From a virus, in the IMG/VR virus record IMGVR_UViG_3300031707_000043, positions 1 to 44,360 of that record: DNA of 44,360 bases; one strand, written 5' to 3'. Position numbers and translations under genes: made by a program. Each line of letters starts with the position of its first letter. The first letter of the stretch is position 1. Of the stretch, positions 1 through 44,360 are shown one piece after another. A model generated the notes under the pieces. The model was not told where the DNA came from, made no database searches, and saw only the letters and a program-made list of their open reading frames with translations.

Positions 1-145
1 ATATCTTTATTAAATTATCAATTATGTCAACAATACCTGCTATAATGACAATGATTATACTGATGATACCACAAAGTACAATTAAACCAAGTACAAACCA
101 AAAAGGGCTTGTCAGTATGATTGTAAGCCACATCAACCAATTCAT
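1..145 (-). CDS. Small hydrophobic membrane protein (left copy, truncated by the contig end)
   Basis: This is the 5' part of the 52-residue membrane protein whose complete copy lies at 44189-44347. Its ATG (143-145) overlaps the TGA of the small-terminase candidate as ATGA. The ribosome binding site GAGGTG lies inside the end of that upstream gene. The stop codon falls beyond base 1. Residue 7 is Leu here and Phe in the other copy. Confidence 0.7.
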   Translation of the reverse strand, partial: MNWLMWLTIILTSPFWFVLGLIVLCGIISIIIVIIAGIVDIIDNLIKI

Positions 146-158
146 TTCGGTGACACCT
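1..158. repeat. Terminal direct repeat, left copy
   Basis: Bases 1-158 match 44203-44360 with one difference (G at 127, A at 44329). The repeat contains nearly all of a small membrane-protein gene. It shows that the contig closes on itself to a unit of 44,202 bp, either as a circular assembly or as a terminally redundant molecule. The mismatch changes Leu to Phe in the small protein. Confidence 0.95.
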
Positions 159-720
159 CAACAACTTTGTTGTTGTCGTCACATAAACGCCGTTCCCATT
201 CTTCAAGCGTTGTGTTGATATTGACATTGACATTGGTGCTCTCAACCCTGATTTTTTCACCAAAATGTATTTTATTCCAATCATTAATGCGTTGAGTATA
301 TAGATTAATCTGACCCACGTTGTTGCTCTTGATGGCAATATCACGCATGACTTTTAATGTTTCAAGAATATCAAGTGCTGCATACTTATGGTCTGTCATC
401 ATCTTGTATAGGCGTTCTGCCTCTTCATCATTCAATTCACCTTTTACTTTTAGCCATTGCAGTCTAGCAGCTACAGATTTCAAAGCTGGGTCACCAGCTA
501 AACCACCCAATCTTCCGTATTCTTGTATGGTCGTACCATTGGCAATCGCAGTTTCCTTAATACTTCTCAGACCATTGGGTGCTTTTGTACCCTTAGTAAA
601 TTTACCATCAGATGTTCTTTTTATACGTTGTTCGGTTTTTGGTACATCAACAACAATCGGCTTAGAACTCAAATCAACAGGCATACCCTTCATTGCTCCT
701 TTGTTAGTGAATTGTTCCAT
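142..720 (-). CDS. Terminase small subunit candidate / DNA-binding packaging protein
   Basis: 192 residues. The N-terminus is basic and low-complexity (Lys/Thr/Gly-rich, TSDGKFTKGTKAPNG). A helical middle (about residues 55-135) follows, then a polar tail with TNVNVNINTTLEEWERRL. It is the first gene of the rightward-wrapping virion operon and lies three genes before the large terminase, which is the usual place for a small terminase subunit. The length fits. Such subunits bind packaging-site DNA and regulate the TerL ATPase. The assignment rests on position and general look, not on a decisive motif. The ATG follows a TATA-like element by about 30 nt, so the message may be nearly leaderless. 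A perfect palindrome sits at the expected transcription start. Confidence 0.5.
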   Translation of the reverse strand: MEQFTNKGAMKGMPVDLSSKPIVVDVPKTEQRIKRTSDGKFTKGTKAPNGLRSIKETAIANGTTIQEYGRLGGLAGDPALKSVAARLQWLKVKGELNDEEAERLYKMMTDHKYAALDILETLKVMRDIAIKSNNVGQINLYTQRINDWNKIHFGEKIRVESTNVNVNINTTLEEWERRLCDDNNKVVEVSPK

Positions 721-739
721 CTTATAAATTATTTATAAG
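721..739. promoter_or_regulatory. Perfect palindrome at the start of the virion operon (operator candidate)
   Basis: CTTATAAAT-T-ATTTATAAG is a perfect inverted repeat with 9-bp arms. It abuts the ATG of the minus-strand gene and covers the expected transcription start. A protein bound here would block initiation, so it could be an operator for a regulator such as the AbrB-like protein encoded on the other side. The function is inferred. Confidence 0.55.
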
Positions 740-742
740 CTG

Positions 743-760
743 CCATATATATTTATCGTT
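743..760 (-). promoter_or_regulatory. Archaeal-type promoter for the virion operon
   Basis: On the minus strand the sequence reads AACGATAAATATATATGG, with a TATA box centred about 30 nt upstream of the ATG at 720. Archaeal transcription starts about 25 nt downstream of the TATA centre, so the leader would be only a few bases. Confidence 0.5.
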
Positions 761-783
761 TTAAATGCTTTTATGCACAGATA

Positions 784-1034
784 GTTCGGAAAGTCTGTAA
801 AGCGTGATATTTCTATCCTATCCCAAAAAAGTATTTCTACTACTACTACTAAATAATTTTAATTATAGGCGTATAGGAGTAAAAAGGTCAGATTTCCAGA
901 CTTTCCGAACTTTTTTAACATACACATTACACAATTTCGGTATAAAATATCATATATAGGCTTTAAAAAGCTCTAAAAAAAGTTTTCAAAATCGATATTG
1001 ATTGCATGCTTTTTTTTGTACTTTCCGAGCTTTT
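784..1034. repeat. CTTTCCGA repeat set in the divergent intergenic region (origin or regulatory candidate)
   Basis: GTTCGGAAAGTCTG (784-797) is the exact reverse complement of CAGACTTTCCGAAC (897-910). A third direct copy, ACTTTCCGAGCTTTT, lies at 1020-1034 and matches 900-914 except for one base. The repeats sit in a 411-bp gene-free, very AT-rich stretch with A- and T-runs and a CTACTACTACTACT run near 838. Iteron-like repeats next to the primase/helicase gene and between divergent operons are typical of replication origins or a shared operator. No ORF is supported here. Confidence 0.5.
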
Positions 1035-1094
1035 ATGATATATGCCTCAATCTATCACATCATATGTTTTCTTATAAGTTCTTTATTGTTAAAT

Positions 1095-1109
1095 CGAAAG
1101 TTTTATATA
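1095..1109 (+). promoter_or_regulatory. Early promoter (BRE CGAAAG + TATA)
   Basis: CGAAAG (1095-1100) followed by TTTTATATA (1101-1109) is a classic archaeal BRE/TATA pair. The TATA centre lies about 27 nt before the ATG at 1132, which predicts a leaderless mRNA for the AbrB-like gene. The same CGAAAG-TATA arrangement recurs at 3637. Confidence 0.75.
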
Positions 1110-1131
1110 CTAGCGAGAAAATATTTTTCTT

Positions 1132-1323
1132 ATGACAGAGTTTTTTATAAGAAAAAAAGTTGGTGTGAAGGGTGATGCACTTGGGGTTACGTTTCCACTA
1201 GATGTATTGGCGTTTATGGATGTGAAAAACCAAGATTTCGTCAAACTCATTCCGTGGGTCGATGAAAATGGAAAACATAAATTGGTTATTGAAAAAGATA
1301 CCGAGCCAATTAAACAACCTTGA
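1132..1323 (+). CDS. AbrB/SpoVT-like swapped-hairpin transcriptional regulator
   Basis: 63 residues. The core RKKVGVKGDALGVTFP, then a hydrophobic stretch VLAFMDVKNQDFVKLIPW and KLVIEK, follows the AbrB/MazE-type swapped-hairpin pattern (KVG-x-K-G-D-S-hh-hT-hP...hGD.h). These are small dimeric DNA-binding proteins that act as transition-state or antitoxin-like regulators. The gene is first in the early unit and is preceded by a strong BRE/TATA with no room for a leader, so the message is probably leaderless. It faces the divergent operator region, which makes autoregulation or control of the virion operon plausible (inference). The end overlaps the next ORF by 62 nt in another frame. Confidence 0.7.
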   Translation: MTEFFIRKKVGVKGDALGVTFPLDVLAFMDVKNQDFVKLIPWVDENGKHKLVIEKDTEPIKQP

Positions 1324-3589
1324 TACAAGGTTCATAAAACTGGCGAGGCTGGACAAACGCCCAATTGAAGAGGGGTGGCAGATAGACAGCAAGAGATATA
1401 CTCATCTTGAGGATGGCTCTTGGAAAAACAAGAAAACAAAGGAGTTTCATCGTGTCAAAGCTGGTAGCGTTATATATAAGGGCACAGCAAACAATTATTC
1501 TATCAATGATACAGAGTTCATTGAACACATTCAAGCAGGTGGTAATTATGGAATAGCAACAGGTTTCAACAATCTCGTTGTCATAGACTTTGACAACGTA
1601 GGCTGGTATGATAAATTTAAACCACTATTGCCCAACACATTTATTGTCAAGACCAAAAACGGCTTTCACTACTATTATCATATGACAGATGATGCCACGA
1701 GCTTTAAAATTCTAGATGCTGATAAAATTACAGTGATGGATATACAAGGCGAATCCAAACAGGTTGTTGGTCCAAACAATCCAATATATTATGACAAAGA
1801 AAACATAACACACACAAGAGAGCCTATAAACGATGAGAGTATATCAATATGGTCTATGGCAGAACTTAAAGCAGCGATGTTGAGTGTTTTTCCAGAGAAC
1901 TGGTTGCCGAAGGAAAACCAATATCAGACAGGCTTTTATGAGAGCAATCCAATCATTGCAGCAATTAAATCGGCTCTGCCAGTATCAACATACTTAAAAA
2001 GCATAGGTGTCAATACAGCAATCAATCCAACCAAGTGCCCATTTCACGACAGCAAGGGTGGTAAGTGTTTAGGCTTTGACGATACACGAGGCATTTGGCA
2101 TTGTTTCCATTGTGGTGAAAAAGGCACTGTCGTCAAACTGCATCAATTACAACATAGTTCAAGTTTCAGAAATTCTGTCAAGGCATTATGCCAACAATTA
2201 AATATATCCATAAGCCCACTCGTCGACCTACGAGGTGAGGTGCTCGATTGTCTTTGTAGTAAGCCAATACGCCGAAATGATGCAATCGAGTGCCTCACGT
2301 TATTTTTCCTTAAACATAATACAGTATACACCACACGTCTAGATGAGAAAAGTGAAATGTGGATATACAAGGATGGCATATACACTCCTCAAGGGCGTAC
2401 ATATGTTCAAGAGTTCTGCCGTGAAGTGCTTGAAGCAGGTTATACAACACAGATGTATGGACTGTGTGTTGCTAAAATCGAGGCTGATACATATATTGAA
2501 ACTGAAGAGTTTTTCCGTCAAAGCAATCCATACAACATAGCAGTACAAAACGGCGTACTAGATGTCACTACAGGCACACTCGAGCCTTTCAACCCTCGAT
2601 TTAGGTTTTTCAACAAACTGCCTATGGAATATGATGCTCGCATCAAACCAGAGGCAACATTGGCATTCTTCAATGGTATATTCTATGAAAAAGACGTGCC
2701 GTTGGTACAAGAATTGTTTGCAACATTTCTCATCAAAGAGTTTGTTATAAAAAAAGCCATAATGCTTACAGGCTCTGGTGATAATGGTAAATCAAAGTTT
2801 ATTGAATTGATTAAACGATTTGTCGGTCTTGACAATGTAGCATGTATAGCATTACAAGATTTTGGTAAAGACCAATGGAGTGCTGGTGAATTATTTGGTA
2901 AGCTCGTCAATATTGGAGCTGATATACCATCAACGCCAATCGATGAATCGTCAGTGTTTAAATCATTAGTGGGCAATGACCCAATATCAGCACAACGAAA
3001 GTTCTTAACAAGACTAATATTTACCAACTACGCAAAAATGGTTTTCTGTGCCAATCAGTTACCAATAATCAAAGATGACCACGAGGCTTTTTTCAATAGG
3101 TGGACATTATTGACATGCCCATATACCTTCAAATTTAAGACCGAATATGACTTGGCAATTGATAAGACCAATACAAAGGTTGCAGACGGAGAAATCATTG
3201 AAAAAATCAGCACTATGACTGAGCTGGTAGGTCTTTTGAATTGGGCTCTAGAGGCAGTGCCTAGAGTTCTGAAACAAAAAGAGTTTTCATACAGTGAGAG
3301 TAATGCCAAGGTCAGAGAACAATGGAATATTAAAAGCAATAGTGCCATAGCATTCTACAATACAGAGATTGTTAAAAAACCAGGAGTTTACATCAAAAAA
3401 GATGACTTTTTGAATGCTTACTTTGAATATACTATGCAACATAATGTTAAACCTATGTTGAGAAAAGATGTTATTGATACATTAGAGCAAAAGTTTGGAT
3501 TGTATATAAAACGCCTTGTTATTGAGGGGTATCAAGAGGCGTGTGTCATGAACGTCATGTTTAAAAACATGAAAGGTGAAATGCTTTGA
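1262..3589 (+). CDS. Replicative primase-polymerase / SF3 (D5-type) helicase
   Basis: 775 residues with three modules. An N-terminal prim-pol (AEP) domain has the metal motif VVIDFDN at 107-112 (Asp109, Asp111), GFHYYYH at 134-140 and VVGPNN at 168-173. A CHC2-type zinc finger has Cys259, His262, Cys281 and Cys284. A C-terminal D5 region and SF3 helicase has Walker A GSGDNGKSKF near 505, Walker B VNIGADIP near 551, sensor CANQLP near 595 and arginine finger FFNRW near 611. Such fusions unwind and prime viral origins. The ATG at 1262 follows GGGTCGATGAA; the 62-nt overlap with the AbrB gene is long, so a start slightly downstream cannot be excluded. It is the last gene before the second early promoter. 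Confidence 0.92.
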   Translation: MKMENINWLLKKIPSQLNNLDTRFIKLARLDKRPIEEGWQIDSKRYTHLEDGSWKNKKTKEFHRVKAGSVIYKGTANNYSINDTEFIEHIQAGGNYGIATGFNNLVVIDFDNVGWYDKFKPLLPNTFIVKTKNGFHYYYHMTDDATSFKILDADKITVMDIQGESKQVVGPNNPIYYDKENITHTREPINDESISIWSMAELKAAMLSVFPENWLPKENQYQTGFYESNPIIAAIKSALPVSTYLKSIGVNTAINPTKCPFHDSKGGKCLGFDDTRGIWHCFHCGEKGTVVKLHQLQHSSSFRNSVKALCQQLNISISPLVDLRGEVLDCLCSKPIRRNDAIECLTLFFLKHNTVYTTRLDEKSEMWIYKDGIYTPQGRTYVQEFCREVLEAGYTTQMYGLCVAKIEADTYIETEEFFRQSNPYNIAVQNGVLDVTTGTLEPFNPRFRFFNKLPMEYDARIKPEATLAFFNGIFYEKDVPLVQELFATFLIKEFVIKKAIMLTGSGDNGKSKFIELIKRFVGLDNVACIALQDFGKDQWSAGELFGKLVNIGADIPSTPIDESSVFKSLVGNDPISAQRKFLTRLIFTNYAKMVFCANQLPIIKDDHEAFFNRWTLLTCPYTFKFKTEYDLAIDKTNTKVADGEIIEKISTMTELVGLLNWALEAVPRVLKQKEFSYSESNAKVREQWNIKSNSAIAFYNTEIVKKPGVYIKKDDFLNAYFEYTMQHNVKPMLRKDVIDTLEQKFGLYIKRLVIEGYQEACVMNVMFKNMKGEML

Positions 3590-3636
3590 ATAATGATATA
3601 TTTTGCATTTTATCGTGGCATACTACAGCATCAAAC

Positions 3637-3650
3637 CGAAAGATATATAA
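3637..3650 (+). promoter_or_regulatory. Early promoter 2 (BRE CGAAAG + TATA)
   Basis: CGAAAG (3637-3642) joined to ATATATAA (3643-3650) repeats the arrangement at 1095. The predicted start is near 3672, giving a leader of about 60 nt before the ATG at 3732. The leader overlaps a long hairpin. Confidence 0.7.
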
Positions 3651-3654
3651 AGAA

Positions 3655-3716
3655 CTTATAACTTACTTATTTCATTGTCGATAAAATGATTGACAAGATA
3701 AGATGTAAGTTGTAAG
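3655..3716 (+). other. Long inverted repeat in the leader of the 3732 operon
   Basis: Arms 3655-3665 and 3706-3716 pair over 11 bp with one G-U. After a 3-nt bulge, 3666-3670 pairs with 3698-3702. After a small internal loop, 3675-3679 pairs with 3692-3696, leaving loop 3680-3691. The downstream ribosome binding site AAGGTGA (3721-3727) starts right after the stem. It could be a DNA operator overlapping the transcription start, or a partial RNA hairpin controlling translation. Confidence 0.55.
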
Positions 3717-3731
3717 ATTAAAGGTGAAAAA

Positions 3732-3950
3732 ATGGTGAACGAAAAAACATTAAAAGAGTGCATTAAGACTTTGAACTTTAATATCAAAGTGGTGCAAAAT
3801 GAATATGGGATAAAAAGAGCAGTTGCAAAAAAACTTGTTATTGCAACATGTGATTACAATGTTTCAAGTATAAGGACTATGCTTGACATTATTGAGCACG
3901 AATTTAAATATGTGCCAGTATTTCTAAAGAAAAAAGTGGTGCCACAATGA
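3732..3950 (+). CDS. Small hypothetical protein
   Basis: 72 residues, basic, mostly helical (MVNEKTLKECIKTLNF...). Not recognised. The start is fixed by AAGGTGA five bases upstream. The stop overlaps the next gene's ATG (ATGA). It heads the second early operon, just upstream of the Toprim protein, and the size and position suit a small DNA-binding or accessory factor, but no motif proves this. Confidence 0.7.
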   Translation: MVNEKTLKECIKTLNFNIKVVQNEYGIKRAVAKKLVIATCDYNVSSIRTMLDIIEHEFKYVPVFLKKKVVPQ

Positions 3951-4984
3951 AATTCGACCTCAATCAAACAGCAACGCCTGAAAGACTAAAAGAATTTGCT
4001 GTCAAGCTACAAGAACTTTCTGATAAAATTGGTTTCAAAGTATCGGCTCGAGGCTGGTGCTATCAGTTGGAAGTCGAAAGGCTTATCAACAAGGATGAGT
4101 TTGACAAGGTTGAGAATTGGATAAATGCCTGCAGAAAAAAGGGTATATTGCCAATTGATTTCACTGCTGAAGAGGAAGGACGACAATTCAGTGGTGTCGA
4201 ATATAAATCATGGGGTACGCCTGTACAGACTATGGAATCATATTTAAAAGCCGTTCTTGAGGCTGAAGATTACTACACACCAGATTGGTGGGAAAATGAA
4301 GAATACTACATACAAATGCTTGTCGAAAAAATAGACCTTAAAACATTATTTGAGCCAGTATGCAGGAGATTTCATATACCAATAGCAACAAGCAAAGGTT
4401 GGTCTAGCATGTTACAAAGAGCAGTTTATGCCAAGAGATTTAAACAAGCTGAAGACAAGGGCTTGAAAGTAGTGTTGCTATATTGTGGTGACCATGACCC
4501 AGACGGCTTGAGGATTTCTGATTTTATCATGAAAAACCTTGAAGACATTAAGGATATTACATGGGAAGATGGCACTGAGGGTTATGACCCAGCAGGGCTT
4601 AAAATTGTCAGGTTTGGCTTAAATTCCGACTTTATTGAAGAGCATCACATAACATGGATTGATAACTTGATAACAGGCTCTGGTAAGAATTTAGCATCAG
4701 CAAATCACAAAAACAACGCCTTGAAATACGTCAAAGACTACATCAAGACCTACGGCGTTAAAAAGTGCGAGGCAAATGCAATTGTACCAATGCCAAAGAT
4801 AGCAAGAGAGCTTGTTGAAGAGGCTATTAAAGAGTTTGTTGGTGAAGATGCTGAAGACCGATTTCAAGAAAAGCGAGATGCCGTCAAAGAAGTTCTTGAC
4901 GAGTTCAGAGAACGAACAGGCATCAATGAGAGTGTCAAAGTAGCTCTAAAAATAATCAAAAAGGAGAATGACAAAGATGACTAA
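3947..4984 (+). CDS. Spo11/Topo VI subunit A-like Toprim protein (orphan)
   Basis: 345 residues. A winged-helix-like N-terminal half carries SARGWCYQLE around residue 33-42, and a Toprim domain carries CGDHDPDGLRI near 182-192, the acidic DxD metal motif preceded by VVLLY. This layout is that of Topo VI A/Spo11-related proteins of phages and plasmids, which bind and may nick DNA. The conserved RxxYY catalytic block of true Topo VI A is not clearly present; Tyr40 is the nearest candidate. No GHKL-ATPase B subunit is encoded. The C-terminal 80 residues are charged and helical. It overlaps both neighbours by a few bases. Confidence 0.75.
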   Translation: MKFDLNQTATPERLKEFAVKLQELSDKIGFKVSARGWCYQLEVERLINKDEFDKVENWINACRKKGILPIDFTAEEEGRQFSGVEYKSWGTPVQTMESYLKAVLEAEDYYTPDWWENEEYYIQMLVEKIDLKTLFEPVCRRFHIPIATSKGWSSMLQRAVYAKRFKQAEDKGLKVVLLYCGDHDPDGLRISDFIMKNLEDIKDITWEDGTEGYDPAGLKIVRFGLNSDFIEEHHITWIDNLITGSGKNLASANHKNNALKYVKDYIKTYGVKKCEANAIVPMPKIARELVEEAIKEFVGEDAEDRFQEKRDAVKEVLDEFRERTGINESVKVALKIIKKENDKDD

Positions 4985-5126
4985 ACATTTTGTATCAACC
5001 AACATACATGCTGAAGAAGACAGGCAATATAACAAAGACGTTGCCAAGCTAAAAGCCAAAGGCATAATGCCACCAGACATTGGCTTTCCTAATTGGTTTA
5101 AAGCAAAAAGGAGTGATAGAATATGA
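4977..5126 (+). CDS. Small hypothetical protein (49 aa)
   Basis: MTKHFVSTNIHAEEDRQYNK opens the product, which ends FKAKRSDRI. The ribosome binding site AAGGAG (4961-4966) is 10 nt upstream; an in-frame ATG at 4968 would be too close to it. The gene overlaps the Toprim gene by 8 nt and the next gene by ATGA, typical of the tight coupling here. No homology recognised. Confidence 0.6.
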   Translation: MTKHFVSTNIHAEEDRQYNKDVAKLKAKGIMPPDIGFPNWFKAKRSDRI

Positions 5127-5368
5127 ATCAAAAAGCAGTTGACAAGATAATGACCAAGGTCAAAAAAGAGTGGGTTAAAAGGTTTGCTGGCATTGATATG
5201 CATTATAGCATTGACATGATGAGCAAGTTCTTGCTAGGCTGCCCAGACAATGATGGCATGAAAAGAGTAGAATATGAGGGCAAAATCTATCTTGTGCCTT
5301 ATGAGGATATCATCTTAAACGGCTTAAAAGCCACAGATATACCAACAAAATACAAGGTGGGCAAATGA
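5123..5368 (+). CDS. Small hypothetical protein (81 aa)
   Basis: Basic N-terminus (MNQKAVDKIMTKVKKEWVKR) followed by a hydrophobic-polar region with GKIYLVPYEDIILNG. Ribosome binding site AAAGGAGTGAT upstream. Overlaps both neighbours by 4 nt. Not recognised; it may be an accessory replication or host-takeover protein. Confidence 0.65.
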   Translation: MNQKAVDKIMTKVKKEWVKRFAGIDMHYSIDMMSKFLLGCPDNDGMKRVEYEGKIYLVPYEDIILNGLKATDIPTKYKVGK

Positions 5369-5802
5369 GCGTAGATGAAGACCACATGCGTCAAACACTA
5401 CAACGATTTTGTGATGAGTTTTTACCAGCTCTTGATTGTGATGGTTGTACAAGGTTTGTGGCATTTATGCTAGAGAACAAGGGCATACCATTCGAGATAT
5501 ACACGGGTGGATTTCACGAGATAATGAATCCAAAAAATAGTTTCAACCCTCATTATTGGATTGTGACAAAGCAAGGCACTATACTCGATTTTAAGACAGA
5601 GAAATGGATTGGTGTCAAAAGCATAGATGTATCATATACCAACATAAGATTGGTTGACAAGGCAGAGTTTTTAAGCGTTGGTGGTTCACGTGAACTTGTG
5701 TTGGGAGTTATATTATCATGTGGTGTTACAGCACCATTTATCATTCATGGTCAAATCTTGACACAAAAGTCAGATGACAGAGGTAAGAACAATGGCAGAT
5801 GA
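5365..5802 (+). CDS. Papain/transglutaminase-fold-like protein, possible cysteine peptidase
   Basis: 145 residues. DCDGCTRFVAFMLENKGIPF near 24-43 could hold the nucleophile Cys at the start of a helix, followed by HYWIV near 65 (candidate His) and TILDF near 74 (candidate Asp). This Cys-His-Asp order and spacing is that of papain-like and transglutaminase/NlpC superfamily domains, which cut peptide or amide bonds. The family call is an inference from pattern only. The ATG overlaps the upstream stop by ATGA and the end overlaps the next gene by 11 nt. It might be a host-directed protease, deamidase or toxin. Confidence 0.5.
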   Translation: MSVDEDHMRQTLQRFCDEFLPALDCDGCTRFVAFMLENKGIPFEIYTGGFHEIMNPKNSFNPHYWIVTKQGTILDFKTEKWIGVKSIDVSYTNIRLVDKAEFLSVGGSRELVLGVILSCGVTAPFIIHGQILTQKSDDRGKNNGR

Positions 5803-6154
5803 AAAAGTAGATAACACACCAGTAGTAGATTATGACAGTGTATTCAAGCCAGAGAATGCATTGAAAAGTAACTGGGCGAAATGGGACAAAATTGGCAAAA
5901 AAGTAGCTGGAAAACTTGTCAAGCTCTATGAAAAAGAGGGTGACGATGTATTCGAGGCTCAGATGATATATGTGCTTGAGCAAGCAGATGGAACACTTAT
6001 CAACGTGGGGATAAAAAGGAGCAACACATATATTACTAACGGCATCAGGGAAAGTCACTTGGGTTCAATAGTTGGATTTGAGTATGAAAAGGACATCCCA
6101 CCAACAGTAAAAGGCATGAATGCTGCCAAAAGCATTAAAGCGTATTACAAATAA
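5792..6154 (+). CDS. Hypothetical acidic/basic replication-region protein
   Basis: 120 residues (MADEKVDNTPVVDYDSVFKP...). The ATG at 5792 is preferred over an in-frame ATG at 5774 because AGAGGT lies 7 nt upstream of it. The body has alternating short strands (GDDVFEAQMIYVLEQADGT, GIKRSNTYI, GSIVGFEYEKDI), compatible with an OB-like or ssDNA-binding fold, and the last residues are basic. Its place just before the zinc ribbon and clamp genes would suit a single-stranded-DNA-binding protein. This is inference. Confidence 0.6.
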   Translation: MADEKVDNTPVVDYDSVFKPENALKSNWAKWDKIGKKVAGKLVKLYEKEGDDVFEAQMIYVLEQADGTLINVGIKRSNTYITNGIRESHLGSIVGFEYEKDIPPTVKGMNAAKSIKAYYK

Positions 6155-6171
6155 ACATGGAGGAGAACAAA

Positions 6172-6432
6172 ATGGAAATAAAAGGATATTGCCACAAGTG
6201 CAAAAGTAGTCAAGAAATGCTAGAGGTTGTTGAATCACTGACAAAGACAGGTGTACCAATGAAAAAAGGTAAATGTGCTGTCTGTCAGACAACAGTGGTA
6301 ACAATTGGTCCAAAACCAAAAGTTGCTAAGCCTGCAAAAGTGCCAAAAGTCAAAGCAGAAAAGCCTGCAAAAAAGGCTAAAAAAGCACCAATAGCAGTTG
6401 TTGAAGATGAAGCAACAGAGGATGACGAGTAA
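6172..6432 (+). CDS. Zinc-ribbon protein with Lys/Ala/Pro-rich tail (DUF5679-like)
   Basis: 86 residues. The N-terminal half holds YCHKCKSSQEM...KGKCAVCQTTV, a two-CxxC zinc ribbon of the DUF5679 type common in phages and archaea. The second half is a KPKVAKPAKVPK-like linker ending in EDEATEDDE. ATG 6172 is chosen over 6157 because GGAGGA (6159-6164) is ideally placed 7 nt upstream. A transcription terminator hairpin overlaps its last codons, so it closes the second early operon. Confidence 0.8.
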   Translation: MEIKGYCHKCKSSQEMLEVVESLTKTGVPMKKGKCAVCQTTVVTIGPKPKVAKPAKVPKVKAEKPAKKAKKAPIAVVEDEATEDDE

Positions 6433-6464
6433 ATCGTCATCTTTATTTTTTTTTTATTTTTTTT
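6421..6464 (+). terminator. Hairpin-plus-U-tract terminator overlapping the 6432 stop codon
   Basis: GATGACGA (6421-6428), loop GTAAA, TCGTCATC (6434-6441): a perfect 8-bp stem. It is followed by TTTA and two long T-runs to 6464. The left arm encodes the last Asp/Glu residues of the zinc-ribbon protein. It separates that unit from the clamp gene. Confidence 0.8.
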
Positions 6465-6470
6465 ATGAAA

Positions 6471-6488
6471 TTTGTGCTAAGGCACAAA
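6471..6488 (+). other. Short hairpin before the clamp gene
   Basis: TTTGTGC (6471-6477), loop TAAG, GCACAAA (6482-6488): a perfect 7-bp stem just upstream of GATGAGGT and the ATG at 6512. It may insulate the clamp mRNA from read-through, act as a processing site, or be an operator. No clear TATA box was found nearby. Confidence 0.45.
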
Positions 6489-6511
6489 GAGATGGGATGA
6501 GGTAACAAAAA

Positions 6512-7213
6512 ATGAAAATACAAAAATCGAAATTCTTAAAATTATTGACAAAGATACACTGTAATGGGTTAATACACGAGGGCATCATAAACTTTGAGCC
6601 TAAGCAAATCAGCTGCCTTGTCAAAGAAACAAGCAATATTGGTATGGCATCAGTGAAAGCACCAACATCACTGGCAACAGAATATGAAGCATTTGGTGAA
6701 ATAGGCGTCACTAACTTTGGCGACCTTATCAAGCTGGTATCAAGATTCAACGAGGCAATCGAGATAACAAAGCATGAAAACCTGTTGGTCTTGAAAGATG
6801 CTAAAAAAGAGCTAGAGCTTGTGTTGCCAGACCCAGAGTATTTGAGGGGAGAAATCAGTATGGACAAGATTATGACAGTGGTATTCCCTGTTGATATAGA
6901 CGTTGAAAGCTCTGTATTTAAAGACAGTGTTGTCAATGCTGAAATCTTAAAGTGTGGCACAATGTTTATCAACATAAATAACAATATTCTAGCAGTAACC
7001 ACTGGTGACGACAACAAGTTTACTGAAAAATTGTCAGTTGTAGCACCAAATCAGAAAAGCAAGTATGGTGACCTTTTGAAACATATTGTTGTCGGCTGCC
7101 CTGAGAGAATACACATTAAATTTGGACAAGATTTGCCAATCATGGTAAGTTATGTCGATGAGGAAGTCAGTGCGTTGTATGTTGTTGCACCATTGGCAAT
7201 AACGGAGGAATAA
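6512..7213 (+). CDS. PCNA-like DNA sliding clamp
   Basis: 233 residues, close to the usual PCNA/T4 gp45 length. The C-terminal part (IKFGQDLPIMVSY...YVVAPLA) matches the end of the second clamp domain, where PCNA has L-x-F-G-x-D-x-P and ends Y-h-h-AP. The two-fold beta pattern fits a trimeric ring. It tethers the viral PolB and other partners to DNA. The start ATG follows GATGAGGTAAC. It is followed at once by a zinc-finger gene, the loader ATPase and a gp62-like subunit, a coherent clamp-loading operon. Confidence 0.85.
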   Translation: MKIQKSKFLKLLTKIHCNGLIHEGIINFEPKQISCLVKETSNIGMASVKAPTSLATEYEAFGEIGVTNFGDLIKLVSRFNEAIEITKHENLLVLKDAKKELELVLPDPEYLRGEISMDKIMTVVFPVDIDVESSVFKDSVVNAEILKCGTMFININNNILAVTTGDDNKFTEKLSVVAPNQKSKYGDLLKHIVVGCPERIHIKFGQDLPIMVSYVDEEVSALYVVAPLAITEE

Positions 7214-7214
7214 A

Positions 7215-7382
7215 ATGAACTGCGAAACTTGCAAGGATGAGAAACAAGTACAATGTGATAATTGTAGTGGTGTTGGTGAGGAAGAGTGCACACAATGTGG
7301 CACGATGGTTGAGTGCTCAAATTGTGATGGCACAGGGCAGGTTGATTGCCCAGACTGTGGTGATATTGATGTCATTGACTAA
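7215..7382 (+). CDS. DnaJ-type cysteine-rich zinc-finger mini-protein
   Basis: 55 residues starting MNCETCKDEKQ with about five CxxC pairs: CETC, CDNCSGVG, CTQC, CSNCDGTG, CPDC. CxxCxGxG is the signature of the DnaJ/HSP40 zinc domain, which binds unfolded chains, but the J-domain is absent. GGAGGAATAAA precedes the ATG, and the stop is 14 nt inside the loader gene. Small CxxCxGxG proteins are common in phages. A role as a chaperone for clamp-loader assembly is possible but unproven. Confidence 0.85.
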   Translation: MNCETCKDEKQVQCDNCSGVGEEECTQCGTMVECSNCDGTGQVDCPDCGDIDVID

Positions 7383-8262
7383 GGAATCATGGATTGAAAA
7401 ATATAGACCTAAGATGTTTGATGAATACGTTGGTCAAGATACAGAAGTCATCAGAAAGATGCTTAAAACACCAAGAGAAATGCCACATTTACTCTTTGTT
7501 GGCAAGACACCAGGAACAGGTAAAACAAGCCTCGCAAAGATTATTGTCAAAGAGCTTGGAGCAGACAGCATAACAATTAATTCATCGAAAGACCGAACAC
7601 TTGAGGTCATTAGAGAAAAGATTGTCAAGTTCAGCAGCTCTATGTCTAGCAAAAGAGGTATACCAAGAGTGGTCATCATGGATGAAATTGACGGCATGCC
7701 CAAGATGTCGCAAGAGAGCCTAAGAAATGTCATGGAGGAATTCAGTGCTGGGTGTAAGTTTATACTTACTGGGAACAACATAGCTAAAATTCACACCGCA
7801 ATCCAATCTAGGTGCGTAAAGATTGATTTTAAATCTCCTCCCAAGGACTTAATTGCCCAAAGGTTGAAGTTTGTTATAACGCAGGAAAAATTGGTAATAG
7901 AGCAAACTGCCATAGATATGATTATTGCAAACAACTATCCATCTATGCGTAACATGATTGGTGAGTTACAACTCTTGTCACTAAGACACAAAGAGATAAA
8001 AGCAGAGCATATTGTCAAGGCTCAGAACAAGGAGCAACAAATATGGGCACTAATTAAAGCCAAAAAAGTACACGATGTGAGAAAACTTGTCATTGAAGAG
8101 GGCTTGAATGTTGAAGAGCTTGTCAATGCTCTTTTCGTCATTGAAGAGCACAGCCCAGCAGTGATTAAGGTCTTTGCTCTATATGCATACAGGCTTGCAG
8201 TTGGTGCTGACCCAGAAATAACATTTGCAGGATTGGCAACAGAACTTGGTGAGGTGTTGTGA
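7369..8262 (+). CDS. RFC small-subunit/T4 gp44-like clamp loader ATPase
   Basis: 297 residues. SWIEKYRPKMFDEYVGQ opens the protein as in RFC and gp44. Walker A GKTPGTGKTS is near 44-53, Walker B IMDEID near 103-108, sensor 1 LTGNN near 132, and arginine finger SRC near 147. A helical collar region follows. It loads the neighbouring PCNA-like ring on DNA. ATG 7369 is chosen because GGTGAT lies 5-6 nt upstream and because everything upstream is another frame of the zinc-finger gene; the open frame before it lacks family residues. Confidence 0.92.
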   Translation: MSLTKESWIEKYRPKMFDEYVGQDTEVIRKMLKTPREMPHLLFVGKTPGTGKTSLAKIIVKELGADSITINSSKDRTLEVIREKIVKFSSSMSSKRGIPRVVIMDEIDGMPKMSQESLRNVMEEFSAGCKFILTGNNIAKIHTAIQSRCVKIDFKSPPKDLIAQRLKFVITQEKLVIEQTAIDMIIANNYPSMRNMIGELQLLSLRHKEIKAEHIVKAQNKEQQIWALIKAKKVHDVRKLVIEEGLNVEELVNALFVIEEHSPAVIKVFALYAYRLAVGADPEITFAGLATELGEVL

Positions 8263-8263
8263 A

Positions 8264-8389
8264 ATGGATTGGACTGATTTATGGCTCTTAACACAAATAA
8301 CATTTTATTGTCTAATGTACGCATCTATTATTGCATTTTATACATTTGTAATAGTTTGCATCGTGCATTTTGGCATAAAGTATTGGTGA
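8264..8389 (+). CDS. Small single-pass membrane protein (41 aa)
   Basis: MDWTDLWLLTQITFYCLMYA is followed by a continuous hydrophobic stretch to VIVCIVHFGIKYW, one or two membrane spans. GAGGTG (8251-8256) is 8 nt upstream. The terminal Trp codon and TGA form the GGTGAT ribosome binding site of the next gene. A membrane mini-protein inside a clamp-loader operon is odd; it might anchor replication at the membrane or be unrelated. Confidence 0.6.
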   Translation: MDWTDLWLLTQITFYCLMYASIIAFYTFVIVCIVHFGIKYW

Positions 8390-8393
8390 TAAA

Positions 8394-8834
8394 ATGAGCT
8401 TTGAAGCATTGAACACGTTGTTCTATAAAGATGGCAAAGAGGTTGAGGATTTTCAACCATTCCTTGTCAATAGGTTTGTCAGCTTTATAGACTTACCTGT
8501 GGCAGAGTATTTGAATGCGTATACATTCCAACTTGACACAGACGTTCAGTTTAAATTGTTTGATAGTGTCATAAAAAAGGGCAAAGTGCCATTTTATCGG
8601 TACATCAAAAAGGTTGAACCAAAAGAACTCGAGCTGCAGTTTTTGTACGATAACATCAGAAAGTATTACAATATGTCTGACAAGGATTTCGCAGCCAATG
8701 TCAAGATATATGAAGAACTATTTAAAGACAAGGGAGTGATGGAACAATATTTCAGGTTTTTTGGTGTAGACCGAAAACGATTTGATGAATATGGTTTCAC
8801 ATTTAATAAGATAAAAAAGCAAACTTGGTGGTAA
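8394..8834 (+). CDS. Phage clamp loader A subunit (T4 gp62-like)
   Basis: 146 residues. FQPFLVNRFVSFIDLPVAEY, then LDTDVQFKLFDSVIKKGKVP and RYIKK, follows the phage clamp-loader A family (PFIVNRxxSYF...ANxMN...LDxxxQYDFLxxxIRKRKRFxKW). In T4, gp62 joins four gp44 subunits to form the loader. Here it follows the gp44/RFC-like gene, as in T4. It ends in TWW; these codons also form the GGTGG ribosome binding site of the next gene. GGTGAT lies 4 nt before its ATG. Confidence 0.75.
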   Translation: MSFEALNTLFYKDGKEVEDFQPFLVNRFVSFIDLPVAEYLNAYTFQLDTDVQFKLFDSVIKKGKVPFYRYIKKVEPKELELQFLYDNIRKYYNMSDKDFAANVKIYEELFKDKGVMEQYFRFFGVDRKRFDEYGFTFNKIKKQTWW

Positions 8835-8836
8835 AT

Positions 8837-9319
8837 ATGAATGAATTTTTTGGCAATACATCGATAGATTTTAAACAAAAGCAATATGAAAAAATAAAGG
8901 CTCAACTGATAGCAACAGGCACAGACCCAAAGGTTGCAGAGTACAAAGCAAAGGAAAAAATATTTACTCCTGACAAGCTCGAAAAAATCTACATCAAGAC
9001 CGAAGTTGAGAACAACAATGTTACATTCTATTTCAAGAACAAAGATGACCTTGAGCTTGTCTGTAAACACTTCAAATTGAGTGGTTATAACGGCTACAAC
9101 ACTGACAAGGTTGAGTTGTTAGTAAGTCTGTTGAAGTCTTATGAAAAAGGCACATTGACAGGCAGCTCTAAGGTTATCAACGCATTTGAGGGTGTACACC
9201 TTGAATCTAGAGATGATGTTGTTGATGAGCCTGAAACAGAGCCTGTTGAAGACTATGCCGAAATAGAGCCTGTGCCAATACAAAAACCTGTGATGCCGTC
9301 TGATGGGAAGTGGTTTTAA
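8837..9319 (+). CDS. Hypothetical protein with acidic tail and terminal WF
   Basis: 160 residues from ATG 8837, preceded by GGTGG at 8827-8831. The N-terminus is Lys/Gln-rich and helical. The centre VTFYFKNKDDLELVCKHFKLSG looks like a small alpha/beta unit. The last 45 residues are acidic and Pro-rich (DEPETEPVEDYAEIEP) and end SDGKWF. A disordered acidic tail with a terminal aromatic pair could dock on the viral clamp. Not recognised; position before the radical SAM gene hints at a link to DNA modification or repair. Confidence 0.6.
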   Translation: MNEFFGNTSIDFKQKQYEKIKAQLIATGTDPKVAEYKAKEKIFTPDKLEKIYIKTEVENNNVTFYFKNKDDLELVCKHFKLSGYNGYNTDKVELLVSLLKSYEKGTLTGSSKVINAFEGVHLESRDDVVDEPETEPVEDYAEIEPVPIQKPVMPSDGKWF

Positions 9320-10722
9320 TGGCAAATATAACAGATGTGGCATTACAATTTGTCAACAATAACAAGAGCATGGAGTGTGACAAGGATTTTTACAGCTCAC
9401 CAAGGATATCAAGTGAGTTTCCAGATTGCGCATTGCCGTTGACGTATGACGGCTACTCATACTGCAGTTTCGGATGTTTATATTGCTTCAGTTATAACTT
9501 TAAGACCAACAACCCTAGTCACGCAGGCAATCTTAAATTGAAGTCAACTAATGTCAAGCACGTGATAGATTTGTTTGAGGGTAAATCACCAAACAATCCA
9601 TATTACAAGCATTTCTTGTCAAAGAGATTTGTATTCCACATTGGTGGTATGGCTGACATATATTGCAACTTTGAAAAGAAAAACAAGAAACAACTGCCAC
9701 TGATTCAGTATTTAGCTGACAAGAAATATCCAACAAAAATATCAACAAAGGGAGATATTATGTCATTCCCTGAGCATAAGCAAATTTACGAGAAATTTGC
9801 TCACAACAAAAACTTCGCATTTCAATACAGCATCATAACCAGTGATGAAGAAATAGCAAAACAACTAGAGATTGGAGTGCCAACAGTAGCCAAGAGATTT
9901 GAAAACCTTAAATGGTTGGCAGGTCTTGGTTATTATACTGCATTAAGATTGCGACCATTCATTATTGGTATTAGTGACAAAAACTTGCAACAAACGTTGC
10001 AAGCAGCAAAGGACAGTGGTATAAAAGCCGTATCAATGGAGTTCTTTGCACAGGATATGCGATGCAATGAGGGTATGGAAATCAGGTATGGTGAGATTAA
10101 TCGCCTGACAGGTTTCAATATGACAAAGTTCTTGAGAGCAACGTCACCAATGGAACGTGGTACATACAGACGTAGCAACAGGGATGTCAAAGAGGAGTAT
10201 GTCAAGCAAGTTTATATTTTTTGTAAAAAGAACAACATACTGTTTAGTTGCTCTGACCCAGATTTTAAAGAGCTTAATGGCTCGAGCTGTTGTTGTGGTC
10301 TGCCAGACTTAAAAGACAATACATACAATCCAGAGTTGTCAAACTTCAGCAAAAACCAACTAACACACAAACTAAGATTGATGGGTGAGGTATACAGAAA
10401 AACTGGTGAAAAGCAACAAGTACGATTCAGTGAGATGTTTGATGACCCAGATTTCTTGGGCTTTTGGGATGACAATAAACTGATGAGTGATTCAGTTTTA
10501 AAGAGCCAGTGGCAAGCAGGTAAGGTACAAACACACAGCTACAAAAAGAGCTATCGTGATTTGTGGAACAACATAGAGAGCCCAAAAAATCCATTCAATT
10601 ATTTCCACGGAAAACTTTTTCCGTTGAAAAAAGATGAAAACGGAGACATTGTGTATGAATACAGACCTACTGGTTATGAAGAGAGATGGAAAAAAGAGGG
10701 TGTTTTTGATGATAAACAATAA
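9319..10722 (+). CDS. Radical SAM enzyme, spore-photoproduct-lyase-like (COG1533 type)
   Basis: 467 residues. YSYCSFGCLYCFSYNF holds the [4Fe-4S]-binding CxxxCxxC (Cys49, Cys53, Cys56). KISTKGD near 143 and the LAGLGYYTALRLRPFIIGI stretch near 200-220 match the SplB/DNA-repair-photolyase family order. A CCC cluster near 324 could bind a second cluster. ATG 9319 overlaps the previous stop (TAATG). In SPL the radical repairs a thymine dimer; radical SAM enzymes also act in thymidine hypermodification of phage DNA. Followed by kinase, amidotransferase and transferase genes, a role in DNA-base modification is more likely than repair (inference). Confidence 0.8.
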   Translation: MANITDVALQFVNNNKSMECDKDFYSSPRISSEFPDCALPLTYDGYSYCSFGCLYCFSYNFKTNNPSHAGNLKLKSTNVKHVIDLFEGKSPNNPYYKHFLSKRFVFHIGGMADIYCNFEKKNKKQLPLIQYLADKKYPTKISTKGDIMSFPEHKQIYEKFAHNKNFAFQYSIITSDEEIAKQLEIGVPTVAKRFENLKWLAGLGYYTALRLRPFIIGISDKNLQQTLQAAKDSGIKAVSMEFFAQDMRCNEGMEIRYGEINRLTGFNMTKFLRATSPMERGTYRRSNRDVKEEYVKQVYIFCKKNNILFSCSDPDFKELNGSSCCCGLPDLKDNTYNPELSNFSKNQLTHKLRLMGEVYRKTGEKQQVRFSEMFDDPDFLGFWDDNKLMSDSVLKSQWQAGKVQTHSYKKSYRDLWNNIESPKNPFNYFHGKLFPLKKDENGDIVYEYRPTGYEERWKKEGVFDDKQ

Positions 10723-11368
10723 AGGCTCAAATAATCCATTTTTTGGCAAACATCATACCAAAGAAGTGAGAGAAATAATATCAAAACGCTTTAAGGGTAA
10801 ACATTTGAGTGAGCAACATAAACGACATATCAGTGCAGGCAATAGGGGCAATTTAAAATTGATGCAATCACTCAAAGGTCAAAGACATTCAATAGCAACA
10901 GAATTTAAAAAAGGTGATAAATTGTCTGAAGAGCATAAGAAAAAATTATTGGCTTGTCATTTGGGTAAACATATATCAGAACGACATAAACAAATTTTGA
11001 AAAATGCAAGATTGAAAACAATTTTACCTGTTAAGGATACAAAGATTGAGATGAAAATTCAAACTTTTTTGCAACAATCGAACATCATATTTTTAACCCA
11101 TAGATATATGCGTATACCTCATGCATACCAATGTGATATATTTATACCATCTTTAAATATGGTTATTGAATGTGATGGAGATTATTGGCATGGAAATAAT
11201 CAAATGTTCTCAGACGACGAATTGACTGAAAAAATTATAAACCATAGACGTATAGACGATTTAAGAACTATTGAATTGACAAATAAAGGATACAAAGTAA
11301 TGAGGTTGTGGGAACATGATATAAAATGTATGACATTAGAACAATTCAAAGAGGGGGTATTTAAATGA
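10709..11368 (+). CDS. Homing endonuclease 1 (NUMOD3 + Vsr-like nuclease)
   Basis: 219 residues. NNPFFGKHHTKEVREIISK and several H-x-x-x-h repeats up to about 115 are NUMOD3 DNA-binding units. The C-terminal half holds VIECDGDYWHG near 152-162 and KVMRLWEHDI, the Vsr/EDxHD nuclease fold seen in free-standing phage homing enzymes. Its ATG overlaps the radical SAM stop by 14 nt and its end overlaps the kinase ATG by ATGA, so it entered without breaking either gene. An earlier in-frame ATG at 10634 would encode no family residues. It is a paralogue of the gene at 12449. Confidence 0.85.
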   Translation: MINNKGSNNPFFGKHHTKEVREIISKRFKGKHLSEQHKRHISAGNRGNLKLMQSLKGQRHSIATEFKKGDKLSEEHKKKLLACHLGKHISERHKQILKNARLKTILPVKDTKIEMKIQTFLQQSNIIFLTHRYMRIPHAYQCDIFIPSLNMVIECDGDYWHGNNQMFSDDELTEKIINHRRIDDLRTIELTNKGYKVMRLWEHDIKCMTLEQFKEGVFK

Positions 11369-11859
11369 AACTCAAAGTATATCTTGGTACCAGTGGTGCA
11401 GGTAAGACAACTCTCATTGAGAAAACGTATGACCTCACTGATATGAAGGATGTGACAATAAGTAACATGAGATGTTGTTCAGGTGGTCACAATCTGTTTA
11501 TTGGGTGGTATAAAATCGCTGCTAGATGCCGTGGGTGCGATACACTTAGCATGACAATAATTGATGAGCTTATCAAATTCCTTGACAAGCAGATTAAAGA
11601 CAATGTCTTTGAAACCATTGTCATGGACGGCGACAGAGTGAACAACATGAAGATGTTGTTGTTCCTAGAGCAACATAAAGACAAAGTTGAGATTATTTTT
11701 GTCAATACGAGCCTCGATACCATATACAAACGCAGACCTGATTGCAATAAAGTTTTTATACAGACAACACAGACCAAAACACACAACATGATATCAGAGT
11801 ACAAAAAGCGAGGCTTTAAAGTGACAACAATAGATGAAGAAAAACAGGGGTGGTTTTAA
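11365..11859 (+). CDS. P-loop kinase resembling phage 5-hmdU DNA kinase
   Basis: 164 residues. Walker A GTSGAGKTT at 8-16, then GWYKIAARCRGCDTLSM at about 47-63. The G-x-Y...C-x-GCD-x-h-S block is characteristic of the phage 5-hydroxymethyl-dU DNA kinase family. A Walker-B-like IVMDGD lies near 85-90. In thymidine-hypermodifying phages this kinase phosphorylates 5-hmdU in DNA to activate it for amino acid transfer. The next gene but two is an amino acid:DNA transferase-like protein, which supports the pathway. It ends KQGWF, with the TGG TTT TAA codons forming the next gene's leader. Family recognised from memory of motifs. Confidence 0.7.
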   Translation: MKLKVYLGTSGAGKTTLIEKTYDLTDMKDVTISNMRCCSGGHNLFIGWYKIAARCRGCDTLSMTIIDELIKFLDKQIKDNVFETIVMDGDRVNNMKMLLFLEQHKDKVEIIFVNTSLDTIYKRRPDCNKVFIQTTQTKTHNMISEYKKRGFKVTTIDEEKQGWF

Positions 11860-12452
11860 TGTGTGGAATACTTGGTGTTGTCATGAAACAATATGACCCA
11901 AAGATTTTGCACGTTATTAATCAACTCAAAATCAGAGGCACTCATGCATATGGTATAGCATATGTTGAATCAAATGAAATCAAAAGATGCAAATCAAATT
12001 GTATAGAATTTGTATGCGCACAAATAGATAGATTAAAATTGACAACATTTATTTTCCACAACAGATACTCAACCAGTGGTGACTACAAAGATGACAATAA
12101 TAATCAACCAATCATTGTTGGTGATACAGCTATGGTGTTTAATGGCGTCATCTCGATGAAAACCAAGCCTGAGATGGAGCAAGAGTTTGACATCAAGATG
12201 TCAACTGATAATGACGGCGAAATAATGCTGCTGAAACCAAATGAATTTTATAACCCCTCTGCCTCATTCGCAGGTGTGTTCCTTACCAAATCTAAGTGCT
12301 ACGGAGTGCGAAATAATAAACGTCCCATGTATTTATACCAAGATGAAAATCTTCAAATCCTAGTGTCTACAATTGATACTCTCAAAAGAGCTGGTTTTGA
12401 TTGCACTAAGGCTCGAATTGTGAAACCCTTTGAATTGGTGGTGTTAAAATGA
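11859..12452 (+). CDS. Class II glutamine amidotransferase (N-terminal nucleophile)
   Basis: 197 residues. MCGILGVV places the nucleophile Cys at position 2, exposed after Met removal. HNRYSTSG near 67-74 and NGVIS near 94 are the GATase II glutamine-binding and oxyanion motifs; TDNDGE near 115-120 matches the usual TDSxxE. No synthetase domain is attached, so it must supply ammonia from glutamine to a partner. ATG 11859 (not the GTG at 11850) is required for Cys2. It overlaps both neighbours. In this cluster it could amidate or aminate a DNA base adduct (inference). Confidence 0.85.
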   Translation: MCGILGVVMKQYDPKILHVINQLKIRGTHAYGIAYVESNEIKRCKSNCIEFVCAQIDRLKLTTFIFHNRYSTSGDYKDDNNNQPIIVGDTAMVFNGVISMKTKPEMEQEFDIKMSTDNDGEIMLLKPNEFYNPSASFAGVFLTKSKCYGVRNNKRPMYLYQDENLQILVSTIDTLKRAGFDCTKARIVKPFELVVLK

Positions 12453-13069
12453 CAATGAAAGACAAAAAACACTCTGAGTATACTAGGAGATTAATGTCAT
12501 TTCAACGAAAAGGTATACCACACTCCGAACAACATAACATCAACATATCAAAATCAAAGATTGGAAAAAAAATGCCAGAGAGTGTCAAAATAGCTTTATT
12601 GAAAGCCAATAAAGGAAAAATAGTATCAACAAAAACTCGAATGAAATTGTCAATAAGTCATATGCATAAAACTCCTTGGAATAAAGGATTAACAAATATT
12701 TTTTCTCATGAGGCACTTAATAAAATATCTGAGACATCAAAAAAATTAAGAAAAACCCAAGTGTTACCTGTCAAGGATACATCAATTGAAATAAAAATAC
12801 AAACATTTTTGCAGCAATTAAATATTTCTTTTCTTCCTCATAAACACATAAATATCAAACATTGTTTTCAATGTGATGTTTTTATAGAGCCTAATATCGT
12901 CATTGAATGTGATGGGGATTATTGGCATAATTATCCAAATGGTAATGACAAAGATGCTGTAAGAACAAAAGAGATGCAACAAATTGGTTTAAAAGTTATC
13001 AGATTATGGGAAAGAGATATAAATGCAATGAGTTTGAACGATTTTGTAATGGTGTTGAAAAATGGATAA
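12449..13069 (+). CDS. Homing endonuclease 2 (NUMOD3 + Vsr-like nuclease)
   Basis: 206 residues, a paralogue of the enzyme at 10709. Shared blocks are LPVKDT-x-IE-x-KIQTFLQQ, FQCDVFI (cf. YQCDIFI), IECDGDYWH near 151-159 and KVIRLWERDI. The N-terminal 110 residues carry NUMOD3-like repeats (HSEQHNINISKSKIGKKM). It sits between the amidotransferase and the transferase with ATGA-type overlap upstream and 8 nt overlap downstream. The pair brackets the kinase and amidotransferase genes. Confidence 0.85.
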   Translation: MTMKDKKHSEYTRRLMSFQRKGIPHSEQHNINISKSKIGKKMPESVKIALLKANKGKIVSTKTRMKLSISHMHKTPWNKGLTNIFSHEALNKISETSKKLRKTQVLPVKDTSIEIKIQTFLQQLNISFLPHKHINIKHCFQCDVFIEPNIVIECDGDYWHNYPNGNDKDAVRTKEMQQIGLKVIRLWERDINAMSLNDFVMVLKNG

Positions 13070-14075
13070 ACGTCAACAATTTAAAGATTTTTATAAAATG
13101 TTCAGGGAAAGTGGAGATTGTGACACTGCCTATCCGTGTATGAACTACATAGCAGATAGATTAGAACTCAACAAAGAACAGCGTTATTGGTTAACATTAT
13201 TGTATGGTTGTACATACTCAGCTCCGACAGCATACTACATTTTAAACGAGTTTCCAGACTTTGAGAATGTTGATGAAAACAGACTTCAACGATGGTGGAA
13301 CGACAACAAAGAAAAACTTTTATTTCAGACTGATAGAGCCAAAGTCAAGAACTTTGACAAGTTTGTTGCCATATTCAAATCATACAAGGCTCTGATAGGC
13401 AACAACACCCAAGAGGTTGTTTTTAAAAATATAGTTGGTTATGATAAAACTGCAAGATACAAAAATGTTTACAATTTTGCAATCAACATCTATTACTTTG
13501 GCAGATTCAGTTTATTTAACTATCTCGAGGCTTTGCATGAACTAACAGGTCTTGACATAGAGCCTGATACGTTAGATTTTAAAGAGGCTCACAGCTGCCG
13601 AGATGGTATGCTGTATGTGCTTGACATATACGAACTCAATACCGAGCAAGTTGTTGAAAGAGTTGGGTATGCACATCTTCAACAAGAGTTACTATCACTC
13701 CGAAGTGAACTTTCAACGGAATACCCTGACCTTGACGTCAACTTTTGGAACATAGAAACCTGCCTGTGTGCCTTTAAGAAGTTGTTTTGGGGTAAACGAT
13801 ACTTAGGATACTACATTGATAGGCAACAGGATGAAATCAGCATAATGCAACATAACGTGCCAGAGGGTGTTGATTGGTCTATCCTGTGGGATTTCCGTCA
13901 AGAGTTCTTTAATCCATATTGGCTTGGCGAGAACAATAAATGGTGTGGTGTGAGAAAAATGAGGCTGACACAATTCAAAACCACAGGCAGCCATTTCACG
14001 TATTTTGAAACTGCACCAACACTAAGATTTAAATATAAGGTCGTTTTTACTACAATAGGGGATGTATATGAATAA
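13062..14075 (+). CDS. Amino acid:DNA transferase-like protein (thymidine hypermodification family)
   Basis: 337 residues. NKEQRYWLTLLYGCTYSAPT, then AYYILNEFPDFENVD and RLQRWW (about 36-78), YFGRFSLFNYLEALHELTG (about 145-163), SCRDGM and WNIETCLCAFKKLFWGKRY (about 228-246) match the conserved helical phage family described as amino acid:DNA transferases, which attach glycine or serine to activated 5-hmdU in DNA. Length is typical. Its gene follows a kinase of the same pathway (one homing gene removed), so the pair supports each other. Family named from memory; a profile search would settle it. It overlaps the polymerase start by 8 nt. Confidence 0.65.
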   Translation: MDKRQQFKDFYKMFRESGDCDTAYPCMNYIADRLELNKEQRYWLTLLYGCTYSAPTAYYILNEFPDFENVDENRLQRWWNDNKEKLLFQTDRAKVKNFDKFVAIFKSYKALIGNNTQEVVFKNIVGYDKTARYKNVYNFAINIYYFGRFSLFNYLEALHELTGLDIEPDTLDFKEAHSCRDGMLYVLDIYELNTEQVVERVGYAHLQQELLSLRSELSTEYPDLDVNFWNIETCLCAFKKLFWGKRYLGYYIDRQQDEISIMQHNVPEGVDWSILWDFRQEFFNPYWLGENNKWCGVRKMRLTQFKTTGSHFTYFETAPTLRFKYKVVFTTIGDVYE

Positions 14076-15819
14076 AGACGTTTTGATATATGATACTGAA
14101 AATAGAGTGCTCAACAATAAAATTAGTTCCAAGACTGATATGTTGAGAGTGTTCGGTGCATATAGCTTAAAGTATGACAAGTATTTCTGTTTCTTTGACC
14201 CAGAGAATATGATGGATATTCAAGAATTGTTTGCTGACCATAAAATACTTGTTGGTTTTAACAACAAAGATTATGACAACGAAATTCTAAAAAGGTGTGG
14301 TGTAGACTTTGAATACAAAATCATGATTGACTTACTTCAAATAATTAATGTCAAGGAATGGCGTGGTAAAGGGCGTGGCTCGATTATTATTGTTGATGAT
14401 AAAAATATGAAAGACACACTTGATAGTTATTCAATGTCAAGCGTTGCAAAATGGTTGAACTTGTCAGAGCTAAAAGATGACACATTTGATTATGACGTGT
14501 TACAAAAACCAATATTCAGCGATGAGGATAAAAAATACATATGGAATTACTTACAGCAAGACCTCAAGACCACAAAAGCTATTTTTGAATTCCTTGACAA
14601 TTACTTCTTAGGTTTAAAGCCGTTCTTGTCGCTGAAAGACCAAGCGAAATTTGAGTACGTGAGAACAACAACTGCAGTTTATGCATATAAGGTTATTTGT
14701 AACAAGACAGGTATGGTTGAGGAATACGCACAGGGTGTTGAGCAAGAGTTTCCTGGTGCATATGTTTCAGAGCCTAGTGGCGAGGAATACAAAGACGATT
14801 GTTACTGTCTGGATTTCTCGAGCCTATACCCTCACATCTTCATTCAGTGTAATTTATTCTCACCGAGTGACACTGATAGTTGGTTTGGTGATGGCAAATT
14901 CTTTGTCAGTGGTAGATACAATAAACTTCAACAGGGTAAGATTGAACAGGTTTTACAGAGCCTTTACAATGAAAGGCTTGTCTATAAAGCTGCAAAAGAC
15001 CCACGTGAGTATGGTCTGAAAATCTTCATGAACTCATTGTATGGCTGTGTCGGCAATCCAGTGTTTAAAAACGTACATAATTATGTTGCTGCTGAAGATT
15101 GTACACAGCTTGGTCAGCAATGGATTAAATTGGCAAGAAAACGATTTGAAGAGGCAGGATACATATTTATCTATACTGACACTGATAGCGTTTATTTGAA
15201 AGACCCATTTGCTGATGAGAAAAAACTTTTGGACGTCAAGGATTTAATAATCAAAGAGATTAAAGAGAGTGTGCCATTCCCATCAAAGACTTTTGACATG
15301 AGTATTGATGCTAGAATCAAATACATCAAGTTCTTCAAAGGAGACAACGGCAAATTCAAAAAGAAAAACTATTTGTATGTCACTAATTCAGGTAAACTTA
15401 AAATCAAAGGTTTGCAGATTATCAAGAGTAATACATCTAAATTGTCAAAGAATATATTTGACAAGCACATTAAACCTATCATCATAAACGAATTGAGGTG
15501 TGAGCTTGACAAGTGTGTAATATCAAAGATTGTCAATGACGAGATTAAAAAAGACCTAAGCCTTGTTGCTATTCCGTACAAAGTGAAGACAGTAGACAAC
15601 TATAAAAATCAGACCTCTATACAATGGCAAATCAGCAATGCATATGGTGCTGGTAAACATCTATTGATTAAAAACAAAAAGTTTGGTGTTGGTAAGGATG
15701 CCAAATATTGTAAGATTGATGAGTATAAATCTGACATACGTGACCTTGTTCTTGACAATGTATTTGACACAGAGCTTGGTGATTTTATAGGCGAAACAAA
15801 GACAAAGAAGTGGTTTTAA
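14068..15819 (+). CDS. polB: DNA polymerase family B (compact)
   Basis: 583 residues, shorter than cellular archaeal PolB (about 780). Exonuclease motifs: LIYDTEN (Asp9, Glu11), GFNNKDYDNE near 70-79, YLQQDLKTT near 164. Polymerase motifs: A DFSSLYP near 249, B KIFMNSLYG near 318, C YTDTDS near 370; then KKNY near 434. All catalytic residues are present, so it should polymerise and proofread. It ends ETKTKKWF, a PIP-box-like tail that might bind the viral PCNA. ATG 14068 is preferred over 14062 because AGGGG lies 7 nt upstream. Confidence 0.93.
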   Translation: MNKDVLIYDTENRVLNNKISSKTDMLRVFGAYSLKYDKYFCFFDPENMMDIQELFADHKILVGFNNKDYDNEILKRCGVDFEYKIMIDLLQIINVKEWRGKGRGSIIIVDDKNMKDTLDSYSMSSVAKWLNLSELKDDTFDYDVLQKPIFSDEDKKYIWNYLQQDLKTTKAIFEFLDNYFLGLKPFLSLKDQAKFEYVRTTTAVYAYKVICNKTGMVEEYAQGVEQEFPGAYVSEPSGEEYKDDCYCLDFSSLYPHIFIQCNLFSPSDTDSWFGDGKFFVSGRYNKLQQGKIEQVLQSLYNERLVYKAAKDPREYGLKIFMNSLYGCVGNPVFKNVHNYVAAEDCTQLGQQWIKLARKRFEEAGYIFIYTDTDSVYLKDPFADEKKLLDVKDLIIKEIKESVPFPSKTFDMSIDARIKYIKFFKGDNGKFKKKNYLYVTNSGKLKIKGLQIIKSNTSKLSKNIFDKHIKPIIINELRCELDKCVISKIVNDEIKKDLSLVAIPYKVKTVDNYKNQTSIQWQISNAYGAGKHLLIKNKKFGVGKDAKYCKIDEYKSDIRDLVLDNVFDTELGDFIGETKTKKWF

Positions 15820-17021
15820 TGGAATTATACAAACATCAACAAGAAATTGTAACCCTCAACCCTAGCAAGCATGGATTGTTCTGGGAGACAGGAACAGGCA
15901 AAACGCTTGCAGCCATAAAGTTATGTTCAACAGGCACAACTCTTGTTGTATGTCCAAAGAGCCTTAAAGATAAATGGGCTGATGATATACTCCAATCTGC
16001 CGACAACAGTGTTGATTTTATGGTTGTCAGTAAAGAGGAATTTAAGAAAAAACACTTGACACTAAGATGTGACAATCTTATCATTGACGAAATACATTAC
16101 TTCTTGGGGTATACCAGTGCAATGTTTAAGAATACTATTGCTTTCCTCAACAGAGTAAAACCGACAAGGTTTTACGGATTGTCAGCTACTCCATACAGAA
16201 GTACACCATTTAATGTCTATTGCTTGGCGAGGCTCTTTGGTAAGGATTGGGGTTGGTTTGCATTTAAAAAGCACTTCTTTTATGACATACCAATGGGCAG
16301 AATAAAAGTGCCACAGCAAAAACCAAATACTGATGGCGAACTTCAAAAGATTATTCAAGGCTTTGGCTCTTTTGTTAAACTAAATGATTGTGTTGATATT
16401 CCAGAGCCTGTTTTTGAAACCGAACTTTTTGATGTTACCAAAGAGCAAATGAAAGGTTTTGATGAACACTTTGACGTTTTACCCATTGTCAGATACACCA
16501 AAGAACACCAAATTTGTGGTGGAATCTTAAAAGATGAAGGATATGGTGAGCAGCGTTATAAAAGCGAGAAATTTGCACGATTATTGGATTTAATCAAAGA
16601 GAATAAAAAGGTTGTTGTTGTGTGTCGATATAACGCTGAACTTGATATGATATACAAAGCAATCCATGACGGCAAAAGATTTATATACATAATCAATGGC
16701 GAAACACCAAATAAACAAAGCGTTATTGACATAGCAAACTCCAAAGATGATGCCATTATGTTGATAAACGCATCCTGTTCGGTGGGATATGAATTACCAA
16801 CATTCCCTGCCATTATTTTTTATTCACTAAGTTTCAGCTTTGTTGATTATGTTCAAATGCTTGGTCGTATACAACGTATCAACAAAATTCAGAAGTGTTT
16901 TTACTTACATCTAGTGGTAAAGGGCACAGTGGATTATGACATCTTTGAAAGAATCACTGTTGACCGAAAAGACTTTCAAGCCGATTTATACGGCGAAAAG
17001 ACATGGGAGGATGAACAATGA
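15819..17021 (+). CDS. SF2 DEAD/DEAH-like helicase
   Basis: 400 residues. LYKHQQEIV (Q-like), Walker A FWETGTGKTLAA near 22-32, DEIH near 90, SATPY near 120, and a C-terminal RecA domain with VVVVCRYNAELD near 268, INASCSVGYELP and QMLGRIQRINK near 350. It lacks extra nuclease domains. Such T4 UvsW-like or SNF2-like enzymes remodel forks, R-loops or recombination intermediates. The ATG overlaps the polymerase stop (TAATG). Followed directly by a resolvase-like nuclease. Confidence 0.88.
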   Translation: MELYKHQQEIVTLNPSKHGLFWETGTGKTLAAIKLCSTGTTLVVCPKSLKDKWADDILQSADNSVDFMVVSKEEFKKKHLTLRCDNLIIDEIHYFLGYTSAMFKNTIAFLNRVKPTRFYGLSATPYRSTPFNVYCLARLFGKDWGWFAFKKHFFYDIPMGRIKVPQQKPNTDGELQKIIQGFGSFVKLNDCVDIPEPVFETELFDVTKEQMKGFDEHFDVLPIVRYTKEHQICGGILKDEGYGEQRYKSEKFARLLDLIKENKKVVVVCRYNAELDMIYKAIHDGKRFIYIINGETPNKQSVIDIANSKDDAIMLINASCSVGYELPTFPAIIFYSLSFSFVDYVQMLGRIQRINKIQKCFYLHLVVKGTVDYDIFERITVDRKDFQADLYGEKTWEDEQ

Positions 17022-17428
17022 TTGAAAAAGATTTCCAACGAGAATTTCATAAATGGTGCAAGTACAATTGGCACGTAACATCAGCATTTGAATTAAAGCT
17101 CTGCAAAGAAAAGAGCCTACCATTTGCTGAGGTCAAGCCACATCAAGTGCTGGCATTATACAATGCAAAGCATAACAGGATTTTTTACAAGATACCTGAT
17201 GACAGCATTGGGCAAAAGCCTTTTGATTGTTTTATGTTGGAACAATGTCAAGCCTATATTGTGATAATGTATTATGAACTAGGTCAAAAAGAGTTTGTCA
17301 TGATAGACATAGATGACTATATTCGTGTATCAGCAGTGCTCACTCGTAGGTCACTAACAAGGGAATGTGCTTATGCGATTGGAAATGTTTACAAATTAGG
17401 GGAAAAACTTCAAATTAGGGTGGCATAG
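17018..17428 (+). CDS. PD-(D/E)XK-like nuclease / Holliday junction resolvase candidate
   Basis: 136 residues. SAFELKLCKEKSLPFAEVKP at about 21-40 holds the E-x-K, and GQKPFDCFML near 65-74 holds an acidic residue, then AYIVIMYY. This is the pattern of small phage resolvase-like PD-(D/E)XK proteins. They cut branched or recombination DNA during packaging or repair. The gene overlaps the helicase stop by ATGA. It ends the large replication operon before a new promoter. Confidence 0.65.
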   Translation: MIEKDFQREFHKWCKYNWHVTSAFELKLCKEKSLPFAEVKPHQVLALYNAKHNRIFYKIPDDSIGQKPFDCFMLEQCQAYIVIMYYELGQKEFVMIDIDDYIRVSAVLTRRSLTRECAYAIGNVYKLGEKLQIRVA

Positions 17429-17441
17429 CATGTGTCCAAAT

Positions 17442-17455
17442 CGAAACATTAATAT
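17442..17455 (+). promoter_or_regulatory. Early promoter 3 candidate (CGAAAC + ATTAATAT)
   Basis: CGAAAC (17442-17447) followed by ATTAATATG resembles the BRE/TATA pairs at 1095 and 3637. The predicted start near 17477 gives a leader of about 40 nt before the ATG at 17518. The leader holds a hairpin. Confidence 0.5.
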
Positions 17456-17481
17456 GTATCAATCGCTTTATTGTATTTAGT

Positions 17482-17501
17482 GTCAATGAATTACAATTGA
17501 C
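17482..17501 (+). other. Leader hairpin
   Basis: GTCAAT (17482-17487), 8-nt loop, ATTGAC (17496-17501): a 6-bp stem just before AAGGTGG and the ATG at 17518. It recalls the larger inverted repeat in the leader at 3655. Confidence 0.4.
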
Positions 17502-17517
17502 GCAAAAGGTGGCGAAC

Positions 17518-17847
17518 ATGAAAAAAACAATAAATAAAAAAAGCGAAATAGAGCATGTGGACAATGTAAGTCCAACAACTGGATACAACCAATTGACAAC
17601 AATAATTGGTGAGATAATGGCAGCACAGACATTTCCAATGTGGAATTTTACCAACAATGTTTTGAGCTGTGACAAAATTCTAGGCGATTTTAACCTGTGG
17701 TTTCACTGGGGACATCTGTTGATAGTGAACAAAGCTGATAGATATAAAACACCAGCTTTGACTGCAGCAGAATGTGAAAGACTTGATGACTGGAACACAG
17801 AGGCAGACGGCACAATAACATTGATAGGAAAGAGGTGGACAGAATGA
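17518..17847 (+). CDS. Hypothetical protein (109 aa)
   Basis: MKKTINKKSEIEHVDNVSPT start, then an aromatic-rich centre (FPMWNFTNNVLSCDK, DFNLWFHWGHLLIV). The ATG 17518 is fixed by AAGGTGG five bases upstream. First gene of the small-protein ladder. Not recognised. Confidence 0.65.
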   Translation: MKKTINKKSEIEHVDNVSPTTGYNQLTTIIGEIMAAQTFPMWNFTNNVLSCDKILGDFNLWFHWGHLLIVNKADRYKTPALTAAECERLDDWNTEADGTITLIGKRWTE

Positions 17848-18026
17848 ACAACCTCTCTCATTCAGATATTATTGCCCTAATTGACAGAATTAGGGTTGAC
17901 AAGGATATAACAGCGTACAACGAATTGGTAGAATGGTACAATGAGAAAAAAGACACCATGTTGCCAAGCGTTGCACAAGACCTAGCAAGAGCCATTCAGC
18001 ATGGCAAAAAGTTGGTGTCACAATGA
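17844..18026 (+). CDS. Small helical hypothetical protein (60 aa)
   Basis: MNNLSHSDIIALIDRIRVDK and LVEWYNEKKDTMLP suggest two to three helices. AGAGGTGG upstream; ATG overlaps the previous TGA. No family recognised. Confidence 0.6.
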   Translation: MNNLSHSDIIALIDRIRVDKDITAYNELVEWYNEKKDTMLPSVAQDLARAIQHGKKLVSQ

Positions 18027-18151
18027 ACACACGCTGGACAGGTCAATGTTTGATATTGAGTTTTGATAGTACAACAAGAACAGTGTCATTAAATATCGAG
18101 GAAACAAAAGAGTTTCAAGAATGGGTTTTAAAGAGGTGCAAAAATGAATAA
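18023..18151 (+). CDS. Small hypothetical protein (42 aa)
   Basis: MNTRWTGQCLILSFDSTTRT then SLNIEETKEFQEWVLKRC: a beta hairpin plus helix. It overlaps both neighbours (ATGA upstream, 8 nt downstream) and has GTTGGTGTCA upstream, so translational coupling supports it. Not recognised. Confidence 0.5.
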   Translation: MNTRWTGQCLILSFDSTTRTVSLNIEETKEFQEWVLKRCKNE

Positions 18152-18245
18152 TTACAACAAGTGGGTAATCGAACTTGCCAATCAAGAATACAATGGCAGC
18201 ATATCAGCAGTATTGAGAGCAATCTCAATATTAGGGGGGTGTTAA
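18144..18245 (+). CDS. Small hypothetical protein (33 aa)
   Basis: MNNYNKWVIELANQEYNGSI followed by SAVLRAISILGGC. AGAGGTGC lies 7 nt upstream. The terminal GGC codons form the GGGGGGTG ribosome binding site of the next gene. Very short, so only moderate support. Confidence 0.4.
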   Translation: MNNYNKWVIELANQEYNGSISAVLRAISILGGC

Positions 18246-18246
18246 A

Positions 18247-18474
18247 ATGTCAAATATGTCATATTGTAGATTTCAAAATACAGCAAACGATTTGAGAGAT
18301 TGTGCAGAAAACATTGACAGTACACAACTTTCTGAAGATGAATTTGATGCCAGACAAAAATTAATCCGAGCATGCAAAGACATTGTTGAACAATGTTATG
18401 ATGACGAGGGTGAACCAACAGGCACATGGAATGATGAATATGTAAAGAATGATGATGAGGATGAAGAACAATGA
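18247..18474 (+). CDS. Conserved phage protein of the MSYCRFQNT type
   Basis: 75 residues. MSYCRFQNTANDLRDC and ARQKLIRACKDIVEQC match a widespread, uncharacterised phage family that starts with MSYCRFENT and has a helical body with several Cys. The C-terminus is very acidic (NDDEDEEQ). The strong site GGGGGGTG is 5 nt from the ATG. Function unknown. Confidence 0.75.
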   Translation: MSNMSYCRFQNTANDLRDCAENIDSTQLSEDEFDARQKLIRACKDIVEQCYDDEGEPTGTWNDEYVKNDDEDEEQ

Positions 18475-18674
18475 GAACTGATTTGGGAGCAACAGTGCGG
18501 GAATTGATGGATGTAACACCATCAGACAACAAGGATGAAGCAATGAATGATTTTCTCAGGATTTACAATAGTTATGACAGCTGCCGTAACATGAGAGGCG
18601 AGGAATATTTCATCAAGATGGATGAAAAACTGACACATGCTTACAAAGTAGCCACCAAAGAGGTGACAGAATGA
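18471..18674 (+). CDS. Small acidic hypothetical protein (67 aa)
   Basis: MRTDLGATVRELMDVTPSDN with a helical C-terminal half (KLTHAYKVATKEVTE). Overlaps both neighbours by ATGA. Not recognised. Confidence 0.6.
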   Translation: MRTDLGATVRELMDVTPSDNKDEAMNDFLRIYNSYDSCRNMRGEEYFIKMDEKLTHAYKVATKEVTE

Positions 18675-18886
18675 GCCAAGAAGTCAGATGTAATGGTGCA
18701 GGAGAAATGCCAGGGCATGAGGGTGAAGACCGAGCCAAAGAGCATTTTATTGCATGGGTTGACTGTAATCAAAACAGAATTGTTGAGCAGTATAAAGAAT
18801 CAATTGAAGATGTTGATGATGTTCCTGAAGACTTCATCAATGATATGTATGAAAATAGCTTTGAGGGGGATGAATACAATGAGTGA
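18671..18886 (+). CDS. Small acidic hypothetical protein (71 aa)
   Basis: Strongly acidic: EDVDDVPEDFINDMYENS and EGDEYNE. AGAGGTGA lies 6 nt upstream of the ATG. Highly acidic early mini-proteins are often DNA mimics or inhibitors of host nucleic-acid-binding proteins; that is only a suggestion. Confidence 0.6.
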   Translation: MSQEVRCNGAGEMPGHEGEDRAKEHFIAWVDCNQNRIVEQYKESIEDVDDVPEDFINDMYENSFEGDEYNE

Positions 18887-19274
18887 ATCAATGAGCGTAA
18901 ACGAACAAGTAAAGGAAATGAGGATGAAACAGATTGAGGATGAAATAACTCTTTTTGAGCTCAAGACCTTAATTTCAGACATGGATACGGACAAATTAAA
19001 TGCGATTTCGGCAGAGCTTAATGAACTGGGCAAACCTTTATTCAGTAACGAAACTAAGCGTGAAATAGAGCTTAAAATCAGGCTTAAAAGCAATACCGAG
19101 TATCAAGCATTAGTAATTGAGCGTAAAGCACTAGAAAAGCAAATTAAAGAAAACGCTGTGAAGATTGATTTTTTAATCTTTGAAATGAAGTTGTCTATGT
19201 CAGACAAAAGCACCAGTGATGCAATAGACCGATTGACAACACAATTGGTGCGTGGTATAAGGATACAAGAATAA
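18879..19274 (+). CDS. Coiled-coil protein, last early gene
   Basis: 131 residues, almost wholly charged heptad-like helix (KQIEDEITLFELKTLISDMD, then LVIERKALEKQIKENAVKID). ATG 18879 is chosen because GAGGGGGA lies 8 nt upstream; the longer open frame before it is a shadow of the upstream gene. A double hairpin terminator follows directly. Function unknown; phage proteins of this sort sometimes scaffold or bind host factors. Confidence 0.65.
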   Translation: MSESMSVNEQVKEMRMKQIEDEITLFELKTLISDMDTDKLNAISAELNELGKPLFSNETKREIELKIRLKSNTEYQALVIERKALEKQIKENAVKIDFLIFEMKLSMSDKSTSDAIDRLTTQLVRGIRIQE

Positions 19275-19278
19275 CAAT

Positions 19279-19340
19279 CACACATTTCGATGTGTGGGGG
19301 TGGGGTTGGTCACCTCTTTTCCTCACCCCTTTTACTTTTT
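19279..19340 (+). terminator. Double-hairpin terminator ending the early strand
   Basis: CACACAT-TTCG-ATGTGTG (19279-19296) has a stable TTCG tetraloop. It is followed by GGGGTGGGG (19297-19305) pairing with CCTCACCCC (19321-19329) over 9 bp with one G-U, then TTTTACTTTTT. The structure starts a few bases after the last plus-strand stop. Confidence 0.8.
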
Positions 19341-19490
19341 CTCGATTTTCAACTTCAAGACCTATTCCTGAACACTCAAGGAACAAAATAGGTGCGATTT
19401 CAGCAAATATTAATGAGATACTGAGTATTTAGTTGCGCAAAGTAAATAAAGTGCTTAGAATTGTTTTAAACGCAAATCATGTAATATCTT
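19341..19490. other. Spacer between convergent operons
   Basis: No gene or RNA is supported in these 150 bases between the two facing terminators. The stretch is AT-rich with no convincing ORF or ribosome binding site. Confidence 0.5.
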
Positions 19491-19575
19491 AAAAAATAAA
19501 AAAAAAATCCCACCAAGAGTGAGATTGTCGTGTGAGGGGGTGGTATATTCAAATACCTAAGAAACACCCTTGGTG
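19491..19575 (-). terminator. Terminator ending the virion strand
   Basis: On the minus strand, CACCAAGGGTG (19575-19565) pairs with CACTCTTGGTG (19521-19511) with one G-U, and an inner GGTAT/ATACC hairpin lies in the loop. The stem is followed by GGGATTTTTTT, ATTTTTT (A-tract 19491-19507 on the plus strand). It follows the holin-like gene by 4 bases. Confidence 0.75.
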
Positions 19576-19579
19576 AGTT

Positions 19580-19825
19580 TTATTCGTTATGCCAAAACTC
19601 AATAGCCTTACAGATTGCACTGCCTAATGCTCCTGCTAATGCAGTACTTATCAAGTTCTTTGTTGCTAATTCCATTGCTATTGCTGGAACTAAAACATAC
19701 AAGCTGTTCTTGATAGCAGATATTAAGTTTGTTGATATCTTAAATCCTGCCCATGTATTTTTCTCACTAACATCTATCACTGCATCCTCTGTCACTTCAA
19801 TATCGACTTTTTGTTTTTTAGCCAT
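19580..19825 (-). CDS. Holin-like small membrane protein candidate
   Basis: 81 residues. The charged N-terminus (MAKKQKVDIEVTEDAVIDVS) is followed by two hydrophobic segments, LISAIKNSLYVLVPAIAME and LISTALAGALGSAICKAIEF, and a short polar tail. Two-span topology and its place at the end of the tail operon suit a holin, which would permeabilise the membrane at lysis. No endolysin was identified beside it. GGAGATGAT precedes the ATG, a near-perfect match to the archaeal anti-SD. Confidence 0.5.
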   Translation of the reverse strand: MAKKQKVDIEVTEDAVIDVSEKNTWAGFKISTNLISAIKNSLYVLVPAIAMELATKNLISTALAGALGSAICKAIEFWHNE

Positions 19826-20051
19826 TTAAATCATCTCCATTATTTACATCACAATCTGTCCTATACGGACATACTACGCCACAATAATTTTCTCTGAAAC
19901 TTTGGGCGTAACGCTTGATATACTTTATCAAATTATTGTCAGTCACTTCATTGCCGTTATGAACAATTTGACTTTTTAAAAACATCAATTCATCGGTCAA
20001 AATCTCCTCAAGATGATTGCAACCTGCCGTTTCAATTCTTTGTTGTATCAA
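19818..20051 (-). CDS. Small hypothetical protein (TTG start)
   Basis: 77 residues: MIQQRIETAGCNHLEEILTD..., with helical NNLIKYIKRYAQSFRENY and a C-terminal cluster CGVVCPYRTDC that could bind metal. The only upstream start is TTG at 20051, inside the end of the preceding gene; GGTAAAG lies just before it. An internal ATG would remove a third of the protein. Overlaps the holin-like gene by 8 nt. Confidence 0.55.
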   Translation of the reverse strand: MIQQRIETAGCNHLEEILTDELMFLKSQIVHNGNEVTDNNLIKYIKRYAQSFRENYCGVVCPYRTDCDVNNGDDLNG

Positions 20052-20277
20052 ATTCTTTACCGATGTGCTCTGTTATGTTCACTTTCACTTTATTCTTGTC
20101 ACCATACTTTTTTTCAAGTAATTGGTTCAATTCTGTAAAATATCTTGGTTTTTCTGTTTCTCTGTCAAGTTTTTTGCTTGATAGACCTAGACCTATATTG
20201 TCAGTGCCATAATCATGCTCGACAATAATCCTCAATATTTCACCTTGTTCGTACATTTCTTTTATTGTATATTTCAT
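20032..20277 (-). CDS. Small hypothetical tail-operon protein
   Basis: 81 residues: MKYTIKEMYEQGEILRIIVE, then DYGTDNIGLGLSSKKLDRE. Very strong site AAGGAGGAGG precedes the ATG at 20277 (TTG at 20280 is less likely). It follows the hub protein. Not recognised; possibly a small tail-tip or chaperone protein. Confidence 0.6.
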   Translation of the reverse strand: MKYTIKEMYEQGEILRIIVEHDYGTDNIGLGLSSKKLDRETEKPRYFTELNQLLEKKYGDKNKVKVNITEHIGKEFDTTKN

Positions 20278-20292
20278 CAAAAATCCTCCTCC

Positions 20293-22542
20293 TTAGTTGT
20301 CAAGATTGTGTTTCATTTTAACAATTGCTTGAATATAGTCTGCACTTGCACTGCTTGGGTCAACACGAACTCTCCAAAGTCCTGCAGCATCAGGATAAAC
20401 TCCACCATTGCTGATATCAACATCCGTGTCAAGTGTTTTTCCAGTATTCAATATGCTGTGCTTATTCACCCAAGCTACGCCACTCCAAAAATCAAGATAA
20501 ATACTCACTTGTGTTGAATTCACACCAGCTGCATCACTAACATCATCACCAATAGTTAAACTACTCAAATCTGAAGCATTTATATCATAAGTCCCATCAC
20601 TATGTAGATGATTAGCAGCAGAGTATGTCCCATCGCTATGTAAATGACTAGCTGCCGCATATGTTCCATCAGAGTGTGAATGACTGGCTGCTGCATAAGT
20701 TCCATCAGTGTGGTCGTGGTTTGCTGCTGCAAGACTTCCATCATTATGTGTATGTTTGCTGATTACTTGGTAATTCCAAGTAACTTCATAACCCATATCA
20801 CCACTCTCAGTTTGTGCATAAGCGACAATATCATCTGCAGCTAAATTTGCAGGGCATAATATTGGTATTGTTGCAAAATCACCAGCATTGATTTCAGTCC
20901 AAGTTCCTGAACTATTCGGATAATAAGTTCCACCAATATAAACTCTAAGGCGTACAACTCTTGAATTTGCAAGATTAGTATTTTTAAATGTTGCGAAATA
21001 AAAAACAAGGTCTGATGATACGTTTACAGCTGAAGTGTCTGTTATTGTTGTCCATGAACTATCTGTCAAAGTTCCACTGCCTGTGCTACTAGAATTTCCA
21101 GAATTACTTGAACTCCAAGCTGAATCAGCACTGTCAGACGTTGTCCCAGTGACAGCTGGTTGAGTACTCCCTGAATCATTTACAACATCTGGTCCTGTGC
21201 TCCCTGAACTATTCACAACATCTGGTCCTGTGTTACCTGAATCATTTACAACATCTGGTTGAGTATTCGCACTAGAATTTTGAACTTGTGGGTCACTACC
21301 AGTGAAAGATGCAGCACCACCTTTTTTATATGGGTCAACATCATAATCAACAGTGAAAGTTTCAACCCTTATTTTACCTGCAACGTCAGTTATAAATGCT
21401 GCTGGTATTTGAAATGGTTGTGACAATGGGTAATTTAATTTTGCATTTATTCCATGTCCCCAAGTTAATATGTTACTACCACCTTGCATCTGTGTTGACT
21501 CTTGGAGTGATTGCCTCGTGATGTCTGATAAATATCTATCTCTCAATTTCAACATTTTGCCATATCCTGCATTTGCCATTTGTAGCTCGAGAAATTCCTT
21601 GTCAGCATTCACACCTCTATGTACTTGTGTTATCCTGACATCCTCACTGCTTATACCTAAGTCTGCCGCATTGACAGTTATGATATCCCCAGCGACAATT
21701 GCTGTGTTTATATCAACAACATTAAATGAATATATCTTGATTGGGTCTTTTGTCAATATAACCTCTTTATCAGCCAAACTATCAGCCTCAGCTGTACTGA
21801 TAACATTTCTGTTGATAACAGGTCTATAAATCGTGCCATAAGCAGCAATGCTTGTTGCATCCTGTCCATGATGAGATTTACTCTTTATTTGATTGCTACC
21901 ATCACCCTTACCCCAGACAGTGACTGAGTTTCCTGATGGGTATCCTTGAGTGTATTTTGGATTGTTTAATTCAAAACCATTATTCATGACGATAGAGCTT
22001 GTTGATGCACCTTTGTGATTGACAACACTGATTTCAATATCAGCAATGTTGGAATAATCAACAGATATATCTTGACCTGTTTTTCTGCATATCATACCAA
22101 GAGTATTCCATAAAGTGTCAGATTGCTCAACCCTCAAATCAATTGATAATCCTGCTGCAGTTGTGCCTTTACTTAAATGAGTGCTCTCACCAATAACTGA
22201 CGTTGCTATTGTTGCACTTGCTGTTGCTACCCAAGGACTGTTTGTATATACTCTTGGCTCTTTTGTCAACCAACACTCATACCCACTAACATGAACGCTG
22301 ATACCACCTGCTGTAACATTGTCAATAGAATCAATAAACCCATAGAACGCATTGACAGCGTTTCGTGTAATAAGGACTGTTGCTCCCATTGTTATTAAGC
22401 CTCGTGTTATTGTATTAAGGCTTGAAAACTTCATATCAGCCTCATTCAATTCATTTAAGTTTTCTGTGTATGAAAATCCAATATCTGGCTTGACTGAGCC
22501 TGAGTTTGTTCCATTATTGACGACAATTATGTACTCACTCAC
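20293..22542 (-). CDS. Baseplate hub / tail-tip protein with His-x-His fibre repeats
   Basis: About 749 residues. The first 350 residues resemble siphovirus hub/tail-associated proteins (DNVTAGGISVHVSGYECWL, GDIITVNAADLGISSEDVRI). Then low-complexity repeats follow: VVNDSGNTGPDVVNSSGSTG, an Ig-like part, and five tandem ASHSHSDGTYAA-type units (20580-20760) with HxH motifs, as in iron-binding phage fibres. The far C-terminus (STQVSIYLDFWSGVAWVNKH) looks like a receptor-binding domain. GTG 22542 is favoured over GTG 22551 because CGTGG precedes it; the upstream stop is at 22539. Confidence 0.7.
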   Translation of the reverse strand: MSEYIIVVNNGTNSGSVKPDIGFSYTENLNELNEADMKFSSLNTITRGLITMGATVLITRNAVNAFYGFIDSIDNVTAGGISVHVSGYECWLTKEPRVYTNSPWVATASATIATSVIGESTHLSKGTTAAGLSIDLRVEQSDTLWNTLGMICRKTGQDISVDYSNIADIEISVVNHKGASTSSIVMNNGFELNNPKYTQGYPSGNSVTVWGKGDGSNQIKSKSHHGQDATSIAAYGTIYRPVINRNVISTAEADSLADKEVILTKDPIKIYSFNVVDINTAIVAGDIITVNAADLGISSEDVRITQVHRGVNADKEFLELQMANAGYGKMLKLRDRYLSDITRQSLQESTQMQGGSNILTWGHGINAKLNYPLSQPFQIPAAFITDVAGKIRVETFTVDYDVDPYKKGGAASFTGSDPQVQNSSANTQPDVVNDSGNTGPDVVNSSGSTGPDVVNDSGSTQPAVTGTTSDSADSAWSSSNSGNSSSTGSGTLTDSSWTTITDTSAVNVSSDLVFYFATFKNTNLANSRVVRLRVYIGGTYYPNSSGTWTEINAGDFATIPILCPANLAADDIVAYAQTESGDMGYEVTWNYQVISKHTHNDGSLAAANHDHTDGTYAAASHSHSDGTYAAASHLHSDGTYSAANHLHSDGTYDINASDLSSLTIGDDVSDAAGVNSTQVSIYLDFWSGVAWVNKHSILNTGKTLDTDVDISNGGVYPDAAGLWRVRVDPSSASADYIQAIVKMKHNLDN
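20580..20760 (-). repeat. His-x-His repeat block in the hub protein
   Basis: About five tandem units of HxH-SDGTYAAA-S encoded by imperfect 36-nt repeats (for example SHSHSDGT, SHLHSDGT, NHLHSDGT). HxH repeats in T4 gp37 and similar fibres coordinate iron along the three-fold axis. Confidence 0.7.
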
Positions 22543-23300
22543 ATGAACCACGCATCCCTGAATGTTTTTACAATTGTTATTGCATTTGTTAGTGTGACGC
22601 TTGTTATGTTTGCACCAGCTGCCAATGTTATTATTCCTGTGCCAGCAGTTGTTGTTACTCTGCGAGTTTTAGTGCCGTTTATTGTCACATTTCTATATTC
22701 TGATGTGTATATACCATTACCACTTGTAATCATTGTAATAAGTTTCATGACAATAACATCGCCTGCAGTCAATGCTGCACCATCAATCTTAAAACTATTT
22801 GTGCCGTCAGTCATCGTGATATCAACGCCTGTAACATTGACAACGCATGTTATTTCTTCAACAAACGTGCTCGCATTACCACCATTTGTTCCAGTAGTAG
22901 CTTGAGTGCTTTTAAACAATAATCCAATCGGACTGACAAAACTAGCAACATAATCAATAAACATAGTTCTTTCACCAGTATTCACTTGTTTGCATTGTTT
23001 ACCGACAACGATTGCAAATTTATCATTCTCAAAGAATAATTTTTTTAATTTGGTAGTTTGACCAATATGTTTTGCTAAGCCTCTGAAATCTGAAAATCTA
23101 TTGGTGCCACTTGTGTGACCACTCAATATAAACATTCTTGGGCTTATACCCTCACCAGAAATTAATATATGTTTCTTGTCAAACGGCACTTCAACTATAC
23201 TGTGATTGCTGTCAAGGGTTGTTTCATAGATTTGAGGATTATATGTGAATGTATATAAATCTGCTGAACCCTCATAATTGTCTATTGTCATCAATACCAT
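22539..23300 (-). CDS. Distal tail protein (Dit-like)
   Basis: 253 residues, located between the tape measure and the hub, the usual Dit position. The N-terminal half (DLYTFTYNPQIYETT, HILISGEGISPRMFILSGHT, LRGLAKHI-type segment) has the beta-sandwich look of Dit/baseplate ring proteins; the second half is a Thr/Gly-rich beta domain, perhaps a carbohydrate-binding insertion. AGGGTGAATAAAAA precedes the ATG. It ends AWFM, whose codons double as the next gene's ribosome binding site. Confidence 0.6.
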   Translation of the reverse strand: MVLMTIDNYEGSADLYTFTYNPQIYETTLDSNHSIVEVPFDKKHILISGEGISPRMFILSGHTSGTNRFSDFRGLAKHIGQTTKLKKLFFENDKFAIVVGKQCKQVNTGERTMFIDYVASFVSPIGLLFKSTQATTGTNGGNASTFVEEITCVVNVTGVDITMTDGTNSFKIDGAALTAGDVIVMKLITMITSGNGIYTSEYRNVTINGTKTRRVTTTAGTGIITLAAGANITSVTLTNAITIVKTFRDAWFM

Positions 23301-23307
23301 TTTTTAT

Positions 23308-24189
23308 TCACCCTGTGCTATTGAAATATGTGTTGTTTTGTCCCAACACAATATTCCTTATTGCTAAGTCTTGATTTTGAAAAACAAGCCAAGTCATTGC
23401 ATGTTGAAGTATTCTTTTTTCAACGTCAACATTACTGACAAGTCTACCAGTCGCTGGGTCAATCTCTGGCGTCATCATACCACCTGCACTATCTAGGCTG
23501 CCACCATACCTCTCTTGTAAATCCAATGATTCAACAAGTCCAGCATTTGCTATCTGTTTTTGTGCTACATCACCAATTGGTACAGGTGTTGCTGTTCCAC
23601 CCATTGCTGTTATACCATTCATTATACCCATTGCGGCAACTATTCCTAGTGTTGCAAGAACAGTGCCTGCTGCAACTGGTGCTAAAAAAGGTGCAAGTGC
23701 TGTTGCTGCAACTGCCATTGCTGGACCAAGACCTAATAATTTCAATAATACTCCAACTCCAGTCATTGCTGTAATTGTTGCTGCTCCACCTATTACTGCT
23801 GCGAATATATCAGGATGTGCCTCAGCCCAATTTGCAACGCCGTCTAAAATACCAGAAACTTTTGCAAAAACAGGCTCTAAGCCAACACCAAGTGCACGTA
23901 TTGTTCTATCCCAAGCAACTCCAATTCTTGCCATATCACCTGCTAATGCTGGTGCTTTTGCCATAGCAGCACCAATCATACCAGTAGCAGCAACTCCAAC
24001 AGCAATAAAAGTTCGCCCTAGAGCCTTACCAATAATATCCATTTTGGTAAGGTCTGTCTGAGTGCTCTGGCTCTCTTTTCTAGCATTGATAAAACCAACT
24101 TTTACCTTGGCAAAACCATTCTCAATATCCTTGGTGTCAATAGTTCCACGTATATGTAGCTTTCCGACACCAACGCCTGCATTTGCCAT
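23308..24189 (-). CDS. Short tape measure protein
   Basis: 293 residues. The N-terminal 60 residues are amphipathic (TDLTKMDIIGKALGRTF). Long Ala/Gly/Val-rich hydrophobic stretches follow (FIAVGVAATGMIGAAMAKAP; PDIFAAVIGGAATITAMTGV; VAAGTVLATLGIVAAMGIMN), typical of tape measures, which set tail length and pass into the host membrane. At about 0.15 nm per residue the tail would be only about 40-45 nm. The gene follows the G/GT frameshift pair and precedes the Dit-like gene, the canonical order. Confidence 0.8.
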   Translation of the reverse strand: MANAGVGVGKLHIRGTIDTKDIENGFAKVKVGFINARKESQSTQTDLTKMDIIGKALGRTFIAVGVAATGMIGAAMAKAPALAGDMARIGVAWDRTIRALGVGLEPVFAKVSGILDGVANWAEAHPDIFAAVIGGAATITAMTGVGVLLKLLGLGPAMAVAATALAPFLAPVAAGTVLATLGIVAAMGIMNGITAMGGTATPVPIGDVAQKQIANAGLVESLDLQERYGGSLDSAGGMMTPEIDPATGRLVSNVDVEKRILQHAMTWLVFQNQDLAIRNIVLGQNNTYFNSTG

Positions 24190-24190
24190 T

Positions 24191-24795
24191 TTATCTCCCT
24201 GTGCTTATTTTTGCAATCATTTCATTCACCTTATGAGTTCTTTGAGCTTTGTTGTGTATCGCATTGTCGATATCAATCATGTTATGTATATCTCTCAATT
24301 CCTCTTGTTTGAATTGTTGAGCTGTTATGCCTTTCCTCCAATACAGATATTGCCACCATATTAGTGCCTCTTTTTCACCTGATAACGTGAAACCAGCATC
24401 AACATTACAATTGTTAATGTTTGAAATTAAGTTTTTTTTTCCACTGAGCTGTCGTCATAACCATCTATGGCTTTGATTATTTGTGCGAATATTGATGGTT
24501 TTAGTCTTGCAAACAATTCCCAGCGTTCTTCAATTGTCATAACACTCCAAGTCTTGTCGATGCCTGTTACTTCTTTAATCAATTCTGATGGGTATGGAAC
24601 TTCAACAACATTTTGTAATTTGCACTTGTTACCCTCACCTAAGTCTTGAACGACAACACCATTTACTATTTTAGTGTATCTGTTCAACCATTCGTTTTCC
24701 TCACCAGCAGTGACAGGTCTATACTTGAAAATCTTGCCATCTACATCTAGTGTCACAATCTCTCTTTTTACAAAATCGTTGCTTAGTTCTCCCAT
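24191..24795 (-). CDS. Tail assembly chaperone GT (made by -1 frameshift)
   Basis: The G frame (stop 24427) runs into a nine-A run (24432-24440). Slipping -1 on A AAA AAA adds 80 residues: NLISNINNCNVDAGFTLSGE, then EALIWWQYLYWRKGITAQQF, and ends MIAKISTGR at 24191, giving a fusion of about 201 residues. The extension is fully open up to 4 bp before the tape measure ATG and has the helical look of lambda-like T domains. GT-type chaperones coat the tape measure and recruit tail tube protein. The 230-bp stretch would otherwise be an unexplained gap in a gene-dense operon. Confidence 0.75.
24427..24795 (-). CDS. Tail assembly chaperone G
   Basis: 122 residues: DFVKREIVTLDVDGKIFKYR, then TAGEENEWLNRY, and helical C-terminal half (MTIEERWELFARLKPSIFAQ). 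It sits between the tail tube and tape measure genes, as lambda G does. The last codons GAA AAA AAA ACT TAA contain the slippery run. GGTGATTAAACA precedes the ATG. Confidence 0.75.
   Translation of the reverse strand: MGELSNDFVKREIVTLDVDGKIFKYRPVTAGEENEWLNRYTKIVNGVVVQDLGEGNKCKLQNVVEVPYPSELIKEVTGIDKTWSVMTIEERWELFARLKPSIFAQIIKAIDGYDDSSVEKKT
24431..24441 (-). other. Programmed -1 frameshift site (A9 run)
   Basis: Minus strand: GAA AAA AAA ACT TAA. The heptamer A AAA AAA lets P- and A-site tRNAs re-pair one base back, after which the next codon is AAC and the frame stays open for 80 residues. The stop codon comes two codons later in the zero frame, which favours slippage. Confidence 0.75.
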
Positions 24796-24808
24796 TGTTT
24801 AATCACCC

Positions 24809-25771
24809 TCAATATGTTGCTATTGCATCAGTTGCTACAAGAGCACTGAATGTTTCTGCACTGAATGAAATATCTTTGTTGGTAACACCCTCTGGCTGTG
24901 TTGTTGGATATACCTCGTGCAGTCTTAAATTAGTCATTGTTGCCGATATATTATCACTTGCACCTCTGATAAACTCAAGTTTGTTGGTTCCACCAACGGC
25001 TGCTGCTGCATTCCAAAATGCCATGTAAGTGTTGTCTTTCATGTTGACGTTGAACACTCCTGTTATTCTGTGCACTTTTGGTATTGGTTCACCAATAGTT
25101 CTGTCAAGAGTTGAGTTGCAATATCTGCTGTCATTCTCATCAATACCTTGTTCTATGATTAGTGTTCCGTTGTTGATTTCAGTTACTTCTGCTGTGTTTA
25201 TTGTCAACTTTGAATGTCGCCATTGGAATGGTGCTGTTGTTATGTTGCTCACTGTTGATACTGCAGCTCCAATTGAATAATTTTGTGCCACACATTCAAG
25301 TGTAACTCTGACAAAACCCTCTGCACCCTCACCAGTAGCCTTTTGATAATTTATGGTTGTTTTCTTGACAACATTCCCTGTTAATGTTAATACAACAGGT
25401 GTTGTGTGCCTCATTGCCCACTCGAGCTTAAAGCTCTGAATTGCATTTGACAATGCAAATGTATGTGTATATGGGGCAGGAGCAACTGAATCAGTAAAAG
25501 AATATCCTGCATACTTTAAAAATTTCCAATTGACGATTGTGAATGTCAACGTATATGGCAATTGAAGTGGTCCTGCAACACGGCTCTGCACTGTTCTATT
25601 GTCTGCACCAGCTTGTAATATCTCTTGCCAAGCCTGATTAAATTGTGGTGTTATTATTGCATCTAAGCCGACAACTTCACCACTCGTCATTGTTCCACCA
25701 CTACCGTATGCTGTCTCAGCAATCCATGTTAATCTTTCCCTTTTTCCTAGTAGGAATTCATTGAATACCAT
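24809..25771 (-). CDS. Major tail (tube) protein
   Basis: 320 residues. ERLTWIAETAYGSGGTMTSG and VVGLDAIITPQFNQAWQEIL open the protein, followed by a beta-rich body (LPYTLTFTIVNWKFLKYAGY; AMRHTTPVVLTLTGNVVKKT). This matches tail tube proteins of siphoviruses that polymerise as hexameric rings around the tape measure. It is placed just before the chaperone pair. AAAGGAGAGTGA is a strong ribosome binding site, fitting high expression. Confidence 0.75.
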   Translation of the reverse strand: MVFNEFLLGKRERLTWIAETAYGSGGTMTSGEVVGLDAIITPQFNQAWQEILQAGADNRTVQSRVAGPLQLPYTLTFTIVNWKFLKYAGYSFTDSVAPAPYTHTFALSNAIQSFKLEWAMRHTTPVVLTLTGNVVKKTTINYQKATGEGAEGFVRVTLECVAQNYSIGAAVSTVSNITTAPFQWRHSKLTINTAEVTEINNGTLIIEQGIDENDSRYCNSTLDRTIGEPIPKVHRITGVFNVNMKDNTYMAFWNAAAAVGGTNKLEFIRGASDNISATMTNLRLHEVYPTTQPEGVTNKDISFSAETFSALVATDAIATY

Positions 25772-25787
25772 TTTGTTTCACTCTCCT

Positions 25788-26483
25788 TTAAATTTGTCCT
25801 ATGTTTATGCTTTTTAAACTTATCTCACATACTTTGTGATGTGCTTGAAATATCTCATCAAATGGCAAATCTCTGACAGTCTGATTTGGTGAATAATTGT
25901 ACATCGCAGGATGCAAATCACTCTCATAACTTATGAAAGCCGTATTTATCTGCATTGCCAAATAATTTAGCAATTCCTCACCATAATATGTTAAGCCACT
26001 GATTGTGAATTGTTGACCATCGCCTTTTTCCTTTGCCCATAAATCAACTGAGAAAAGTATTGTTGTCTCAATTGGTGCTTGATAATTTCCAAGCCTTATT
26101 CCTGGCGATGACAATACTTGTAAACCAATTCTTGGATATTGATTGGCATTAAGTTTTTCAAGAACTTTGCCAGTGTGTATCCAATTAGTGCCATATTTAT
26201 AGACAATAACAACACTATCAGCCACTGTCAAGCCTGTAAAGAATGTAATGCCACCAGCTCTTGTTGAAGGATAATAATCAACCCATTTTGTTTTAGCAAC
26301 AGAGTTTACAGTGACTGAGGTTACTGCCGACAATGCACCAGTTGGTGGTGTTAGAACAAACACAGTTTGACCTGCTGTTGCTATTAGTGTTTCAGTATTC
26401 GAGCTAATCCTTGCACGTGGGTCTGTAAGACGTACACGTAAGAAGTCCATTAACATATATGTTGGGTTTAAATATTCTGTCAT
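25788..26483 (-). CDS. Tail terminator / tail completion protein candidate
   Basis: 231 residues. The helical N-terminus (YMLMDFLRVRLTDPRARISS) is followed by beta strands and a C-terminal region (ETTILFSVDLWAKEKGDGQQ; YGEELLNYLAMQINTAF) like tail terminators of the lambda gpU/HK97 gp-type, which cap the tail tube and join it to the head. It lies between the gp10-like gene and the tail tube gene, the expected place. No catalytic role. Confidence 0.6.
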   Translation of the reverse strand: MTEYLNPTYMLMDFLRVRLTDPRARISSNTETLIATAGQTVFVLTPPTGALSAVTSVTVNSVAKTKWVDYYPSTRAGGITFFTGLTVADSVVIVYKYGTNWIHTGKVLEKLNANQYPRIGLQVLSSPGIRLGNYQAPIETTILFSVDLWAKEKGDGQQFTISGLTYYGEELLNYLAMQINTAFISYESDLHPAMYNYSPNQTVRDLPFDEIFQAHHKVCEISLKSINIGQI

Positions 26484-26505
26484 TGTGTTCCTCGCCTCTT
26501 GGCAG

Positions 26506-26889
26506 TTATTCTTTCATATACATGGGTAGCCAAACAGTGTTGACTTCATGCAATGCTGGTCTGAAAAATGGTTGTGCCATTTGACCACCCTTGGTGATAC
26601 CAAGTTCTTTTTTCTTTGCTTTGGTTAATTTTTGATTGTGAAATCGTGTTCCGTATTCAACATAAACACCATAAAATACACCATCAGTCAAATCATATAC
26701 GTCACTTCCTGGCATAATCGGTGTTAGGGTAATACTATTCTTCAACATACCTGTATCGACTGGACAGTATGTTGCTGCTAAATTCATCATTTTGTTCATT
26801 GCTTTATACAAAACATTGTTGCTATTTTTAACTATTTGTTTTTGTATTCTCAACATTTCATCATCCGTACTCATGGTAAGTTTCATCAT
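26506..26889 (-). CDS. HK97 gp10-like neck/tail completion protein
   Basis: 127 residues. AATYCPVDTGMLKNSITL near 42-59, then YGVYVEYGTRFHNQK and AQPFFRPALHEV near the C-terminus. P-V-D-T-G-x-L-x-x-S-I, YVEYGT and QPFhRPAL are the hallmark motifs of the HK97 gp10 family at the head-tail joint. Two ATGs (26889 and 26886) overlap the upstream stop. Confidence 0.85.
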   Translation of the reverse strand: MMKLTMSTDDEMLRIQKQIVKNSNNVLYKAMNKMMNLAATYCPVDTGMLKNSITLTPIMPGSDVYDLTDGVFYGVYVEYGTRFHNQKLTKAKKKELGITKGGQMAQPFFRPALHEVNTVWLPMYMKE

Positions 26890-27287
26890 ATTAGTTTCAA
26901 CAATGTTTTAATATAGATTTGGTCTGTGCCAATATGTTGTGAGTGAATAACTCTTTGCACTCTGTATGTATTTGCTGATGAGGTTATTAAATCACCCTCA
27001 GCCACTACGTATGTCACTGATAAGTATGTGTATGATGGTCGAAAGTATCCAATACTCTCACCAGATATGGCTTGACCATACTCCTCTAAATGCCTTGTTT
27101 TGTCATTCATTGGCATTATTCTGCATGTTATTGGGACACTTACTGATGCTCCGTCAGTTATCATGCCAGTGCCATCGGTTGTTGTCGTTTTTCTTGTTAA
27201 TGTGACGTTTTCTATCAATAAACTATTATACGTGCTTTGTAACGCTGCGATGTTTATACCGTCAATACCTGATACAACACTTGCCAT
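26886..27287 (-). CDS. Head closure / stopper-like protein
   Basis: 133 residues, small beta-barrel-like: NVTLTRKTTTTDGTGMITDG, SVPITCRIMPM, and DLITSSANTYRVQRVI, similar in layout to phage head-tail joining proteins (SPP1 gp16/HK97-type stoppers). It lies between the connector and the gp10-like gene. GGGTGACTAA precedes the ATG. Confidence 0.6.
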   Translation of the reverse strand: MASVVSGIDGINIAALQSTYNSLLIENVTLTRKTTTTDGTGMITDGASVSVPITCRIMPMNDKTRHLEEYGQAISGESIGYFRPSYTYLSVTYVVAEGDLITSSANTYRVQRVIHSQHIGTDQIYIKTLLKLI

Positions 27288-27291
27288 TTAG

Positions 27292-28407
27292 TCACCCAAA
27301 CACTGGATATATTTTCACCATACTAGCAACAATGTTATCATATTCTTCCTTGATGGTTTCAAGTGAACTTCTGATGTTGATGTAAGCCTGACCGACTGAT
27401 ACGTTTAAATCGCCTAGAGTCACTGTTGATGGGTCATCGAATGTTCCACCCATTTGTTGACCAAGGATTTGGAATGATGCCTGTAATTCAACAAGCCTTT
27501 TTACCTCTTGAGGTAAATAATCAACACCATACCAATATGATATGGCAACTTCTTGAGGGTATGTATTGTCAAAACTTTGAGCTTGACTTGTGCTAGACAA
27601 TCTGATTTGTCCTTTTTTCTCGTATAAGTATAAAGTTGAGGGGGTGACGCTCACGGGAGAAGTGTATCCTATTGATAAGGTTTCAATTTTTTTCACTGGA
27701 TAATACGGTAAGTATAGATAAGCCAAGCCGTTCCCATCGTATGAATCTACACAATTAGGATTGAAATCTGCTGGCACGTAAAAGACCTTGAATAAACTTG
27801 CAGCAGCAGGGTTTGTGGTTGTCCAATCTCTATCAACAGTGATAGTATCAATTGTGTTTGAAAGAATTTTTCGCAATTGAGTGCTGCCTGTGCCAGAATA
27901 CACCCAAACATACAGACCTGCCAAATCATTGACAGTCCAACCTGAACCTGTTTTAGTTATTGTGTTAATTGTTCCACTTGTTGCTGTTTGTTTATCATAT
28001 GCAATCTTCCAATATATGTTCTTTGTCAGTCTGCAAATTGCGTTCTCGGCTCTAAGAATATGTGTTGATACGTCTGCTGAACTAATCTCAGTGCTTGTTA
28101 TTCCTGATGTCCTGTATACGTCACCTGTTGATACGTATCCATAACCTGAAACGATTGTTGAGGAAAGGTCTGATGTGAAATATCTTAGAGAAAAAACATC
28201 AGAATCCCAAACATTGACAATAAACGTGATAACACTGCCTGTAATGGTATAGTCTTGAGTTTGATGTAATGGTGCTCCTTGTTTTAGAAATTCAATGACG
28301 CTGTAGAAATTAGCATTGGTGAGAGTATATGTTCTATTAGCAGTGCCATCCGTTCCAGAGCAACTAGCACCAGTGATGCTCTCATACCTTGGTGTTAAAT
28401 CTGTCAT
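27292..28407 (-). CDS. Head-tail connector (adaptor) protein with beta-rich insertion
   Basis: 371 residues. The C-terminal part (YLPQEVKRLVELQASFQILG, then IRSSLETIKEEYDNIVA) has the helical look of gp6/gp15-type adaptors. The first two thirds are strand-rich (ANFYSVIEFLKQGAPLHQTQ; YVWVYSGTGSTQLRKILSNT), unusual for an adaptor and perhaps an external decoration. It follows a late promoter (28427-28444) with the TATA centre about 28 nt from the ATG, so the mRNA could be leaderless. Confidence 0.6.
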   Translation of the reverse strand: MTDLTPRYESITGASCSGTDGTANRTYTLTNANFYSVIEFLKQGAPLHQTQDYTITGSVITFIVNVWDSDVFSLRYFTSDLSSTIVSGYGYVSTGDVYRTSGITSTEISSADVSTHILRAENAICRLTKNIYWKIAYDKQTATSGTINTITKTGSGWTVNDLAGLYVWVYSGTGSTQLRKILSNTIDTITVDRDWTTTNPAAASLFKVFYVPADFNPNCVDSYDGNGLAYLYLPYYPVKKIETLSIGYTSPVSVTPSTLYLYEKKGQIRLSSTSQAQSFDNTYPQEVAISYWYGVDYLPQEVKRLVELQASFQILGQQMGGTFDDPSTVTLGDLNVSVGQAYINIRSSLETIKEEYDNIVASMVKIYPVFG

Positions 28408-28426
28408 GTGTTTACCCTATTCTTTG

Positions 28427-28444
28427 AAGTATTTAAATATTATT
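28427..28444 (-). promoter_or_regulatory. Late promoter motif, copy 3
   Basis: Plus-strand text AAGTATTTAAATATTATT; identical 18-mers occur at 37874 and 41494. On the minus strand the TATA-like core ATTTAAATAC is centred about 28 nt before the ATG at 28407. It overlaps the end of the preceding gene. Confidence 0.7.
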
Positions 28445-28640
28445 TAATGAACATCTTATCTGCCAAAAATCCAACAGCAAAAACAAGGAAACTCATTAAA
28501 GCATATTGTACCTTTTGATGAAATCTGAATCTAGCAACAGATGTTTTTAAAATCTCTGTGTTTTCAAATATACACTTCATCTGTTTCTTTGATGGTAATC
28601 GTTCAAATTCGTCCAAACATATTGTTATTCCATTGCTCAT
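28440..28640 (-). CDS. Tail-anchored small membrane protein
   Basis: 66 residues. Cytosolic part MSNGITICLDEFERLPSKKQ, then FHQKVQYALMSFLVFAVGFL, a single C-terminal span ending DKMFIK. CTGAGGACA precedes the ATG. Similar short proteins with FHQKVQYA before a terminal span are common in phages. Function unknown; a holin or membrane-targeting role is possible. Confidence 0.65.
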   Translation of the reverse strand: MSNGITICLDEFERLPSKKQMKCIFENTEILKTSVARFRFHQKVQYALMSFLVFAVGFLADKMFIK

Positions 28641-28649
28641 TGTGTGTCC

Positions 28650-28961
28650 TCAGTTTATTGGTGTGCATTTTTTCTGGTCACAACTATACTTTAAAGCCGT
28701 TGATTTAATTGCATTGTTTGGGATAGTTATTGTATCAGCAATAACCAATGCCCATCCTTGCGAGCAATCTTTGTATCCTGTTGATATTACAGGTTGAGGG
28801 TAACATCTTACTCCTGTTGATGAAAACCTATCACATTGTGAGCTTATATTTTTTTCTACACAATAATAGTGAGTGCCGTCAAATAGATTTGCACCAAATA
28901 GTGTCAATAAAATAATTCCTATACCACCAAGGGCACTGTATGTTATTGTTTTCTTTTCCAT
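28650..28961 (-). CDS. Membrane-anchored Cys-rich exported protein (DPANN-virus type)
   Basis: 103 residues. Uncleaved signal anchor (TYSALGGIGIILLTLFGANL) then THYYCVEKNISSQCDRFS, STGVRCYPQ, GYKDCSQGW and YSCDQKKC. The YYC...QC..FS..G..CY...CxxGW pattern recalls short exported proteins encoded by Woesearchaeota/Pacearchaeota-associated elements. Disulfides are likely outside the cell. It could modify the host surface or prevent superinfection. The family resemblance is from memory. Confidence 0.7.
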   Translation of the reverse strand: MEKKTITYSALGGIGIILLTLFGANLFDGTHYYCVEKNISSQCDRFSSTGVRCYPQPVISTGYKDCSQGWALVIADTITIPNNAIKSTALKYSCDQKKCTPIN

Positions 28962-28970
28962 TGTTAAACC

Positions 28971-30764
28971 TCAACTACATGTTGTATTTCTGTATACACT
29001 ATTGTCGGTTGAATTAATACATAAGTATTTACCTGTTCCACTGATACCAACTAAATACAATTTATTTGATATATTGACACTACCTCTGACATCAAGTTCT
29101 TGTGTTGGTGTAGATGTTCCAATACCAAGTTTTGCTCCCAACAATCTCATGGTTTCAACAAATATACCATTCAAATCTTTTGTAAAAAATTGTAAAAATC
29201 CAGTTGTATTGTATTGAGTTGAATTAGTCATACCAACACCATAAACGATTGGTGAATATGTGGTATTTCCTGTTATATTCACTTGAAACATCTTTTGATT
29301 TCCTGGCACTGGTGCTGTTAAAATAATGCCATTTTTTGTATTGTTATACCATTCAGTCCAATTCAGTCCATTATTGAGTGAATATCGTGCAGCCACGTTT
29401 GCATCAGAGGCTGACAAATTAAGTACTATGTATGTATAATTACCGGCGACTGAGTCATTCATTTTTGAATAAAACATATTCTGTGCAGGATTATAAGTAT
29501 TGAAATCCCAACTTGATTTAGAATAATTAAAAACTGCAAGTTCATCAATAGTTGCTGTTCCAGAATCTCCAAACGCACCATCACCCAAAACTGCGTTATC
29601 ACTATCTCTTGAAGTGCTACCTGTTATGTTTGAACCAGCAGTCCAAGTTGTTACTGTCGTGAAATTAGTTAATACACCATTTACATAACAATATGTTCCT
29701 GTAGCGTTTTGACCTATAGCGACATGAAACCAAGTTTGACTGCTAACTGTATAATTACAATCAACACCATCACCAGCAGCATTGTTTCCTGAAGATTCCC
29801 ATTGTAATCTACCAGCAGAAGTTGTATGCAATTGGAAACCATTTTTTGCTCCACCAAGATATGGATACCAATTAGTTATTGATGTCGCTGTCGATGAACT
29901 CGTGACTTTCGCCCACATCTCTGTTGTTCTTGGTGCAGGACCAAAGAATTCATCTCCTCCTGCAGTCATAACATATTTTAACAAATCAGTATTACCTGCA
30001 GTGTTATTTCTACCGTCTTTATATTTACCTGTAGTGTTATATGTTGTTGATGCTGTTAAAACAATAGTGCCTGATGGTGTTCCAGCGACGTTTGTTATTG
30101 AACCACTATCAAAGTGAAATAAACTCCATAAACCAGTTTCTGTTCCTTTGTATGGTAACATATAATTTAATGTCAAAGTTCCATCAGAATTAATACTCAC
30201 TGTCGAACTCCCATTATTAATTAATTGCCAATACGTTTGGTTATAATCTGTATTTGTTGTTGAATTCCACCATGGGTCTAGTAAATAGAAATTCCCTGCT
30301 GCAATAGCTTGAGCAAAAGTTTGGGCACTCGGCTTGACTGCAATATCATATTTACCATAAGTGTTAGTGTTGACAAAAACGTAAAACTTCACAAAGTAGG
30401 TTTTATTGGCAACAACTGCTAAATTCCTTGCATAACTCCAAGTTGTTTTATCATCATACGTATAATTAATACTTGAAAGATTATATGACACCCACGTTGG
30501 TTTTGTCGTTCCATTGATATCTGTTACATTTTTCCACAACTGTGCATTTATCATTTGAGCATTTGTATTATTTATACCAAATGCAAAATCTACATCAAGA
30601 CTTGCTGCTTTTACAGTGAAATTAACATCAACATAACCACTTTGTGTTATTGTTGAAGGACATGCTGAAATGTATACTTTTGCATCATCGATAGTTTCAC
30701 AAGCAGCTGATACAAAACTAATTGACAATAACATCATAATCACAAACAATATTTTTTTTAACAT
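28971..30764 (-). CDS. Secreted LamG-like fibre/adhesin protein
   Basis: 597 residues from ATG 30764. Signal peptide MLKKILFVIMMLLSISFVSA before ACETID. A beta domain rich in NxS/T sites follows, then a LamG/concanavalin-like jelly roll (LWSLFHFDSG...TTEMWAKV...WFHVAIGQNATGTYCYVNGV...TIDELAVFNYS, about 220-420). The end, LGIGTSTPTQELDVRGSVNI, is typical of phage fibre tails. ATG 30764 overlaps the upstream gene; GGTGGT lies 8 nt upstream. A signal peptide on a fibre-like virion protein is unusual. Confidence 0.75.
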   Translation of the reverse strand: MLKKILFVIMMLLSISFVSAACETIDDAKVYISACPSTITQSGYVDVNFTVKAASLDVDFAFGINNTNAQMINAQLWKNVTDINGTTKPTWVSYNLSSINYTYDDKTTWSYARNLAVVANKTYFVKFYVFVNTNTYGKYDIAVKPSAQTFAQAIAAGNFYLLDPWWNSTTNTDYNQTYWQLINNGSSTVSINSDGTLTLNYMLPYKGTETGLWSLFHFDSGSITNVAGTPSGTIVLTASTTYNTTGKYKDGRNNTAGNTDLLKYVMTAGGDEFFGPAPRTTEMWAKVTSSSTATSITNWYPYLGGAKNGFQLHTTSAGRLQWESSGNNAAGDGVDCNYTVSSQTWFHVAIGQNATGTYCYVNGVLTNFTTVTTWTAGSNITGSTSRDSDNAVLGDGAFGDSGTATIDELAVFNYSKSSWDFNTYNPAQNMFYSKMNDSVAGNYTYIVLNLSASDANVAARYSLNNGLNWTEWYNNTKNGIILTAPVPGNQKMFQVNITGNTTYSPIVYGVGMTNSTQYNTTGFLQFFTKDLNGIFVETMRLLGAKLGIGTSTPTQELDVRGSVNISNKLYLVGISGTGKYLCINSTDNSVYRNTTCS

Positions 30765-33700
30765 ATCATACCACCATTTCCATAGCTCATACATCCTGTC
30801 GTACTAACATTCAAAGTTGTTGACGTTGTTGTTGACGTGTTTGTCCAACCACCACCATTTCCACCACTAGTGCCGTTGGCTGCTGTACATGTTATTGCAT
30901 CGCCTATCTCTGACACGAAAGTGCCTGCTGGACAAGCAACAGGATAATTCTGAAGTTGTGTCCAATTTATTGCCGAGCCTATTGTTGCATATGAAGACTT
31001 ATCAAGTGACCAGTTACCAACAGAGTTTACAAGGTCAGTATAAGGAACATATGATGGTTTATCAAGTGACCAGTTACCAACCGATGTTAGTGATGCAGTT
31101 GTTGCATATGAAGACTTATCAAGTGACCAGTTACCAACCGATGTTAGTGATGCAGTTGTTGCATATGAAGACTTATCAAGTGACCAGTTACCAACAGAGT
31201 TTACAAGGTCAGTGTAAGGAACATATGATGGTTTATCAAGTGACCAGTTACCAATACTTTGTACGTATGTTATTAGTGCATATGAAGACTTATCGAGTGA
31301 CCAGTTACCAACAGAGTTTACAAGGTCAGTATAAGGAACATATGATGGTTTATCAAGTGACCAGTTACCAACGCCTGCAACCACTTCTGACATCGATAGA
31401 TTGTTGTAAACTGGCAAACTTGTGGTATTGGTGTATGATGATTTGTCAAGTGACCAGTTACCGATATTTGATGCAACTACTGTCATATTCACGTCTATTG
31501 TTCCTGTTGATGTTATTGCACCACCTGTCGTGAAAACGCCTGAGTTAATTTGTGTTACTGTACCACCACCAGCTGGTGCTATACATTGAACACCACTTAA
31601 TGTTGTATTTGCTACAAACTCACCTGCAGGACAATTACCTGTTCTTGCTAGTGTCGAATTGCCCAAACTTGTTAAATCTGTGCTGCTTGCAAATCCAGTA
31701 TGTCCAGAGCTTGCATAATCCAAATTCGTCAAAACTGCGTGATTACTATTGCTAGTAGATGGTGCTCCACCTGATGATGTAGTCTTTCCTCTGATGTCTT
31801 TGAATAAATTGCCATCAGTAAATGCTTGAAGTGTACCTGTTCCACCACCACCTGTTCTGTATAAAACGATTGTTCTTGCTATTGGCACAAACACTTCTTT
31901 CACTTGAGCATCACTTGGATAGTAGTTTGTCATTTCATACAAATCCTGCTCTGCAAGAGCTGCTGAATTGTACTCTGTTCCTGGCTTGGATTGATATATT
32001 GCAACCAATTTTGGCACAGTTGGTAATGTTCCACTTGTTGTCGTGCTTGTTGGAACTATACCCCACACTACGTTGATATATCTGTTGTCAGCGACACTTT
32101 CACCTGTTTGATATTGATTAAATGTGTTACTATCAAAAGTTGTAGCCGATATAAAACTGCCTGTTGAATTGATACGATAAAAGCCATCCGTTGATGAATT
32201 TAATGAAACATTCGTGTACATCTGAAATATACCATTATAGAAGTATCCTGTTGCTATTTTGATGTTTTTTGTTGCAGTCGTTGTTGTAAATCCACTCTTG
32301 TATGCTGCACCCATATCTTCAAATCTTCCCAACACTCTGTTGACGAATGTATCAACTTCACTTCGTGACCTAGAATATGAGTATATTGTGTATGTGCTAC
32401 CACTTACTGTACCAACTGAAAACTCAGCAACTGGTATAGTGCCTGTTGCTCCTGCACTTTCTGCTGTTTTCATTGTTGGTATACCACCAACTAATTCCCA
32501 ATAAACATAATTATGTTTTGGATTGGCATCCGTTCCATTAAGAAGTGATATTGTGGCGTTTGTAACACATCCTGTTCCGGATGATGGATATAACACACCA
32601 CCAAAATTAAATTGCCCACAACCATAAAATGCAATAAGCGTGTAGTTTAATACACCACCTGATGCACTTAATGTTAACCTTGATTTATCAAGTAATGTAT
32701 CCGTCATCATTTCTTGTGTGTGCTCAACAAAATTATTTAATGTGACATTTGCACCTTTTGTGTTCATTATCTCAAAGGTTTGATTGTTTAAATATACTCT
32801 CTGTGTTGCTCCATTGTATGGCACAAAAGATGCAGTATCATTTGCCCAATCAGCACTTATATTGTTGTATGATGATTTGTCAGCAGACCAATTGCCAACA
32901 GAAGTTATCATTATTGTGTCGTTATATCTTTGGTCAGTAGCATCAAGTTTTGATAGGTTTAATGTATCTACTCTTGCTGTCTCATTGTATCTTTGGTCAG
33001 TAGCATCAAGTTTTGATAGGTTTAATGTATCTACTCTTGCTGTCTCATTGTATCTTTGGTCAATTTTATCGAGCTTTAAATCAATTGCCGCACTGTCATT
33101 ATATCGTGATAATGAGCCACCACTATCATTTATCCATCCATTCACTGTCAAATTACCACCAACCAATAAACTGACAAGTGTTTCTTGAACGCTTGTACAA
33201 GTTATTGTGTCACCAACTTGTGTCATAAAATTGTTGGCAGGACATGCAACAGGATAACCTGTTAAATTTGTCCACTCAATTTGGTCATCAATACTTCTCT
33301 TTGAAAGATTTAATGCATCAACTCTTGCTGTCTCATTATATCTTTGGTCAGTTTTATCCAAATACTTGTTGTCGGATGTAGTTTTATTGTAGTATAACAA
33401 ATCTGTTTGGGTCTGATTCAAAAAGCCTAGAGCATTACCAATTCCATAGTATAATGTATCAAACCAATTTTTAAGTTCTGAACTTAGATTAAACCCTAAG
33501 CCCTTAATATTATTGCTTGTATTAACACTCTGAATGAGCAGGGTATCGTTATATCTCTGGTCACTGCTATCTAGCTTGGATAAATTTAAAGCATCTATTC
33601 TTTGGGAATCGTTGTATCTTTGGTCATCCTTAAATAAGTATGTGTTATTTGTGAAAGTTGAGTTTACAAAATCCATATTGTTTGTGAAGTTTGATAGGTA

Positions 33701-33916
33701 TAATGGCACTCCTGTGATAGATGAATATGGAAATGTAGAATTTGATGTCAATACCCTCGAGCCGTTTTCATATATTCTTGTGCCGTTTATAGATGTGAAA
33801 TTGAGAATAGAATATACATTTTTGCCAACAATATTGCCTGTTGGAACAAAGTCAACAGCTGACACTAATGGAATGATTACCATCAGTATCAGTGTTATAA
33901 AAAAAAGTTTTTTCAT
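30758..33916 (-). CDS. Giant secreted fibre/adhesin with two repeat families
   Basis: 1052 residues, the largest gene. Signal peptide MKKLFFITLILMVIIPLVSA then VDFVPTGN. Region 1 (about 95-350) has six DQRYN(D/E) units with LNLSKLD; the middle (about 380-740) is a strand-rich domain; the last 250 residues have eight to nine GNWSLDK(S/P)SY repeats; it ends CMSYGNGGMIC with paired Cys. Short coiled trimerising repeats of this kind form phage fibre shafts. Many NxS/T sites suggest N-glycosylation if exported. The leader peptide and neighbouring LamG protein suggest a cell-surface or virion-surface adhesin. Confidence 0.8.
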   Translation of the reverse strand: MKKLFFITLILMVIIPLVSAVDFVPTGNIVGKNVYSILNFTSINGTRIYENGSRVLTSNSTFPYSSITGVPLYLSNFTNNMDFVNSTFTNNTYLFKDDQRYNDSQRIDALNLSKLDSSDQRYNDTLLIQSVNTSNNIKGLGFNLSSELKNWFDTLYYGIGNALGFLNQTQTDLLYYNKTTSDNKYLDKTDQRYNETARVDALNLSKRSIDDQIEWTNLTGYPVACPANNFMTQVGDTITCTSVQETLVSLLVGGNLTVNGWINDSGGSLSRYNDSAAIDLKLDKIDQRYNETARVDTLNLSKLDATDQRYNETARVDTLNLSKLDATDQRYNDTIMITSVGNWSADKSSYNNISADWANDTASFVPYNGATQRVYLNNQTFEIMNTKGANVTLNNFVEHTQEMMTDTLLDKSRLTLSASGGVLNYTLIAFYGCGQFNFGGVLYPSSGTGCVTNATISLLNGTDANPKHNYVYWELVGGIPTMKTAESAGATGTIPVAEFSVGTVSGSTYTIYSYSRSRSEVDTFVNRVLGRFEDMGAAYKSGFTTTTATKNIKIATGYFYNGIFQMYTNVSLNSSTDGFYRINSTGSFISATTFDSNTFNQYQTGESVADNRYINVVWGIVPTSTTTSGTLPTVPKLVAIYQSKPGTEYNSAALAEQDLYEMTNYYPSDAQVKEVFVPIARTIVLYRTGGGGTGTLQAFTDGNLFKDIRGKTTSSGGAPSTSNSNHAVLTNLDYASSGHTGFASSTDLTSLGNSTLARTGNCPAGEFVANTTLSGVQCIAPAGGGTVTQINSGVFTTGGAITSTGTIDVNMTVVASNIGNWSLDKSSYTNTTSLPVYNNLSMSEVVAGVGNWSLDKPSYVPYTDLVNSVGNWSLDKSSYALITYVQSIGNWSLDKPSYVPYTDLVNSVGNWSLDKSSYATTASLTSVGNWSLDKSSYATTASLTSVGNWSLDKPSYVPYTDLVNSVGNWSLDKSSYATIGSAINWTQLQNYPVACPAGTFVSEIGDAITCTAANGTSGGNGGGWTNTSTTTSTTLNVSTTGCMSYGNGGMIC
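30975..31470 (-). repeat. GNWSLDK(S/P)SY repeat array
   Basis: Eight near-identical units with the DNA core GACTTATCAAGTGACCAGTT or its variant GGTTTATCAAGTGACCAGTT (plus-strand text), spaced roughly 54-69 nt apart. Two neighbouring units (31020-31210) are almost identical over more than 55 bp, so the array grew by recent unequal recombination. Confidence 0.85.
32925..33050 (-). repeat. Perfect 63-bp tandem duplication in the fibre gene
   Basis: Units 32925-32987 and 32988-33050 are identical and encode TDQRYNETARVDTLNLSKLDA-type residues twice (21 codons each). Degenerate copies lie on both sides, ending near 33625. Confidence 0.85.
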
Positions 33917-34089
33917 TTTTTCTTTGCCACGATTTTTGGTGCTACAACTGCCACAACTGGCTTTTTGACTTCAACAGGTGCTTCAGCAGCAACTTTTGCT
34001 GCTACCTTGTTGAAATACAACCCATTTGGGTGTGTATACTCATCAAAAATCCAAGCGACAACGCCGTGTTCATCATTTATACTTCTCAT
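33913..34089 (-). CDS. Small virion-operon protein with Ala/Val/Lys tail (58 aa)
   Basis: MRSINDEHGVVAWIFDEYTH, PNGLYFNKVAAKV, then a low-complexity tail KKPVVAVVAPKIVAKKK. GGTGTAAACCC precedes the ATG, which overlaps the upstream stop; its TGA overlaps the fibre ATG. The basic Pro/Ala tail resembles that of the zinc-ribbon protein at 6172. Function unknown. Confidence 0.6.
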   Translation of the reverse strand: MRSINDEHGVVAWIFDEYTHPNGLYFNKVAAKVAAEAPVEVKKPVVAVVAPKIVAKKK

Positions 34090-34394
34090 GGGTTTACACC
34101 ACTTGTGCCGACTATCATGAAAAATCTTGGGTCATTGTTGGTTACTGCAGGTACAGTGATTGTCAAAACCCCTGCTGTTACTGATGTTGTTGGAAATTCA
34201 ATGACGCTTACTGAATTATCAGTTGTGTGTTTCCATCCATACACTCCAATCAAGCCTTTTGCTGAAATGCCAAGTTTTGAAAGGGTGTATACCAAATAAT
34301 CACTTCCGTCAACAGTGTTATTGGTGCAGACCATCTGCATAACAACCTTGTTTGTGTTGACAAAAAAATCCGTGTTTAATACTAATGCTGCCAT
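34086..34394 (-). CDS. Small beta-rich virion protein, family B copy 3
   Basis: 102 residues: MAALVLNTDFFVNTNKVVMQ, then LGISAKGLIGVYGWKHTTDN and GVLTITVPAVTNNDPRFFMI. The same order of motifs (DxFh, K/GxxGhIGhhxxxxTxxSV, LTITh, RxxhhhG) occurs in the two genes upstream. Likely a head decoration or other surface protein. AGGAGGACTG precedes the ATG. Confidence 0.7.
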   Translation of the reverse strand: MAALVLNTDFFVNTNKVVMQMVCTNNTVDGSDYLVYTLSKLGISAKGLIGVYGWKHTTDNSVSVIEFPTTSVTAGVLTITVPAVTNNDPRFFMIVGTSGVNP

Positions 34395-34406
34395 TTTTCA
34401 GTCCTC

Positions 34407-34733
34407 CTATGGATTCAAGCTGTGACCATAGACAATGATATGTCGTCTATCGTCATTTGTTCCAGCTGCTATTGTTATTGTCAATACGCCTGTGGTTGTA
34501 TTAACTGCTGTTGTGTCTGCCTCTTGTGCAAAGACAGAATCATCGGTTGTTTCTGAAAATGCAATTATGCCAATAAAACCTTTTGGTCCAATGCCAAAGT
34601 TTGTCAATGTTATCGGTATTGTGTCAGTTGCGTCCACTGTTGCCAATGTTCTGACAAGTAATTGTGTGATACCATTGCTTTGGGTGACTCTTTTTATGAC
34701 ATAATCTGTTCCTTCTACTAATGCGTTTGCCAT
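34407..34733 (-). CDS. Small beta-rich virion protein, family B copy 2
   Basis: 108 residues: MANALVEGTDYVIKRVTQSN, FGIGPKGFIGIIAFSETTDD, VLTITIAAGTNDDRRHIIVY. Aligns with the neighbours at 34086 and 34747; GIGPKGFIGI corresponds to GISAKGLIGV. AAGGAGGACT precedes the ATG, an unusually strong site. Confidence 0.7.
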   Translation of the reverse strand: MANALVEGTDYVIKRVTQSNGITQLLVRTLATVDATDTIPITLTNFGIGPKGFIGIIAFSETTDDSVFAQEADTTAVNTTTGVLTITIAAGTNDDRRHIIVYGHSLNP

Positions 34734-34746
34734 TTTTTAGTCCTCC

Positions 34747-35067
34747 TTATCTATTCTTGGTTGGTCCAAGAAATATCAAATAATGTCTTGTCAGATTGTC
34801 TGCACCTGCTCCACCAATTGTTATTGTTAGTGTGCTGCCTGACATTGTTGTTGTTGGTTGTTCTTGTATCACAATGCTATTCTCTGTTGAGTGGATGAAT
34901 CCTATGATACCACACATTGAACCCCAGCCGTATTTTGCTAGGTCTATTGCGATTGTATCACCACTATCAACAGTGTTTATACATGAAACCACCATTGTTG
35001 ACATACCTCTGTTTGGTAAGCCTTGATTGATAAAAAAATCTGTATCCAATACTCTTGCTGTTGCCAT
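34747..35067 (-). CDS. Small beta-rich virion protein, family B copy 1
   Basis: 106 residues: MATARVLDTDFFINQGLPNR, KYGWGSMCGIIGFIHSTENS, TLTITIGGAGADNLTRHYLI. DTDFFIN matches NTDFFVN of the copy at 34086, and the C-terminal half aligns with both. GAGGTAATG precedes the ATG. Confidence 0.7.
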   Translation of the reverse strand: MATARVLDTDFFINQGLPNRGMSTMVVSCINTVDSGDTIAIDLAKYGWGSMCGIIGFIHSTENSIVIQEQPTTTMSGSTLTITIGGAGADNLTRHYLIFLGPTKNR

Positions 35068-35078
35068 TTTTCATTACC

Positions 35079-35345
35079 TCACTTGTAGATGATAAGCCCT
35101 TTAACATCTGTGCCTGTTGCACTTGTAAGGGTTATCACGTTTGCTGCTATTGTGTTCGGCTCTGCTACTCCAGTTGCTTTTATCTGCAAAAGAGCTGTAT
35201 CAACATAGGATGCATTTGTTATTGTCAATGTATCGTTGATTGCTGTTTTTGTGCCTGTTTCGAGCCATCCCAACTTATAACCACCTAGTGTTGCTCCACC
35301 AAGTGGGGTTATTTCAACCACTGCTATTTTTCTTGCTGTTGCCAT
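35079..35345 (-). CDS. Small beta-rich virion protein, family A copy 2
   Basis: 88 residues: ITPLGGATLGGYKLGWLETG, NDTLTITNASYVDTALLQIK, then NVITLTSATGTDVKGLIIYK. Nearly every motif is shared with the gene at 35357 (IAPLAGATLAGYKLGWL; NVITLT; GLLIYK). A small structural protein near the capsid gene, probably a decoration or cement protein. Confidence 0.72.
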   Translation of the reverse strand: MATARKIAVVEITPLGGATLGGYKLGWLETGTKTAINDTLTITNASYVDTALLQIKATGVAEPNTIAANVITLTSATGTDVKGLIIYK

Positions 35346-35356
35346 TTTGTTTTACC

Positions 35357-35629
35357 TCATTTATATATCAATAACCCTTGAACAGTACCTGTTGTGACTG
35401 CTGTTGTTAAGGTTATGACATTTGTTGCTAATGTATTTGCTTCAGACACGCCGTCAGCAGTTAGTTGTAAGAAAGCCGTATTGACACTTGATGCGTTTGT
35501 AATTGTAATCGTATCATCTGGTGCTGCTTTCGCTGTTGCTACTAACCAGCCGAGTTTGTAACCTGCAAGCGTTGCTCCAGCGAGTGGGGCAATTTCTTTT
35601 ACTACTGCATTCACGTTTGCTGCTACCAT
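35357..35629 (-). CDS. Small beta-rich virion protein, family A copy 1
   Basis: 90 residues: IAPLAGATLAGYKLGWLVAT, DDTITITNASSVNTAFLQLT, NVITLTTAVTTGTVQGLLIY. A clear paralogue of the gene at 35079. It lies just after the major capsid gene. GGAGGAACATAAC precedes the ATG. Confidence 0.72.
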   Translation of the reverse strand: MVAANVNAVVKEIAPLAGATLAGYKLGWLVATAKAAPDDTITITNASSVNTAFLQLTADGVSEANTLATNVITLTTAVTTGTVQGLLIYK

Positions 35630-35660
35630 GTTATGTTCCTCCTATCATTGTTGATAAAAA

Positions 35661-35695
35661 GTAAAAAAAAAAATAAAAAAAGTGCCTAAGCACTT
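35661..35695 (-). terminator. Capsid-gene terminator overlapping the stop codon
   Basis: On the minus strand AAGTGC-TTAG-GCACTT (35695-35680) is followed by TTTTTTATTTTTTTTTTT (down to 35663). The 6-bp stem includes the TAG stop of the capsid gene. The partial stop would make capsid mRNA more abundant than the downstream genes. Confidence 0.8.
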
Positions 35696-36813
35696 ATTGC
35701 TGTTACTGATGAGCAAAAGTTTGTATTCTTGATTATCAATACTTCATAGATTTTCAAGAAAAACTTGTCACTATCATTGACCTTTGCTAGTTTTTCGTAG
35801 GTCAAGTCCTGTAACACTCTCATCTCAACAACACTTAGGTCAAGGAAGTATATTGCCTTGCTACCTGTGGTATTTGACAAGAACATGCTTGGTACAATTG
35901 GGATTTCTCCAACCATACTTCTGTATGTTACTGATGTCATACCCCAGAATACTGCTTTTTCAGATTGAAGGTATCCTAGTTTTGTCTGTATTAAGCCTAA
36001 GATGTCGGTGTATACAGATGATGCACAGAATGCAACATTTGGTCTACCACCATCGTCAAATGCGTATTGTATTGCAGTGTTCAAGTCTGCTAATGACAAT
36101 GCAGTTGTTCCTTTTGCAACAGTGTTAGTTGTTGACATTGTTGTTACAATTCCATTAAACTCAGTTCCGTCTGGGTTTCCTGTTATTGCTGATGTGGTTG
36201 CATTACCATTGAAAATCAAGTTTTCTTCAAGCTCTTTCATTTCTCTTGTTTTTGCAAGTACTTCTAGTTGCATTGCATTTGGTGCTGCTGAATTGCCAAA
36301 TTGTCCCTCTGGATTTCCACCTGATGCTGTTATGCCCATCAACATAAATGATGGCACTGCTGCTAGGGTTTGACCAGTTACTCTGCCAACTGCATATAGA
36401 TACTTGATTACTTTGCTGTTTCTTGTATATGTGTCGTTTACTTCTGCTAGGGCTGCATCTTCAACTGCTGTAAAAGCTGCTCCTTTTGTCAAGGTTGTCC
36501 ATTCTGCAGTTACTCCCATGTTGCTTACTCTTGGGATTATTTCGACTGCTGGTGTAAACTTCCTTGATATGTCTATAATCTGTGGGTCAAGGTAGATTGG
36601 TATAATTGCCTTGTCAGTTGTACCTGCTCCCATGCCTGATACATTCATTGCTTTCAATCCTGCTTGGTAAGCATTCTGAAGTGAACCACCTGCTGCACGT
36701 AAGTCGATTTTGTTGTCAATATCGTAATAACGTGACCCAGCTTTCAAGTTCCCAAAAGACTGCTCATAAGCACCTTGGACGTCGATTTGTCCTACATTTC
36801 CTGTTCCTGCCAT
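35686..36813 (-). CDS. Major capsid protein (HK97 fold)
   Basis: 375 residues. It follows the protease/scaffold gene. The N-arm (about 1-70) is followed by IIPIYLDPQIIDISRKFTPA and VEIIPRVSNMGVTAEW, then EENLIFNGNATTSAITGNPD (E-loop-like), NVAFCASSVYTDILGLIQTK, and the P-domain end VVEMRVLQDLTYEKLAKVND. Size and order fit HK97-type capsid proteins that form icosahedral heads. AAGGAGGAGAAAAAA is one of the strongest ribosome binding sites here. Its own terminator follows. Confidence 0.88.
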   Translation of the reverse strand: MAGTGNVGQIDVQGAYEQSFGNLKAGSRYYDIDNKIDLRAAGGSLQNAYQAGLKAMNVSGMGAGTTDKAIIPIYLDPQIIDISRKFTPAVEIIPRVSNMGVTAEWTTLTKGAAFTAVEDAALAEVNDTYTRNSKVIKYLYAVGRVTGQTLAAVPSFMLMGITASGGNPEGQFGNSAAPNAMQLEVLAKTREMKELEENLIFNGNATTSAITGNPDGTEFNGIVTTMSTTNTVAKGTTALSLADLNTAIQYAFDDGGRPNVAFCASSVYTDILGLIQTKLGYLQSEKAVFWGMTSVTYRSMVGEIPIVPSMFLSNTTGSKAIYFLDLSVVEMRVLQDLTYEKLAKVNDSDKFFLKIYEVLIIKNTNFCSSVTAISA

Positions 36814-36826
36814 TTTTTTCTCCTCC

Positions 36827-37852
36827 TTATCTTACTAATTTTAATGGTGATACCATTTGTACCACTGGTTTTTCTGTTGGCATTGCTGTTTCAACAATTG
36901 CCTTCATAACTGGCTTTGCCAGTTCTGCTTTCATAGTTGCCATTTCTGCTCTTATTGTTTCCATCTCAGCATCATGTTTCTCTTTCATAGCTTTCACTAT
37001 TGCTTGAACGTCAACAACTTCTGCAATTGGCTCTGCTTTTACTTCTGCTTTTATTTCAGTTTCCATTGCTTTTACCTCTGCACTCTCGTTGCATTTTGTT
37101 TCTGGCTCTTTTTTGTGAGCCTTATCAATATGAGCATCAAGAGCATCCTTGTCAGCAAATTCTTTATCACATTCTTTACATTTCATCTTGTTTTCCTCCA
37201 TATCCTTTACTTCAGGCGATTTTGGTGTATCAACAGGATTAGTTAATGATTGTGTTGGGGCATCGACAGGATTGGTTAATTCAGAGCCTAGAGGGTGAAT
37301 TGCCTTGACTTCCTCCATGTCCATCCATGCTGCTGCAGATTTCATACTGACAGCGAATGTTGCATTTGGATTAACAGGAGAGCCTGTCAATGTTATGTTG
37401 ACTAGATTTAGATGCTTGATGATACTACCAGCTTTTTGTGTTGGATAAAAAGCAACACTGAAAGCCTTTAAAAAGCCGTCTTTAATGCTGCCCCAAAGTT
37501 CTGTGAAACTTCTTAGATTGTTATTGATTTTAGCCTTGACCCAAACACCTCGAGGTCTAATTTCAGAATGAATTACTTTTGCCACTGGTATCTTCATGTT
37601 CTTTGGTTTTGACAACATTTTACCATGCTCGTCATACCACTCTTCATGTTCGATGTCCATGGTGATGTTTTCGTTTTGAATTTGATTGTGTATGTCTTGC
37701 TGTGCTGACATTTCGAGAATTTCGCCAGATTTGTCTTCATCAATAGTAGATGCAAAGCCCTCGATGAAGTATTGTCTTTCGCCTTTTAAATTGACCTCTG
37801 ACCATAGAAAACCATCATTAATACTGTAACTGAAAACGTTTTTATTTGTCAT
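36827..37852 (-). CDS. Prohead protease fused to scaffold with a C2H2 zinc finger
   Basis: 341 residues. The N-terminal domain (about 1-170) is an HK97/S78-type prohead protease: FIEGFAS, a catalytic-His candidate in DIEHEEW (His69), Ser in LKAFSVAFYP (Ser132), and the family-end motif VNITLTGSPVNPNA. A linker with two LTNPVD(A/T)P copies follows. Then a C2H2 finger (Cys225, Cys228, His241, His246) and an Ala/Glu/Lys coiled coil (about 255-330), the scaffold part. The ATG lies about 30 nt from the late promoter TATA, so it may be leaderless. The zinc finger in a scaffold is unusual. Confidence 0.8.
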   Translation of the reverse strand: MTNKNVFSYSINDGFLWSEVNLKGERQYFIEGFASTIDEDKSGEILEMSAQQDIHNQIQNENITMDIEHEEWYDEHGKMLSKPKNMKIPVAKVIHSEIRPRGVWVKAKINNNLRSFTELWGSIKDGFLKAFSVAFYPTQKAGSIIKHLNLVNITLTGSPVNPNATFAVSMKSAAAWMDMEEVKAIHPLGSELTNPVDAPTQSLTNPVDTPKSPEVKDMEENKMKCKECDKEFADKDALDAHIDKAHKKEPETKCNESAEVKAMETEIKAEVKAEPIAEVVDVQAIVKAMKEKHDAEMETIRAEMATMKAELAKPVMKAIVETAMPTEKPVVQMVSPLKLVR

Positions 37853-37873
37853 AAACCAATTCTATAAGAATAA

Positions 37874-37891
37874 AAGTATTTAAATATTATT
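37874..37891 (-). promoter_or_regulatory. Late promoter motif, copy 2
   Basis: Plus-strand AAGTATTTAAATATTATT, identical to 28427-28444 and 41494-41511. The TATA centre is about 30 nt from the ATG at 37852, giving a leader of only a few bases. It lies directly between the three-way-junction element and the protease gene. Confidence 0.7.
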
Positions 37892-37896
37892 AAAGT

Positions 37897-37981
37897 TCAC
37901 AAGCCAGGAACTTCTCATACGTTGGGGGTATAGAGAAATCAGTGATACACGTTTTTGAGGTGTGCAATTTCTGGCTTGTGA
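37897..37981 (-). ncRNA. Structured three-way-junction element of unknown class
   Basis: TCACAAGCCAG (37897-37907) pairs perfectly with CTGGCTTGTGA (37971-37981) over 11 bp. Inside, TTCTCATAC (37912-37920) pairs with GTATAGAGAA (37928-37937, one bulged A), and TACAC (37946-37950) with GTGTG (37960-37964). The result is a closed three-way junction of about 85 nt. It lies between the end of the Mu F-like gene (37985) and the late promoter. It could be the 3' end of the upstream message (processing or terminator-like), a packaging RNA, or a DNA site. Strand is assumed from the operon. Confidence 0.5.
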
Positions 37982-37984
37982 GTG

Positions 37985-38596
37985 TTAAATTGAAGGCTCG
38001 TGAGGTTGTACATACAATACTCTGCATCTACAATTAGGATGTGCTGGGCTTAAATGATATTCCTCACCATCGAGGTCTTTAAACTTATCATTCATGCCCA
38101 CTTTTTGATTGTCAAGATAACTGCATACTTTGCAAGTTCGTTCATCTTCATGCGTTGACCATTGTTTCATCATCTCAACACCTGAATCTTTGGCAGCTTG
38201 ATAATGTCCCATGTTGAAAGCTCTGATACTCTCAGTTCTTGCTATCATATCAGCTCTTTGTATTGATGCGTCCATTGTGTCCATTATTCTCACTTTGAGC
38301 TGTGCAACACCCTCTCTATTCATCAACCCCATACTCATCTCTTTTCTTAGGTTGTCTTTCATGTCATCAGTGAGCTTAGTCATGTTGTCAAATGCGAATT
38401 TCTGTATAAATGACACTGTGGTGTAATTAGGTACAAAATTCATGTTGAAGTTCACTTCACCACTCTCAATACCTTTGTTGTATTGGCGTTCTATCATATT
38501 GAATATAAAGTCTTTTAGAACTGCACTGTCAATGTAATTAAGATATTTATTGACAATGTCATCAACAATGCCTTTTAATTCAGGAGTAGTTTCCAT
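37985..38596 (-). CDS. Mu F/SPP1 gp7-like head morphogenesis protein
   Basis: 203 residues from ATG 38596. Helical N-terminal part, then MIARTESIRAFNMGHYQAAK, WSTHEDERTCKVCSYLDNQK and SPAHPNCRCRVLYV, the classic C-terminal signature of Mu F/SPP1 gp7 proteins, with CxxC and CRC. They are minor head proteins bound to portal. The longer open frame upstream is a shadow of the portal C-terminus; family residues start after 38596. It overlaps the portal stop by 17 nt. Confidence 0.85.
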   Translation of the reverse strand: METTPELKGIVDDIVNKYLNYIDSAVLKDFIFNMIERQYNKGIESGEVNFNMNFVPNYTTVSFIQKFAFDNMTKLTDDMKDNLRKEMSMGLMNREGVAQLKVRIMDTMDASIQRADMIARTESIRAFNMGHYQAAKDSGVEMMKQWSTHEDERTCKVCSYLDNQKVGMNDKFKDLDGEEYHLSPAHPNCRCRVLYVQPHEPSI

Positions 38597-40385
38597 CTTT
38601 TTCAATCTCTGACAATAAATGTTTTCGTATTTTTTGAAAGTATGCAGTGATTTCTGTTTCATCCTCAACATCAGCTTTGACTTTTGGCTTTTTACTGATG
38701 TACTTTTCAAGCTCTGCTTTTTGCTCTTCATACATGTCTTTTAGCTCTTTACTGTCAGCCTTTTTCAAAACCTCAACAAGTTTTTCGTGTTCTTTGATAA
38801 GTTCTTCATATGTGAACTCAACACCATCCTTGTCAAACTCTGCCTTTGCTGTTGGTTTCGGCTCTGGCAAAAAGCCAGGATTGGTTTCCTTTGCCATGTC
38901 CATCTCTTTTTGAGCTTGTTCCTCTTTGTGAGCTTGTAATTTAGCCATGTCAATGCCCTCTTCCTCAGCAACCATTTCAGCAGTTTTCCAACCACCATCA
39001 ATCTGTGCTTTATACAGAGCTGCTTTTTTCAATTCCTCATCAACATCATAATCTTCAAAGGCAAATTCAAACTTGCCACTTGGGTCAAGTTCTGGCATTA
39101 TTTGTGAGTTTATGGCATATTCGATTTTTTTCAACAATGGCTTGAGTGCTTTTCTCTTGTGCACCCCAGTCTGAGTTTGTGATACTGCTTTGTTGCTGTC
39201 CTCTGTATAGCCCATTTCATCAGGAGTCACACCAAAGGCAGACCACACCAACTTAGTAAACCATTTCTGTTGCTCGATTATTTCCATGTCTTTTGCAGAC
39301 AGATTAAATGGCACGAATTTAGCATCAGGACCACCATATACTGGATATTGGTGACCGATACGTCTTGAATTGCCTAGTGTTGAATCAGTTGATTTGAATT
39401 TGTCTTTTAGTCTATCTTGGAATGCTTTTGTTATTTCTGCATCAGCACCGACAAGATTGACTAAGCCGTCTGGCATATTGCCGTTTAAATAGAAATCAGT
39501 GTTATATGCTGTTCCATACACTAATGTCAGTAAAACATCTTCAATAACCTCTAATGGTGAACGACCATATATGCTGTCAGTTCTTGGGTTGGACATGATG
39601 TATATAATCTCCTTTCTACCAAATGGCACTGGTAAAGCGTTTCCTGTCCAGCCGTATTGATAATAGGCAGCCGTTTCTGCATAGGCTGCTGAATATATCT
39701 TAATATTGTAAGGGGTTGTTAAATTTGGGTTAATATCGCCGTAAGGGTATACTATCTCATCCCTATTGCCCATATACCCATAGATATCAGGGTTTTTCAG
39801 CATAGAGCCACCATCACGTGCAAACAATTGAGAAAACTTACCAGCCTTGTTGAAGACCTTGACACCGACTGCTGCATCAACTTCACACATATCGACAATC
39901 CATTGACCAATTATGTCACTGAAACTTTCCTCGTTGCCGTTTGGATTATAAAACCAATTTGATATTTCTTGCATTGCTGCTTTACCATCAGTGACGTCTG
40001 AAACTGCATCTTGAGCCTCACCACTCTTGTTCATAGTATCTGGCACTGCTTTCAGTTTGTTCACAGATTTCTTAGGCTCTTTTTCTGGTGATTCAAATGC
40101 CTCACTTGCATACTCTTTTTTGTATTTAATCTCCCATTTAGTCGTTGATGCCTCATCTTTCAGAGTTCTTATCACCGAGAATATAAAAGGGTTTTTTGCC
40201 AATTGTTTCAAATGTAGCACGTTCTTATTGAGTGGATACCCAAAAGGTGGTTTGTATAAGAAATTTGGTATGTATGCCTTGAACATATCATCTTGTGGTG
40301 GGTCTGTATACGCAGGGCTAGTGCTAGAGCCTACTTTGTCAGGTGCTATCTTTTCTGCTTTGAGTTCAAAACCAAATAGTTTCAT
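38580..40385 (-). CDS. Portal protein
   Basis: 601 residues from ATG 40385 (TTG at 40397 is an alternative). NPFIFSVIRTLKDEASTTKW near 64-83, RKEIIYIMSNPRTDSIYGRS, PLEVIEDVLLTLVYGTAYNT near 260-290, and WSAFGVTPDEMGYTEDSNKA near 385-400 match phage portal proteins; the last 130 residues are a charged helical tail. The dodecameric ring is the DNA entry channel and packaging motor dock. The order TerL ... portal, Mu F, protease, capsid is canonical. Confidence 0.9.
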   Translation of the reverse strand: MKLFGFELKAEKIAPDKVGSSTSPAYTDPPQDDMFKAYIPNFLYKPPFGYPLNKNVLHLKQLAKNPFIFSVIRTLKDEASTTKWEIKYKKEYASEAFESPEKEPKKSVNKLKAVPDTMNKSGEAQDAVSDVTDGKAAMQEISNWFYNPNGNEESFSDIIGQWIVDMCEVDAAVGVKVFNKAGKFSQLFARDGGSMLKNPDIYGYMGNRDEIVYPYGDINPNLTTPYNIKIYSAAYAETAAYYQYGWTGNALPVPFGRKEIIYIMSNPRTDSIYGRSPLEVIEDVLLTLVYGTAYNTDFYLNGNMPDGLVNLVGADAEITKAFQDRLKDKFKSTDSTLGNSRRIGHQYPVYGGPDAKFVPFNLSAKDMEIIEQQKWFTKLVWSAFGVTPDEMGYTEDSNKAVSQTQTGVHKRKALKPLLKKIEYAINSQIMPELDPSGKFEFAFEDYDVDEELKKAALYKAQIDGGWKTAEMVAEEEGIDMAKLQAHKEEQAQKEMDMAKETNPGFLPEPKPTAKAEFDKDGVEFTYEELIKEHEKLVEVLKKADSKELKDMYEEQKAELEKYISKKPKVKADVEDETEITAYFQKIRKHLLSEIEKDGNYS

Positions 40386-40389
40386 GAGT

Positions 40390-41319
40390 TTAATCAACTG
40401 CTAGTTTAACATTGACATTTAGTGCTGTGTGACCAGGAAGTTTTGCTCCTGCTGCTAGTACAATTGAATTACTGACGATGTTCGTGGCGTCACTGATTGT
40501 TAAACCTGTTGCACAACTTGGAAATACTGTGATATTGTTAAACCAACTGCCAAAACAATCTATGACGAGTGCTGCACCCTCTGTTTCCCTTATCATTATG
40601 TTGTCCCATCTGCTGTAACTTGATGAGCCATATACAGCTTGATTCATTTTGCCTGTTGCTCCTGTACCACCAAATAGGTTTAAGTTTCTGAATGTGCTGT
40701 AACTTGATGCTGTGGTGAATCTTATTGCTGAGCCTGTTGATGTACCATTAACAATCAATTGCAAGTTGTTAAAATACAATTGTGAATTGGCATTTGTAAC
40801 ATTCTGTATGCATACAGGATAATCTATTGATGTCACTGTTATTCTCATATTCTCAAGCCTGACCTTAGATTTAGCAATGTTGATAGCTGCAAAGTTTCCT
40901 GCTGTCAATCCTCCACCACCAAATCCACCAAGCCATGTTATTGAACAATGACCATTTGATGGGCACTCTGCACCATTACCACCTGCACCAATCAGTGCGA
41001 TGTTTTCTTTGTTTACAACTATTCCTATACCACCTGCTCCTGCTGCTACTGTCGCAGAGCCTCTGATATATATGATTGTGCCCTCTTTGTCAACTGCTTT
41101 GTCGATTGCTGCTTGTATTGTTAATAATGCATTACTCCAATCTGCTCCAGAATTTGTGTCAATACCAATATTTGGTGCTGACATGTTGACGTAGTATATT
41201 TTTTTTGCAAGAACGCCGAATAAATTATTTGCTGTGCCTGATACTCTGACAGCGACATCAGTGCCTACTTCAACAAAACTTTGGTATTTCCTGTCGTTAA
41301 TTGTTTTTGGTAGTGTCAT
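40390..41319 (-). CDS. Parallel beta-helix protein (pectate-lyase-like fold)
   Basis: 309 residues. After an N-terminal 30 residues (MTLPKTINDRKYQSFVEVGT) comes NSGADWSNALLTIQAAIDKA, VDKEGTIIYIRGSA, then repeating short strands (ENIALIGAGGNG, SKVRLENMRI, SQLYFNNLQL, STFRNLNLFGGTG, SRWDNIMIRE), the ladder pattern of a right-handed beta-helix. Such domains occur in tail spikes and head decorations. Unusually it sits upstream of portal. Its N-terminus is duplicated as the tiny gene upstream. Confidence 0.75.
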   Translation of the reverse strand: MTLPKTINDRKYQSFVEVGTDVAVRVSGTANNLFGVLAKKIYYVNMSAPNIGIDTNSGADWSNALLTIQAAIDKAVDKEGTIIYIRGSATVAAGAGGIGIVVNKENIALIGAGGNGAECPSNGHCSITWLGGFGGGGLTAGNFAAINIAKSKVRLENMRITVTSIDYPVCIQNVTNANSQLYFNNLQLIVNGTSTGSAIRFTTASSYSTFRNLNLFGGTGATGKMNQAVYGSSSYSRWDNIMIRETEGAALVIDCFGSWFNNITVFPSCATGLTISDATNIVSNSIVLAAGAKLPGHTALNVNVKLAVD

Positions 41320-41320
41320 T

Positions 41321-41416
41321 TTAGTTCACCGTACTCACTCTAACAGCAACAGTGCTATCAGAAAGTTCCTCAAATGTTTGATAATCTCTATCATCTAATG
41401 TTTTTGGTAATGCCAT
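41321..41416 (-). CDS. 31-residue mini-gene, duplicate of the beta-helix protein N-terminus
   Basis: MALPKTLDDRDYQTFEELSD, then STVAVRVSTVN. It aligns with MTLPKTINDRKYQSFVEVGT, DVAVRVSG at the start of the next gene. AAGGTGAAAAAAA precedes the ATG, and a late promoter lies about 75 nt upstream. It is either a functional mini-protein or a remnant of a duplicated gene. Confidence 0.6.
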   Translation of the reverse strand: MALPKTLDDRDYQTFEELSDSTVAVRVSTVN

Positions 41417-41493
41417 TTTTTTTCACCTTATTGTTACAAATCAGCCCAGAGTGTGGGCGTCATATTGTTGAATATTCAATACCTTGTTTCTTA

Positions 41494-41511
41494 AAGTATT
41501 TAAATATTATT
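41494..41511 (-). promoter_or_regulatory. Late promoter motif, copy 1
   Basis: Plus-strand AAGTATTTAAATATTATT, identical to the copies at 28427 and 37874. The predicted start near 41477 gives a leader of about 60 nt before the ATG at 41416. It overlaps the stop codon of the coiled-coil gene. Confidence 0.7.
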
Positions 41512-41877
41512 CTTATTTCGTTTCAACTCTGGTATGGTCTTTTCCATATTTGCCATACTTGTATCAATTTCACCCATCATCTTCAACAATGTAGTCTGAT
41601 TTGCTCGCAAATCCATGTACTTCTTGTATTTGGCTGCATTATTGGCTAATAGGATAAAATGCTCAAGTTCTGCATCATAGTGTACATCATTTGCTGCCAA
41701 GTCTGTGTTGGTCTTTCCTAAGTTCAGCATCAAATCTTTTTTCTGTTTATGCAGCTCTTCATAGTGTTCTTTGGCAAACTTCTTTGACACCACTTCAGTT
41801 CTTTCAATGTCGTCACTAATCATGACGAATGCATATTTCCCACCATCTAACTTCTTAAAATCAAATTGTTTTTCCAT
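41500..41877 (-). CDS. Coiled-coil protein
   Basis: 125 residues. A short N-terminal strand part (KKLDGGKYAFVMISDDIE) then long charged helix (HYEELHKQKKDLMLNLGKTN; NQTTLLKMMGEIDTSMANME). GAGGGGATATAA precedes the ATG. Not recognised. It lies between packaging and head genes. Confidence 0.65.
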   Translation of the reverse strand: MEKQFDFKKLDGGKYAFVMISDDIERTEVVSKKFAKEHYEELHKQKKDLMLNLGKTNTDLAANDVHYDAELEHFILLANNAAKYKKYMDLRANQTTLLKMMGEIDTSMANMEKTIPELKRNKNNI

Positions 41878-42045
41878 TTATATCCCCTCATTTAGTTGTA
41901 TCAATTGGTCGTTGATAGCCTTTAAATTGGCTCTCATGACAGTAAGTTGGTCTTCAAGCAATTGAACCTTTACTGACAAATCTACCTTTTTCATCATCAA
42001 AGGCTTTACTGCATCTGCTAATATGTTTTGCTGTGTTGTATTCAT
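41878..42045 (-). CDS. Small coiled-coil protein (55 aa)
   Basis: MNTTQQNILADAVKPLMMKK, then VDLSVKVQLLEDQLTVMRAN, a heptad-like helix ending QLNEGI. GGGTGATAAA precedes the ATG; the stop directly abuts the next ATG. Possibly a partner of the next coiled-coil protein. Confidence 0.6.
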   Translation of the reverse strand: MNTTQQNILADAVKPLMMKKVDLSVKVQLLEDQLTVMRANLKAINDQLIQLNEGI

Positions 42046-42049
42046 TTTA

Positions 42050-42220
42050 TCACCCTATTGACAATACCAAATTCTTATTATGTTCACAAGTTGTTTTCCA
42101 TAAATATATACTGACACACCCCAATTTGTTGTCATACGCATTCTCCATAGGCTTATCACATATTATACATTTTGGTATCAATCCTTCATACTTTATTCCA
42201 GCATGTATTGTTTTTGTCAT
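42050..42220 (-). CDS. Small zinc-finger-like protein (56 aa)
   Basis: MTKTIHAGIKYEGLIPKCII, CDKPMENAYDNKLGCVSIYL, then WKTTCEHNKN. Cys18-x2-Cys21 plus Cys35 and Cys45/His47 could form a zinc site. GGTGAGGAAGC precedes the ATG, which overlaps the upstream stop. Confidence 0.6.
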   Translation of the reverse strand: MTKTIHAGIKYEGLIPKCIICDKPMENAYDNKLGCVSIYLWKTTCEHNKNLVLSIG

Positions 42221-42438
42221 GCTTCCTCACCCTCAACTTCCTTTTCACCATATTGTATCAATACAGGGTTATTGTTGCCCTTGAGCAAAAAGTGCCTTAC
42301 TCTGCCACAATCTCTGCATTTAAGCACTATCTTGCCAATTGTTGTGTATACTCGCCACCTTGTGCCGTATGTTCGGCAGCTCTGCTCTTTAGGTCTTGAC
42401 GGCACGCAACCACAATCATATATACTTATTGTCACCAT
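42217..42438 (-). CDS. Small Cys-rich zinc-ribbon protein
   Basis: 73 residues. ISIYDCGCVPSRPKEQSC near 4-21 and IGKIVLKCRDCGRVRHFLLK near 35-55 give a CGC/C-x2-C pair, a plausible zinc ribbon with basic surroundings. It follows TerL by 1 base. The longer open frame to 42471 is within TerL. Confidence 0.65.
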   Translation of the reverse strand: MVTISIYDCGCVPSRPKEQSCRTYGTRWRVYTTIGKIVLKCRDCGRVRHFLLKGNNNPVLIQYGEKEVEGEEA

Positions 42439-42439
42439 T

Positions 42440-43771
42440 TTAAAATGCAAACCCAATCTTTTTGACACCAACTTCTTTACATGCTAATGCAAGTGCGTCA
42501 CAATAATCATCAAACCCTCTTTCACTATGATGCAGTTTGACGTTTTGGTTGTCGGTAAGCTCATACCTGAAATCTCTAAGCTGTGATATCAGTTTTGGGT
42601 GATTGGGATACCATACCTTGCTATTATTCATCAAGACCTGTAAATTGCTGTACATGTCAAGTTTCGACTGAATCGTGAACTTAACACCAATAATCCTATC
42701 ACCATAGTTGACAAGGTGTGGGAATCCACTTACCACTTTACCTTGTGCCAGTTTCACGCTATTGTAATCACGTGCCAAGACGTCTGAAACTCCTGCTCCC
42801 AAACCTGTCTCATCCACAAACACCCTCTTAGGCTGATAGAATGCGATTAACTGCTTAATTCTATCTATGACAACGTCTAGTTTGCTTTTAGGAATATCAA
42901 CGATTTGGACAATTCTTGCGCATCCTTCAAGAGCCTCAGCAATCATGATACAAGTTGAATCTTGACCCATTCTTGCTATGTCAGCACCTATGTAGTAACT
43001 CATACCAGCCACTGGCTGATATGTTTCCCATGTCAGTGTCTTGTCTATACAATTGTTGATAAGCTCATAAGCGAAATATGCATCACTGTCTGCAATAAAC
43101 TCTGCACCATACTCTGTTCTGAATACAATTTCTGTGCTTAACAATCTTTGCTCATCTATATACGATTGTTGTATAAGACCACAGGCAACAGGGTAAGTGA
43201 AGTCATAATTGTGTACAGCATAGTTTGGGTCATTGCTACTCTCATAAAAGTGGTTTTTGCCTCGAGGCGTTCCAATCTTTATTATTGTTGGGTCAGTTGT
43301 TGCTCCCATAGGCATAATGACAGATTGTACAATGCTGTCCTTGATGCTGCCTGCTTCCTCCAATATGATGTCGCCTGCAGTGAATCCTCTCAATGTTTCA
43401 CCCTCACTAAGCAGAGCTGAAGTCATACATATAATTGACCTGCCATTGCTGAATGTGAATTGGCTCAAGGTCTTGCGTGTACAGTGAAAGTGGCTTAAAT
43501 AGAACATCTTGTTGATAGCCTCACCAATCTTATTGGCAATCAGCTCTGTCTGTCGTTCTGTTGGGGCAAAGATTAAAACATCACCACGCTTGTCTTTCCT
43601 TGCTAGCATTATGGCAACCTTGCTCGTGACCTCAGTTTTACCACTTTGACGACAGAATACAGCAACAACCCTCTTTTTATTCATACAATCATATGCAAAG
43701 TCTAGTTGATAGGGCTTACACTTAAAGTCAAACATTCCCCTCATATACTGGTCTACGTTATGCTTGTTCAT
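42440..43771 (-). CDS. terL: Terminase large subunit
   Basis: 443 residues. ATPase: CRQSGKTE (Walker A, 40-47), LIFAPTERQTELI near 66, DIILEEAG (Walker B, 134-141), then a coupling motif KIGTPRG. RNase H-like nuclease: YIGADIARMGQD near 260-275, VFVDETGLG near 317 and DDYCDALALA near 423. All catalytic acids are present. It cuts concatemers and pumps DNA into the prohead. It overlaps the YkgJ-like gene by 4 nt. The closest neighbours are Cys-rich proteins. Confidence 0.95.
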   Translation of the reverse strand: MNKHNVDQYMRGMFDFKCKPYQLDFAYDCMNKKRVVAVFCRQSGKTEVTSKVAIMLARKDKRGDVLIFAPTERQTELIANKIGEAINKMFYLSHFHCTRKTLSQFTFSNGRSIICMTSALLSEGETLRGFTAGDIILEEAGSIKDSIVQSVIMPMGATTDPTIIKIGTPRGKNHFYESSNDPNYAVHNYDFTYPVACGLIQQSYIDEQRLLSTEIVFRTEYGAEFIADSDAYFAYELINNCIDKTLTWETYQPVAGMSYYIGADIARMGQDSTCIMIAEALEGCARIVQIVDIPKSKLDVVIDRIKQLIAFYQPKRVFVDETGLGAGVSDVLARDYNSVKLAQGKVVSGFPHLVNYGDRIIGVKFTIQSKLDMYSNLQVLMNNSKVWYPNHPKLISQLRDFRYELTDNQNVKLHHSERGFDDYCDALALACKEVGVKKIGFAF

Positions 43772-44169
43772 TTGTATAGGCAGTTTGGTGTAACGTGCAA
43801 ACCATTTCCATCCCCTCTTTCATTTGCATTCGGTCTATGACATATTTTTGGCTGTCTATCTGTGCCGTGATACTTACACTTCAAATCATCTGTCAACGCC
43901 TCACAGCGATTTAGCACAAAGATTATGTTGCCCTCAACCTTAAAATTATTTAGTGTGACAGAAATAAGACCATGTTTATATACTGCACCATGTAGATGGT
44001 AATAGAATGCCAAATCACGTGTGCATATACGTTTAAATGTAATTGTGTCACCTTGTTTTGGCACAGCGAAATTATTTTTAACAACAATAGAAAACTCTTT
44101 ACAGCACTCTGCTTTACATATATGTAAATTATCTGCACATTCATTTATATGCGTCATCAACAACACCAT
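43768..44169 (-). CDS. YkgJ-like Cys-cluster protein
   Basis: 133 residues. HICKAECCKEFSIVV near 17-31, RCEALTDDLKCKYHGTDRQP with KICHRPN near 88-114, and a terminal VTPNCLYK. This is the CxxxxC..C-x-Y..RP-x-x-C layout of YkgJ/UPF0153 zinc- or iron-sulfur-binding proteins, whose role is poorly known. GGGAGAGGTG is a strong site before the ATG. Its place between the terminase candidates is unusual. Confidence 0.7.
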   Translation of the reverse strand: MVLLMTHINECADNLHICKAECCKEFSIVVKNNFAVPKQGDTITFKRICTRDLAFYYHLHGAVYKHGLISVTLNNFKVEGNIIFVLNRCEALTDDLKCKYHGTDRQPKICHRPNANERGDGNGLHVTPNCLYK

Positions 44170-44188
44170 TCTTTACACCTCTCCCTTG

Positions 44189-44347
44189 CTATTTGAAATG
44201 AAATATCTTTATTAAATTATCAATTATGTCAACAATACCTGCTATAATGACAATGATTATACTGATGATACCACAAAGTACAATTAAACCAAGTACAAAC
44301 CAAAAAGGGCTTGTCAGTATGATTGTAAACCACATCAACCAATTCAT
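44189..44347 (-). CDS. Small hydrophobic membrane protein (complete copy)
   Basis: 52 residues. MNWLMWFTIILTSPFWFVLG, then a very hydrophobic LIVLCGIISIIIVIIAGIVD and IIDNLIKIFHFK: two membrane spans. Its ATG overlaps the TGA of the small-terminase candidate (in the circular map). It may be a holin, pinholin or packaging-related membrane protein; no family is recognised. Confidence 0.75.
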   Translation of the reverse strand: MNWLMWFTIILTSPFWFVLGLIVLCGIISIIIVIIAGIVDIIDNLIKIFHFK

Positions 44348-44360
44348 TTCGGTGACACCT
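44203..44360. repeat. Terminal direct repeat, right copy
   Basis: Matches bases 1-158 with a single difference at 44329. See the left copy for interpretation. Confidence 0.95.

Follow-up and report, generated by a model that had tools for sequence, protein, structure and literature searches.

The question raised by this locus is how a virus may obtain the hydroxylated thymine from which DNA hypermodification proceeds when its genome holds neither a ThyA-like hydroxymethylase nor a TET/JBP enzyme. To our knowledge, bases are hydroxymethylated either by a change in the nucleotide pool (ThyA-type hydroxymethylases) or by oxidation of DNA with O2 (TET/JBP). Thymidine is hypermodified to 5-NedU in Pseudomonas phage M6 and to 5-NeOmdU in Salmonella phage ViI. 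The window, that is, the whole 44,360 nucleotides of IMG/VR record IMGVR_UViG_3300031707_000043, is probably a complete genome, since its ends form a near-identical direct terminal repeat of 158 bp; it carries homologues of the kinase and the amino acid:DNA transferase (AADT) of both phages, with presumably the same 5-hmdU intermediate. We judge it likely that this cassette carries out post-replicative thymidine hypermodification, in which a radical SAM protein, here termed rSAM2, would be the O2-free starter providing the 5-hydroxymethyl handle for the kinase, AADT and a glutaminase (GAT).

An earlier note on this DNA had described four genes, for a radical SAM protein, a kinase, a class II amidotransferase and an AADT-like protein, and all of them were found where it had placed them, on the plus strand. 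The gene for rSAM2 occupies 9319..10722 from an ATG at 9319, its ORF being opened by a GTG at 9310, and the radical SAM cysteines are residues 49, 53 and 56 from the ATG, as had been claimed, or 52, 56 and 59 in the GTG reading. The P-loop kinase (11365..11859), the stand-alone class II glutaminase (11859..12452) and AADT (13062..14075) follow. The family B DNA polymerase PolB (14062..15819; PF00136, E 2.6e-15) lies directly 3' of AADT, as the note had it, but the run is interrupted by two homing endonucleases which it had omitted: a NUMOD3 plus DUF559/Vsr-like protein between rSAM2 and the kinase (10709..11368, ORF opening at 10634; PF07460 3.5e-7, PF04480 2.8e-5), and a DUF559-type protein (12449..13069; PF04480 1.4e-5). 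Both, with 39% identity to each other, are outside the modification pathway. Upstream, also on the plus strand, a replication module (6512..8834) comprises a sliding clamp (6512-7213), an RFC/gp44-like clamp loader (7237-8262) and a gp62-like subunit (8394-8834). It is followed by X164 (8825..9319, plus strand), which had no match in Pfam and NCBIfam profile searches and which precedes rSAM2 in loci of the clamp-loader type, a homologue being found immediately 5' of rSAM2 in 16 loci of the first locus set. A PADLOC run returned zero hits.

The assignments of the downstream enzymes have been borne out by profile searches, which could have placed the kinase and the protein encoded at 13062 in unrelated families and instead placed both in the expected ones. 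The kinase reached no Pfam family above its cut-off, but it matched PHROG_800 (7.5e-9) and aligned by hhalign with the M6 gp054-type kinases (98.7% probability, E 4e-16), as expected for a 5-hmdU DNA kinase, and it shows conserved motifs. Among phage proteins, the closest to it are those of Ab18/PaMx11 labelled 'terminase small subunit', whose genes adjoin PF18723 (HMUDK_hel) and a ThyA-like gene. Unlike M6 and ViI, the window cassette lacks an HMUDK_hel protein, PF18723 having no match in the window nor in any of 31 records. The AADT matches PF18724 (E 2.2e-21), and GAT is a PurF/GlmS-like glutaminase of the GATase_6 family, with a free Cys2 nucleophile if translation starts at ATG 11859. A stand-alone GAT is a further difference from M6 and ViI; moreover, neither the M6 PLP enzyme nor an Ab18-type flavin enzyme was recognised in the window. 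The glutaminase domain is homologous to that of the GAT/amidoligase/GGCT clusters of PaP3-like and Laroye-like phages. An amidoligase-type role was rejected: there is no hit to an amidoligase or gamma-glutamylcyclotransferase (GGCT) family in the window cassette, and its GAT is single-domain and paired with AADT.

Relatives of AADT and the kinase were found by alignment-based scans, single-sequence scans with either protein having yielded no usable ones; an AADT profile run on ten rSAM2-bearing bacterial genomes, a set without a positive control, matched none. GAT adjoins AADT in five other loci (L107, L120, L123, L136 and L159) as well as in L044/L045, where TET/JBP stands in the place of rSAM2 and where the closest relatives of the window AADT (51% identity) and GAT (42%) are encoded. 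The reading as thymidine hypermodification is thus well supported, the kinase and AADT families being right and the GAT, AADT and kinase module recurring in other viruses.

As for the source of the handle, profile searches of the window record found no ThyA (PF00303), in agreement with the earlier note, no TET/JBP (PF12851, 2OG-Fe(II) dioxygenase) and no ThyX; M6-like records were positive for ThyA in the same type of search, and TET-bearing records were searched alongside as a control. Flavin-dependent ThyX, present in 6/31 rSAM2 records, is ruled out as the hydroxymethyl source of the window. Where the note had inferred an outside source for the hydroxymethyl group or the target base, the cassette probably supplies the group itself, because rSAM2 replaces the ThyA-like and TET/JBP enzymes beside the same downstream genes. 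Across 137 non-redundant viral AADT/TAGT loci, counted with the M6-type radical SAM profile competing against that of rSAM2, ThyA was present in 61, rSAM2 in 58 and TET/JBP in 6, while 13 loci had none of the three, many contigs being fragments. Two of the three occurred together in one locus, against 28.8 expected by chance, a comparison in which related loci are not independent observations; in L012, rSAM2 is found together with a ThyA-like gene. When 50 AADT/kinase contigs were searched over their whole records, 21 had rSAM2, 15 ThyA and 6 TET/JBP, with zero overlap. Overlap was likewise zero in a TAGT-seeded scan (ThyA 66, rSAM2 8, TET 4, none 2), built on a 4-sequence alignment since an 11-sequence one had no sufficiently conserved block.

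The partners of rSAM2 point in the same direction. A ParB_N protein accompanies 43 of the 58 rSAM2 loci and all 6 TET loci, but none of the 61 ThyA loci, so that rSAM2 sorts with the enzyme acting at the level of DNA. Depending on the locus, its companions are TAGT (glycosylation) or kinase/AADT, never both; each of these branches needs a hydroxyl. About 21 rSAM2 loci, some very short, have no recognised elaboration gene. The TET/JBP systems of phages show the same position and the same partners (ParB_N, AADT, kinase, GAT, or TAGT), with rSAM2 replacing the 2-oxoglutarate/Fe(II)/O2 enzyme, to which it has no homology; that it works like TET/JBP is therefore an analogy drawn from replacement.

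The fold of rSAM2 bears on its substrate. Its match to PF04055 (E 5e-5) is under Pfam's own cut-off, and the radical SAM assignment is supported by the family alignment and a structure model, with a CxxxCxxC motif. The matches to the NCBIfam SplB and PA0069/Rv2578c families are partial, across the radical SAM core, and far under the curated cut-off (56 vs 360 bits). No PDB match was obtained for rSAM2 by profile search; by comparison of the predicted fold, through which the link was made, the top six PDB entries are all spore photoproduct lyase (SPL), with modest likeness (about 13% identity, TM 0.4-0.6). SPL is a DNA enzyme acting on thymine. From SplB and PA0069/Rv2578c, rSAM2 differs further in its C-terminal part, which has an invariant CC pair, and in a gene context of base modification. 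Its nearest fold, together with its position directly 3' of clamp-loader genes in many loci, could suggest a photoproduct lyase-like repair enzyme tied to replication, leaving only the kinase, GAT and AADT as the pathway; this we regard as very improbable, as it does not explain the exclusivity with ThyA and TET/JBP nor the linkage to kinase, AADT and TAGT.

A different handle also deserves consideration. The versatility of radical SAM chemistry and the extra invariant cysteines 40, 328 and 329, which suggest an unusual mechanism, would suit a product such as thymine with another C-C or C-N functionalisation, or hydroxymethylcytosine, with adapted relatives of kinase, AADT and TAGT; cytosine is also the target of the phage TET enzymes studied so far (discussed in PMC11404850). 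The handle may be other than a hydroxyl, or cytosine the base, yet such a product seems unlikely: TET/JBP is accompanied by this same module of AADT, GAT and kinase, and ThyA hydroxymethylases by relatives of AADT and TAGT, two associations that argue for a shared hydroxymethyl handle, and the SPL-like predicted fold argues for thymine.

A radical SAM protein lies near the cassette in M6 as well, so that the combination with kinase and AADT is as such known from that phage, and it is the proposed first step that would be new. The M6 protein, gp053, belongs to the same broad SplB-like radical SAM group and shares its cassette with kinase and AADT, and Lee 2021 reportedly mentions radical SAM isomerases in its abstract. 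On this basis rSAM2 might be a late isomerase on an amino acid adduct, 5-hmdU coming from the host or from an undetected viral hydroxymethylase. The window protein, however, scores to a family separate from the gp053-type, and since both are present together in four other loci (L035, L115, L121 and L140), rSAM2 is not the M6 isomerase and would perform a different step. Besides, rSAM2 also accompanies TAGT glycosyltransferases, in loci that offer no amino acid adduct to act on, and it excludes ThyA and TET/JBP, whereas gp053-type proteins are found with ThyA, TET and rSAM2 alike; a late isomerase is accordingly improbable.

In the pathway with rSAM2 as starter, whose substrate (thymine in DNA), product (5-hmdU), order of steps and glutaminase role we infer, the [4Fe-4S] cluster and SAM would yield a 5'-deoxyadenosyl radical activating the 5-methyl group of thymine in DNA, to give 5-hydroxymethyl or an equivalent hydroxylated handle. 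In this way rSAM2 would stand in for a ThyA-like dUMP hydroxymethylase or TET/JBP without oxygen and leave the dNTP pool unaltered. The kinase would then phosphorylate the handle, AADT would exchange the activated phosphate for an amino acid or amine, and GAT might supply ammonia or edit the adduct. The cassette probably decorates the thymines of the virus DNA as a means of evading host defences.

The rSAM2 family extends to about a hundred other viral contigs, seemingly with the same role. There is perhaps an even chance that it forms an unrecognised class of DNA-modifying enzymes, an O2-independent radical SAM counterpart of TET/JBP that would turn thymine within polymerised DNA into 5-hydroxymethyluracil, would be frequent among viruses of anaerobes and would feed glycosylation or kinase/amino-acid-transfer branches. 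Its novelty is provisional: a search of the literature linking radical SAM enzymes to hypermodified phage DNA or to the hydroxylation of thymine, outside which Iyer 2013 and Lee 2021 lay, retrieved nothing describing the family. If true, the route would account for thymine hypermodification by viruses of anaerobes, integrated ones included, and would represent a new DNA-modification chemistry and a possible O2-free tool for writing 5-hmdU; the prediction can be tested across those contigs and in a culturable bacterium that carries rSAM2, Selenomonas ruminantium S137.

Finally, the evidence on the archaeal host put forward in the earlier note points both ways. In its favour, the best matches of the clamp loader are archaeal RFC and that of TerL is haloarchaeal HGTV-1; against it, the clamp loader is accompanied by a T4 gp62-like subunit, the topoisomerase shares 56% identity with proteins of Flavobacteriia phages, and the named genomes with rSAM2 are bacterial.

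The window, a virus record of 44,360 bases, bears a near-identical direct terminal repeat of 158 bp (1-158 and 44203-44360, approximately one mismatch) and is therefore probably a complete genome, circularly permuted or terminally redundant. Rightward, a clamp, clamp-loader and gp62-like module is followed by X164 (a 164-aa protein of unassigned function), a spore photoproduct lyase (SPL)-like radical SAM protein of the family here called rSAM2 (9319-10722, + strand, ATG 9319), a homing endonuclease, a P-loop kinase (11365-11859), a class II glutaminase (GAT, 11859-12452), a second homing endonuclease, an amino acid:DNA transferase (AADT, 13062-14075) and PolB. The four modification genes named in the earlier note are all present, and the lack of a ThyA-like hydroxymethylase reported there extends, over the whole record, to ThyX and TET/JBP dioxygenases.

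The AADT assignment is secure at profile level (77 bits for PF18724, whose cut-off is 26). The kinase, weakly matched in single searches, retains the Walker A, GxY..GxD and (D/E)GDR motifs, and its assignment was upheld by profile-profile comparison, which groups it with the gp054-type kinases of Pseudomonas phage M6 (98.7%, E 4e-16). The free Cys2 claimed for the glutaminase is found on reading GAT from ATG 11859. By its gene context GAT is a real partner of the cassette, since it adjoins AADT in five further rSAM2 loci and in two related TET/JBP loci (L044/L045).

Three enzymes may supply the hydroxymethyl handle as starters: a ThyA-like hydroxymethylase, rSAM2, or a TET/JBP dioxygenase, which adjoins a ParB_N gene in six records whose AADT cassettes lack both ThyA and rSAM2. 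Whole records of 50 AADT/kinase contigs contained rSAM2 in 21, ThyA in 15 and TET/JBP in 6, with no overlap; a scan seeded with glycosyltransferases (TAGT) gave ThyA 66, rSAM2 8, TET 4 and none 2, again with no overlap. After removal of near-duplicates, 137 AADT or TAGT loci (many on fragmentary contigs, homologous loci not being independent) comprised ThyA 61, rSAM2 58, TET 6 and none 13, a single locus having two starters against 28.8 expected by random placement. Judged by gene content, the three are interchangeable putative starters. Moreover, the closest relatives of the window AADT (51%) and GAT (42%) belong to L044/L045, with TET/JBP and no rSAM2. In a quick AADT tree, with some open forks and long branches, these TET rows nest within rSAM2 rows and the rSAM2 row L115 lies among M6-type AADTs; the starter has therefore apparently been exchanged at least three times.

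In the deduplicated set, ParB_N is present in 43 of 58 rSAM2 loci, all 6 TET loci and 0 of 61 ThyA loci, while HMUDK_hel (PF18723) occurs in 56 of 61 ThyA loci and in no rSAM2 or TET locus. By this distribution, rSAM2 groups with the enzyme acting on DNA (TET/JBP), not with the dUMP-acting one. The name of PF18723, '5-hmdU DNA kinase, helical domain', may be misleading: the family tracks the ThyA-like hydroxymethylase even in kinase-free TAGT loci, and the rSAM2 and TET loci that do have a kinase lack it.

The six best fold matches of the rSAM2 AlphaFold2 model (mean pLDDT 87.5) are spore photoproduct lyases (TM up to 0.60 on the target, approximately 13% identity). The predicted fold is consistent with activation of the thymine methyl, since SPL deals with a thymine methylene radical in DNA; the invariant C40, C328 and C329 might ligate a second cluster or serve as hydrogen donor. 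The data are at gene level, and the chemistry proposed from them would run as follows: rSAM2 would convert T in DNA into 5-hmdU or an equivalent; phosphorylation of this product by the kinase would come next, after which AADT would substitute an amino acid or amine and GAT, whose role is the least certain step, would supply ammonia or edit the adduct. According to a passage of a 2025 review (PMC12783734), phage DNA hypermodification usually builds on the hydroxyl of 5-hydroxymethyl-dU or -dC, a carboxymethyl handle being the new alternative; radical SAM enzymes go unmentioned there, and novelty of an rSAM2 starter is proposed with caution.

M6, the best-known relative, encodes AADT (gp051), a PLP enzyme (gp052), a radical SAM protein annotated as 'DNA repair photolyase' (gp053), a kinase (gp054), HMUDK_hel (gp055) and a ThyA-like hydroxymethylase (gp058); these assignments draw on annotation and on resemblance to Ab18 proteins that were run against Pfam. 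That the window radical SAM protein is itself gp053-type was ruled out: both types co-occur in L035, L115, L121 and L140, and therefore have different jobs. In L083 (4663-7684) the gp053-type gene is interrupted by apparent intein and GIY-YIG-type insertions.

Scans with rSAM2 family alignments retained 34 and then 80 viral loci, in partly overlapping sets. Among 122 loci, not deduplicated, the partners of rSAM2 were ParB_N (84), TAGT (58), kinase (33), SPASM radical SAM (31), AADT (21), B12 radical SAM (8) and GAT (6); a single locus had ThyA and not one had HMUDK_hel. TAGT was never seen together with AADT or kinase in one rSAM2 locus. SPASM or B12-binding radical SAM proteins lie beside TAGT in many of these loci (L013, L015, L040, L014, L025 and others), which suggests further radical tailoring of glycosylated bases. 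In L022 (12783-14962) a kinase is fused to a dual-specificity phosphatase domain, close to AADT and myo-inositol-1-phosphate synthase, possibly an inositol-based variant.

Among the named genomes with rSAM2-bearing contigs are Clostridia and Clostridiaceae MAGs, Oscillospiraceae, Selenomonas ruminantium S137, a Patescibacteria MAG and a Spirochaetaceae MAG; several of these contigs measure 59-423 kb, suggesting prophages. Since these lineages are mostly anaerobic, the small sample fits rSAM2 as an oxygen-independent replacement of TET/JBP. On the host of the window itself the signals conflict: the clamp loader and TerL are archaeal-looking, but there is a gp62-like loader subunit and the topoisomerase is close to those of Flavobacteriia phages. 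This topoisomerase-like protein (3947-4984) shares 56% identity with proteins from Chryseobacterium and Cellulophaga phages, a closeness that no other window protein approaches, and is therefore likely a recent transfer or a hint of the host.

Furthermore, the two homing endonucleases (10709-11368 and 12449-13069), mutually 39% identical, stand on either side of the kinase-GAT pair, as if modification genes were a favoured target. Three gene junctions (9312, 11852 and 15812) share TGGTTTTAATG, the upstream stop overlapping the next ATG (TAATG) and the upstream proteins ending in WF, a possible signal for coupled translation start. Finally, a prohead-protease-like protein (36827-37852, - strand) has a weak C2H2 zinc-finger match.
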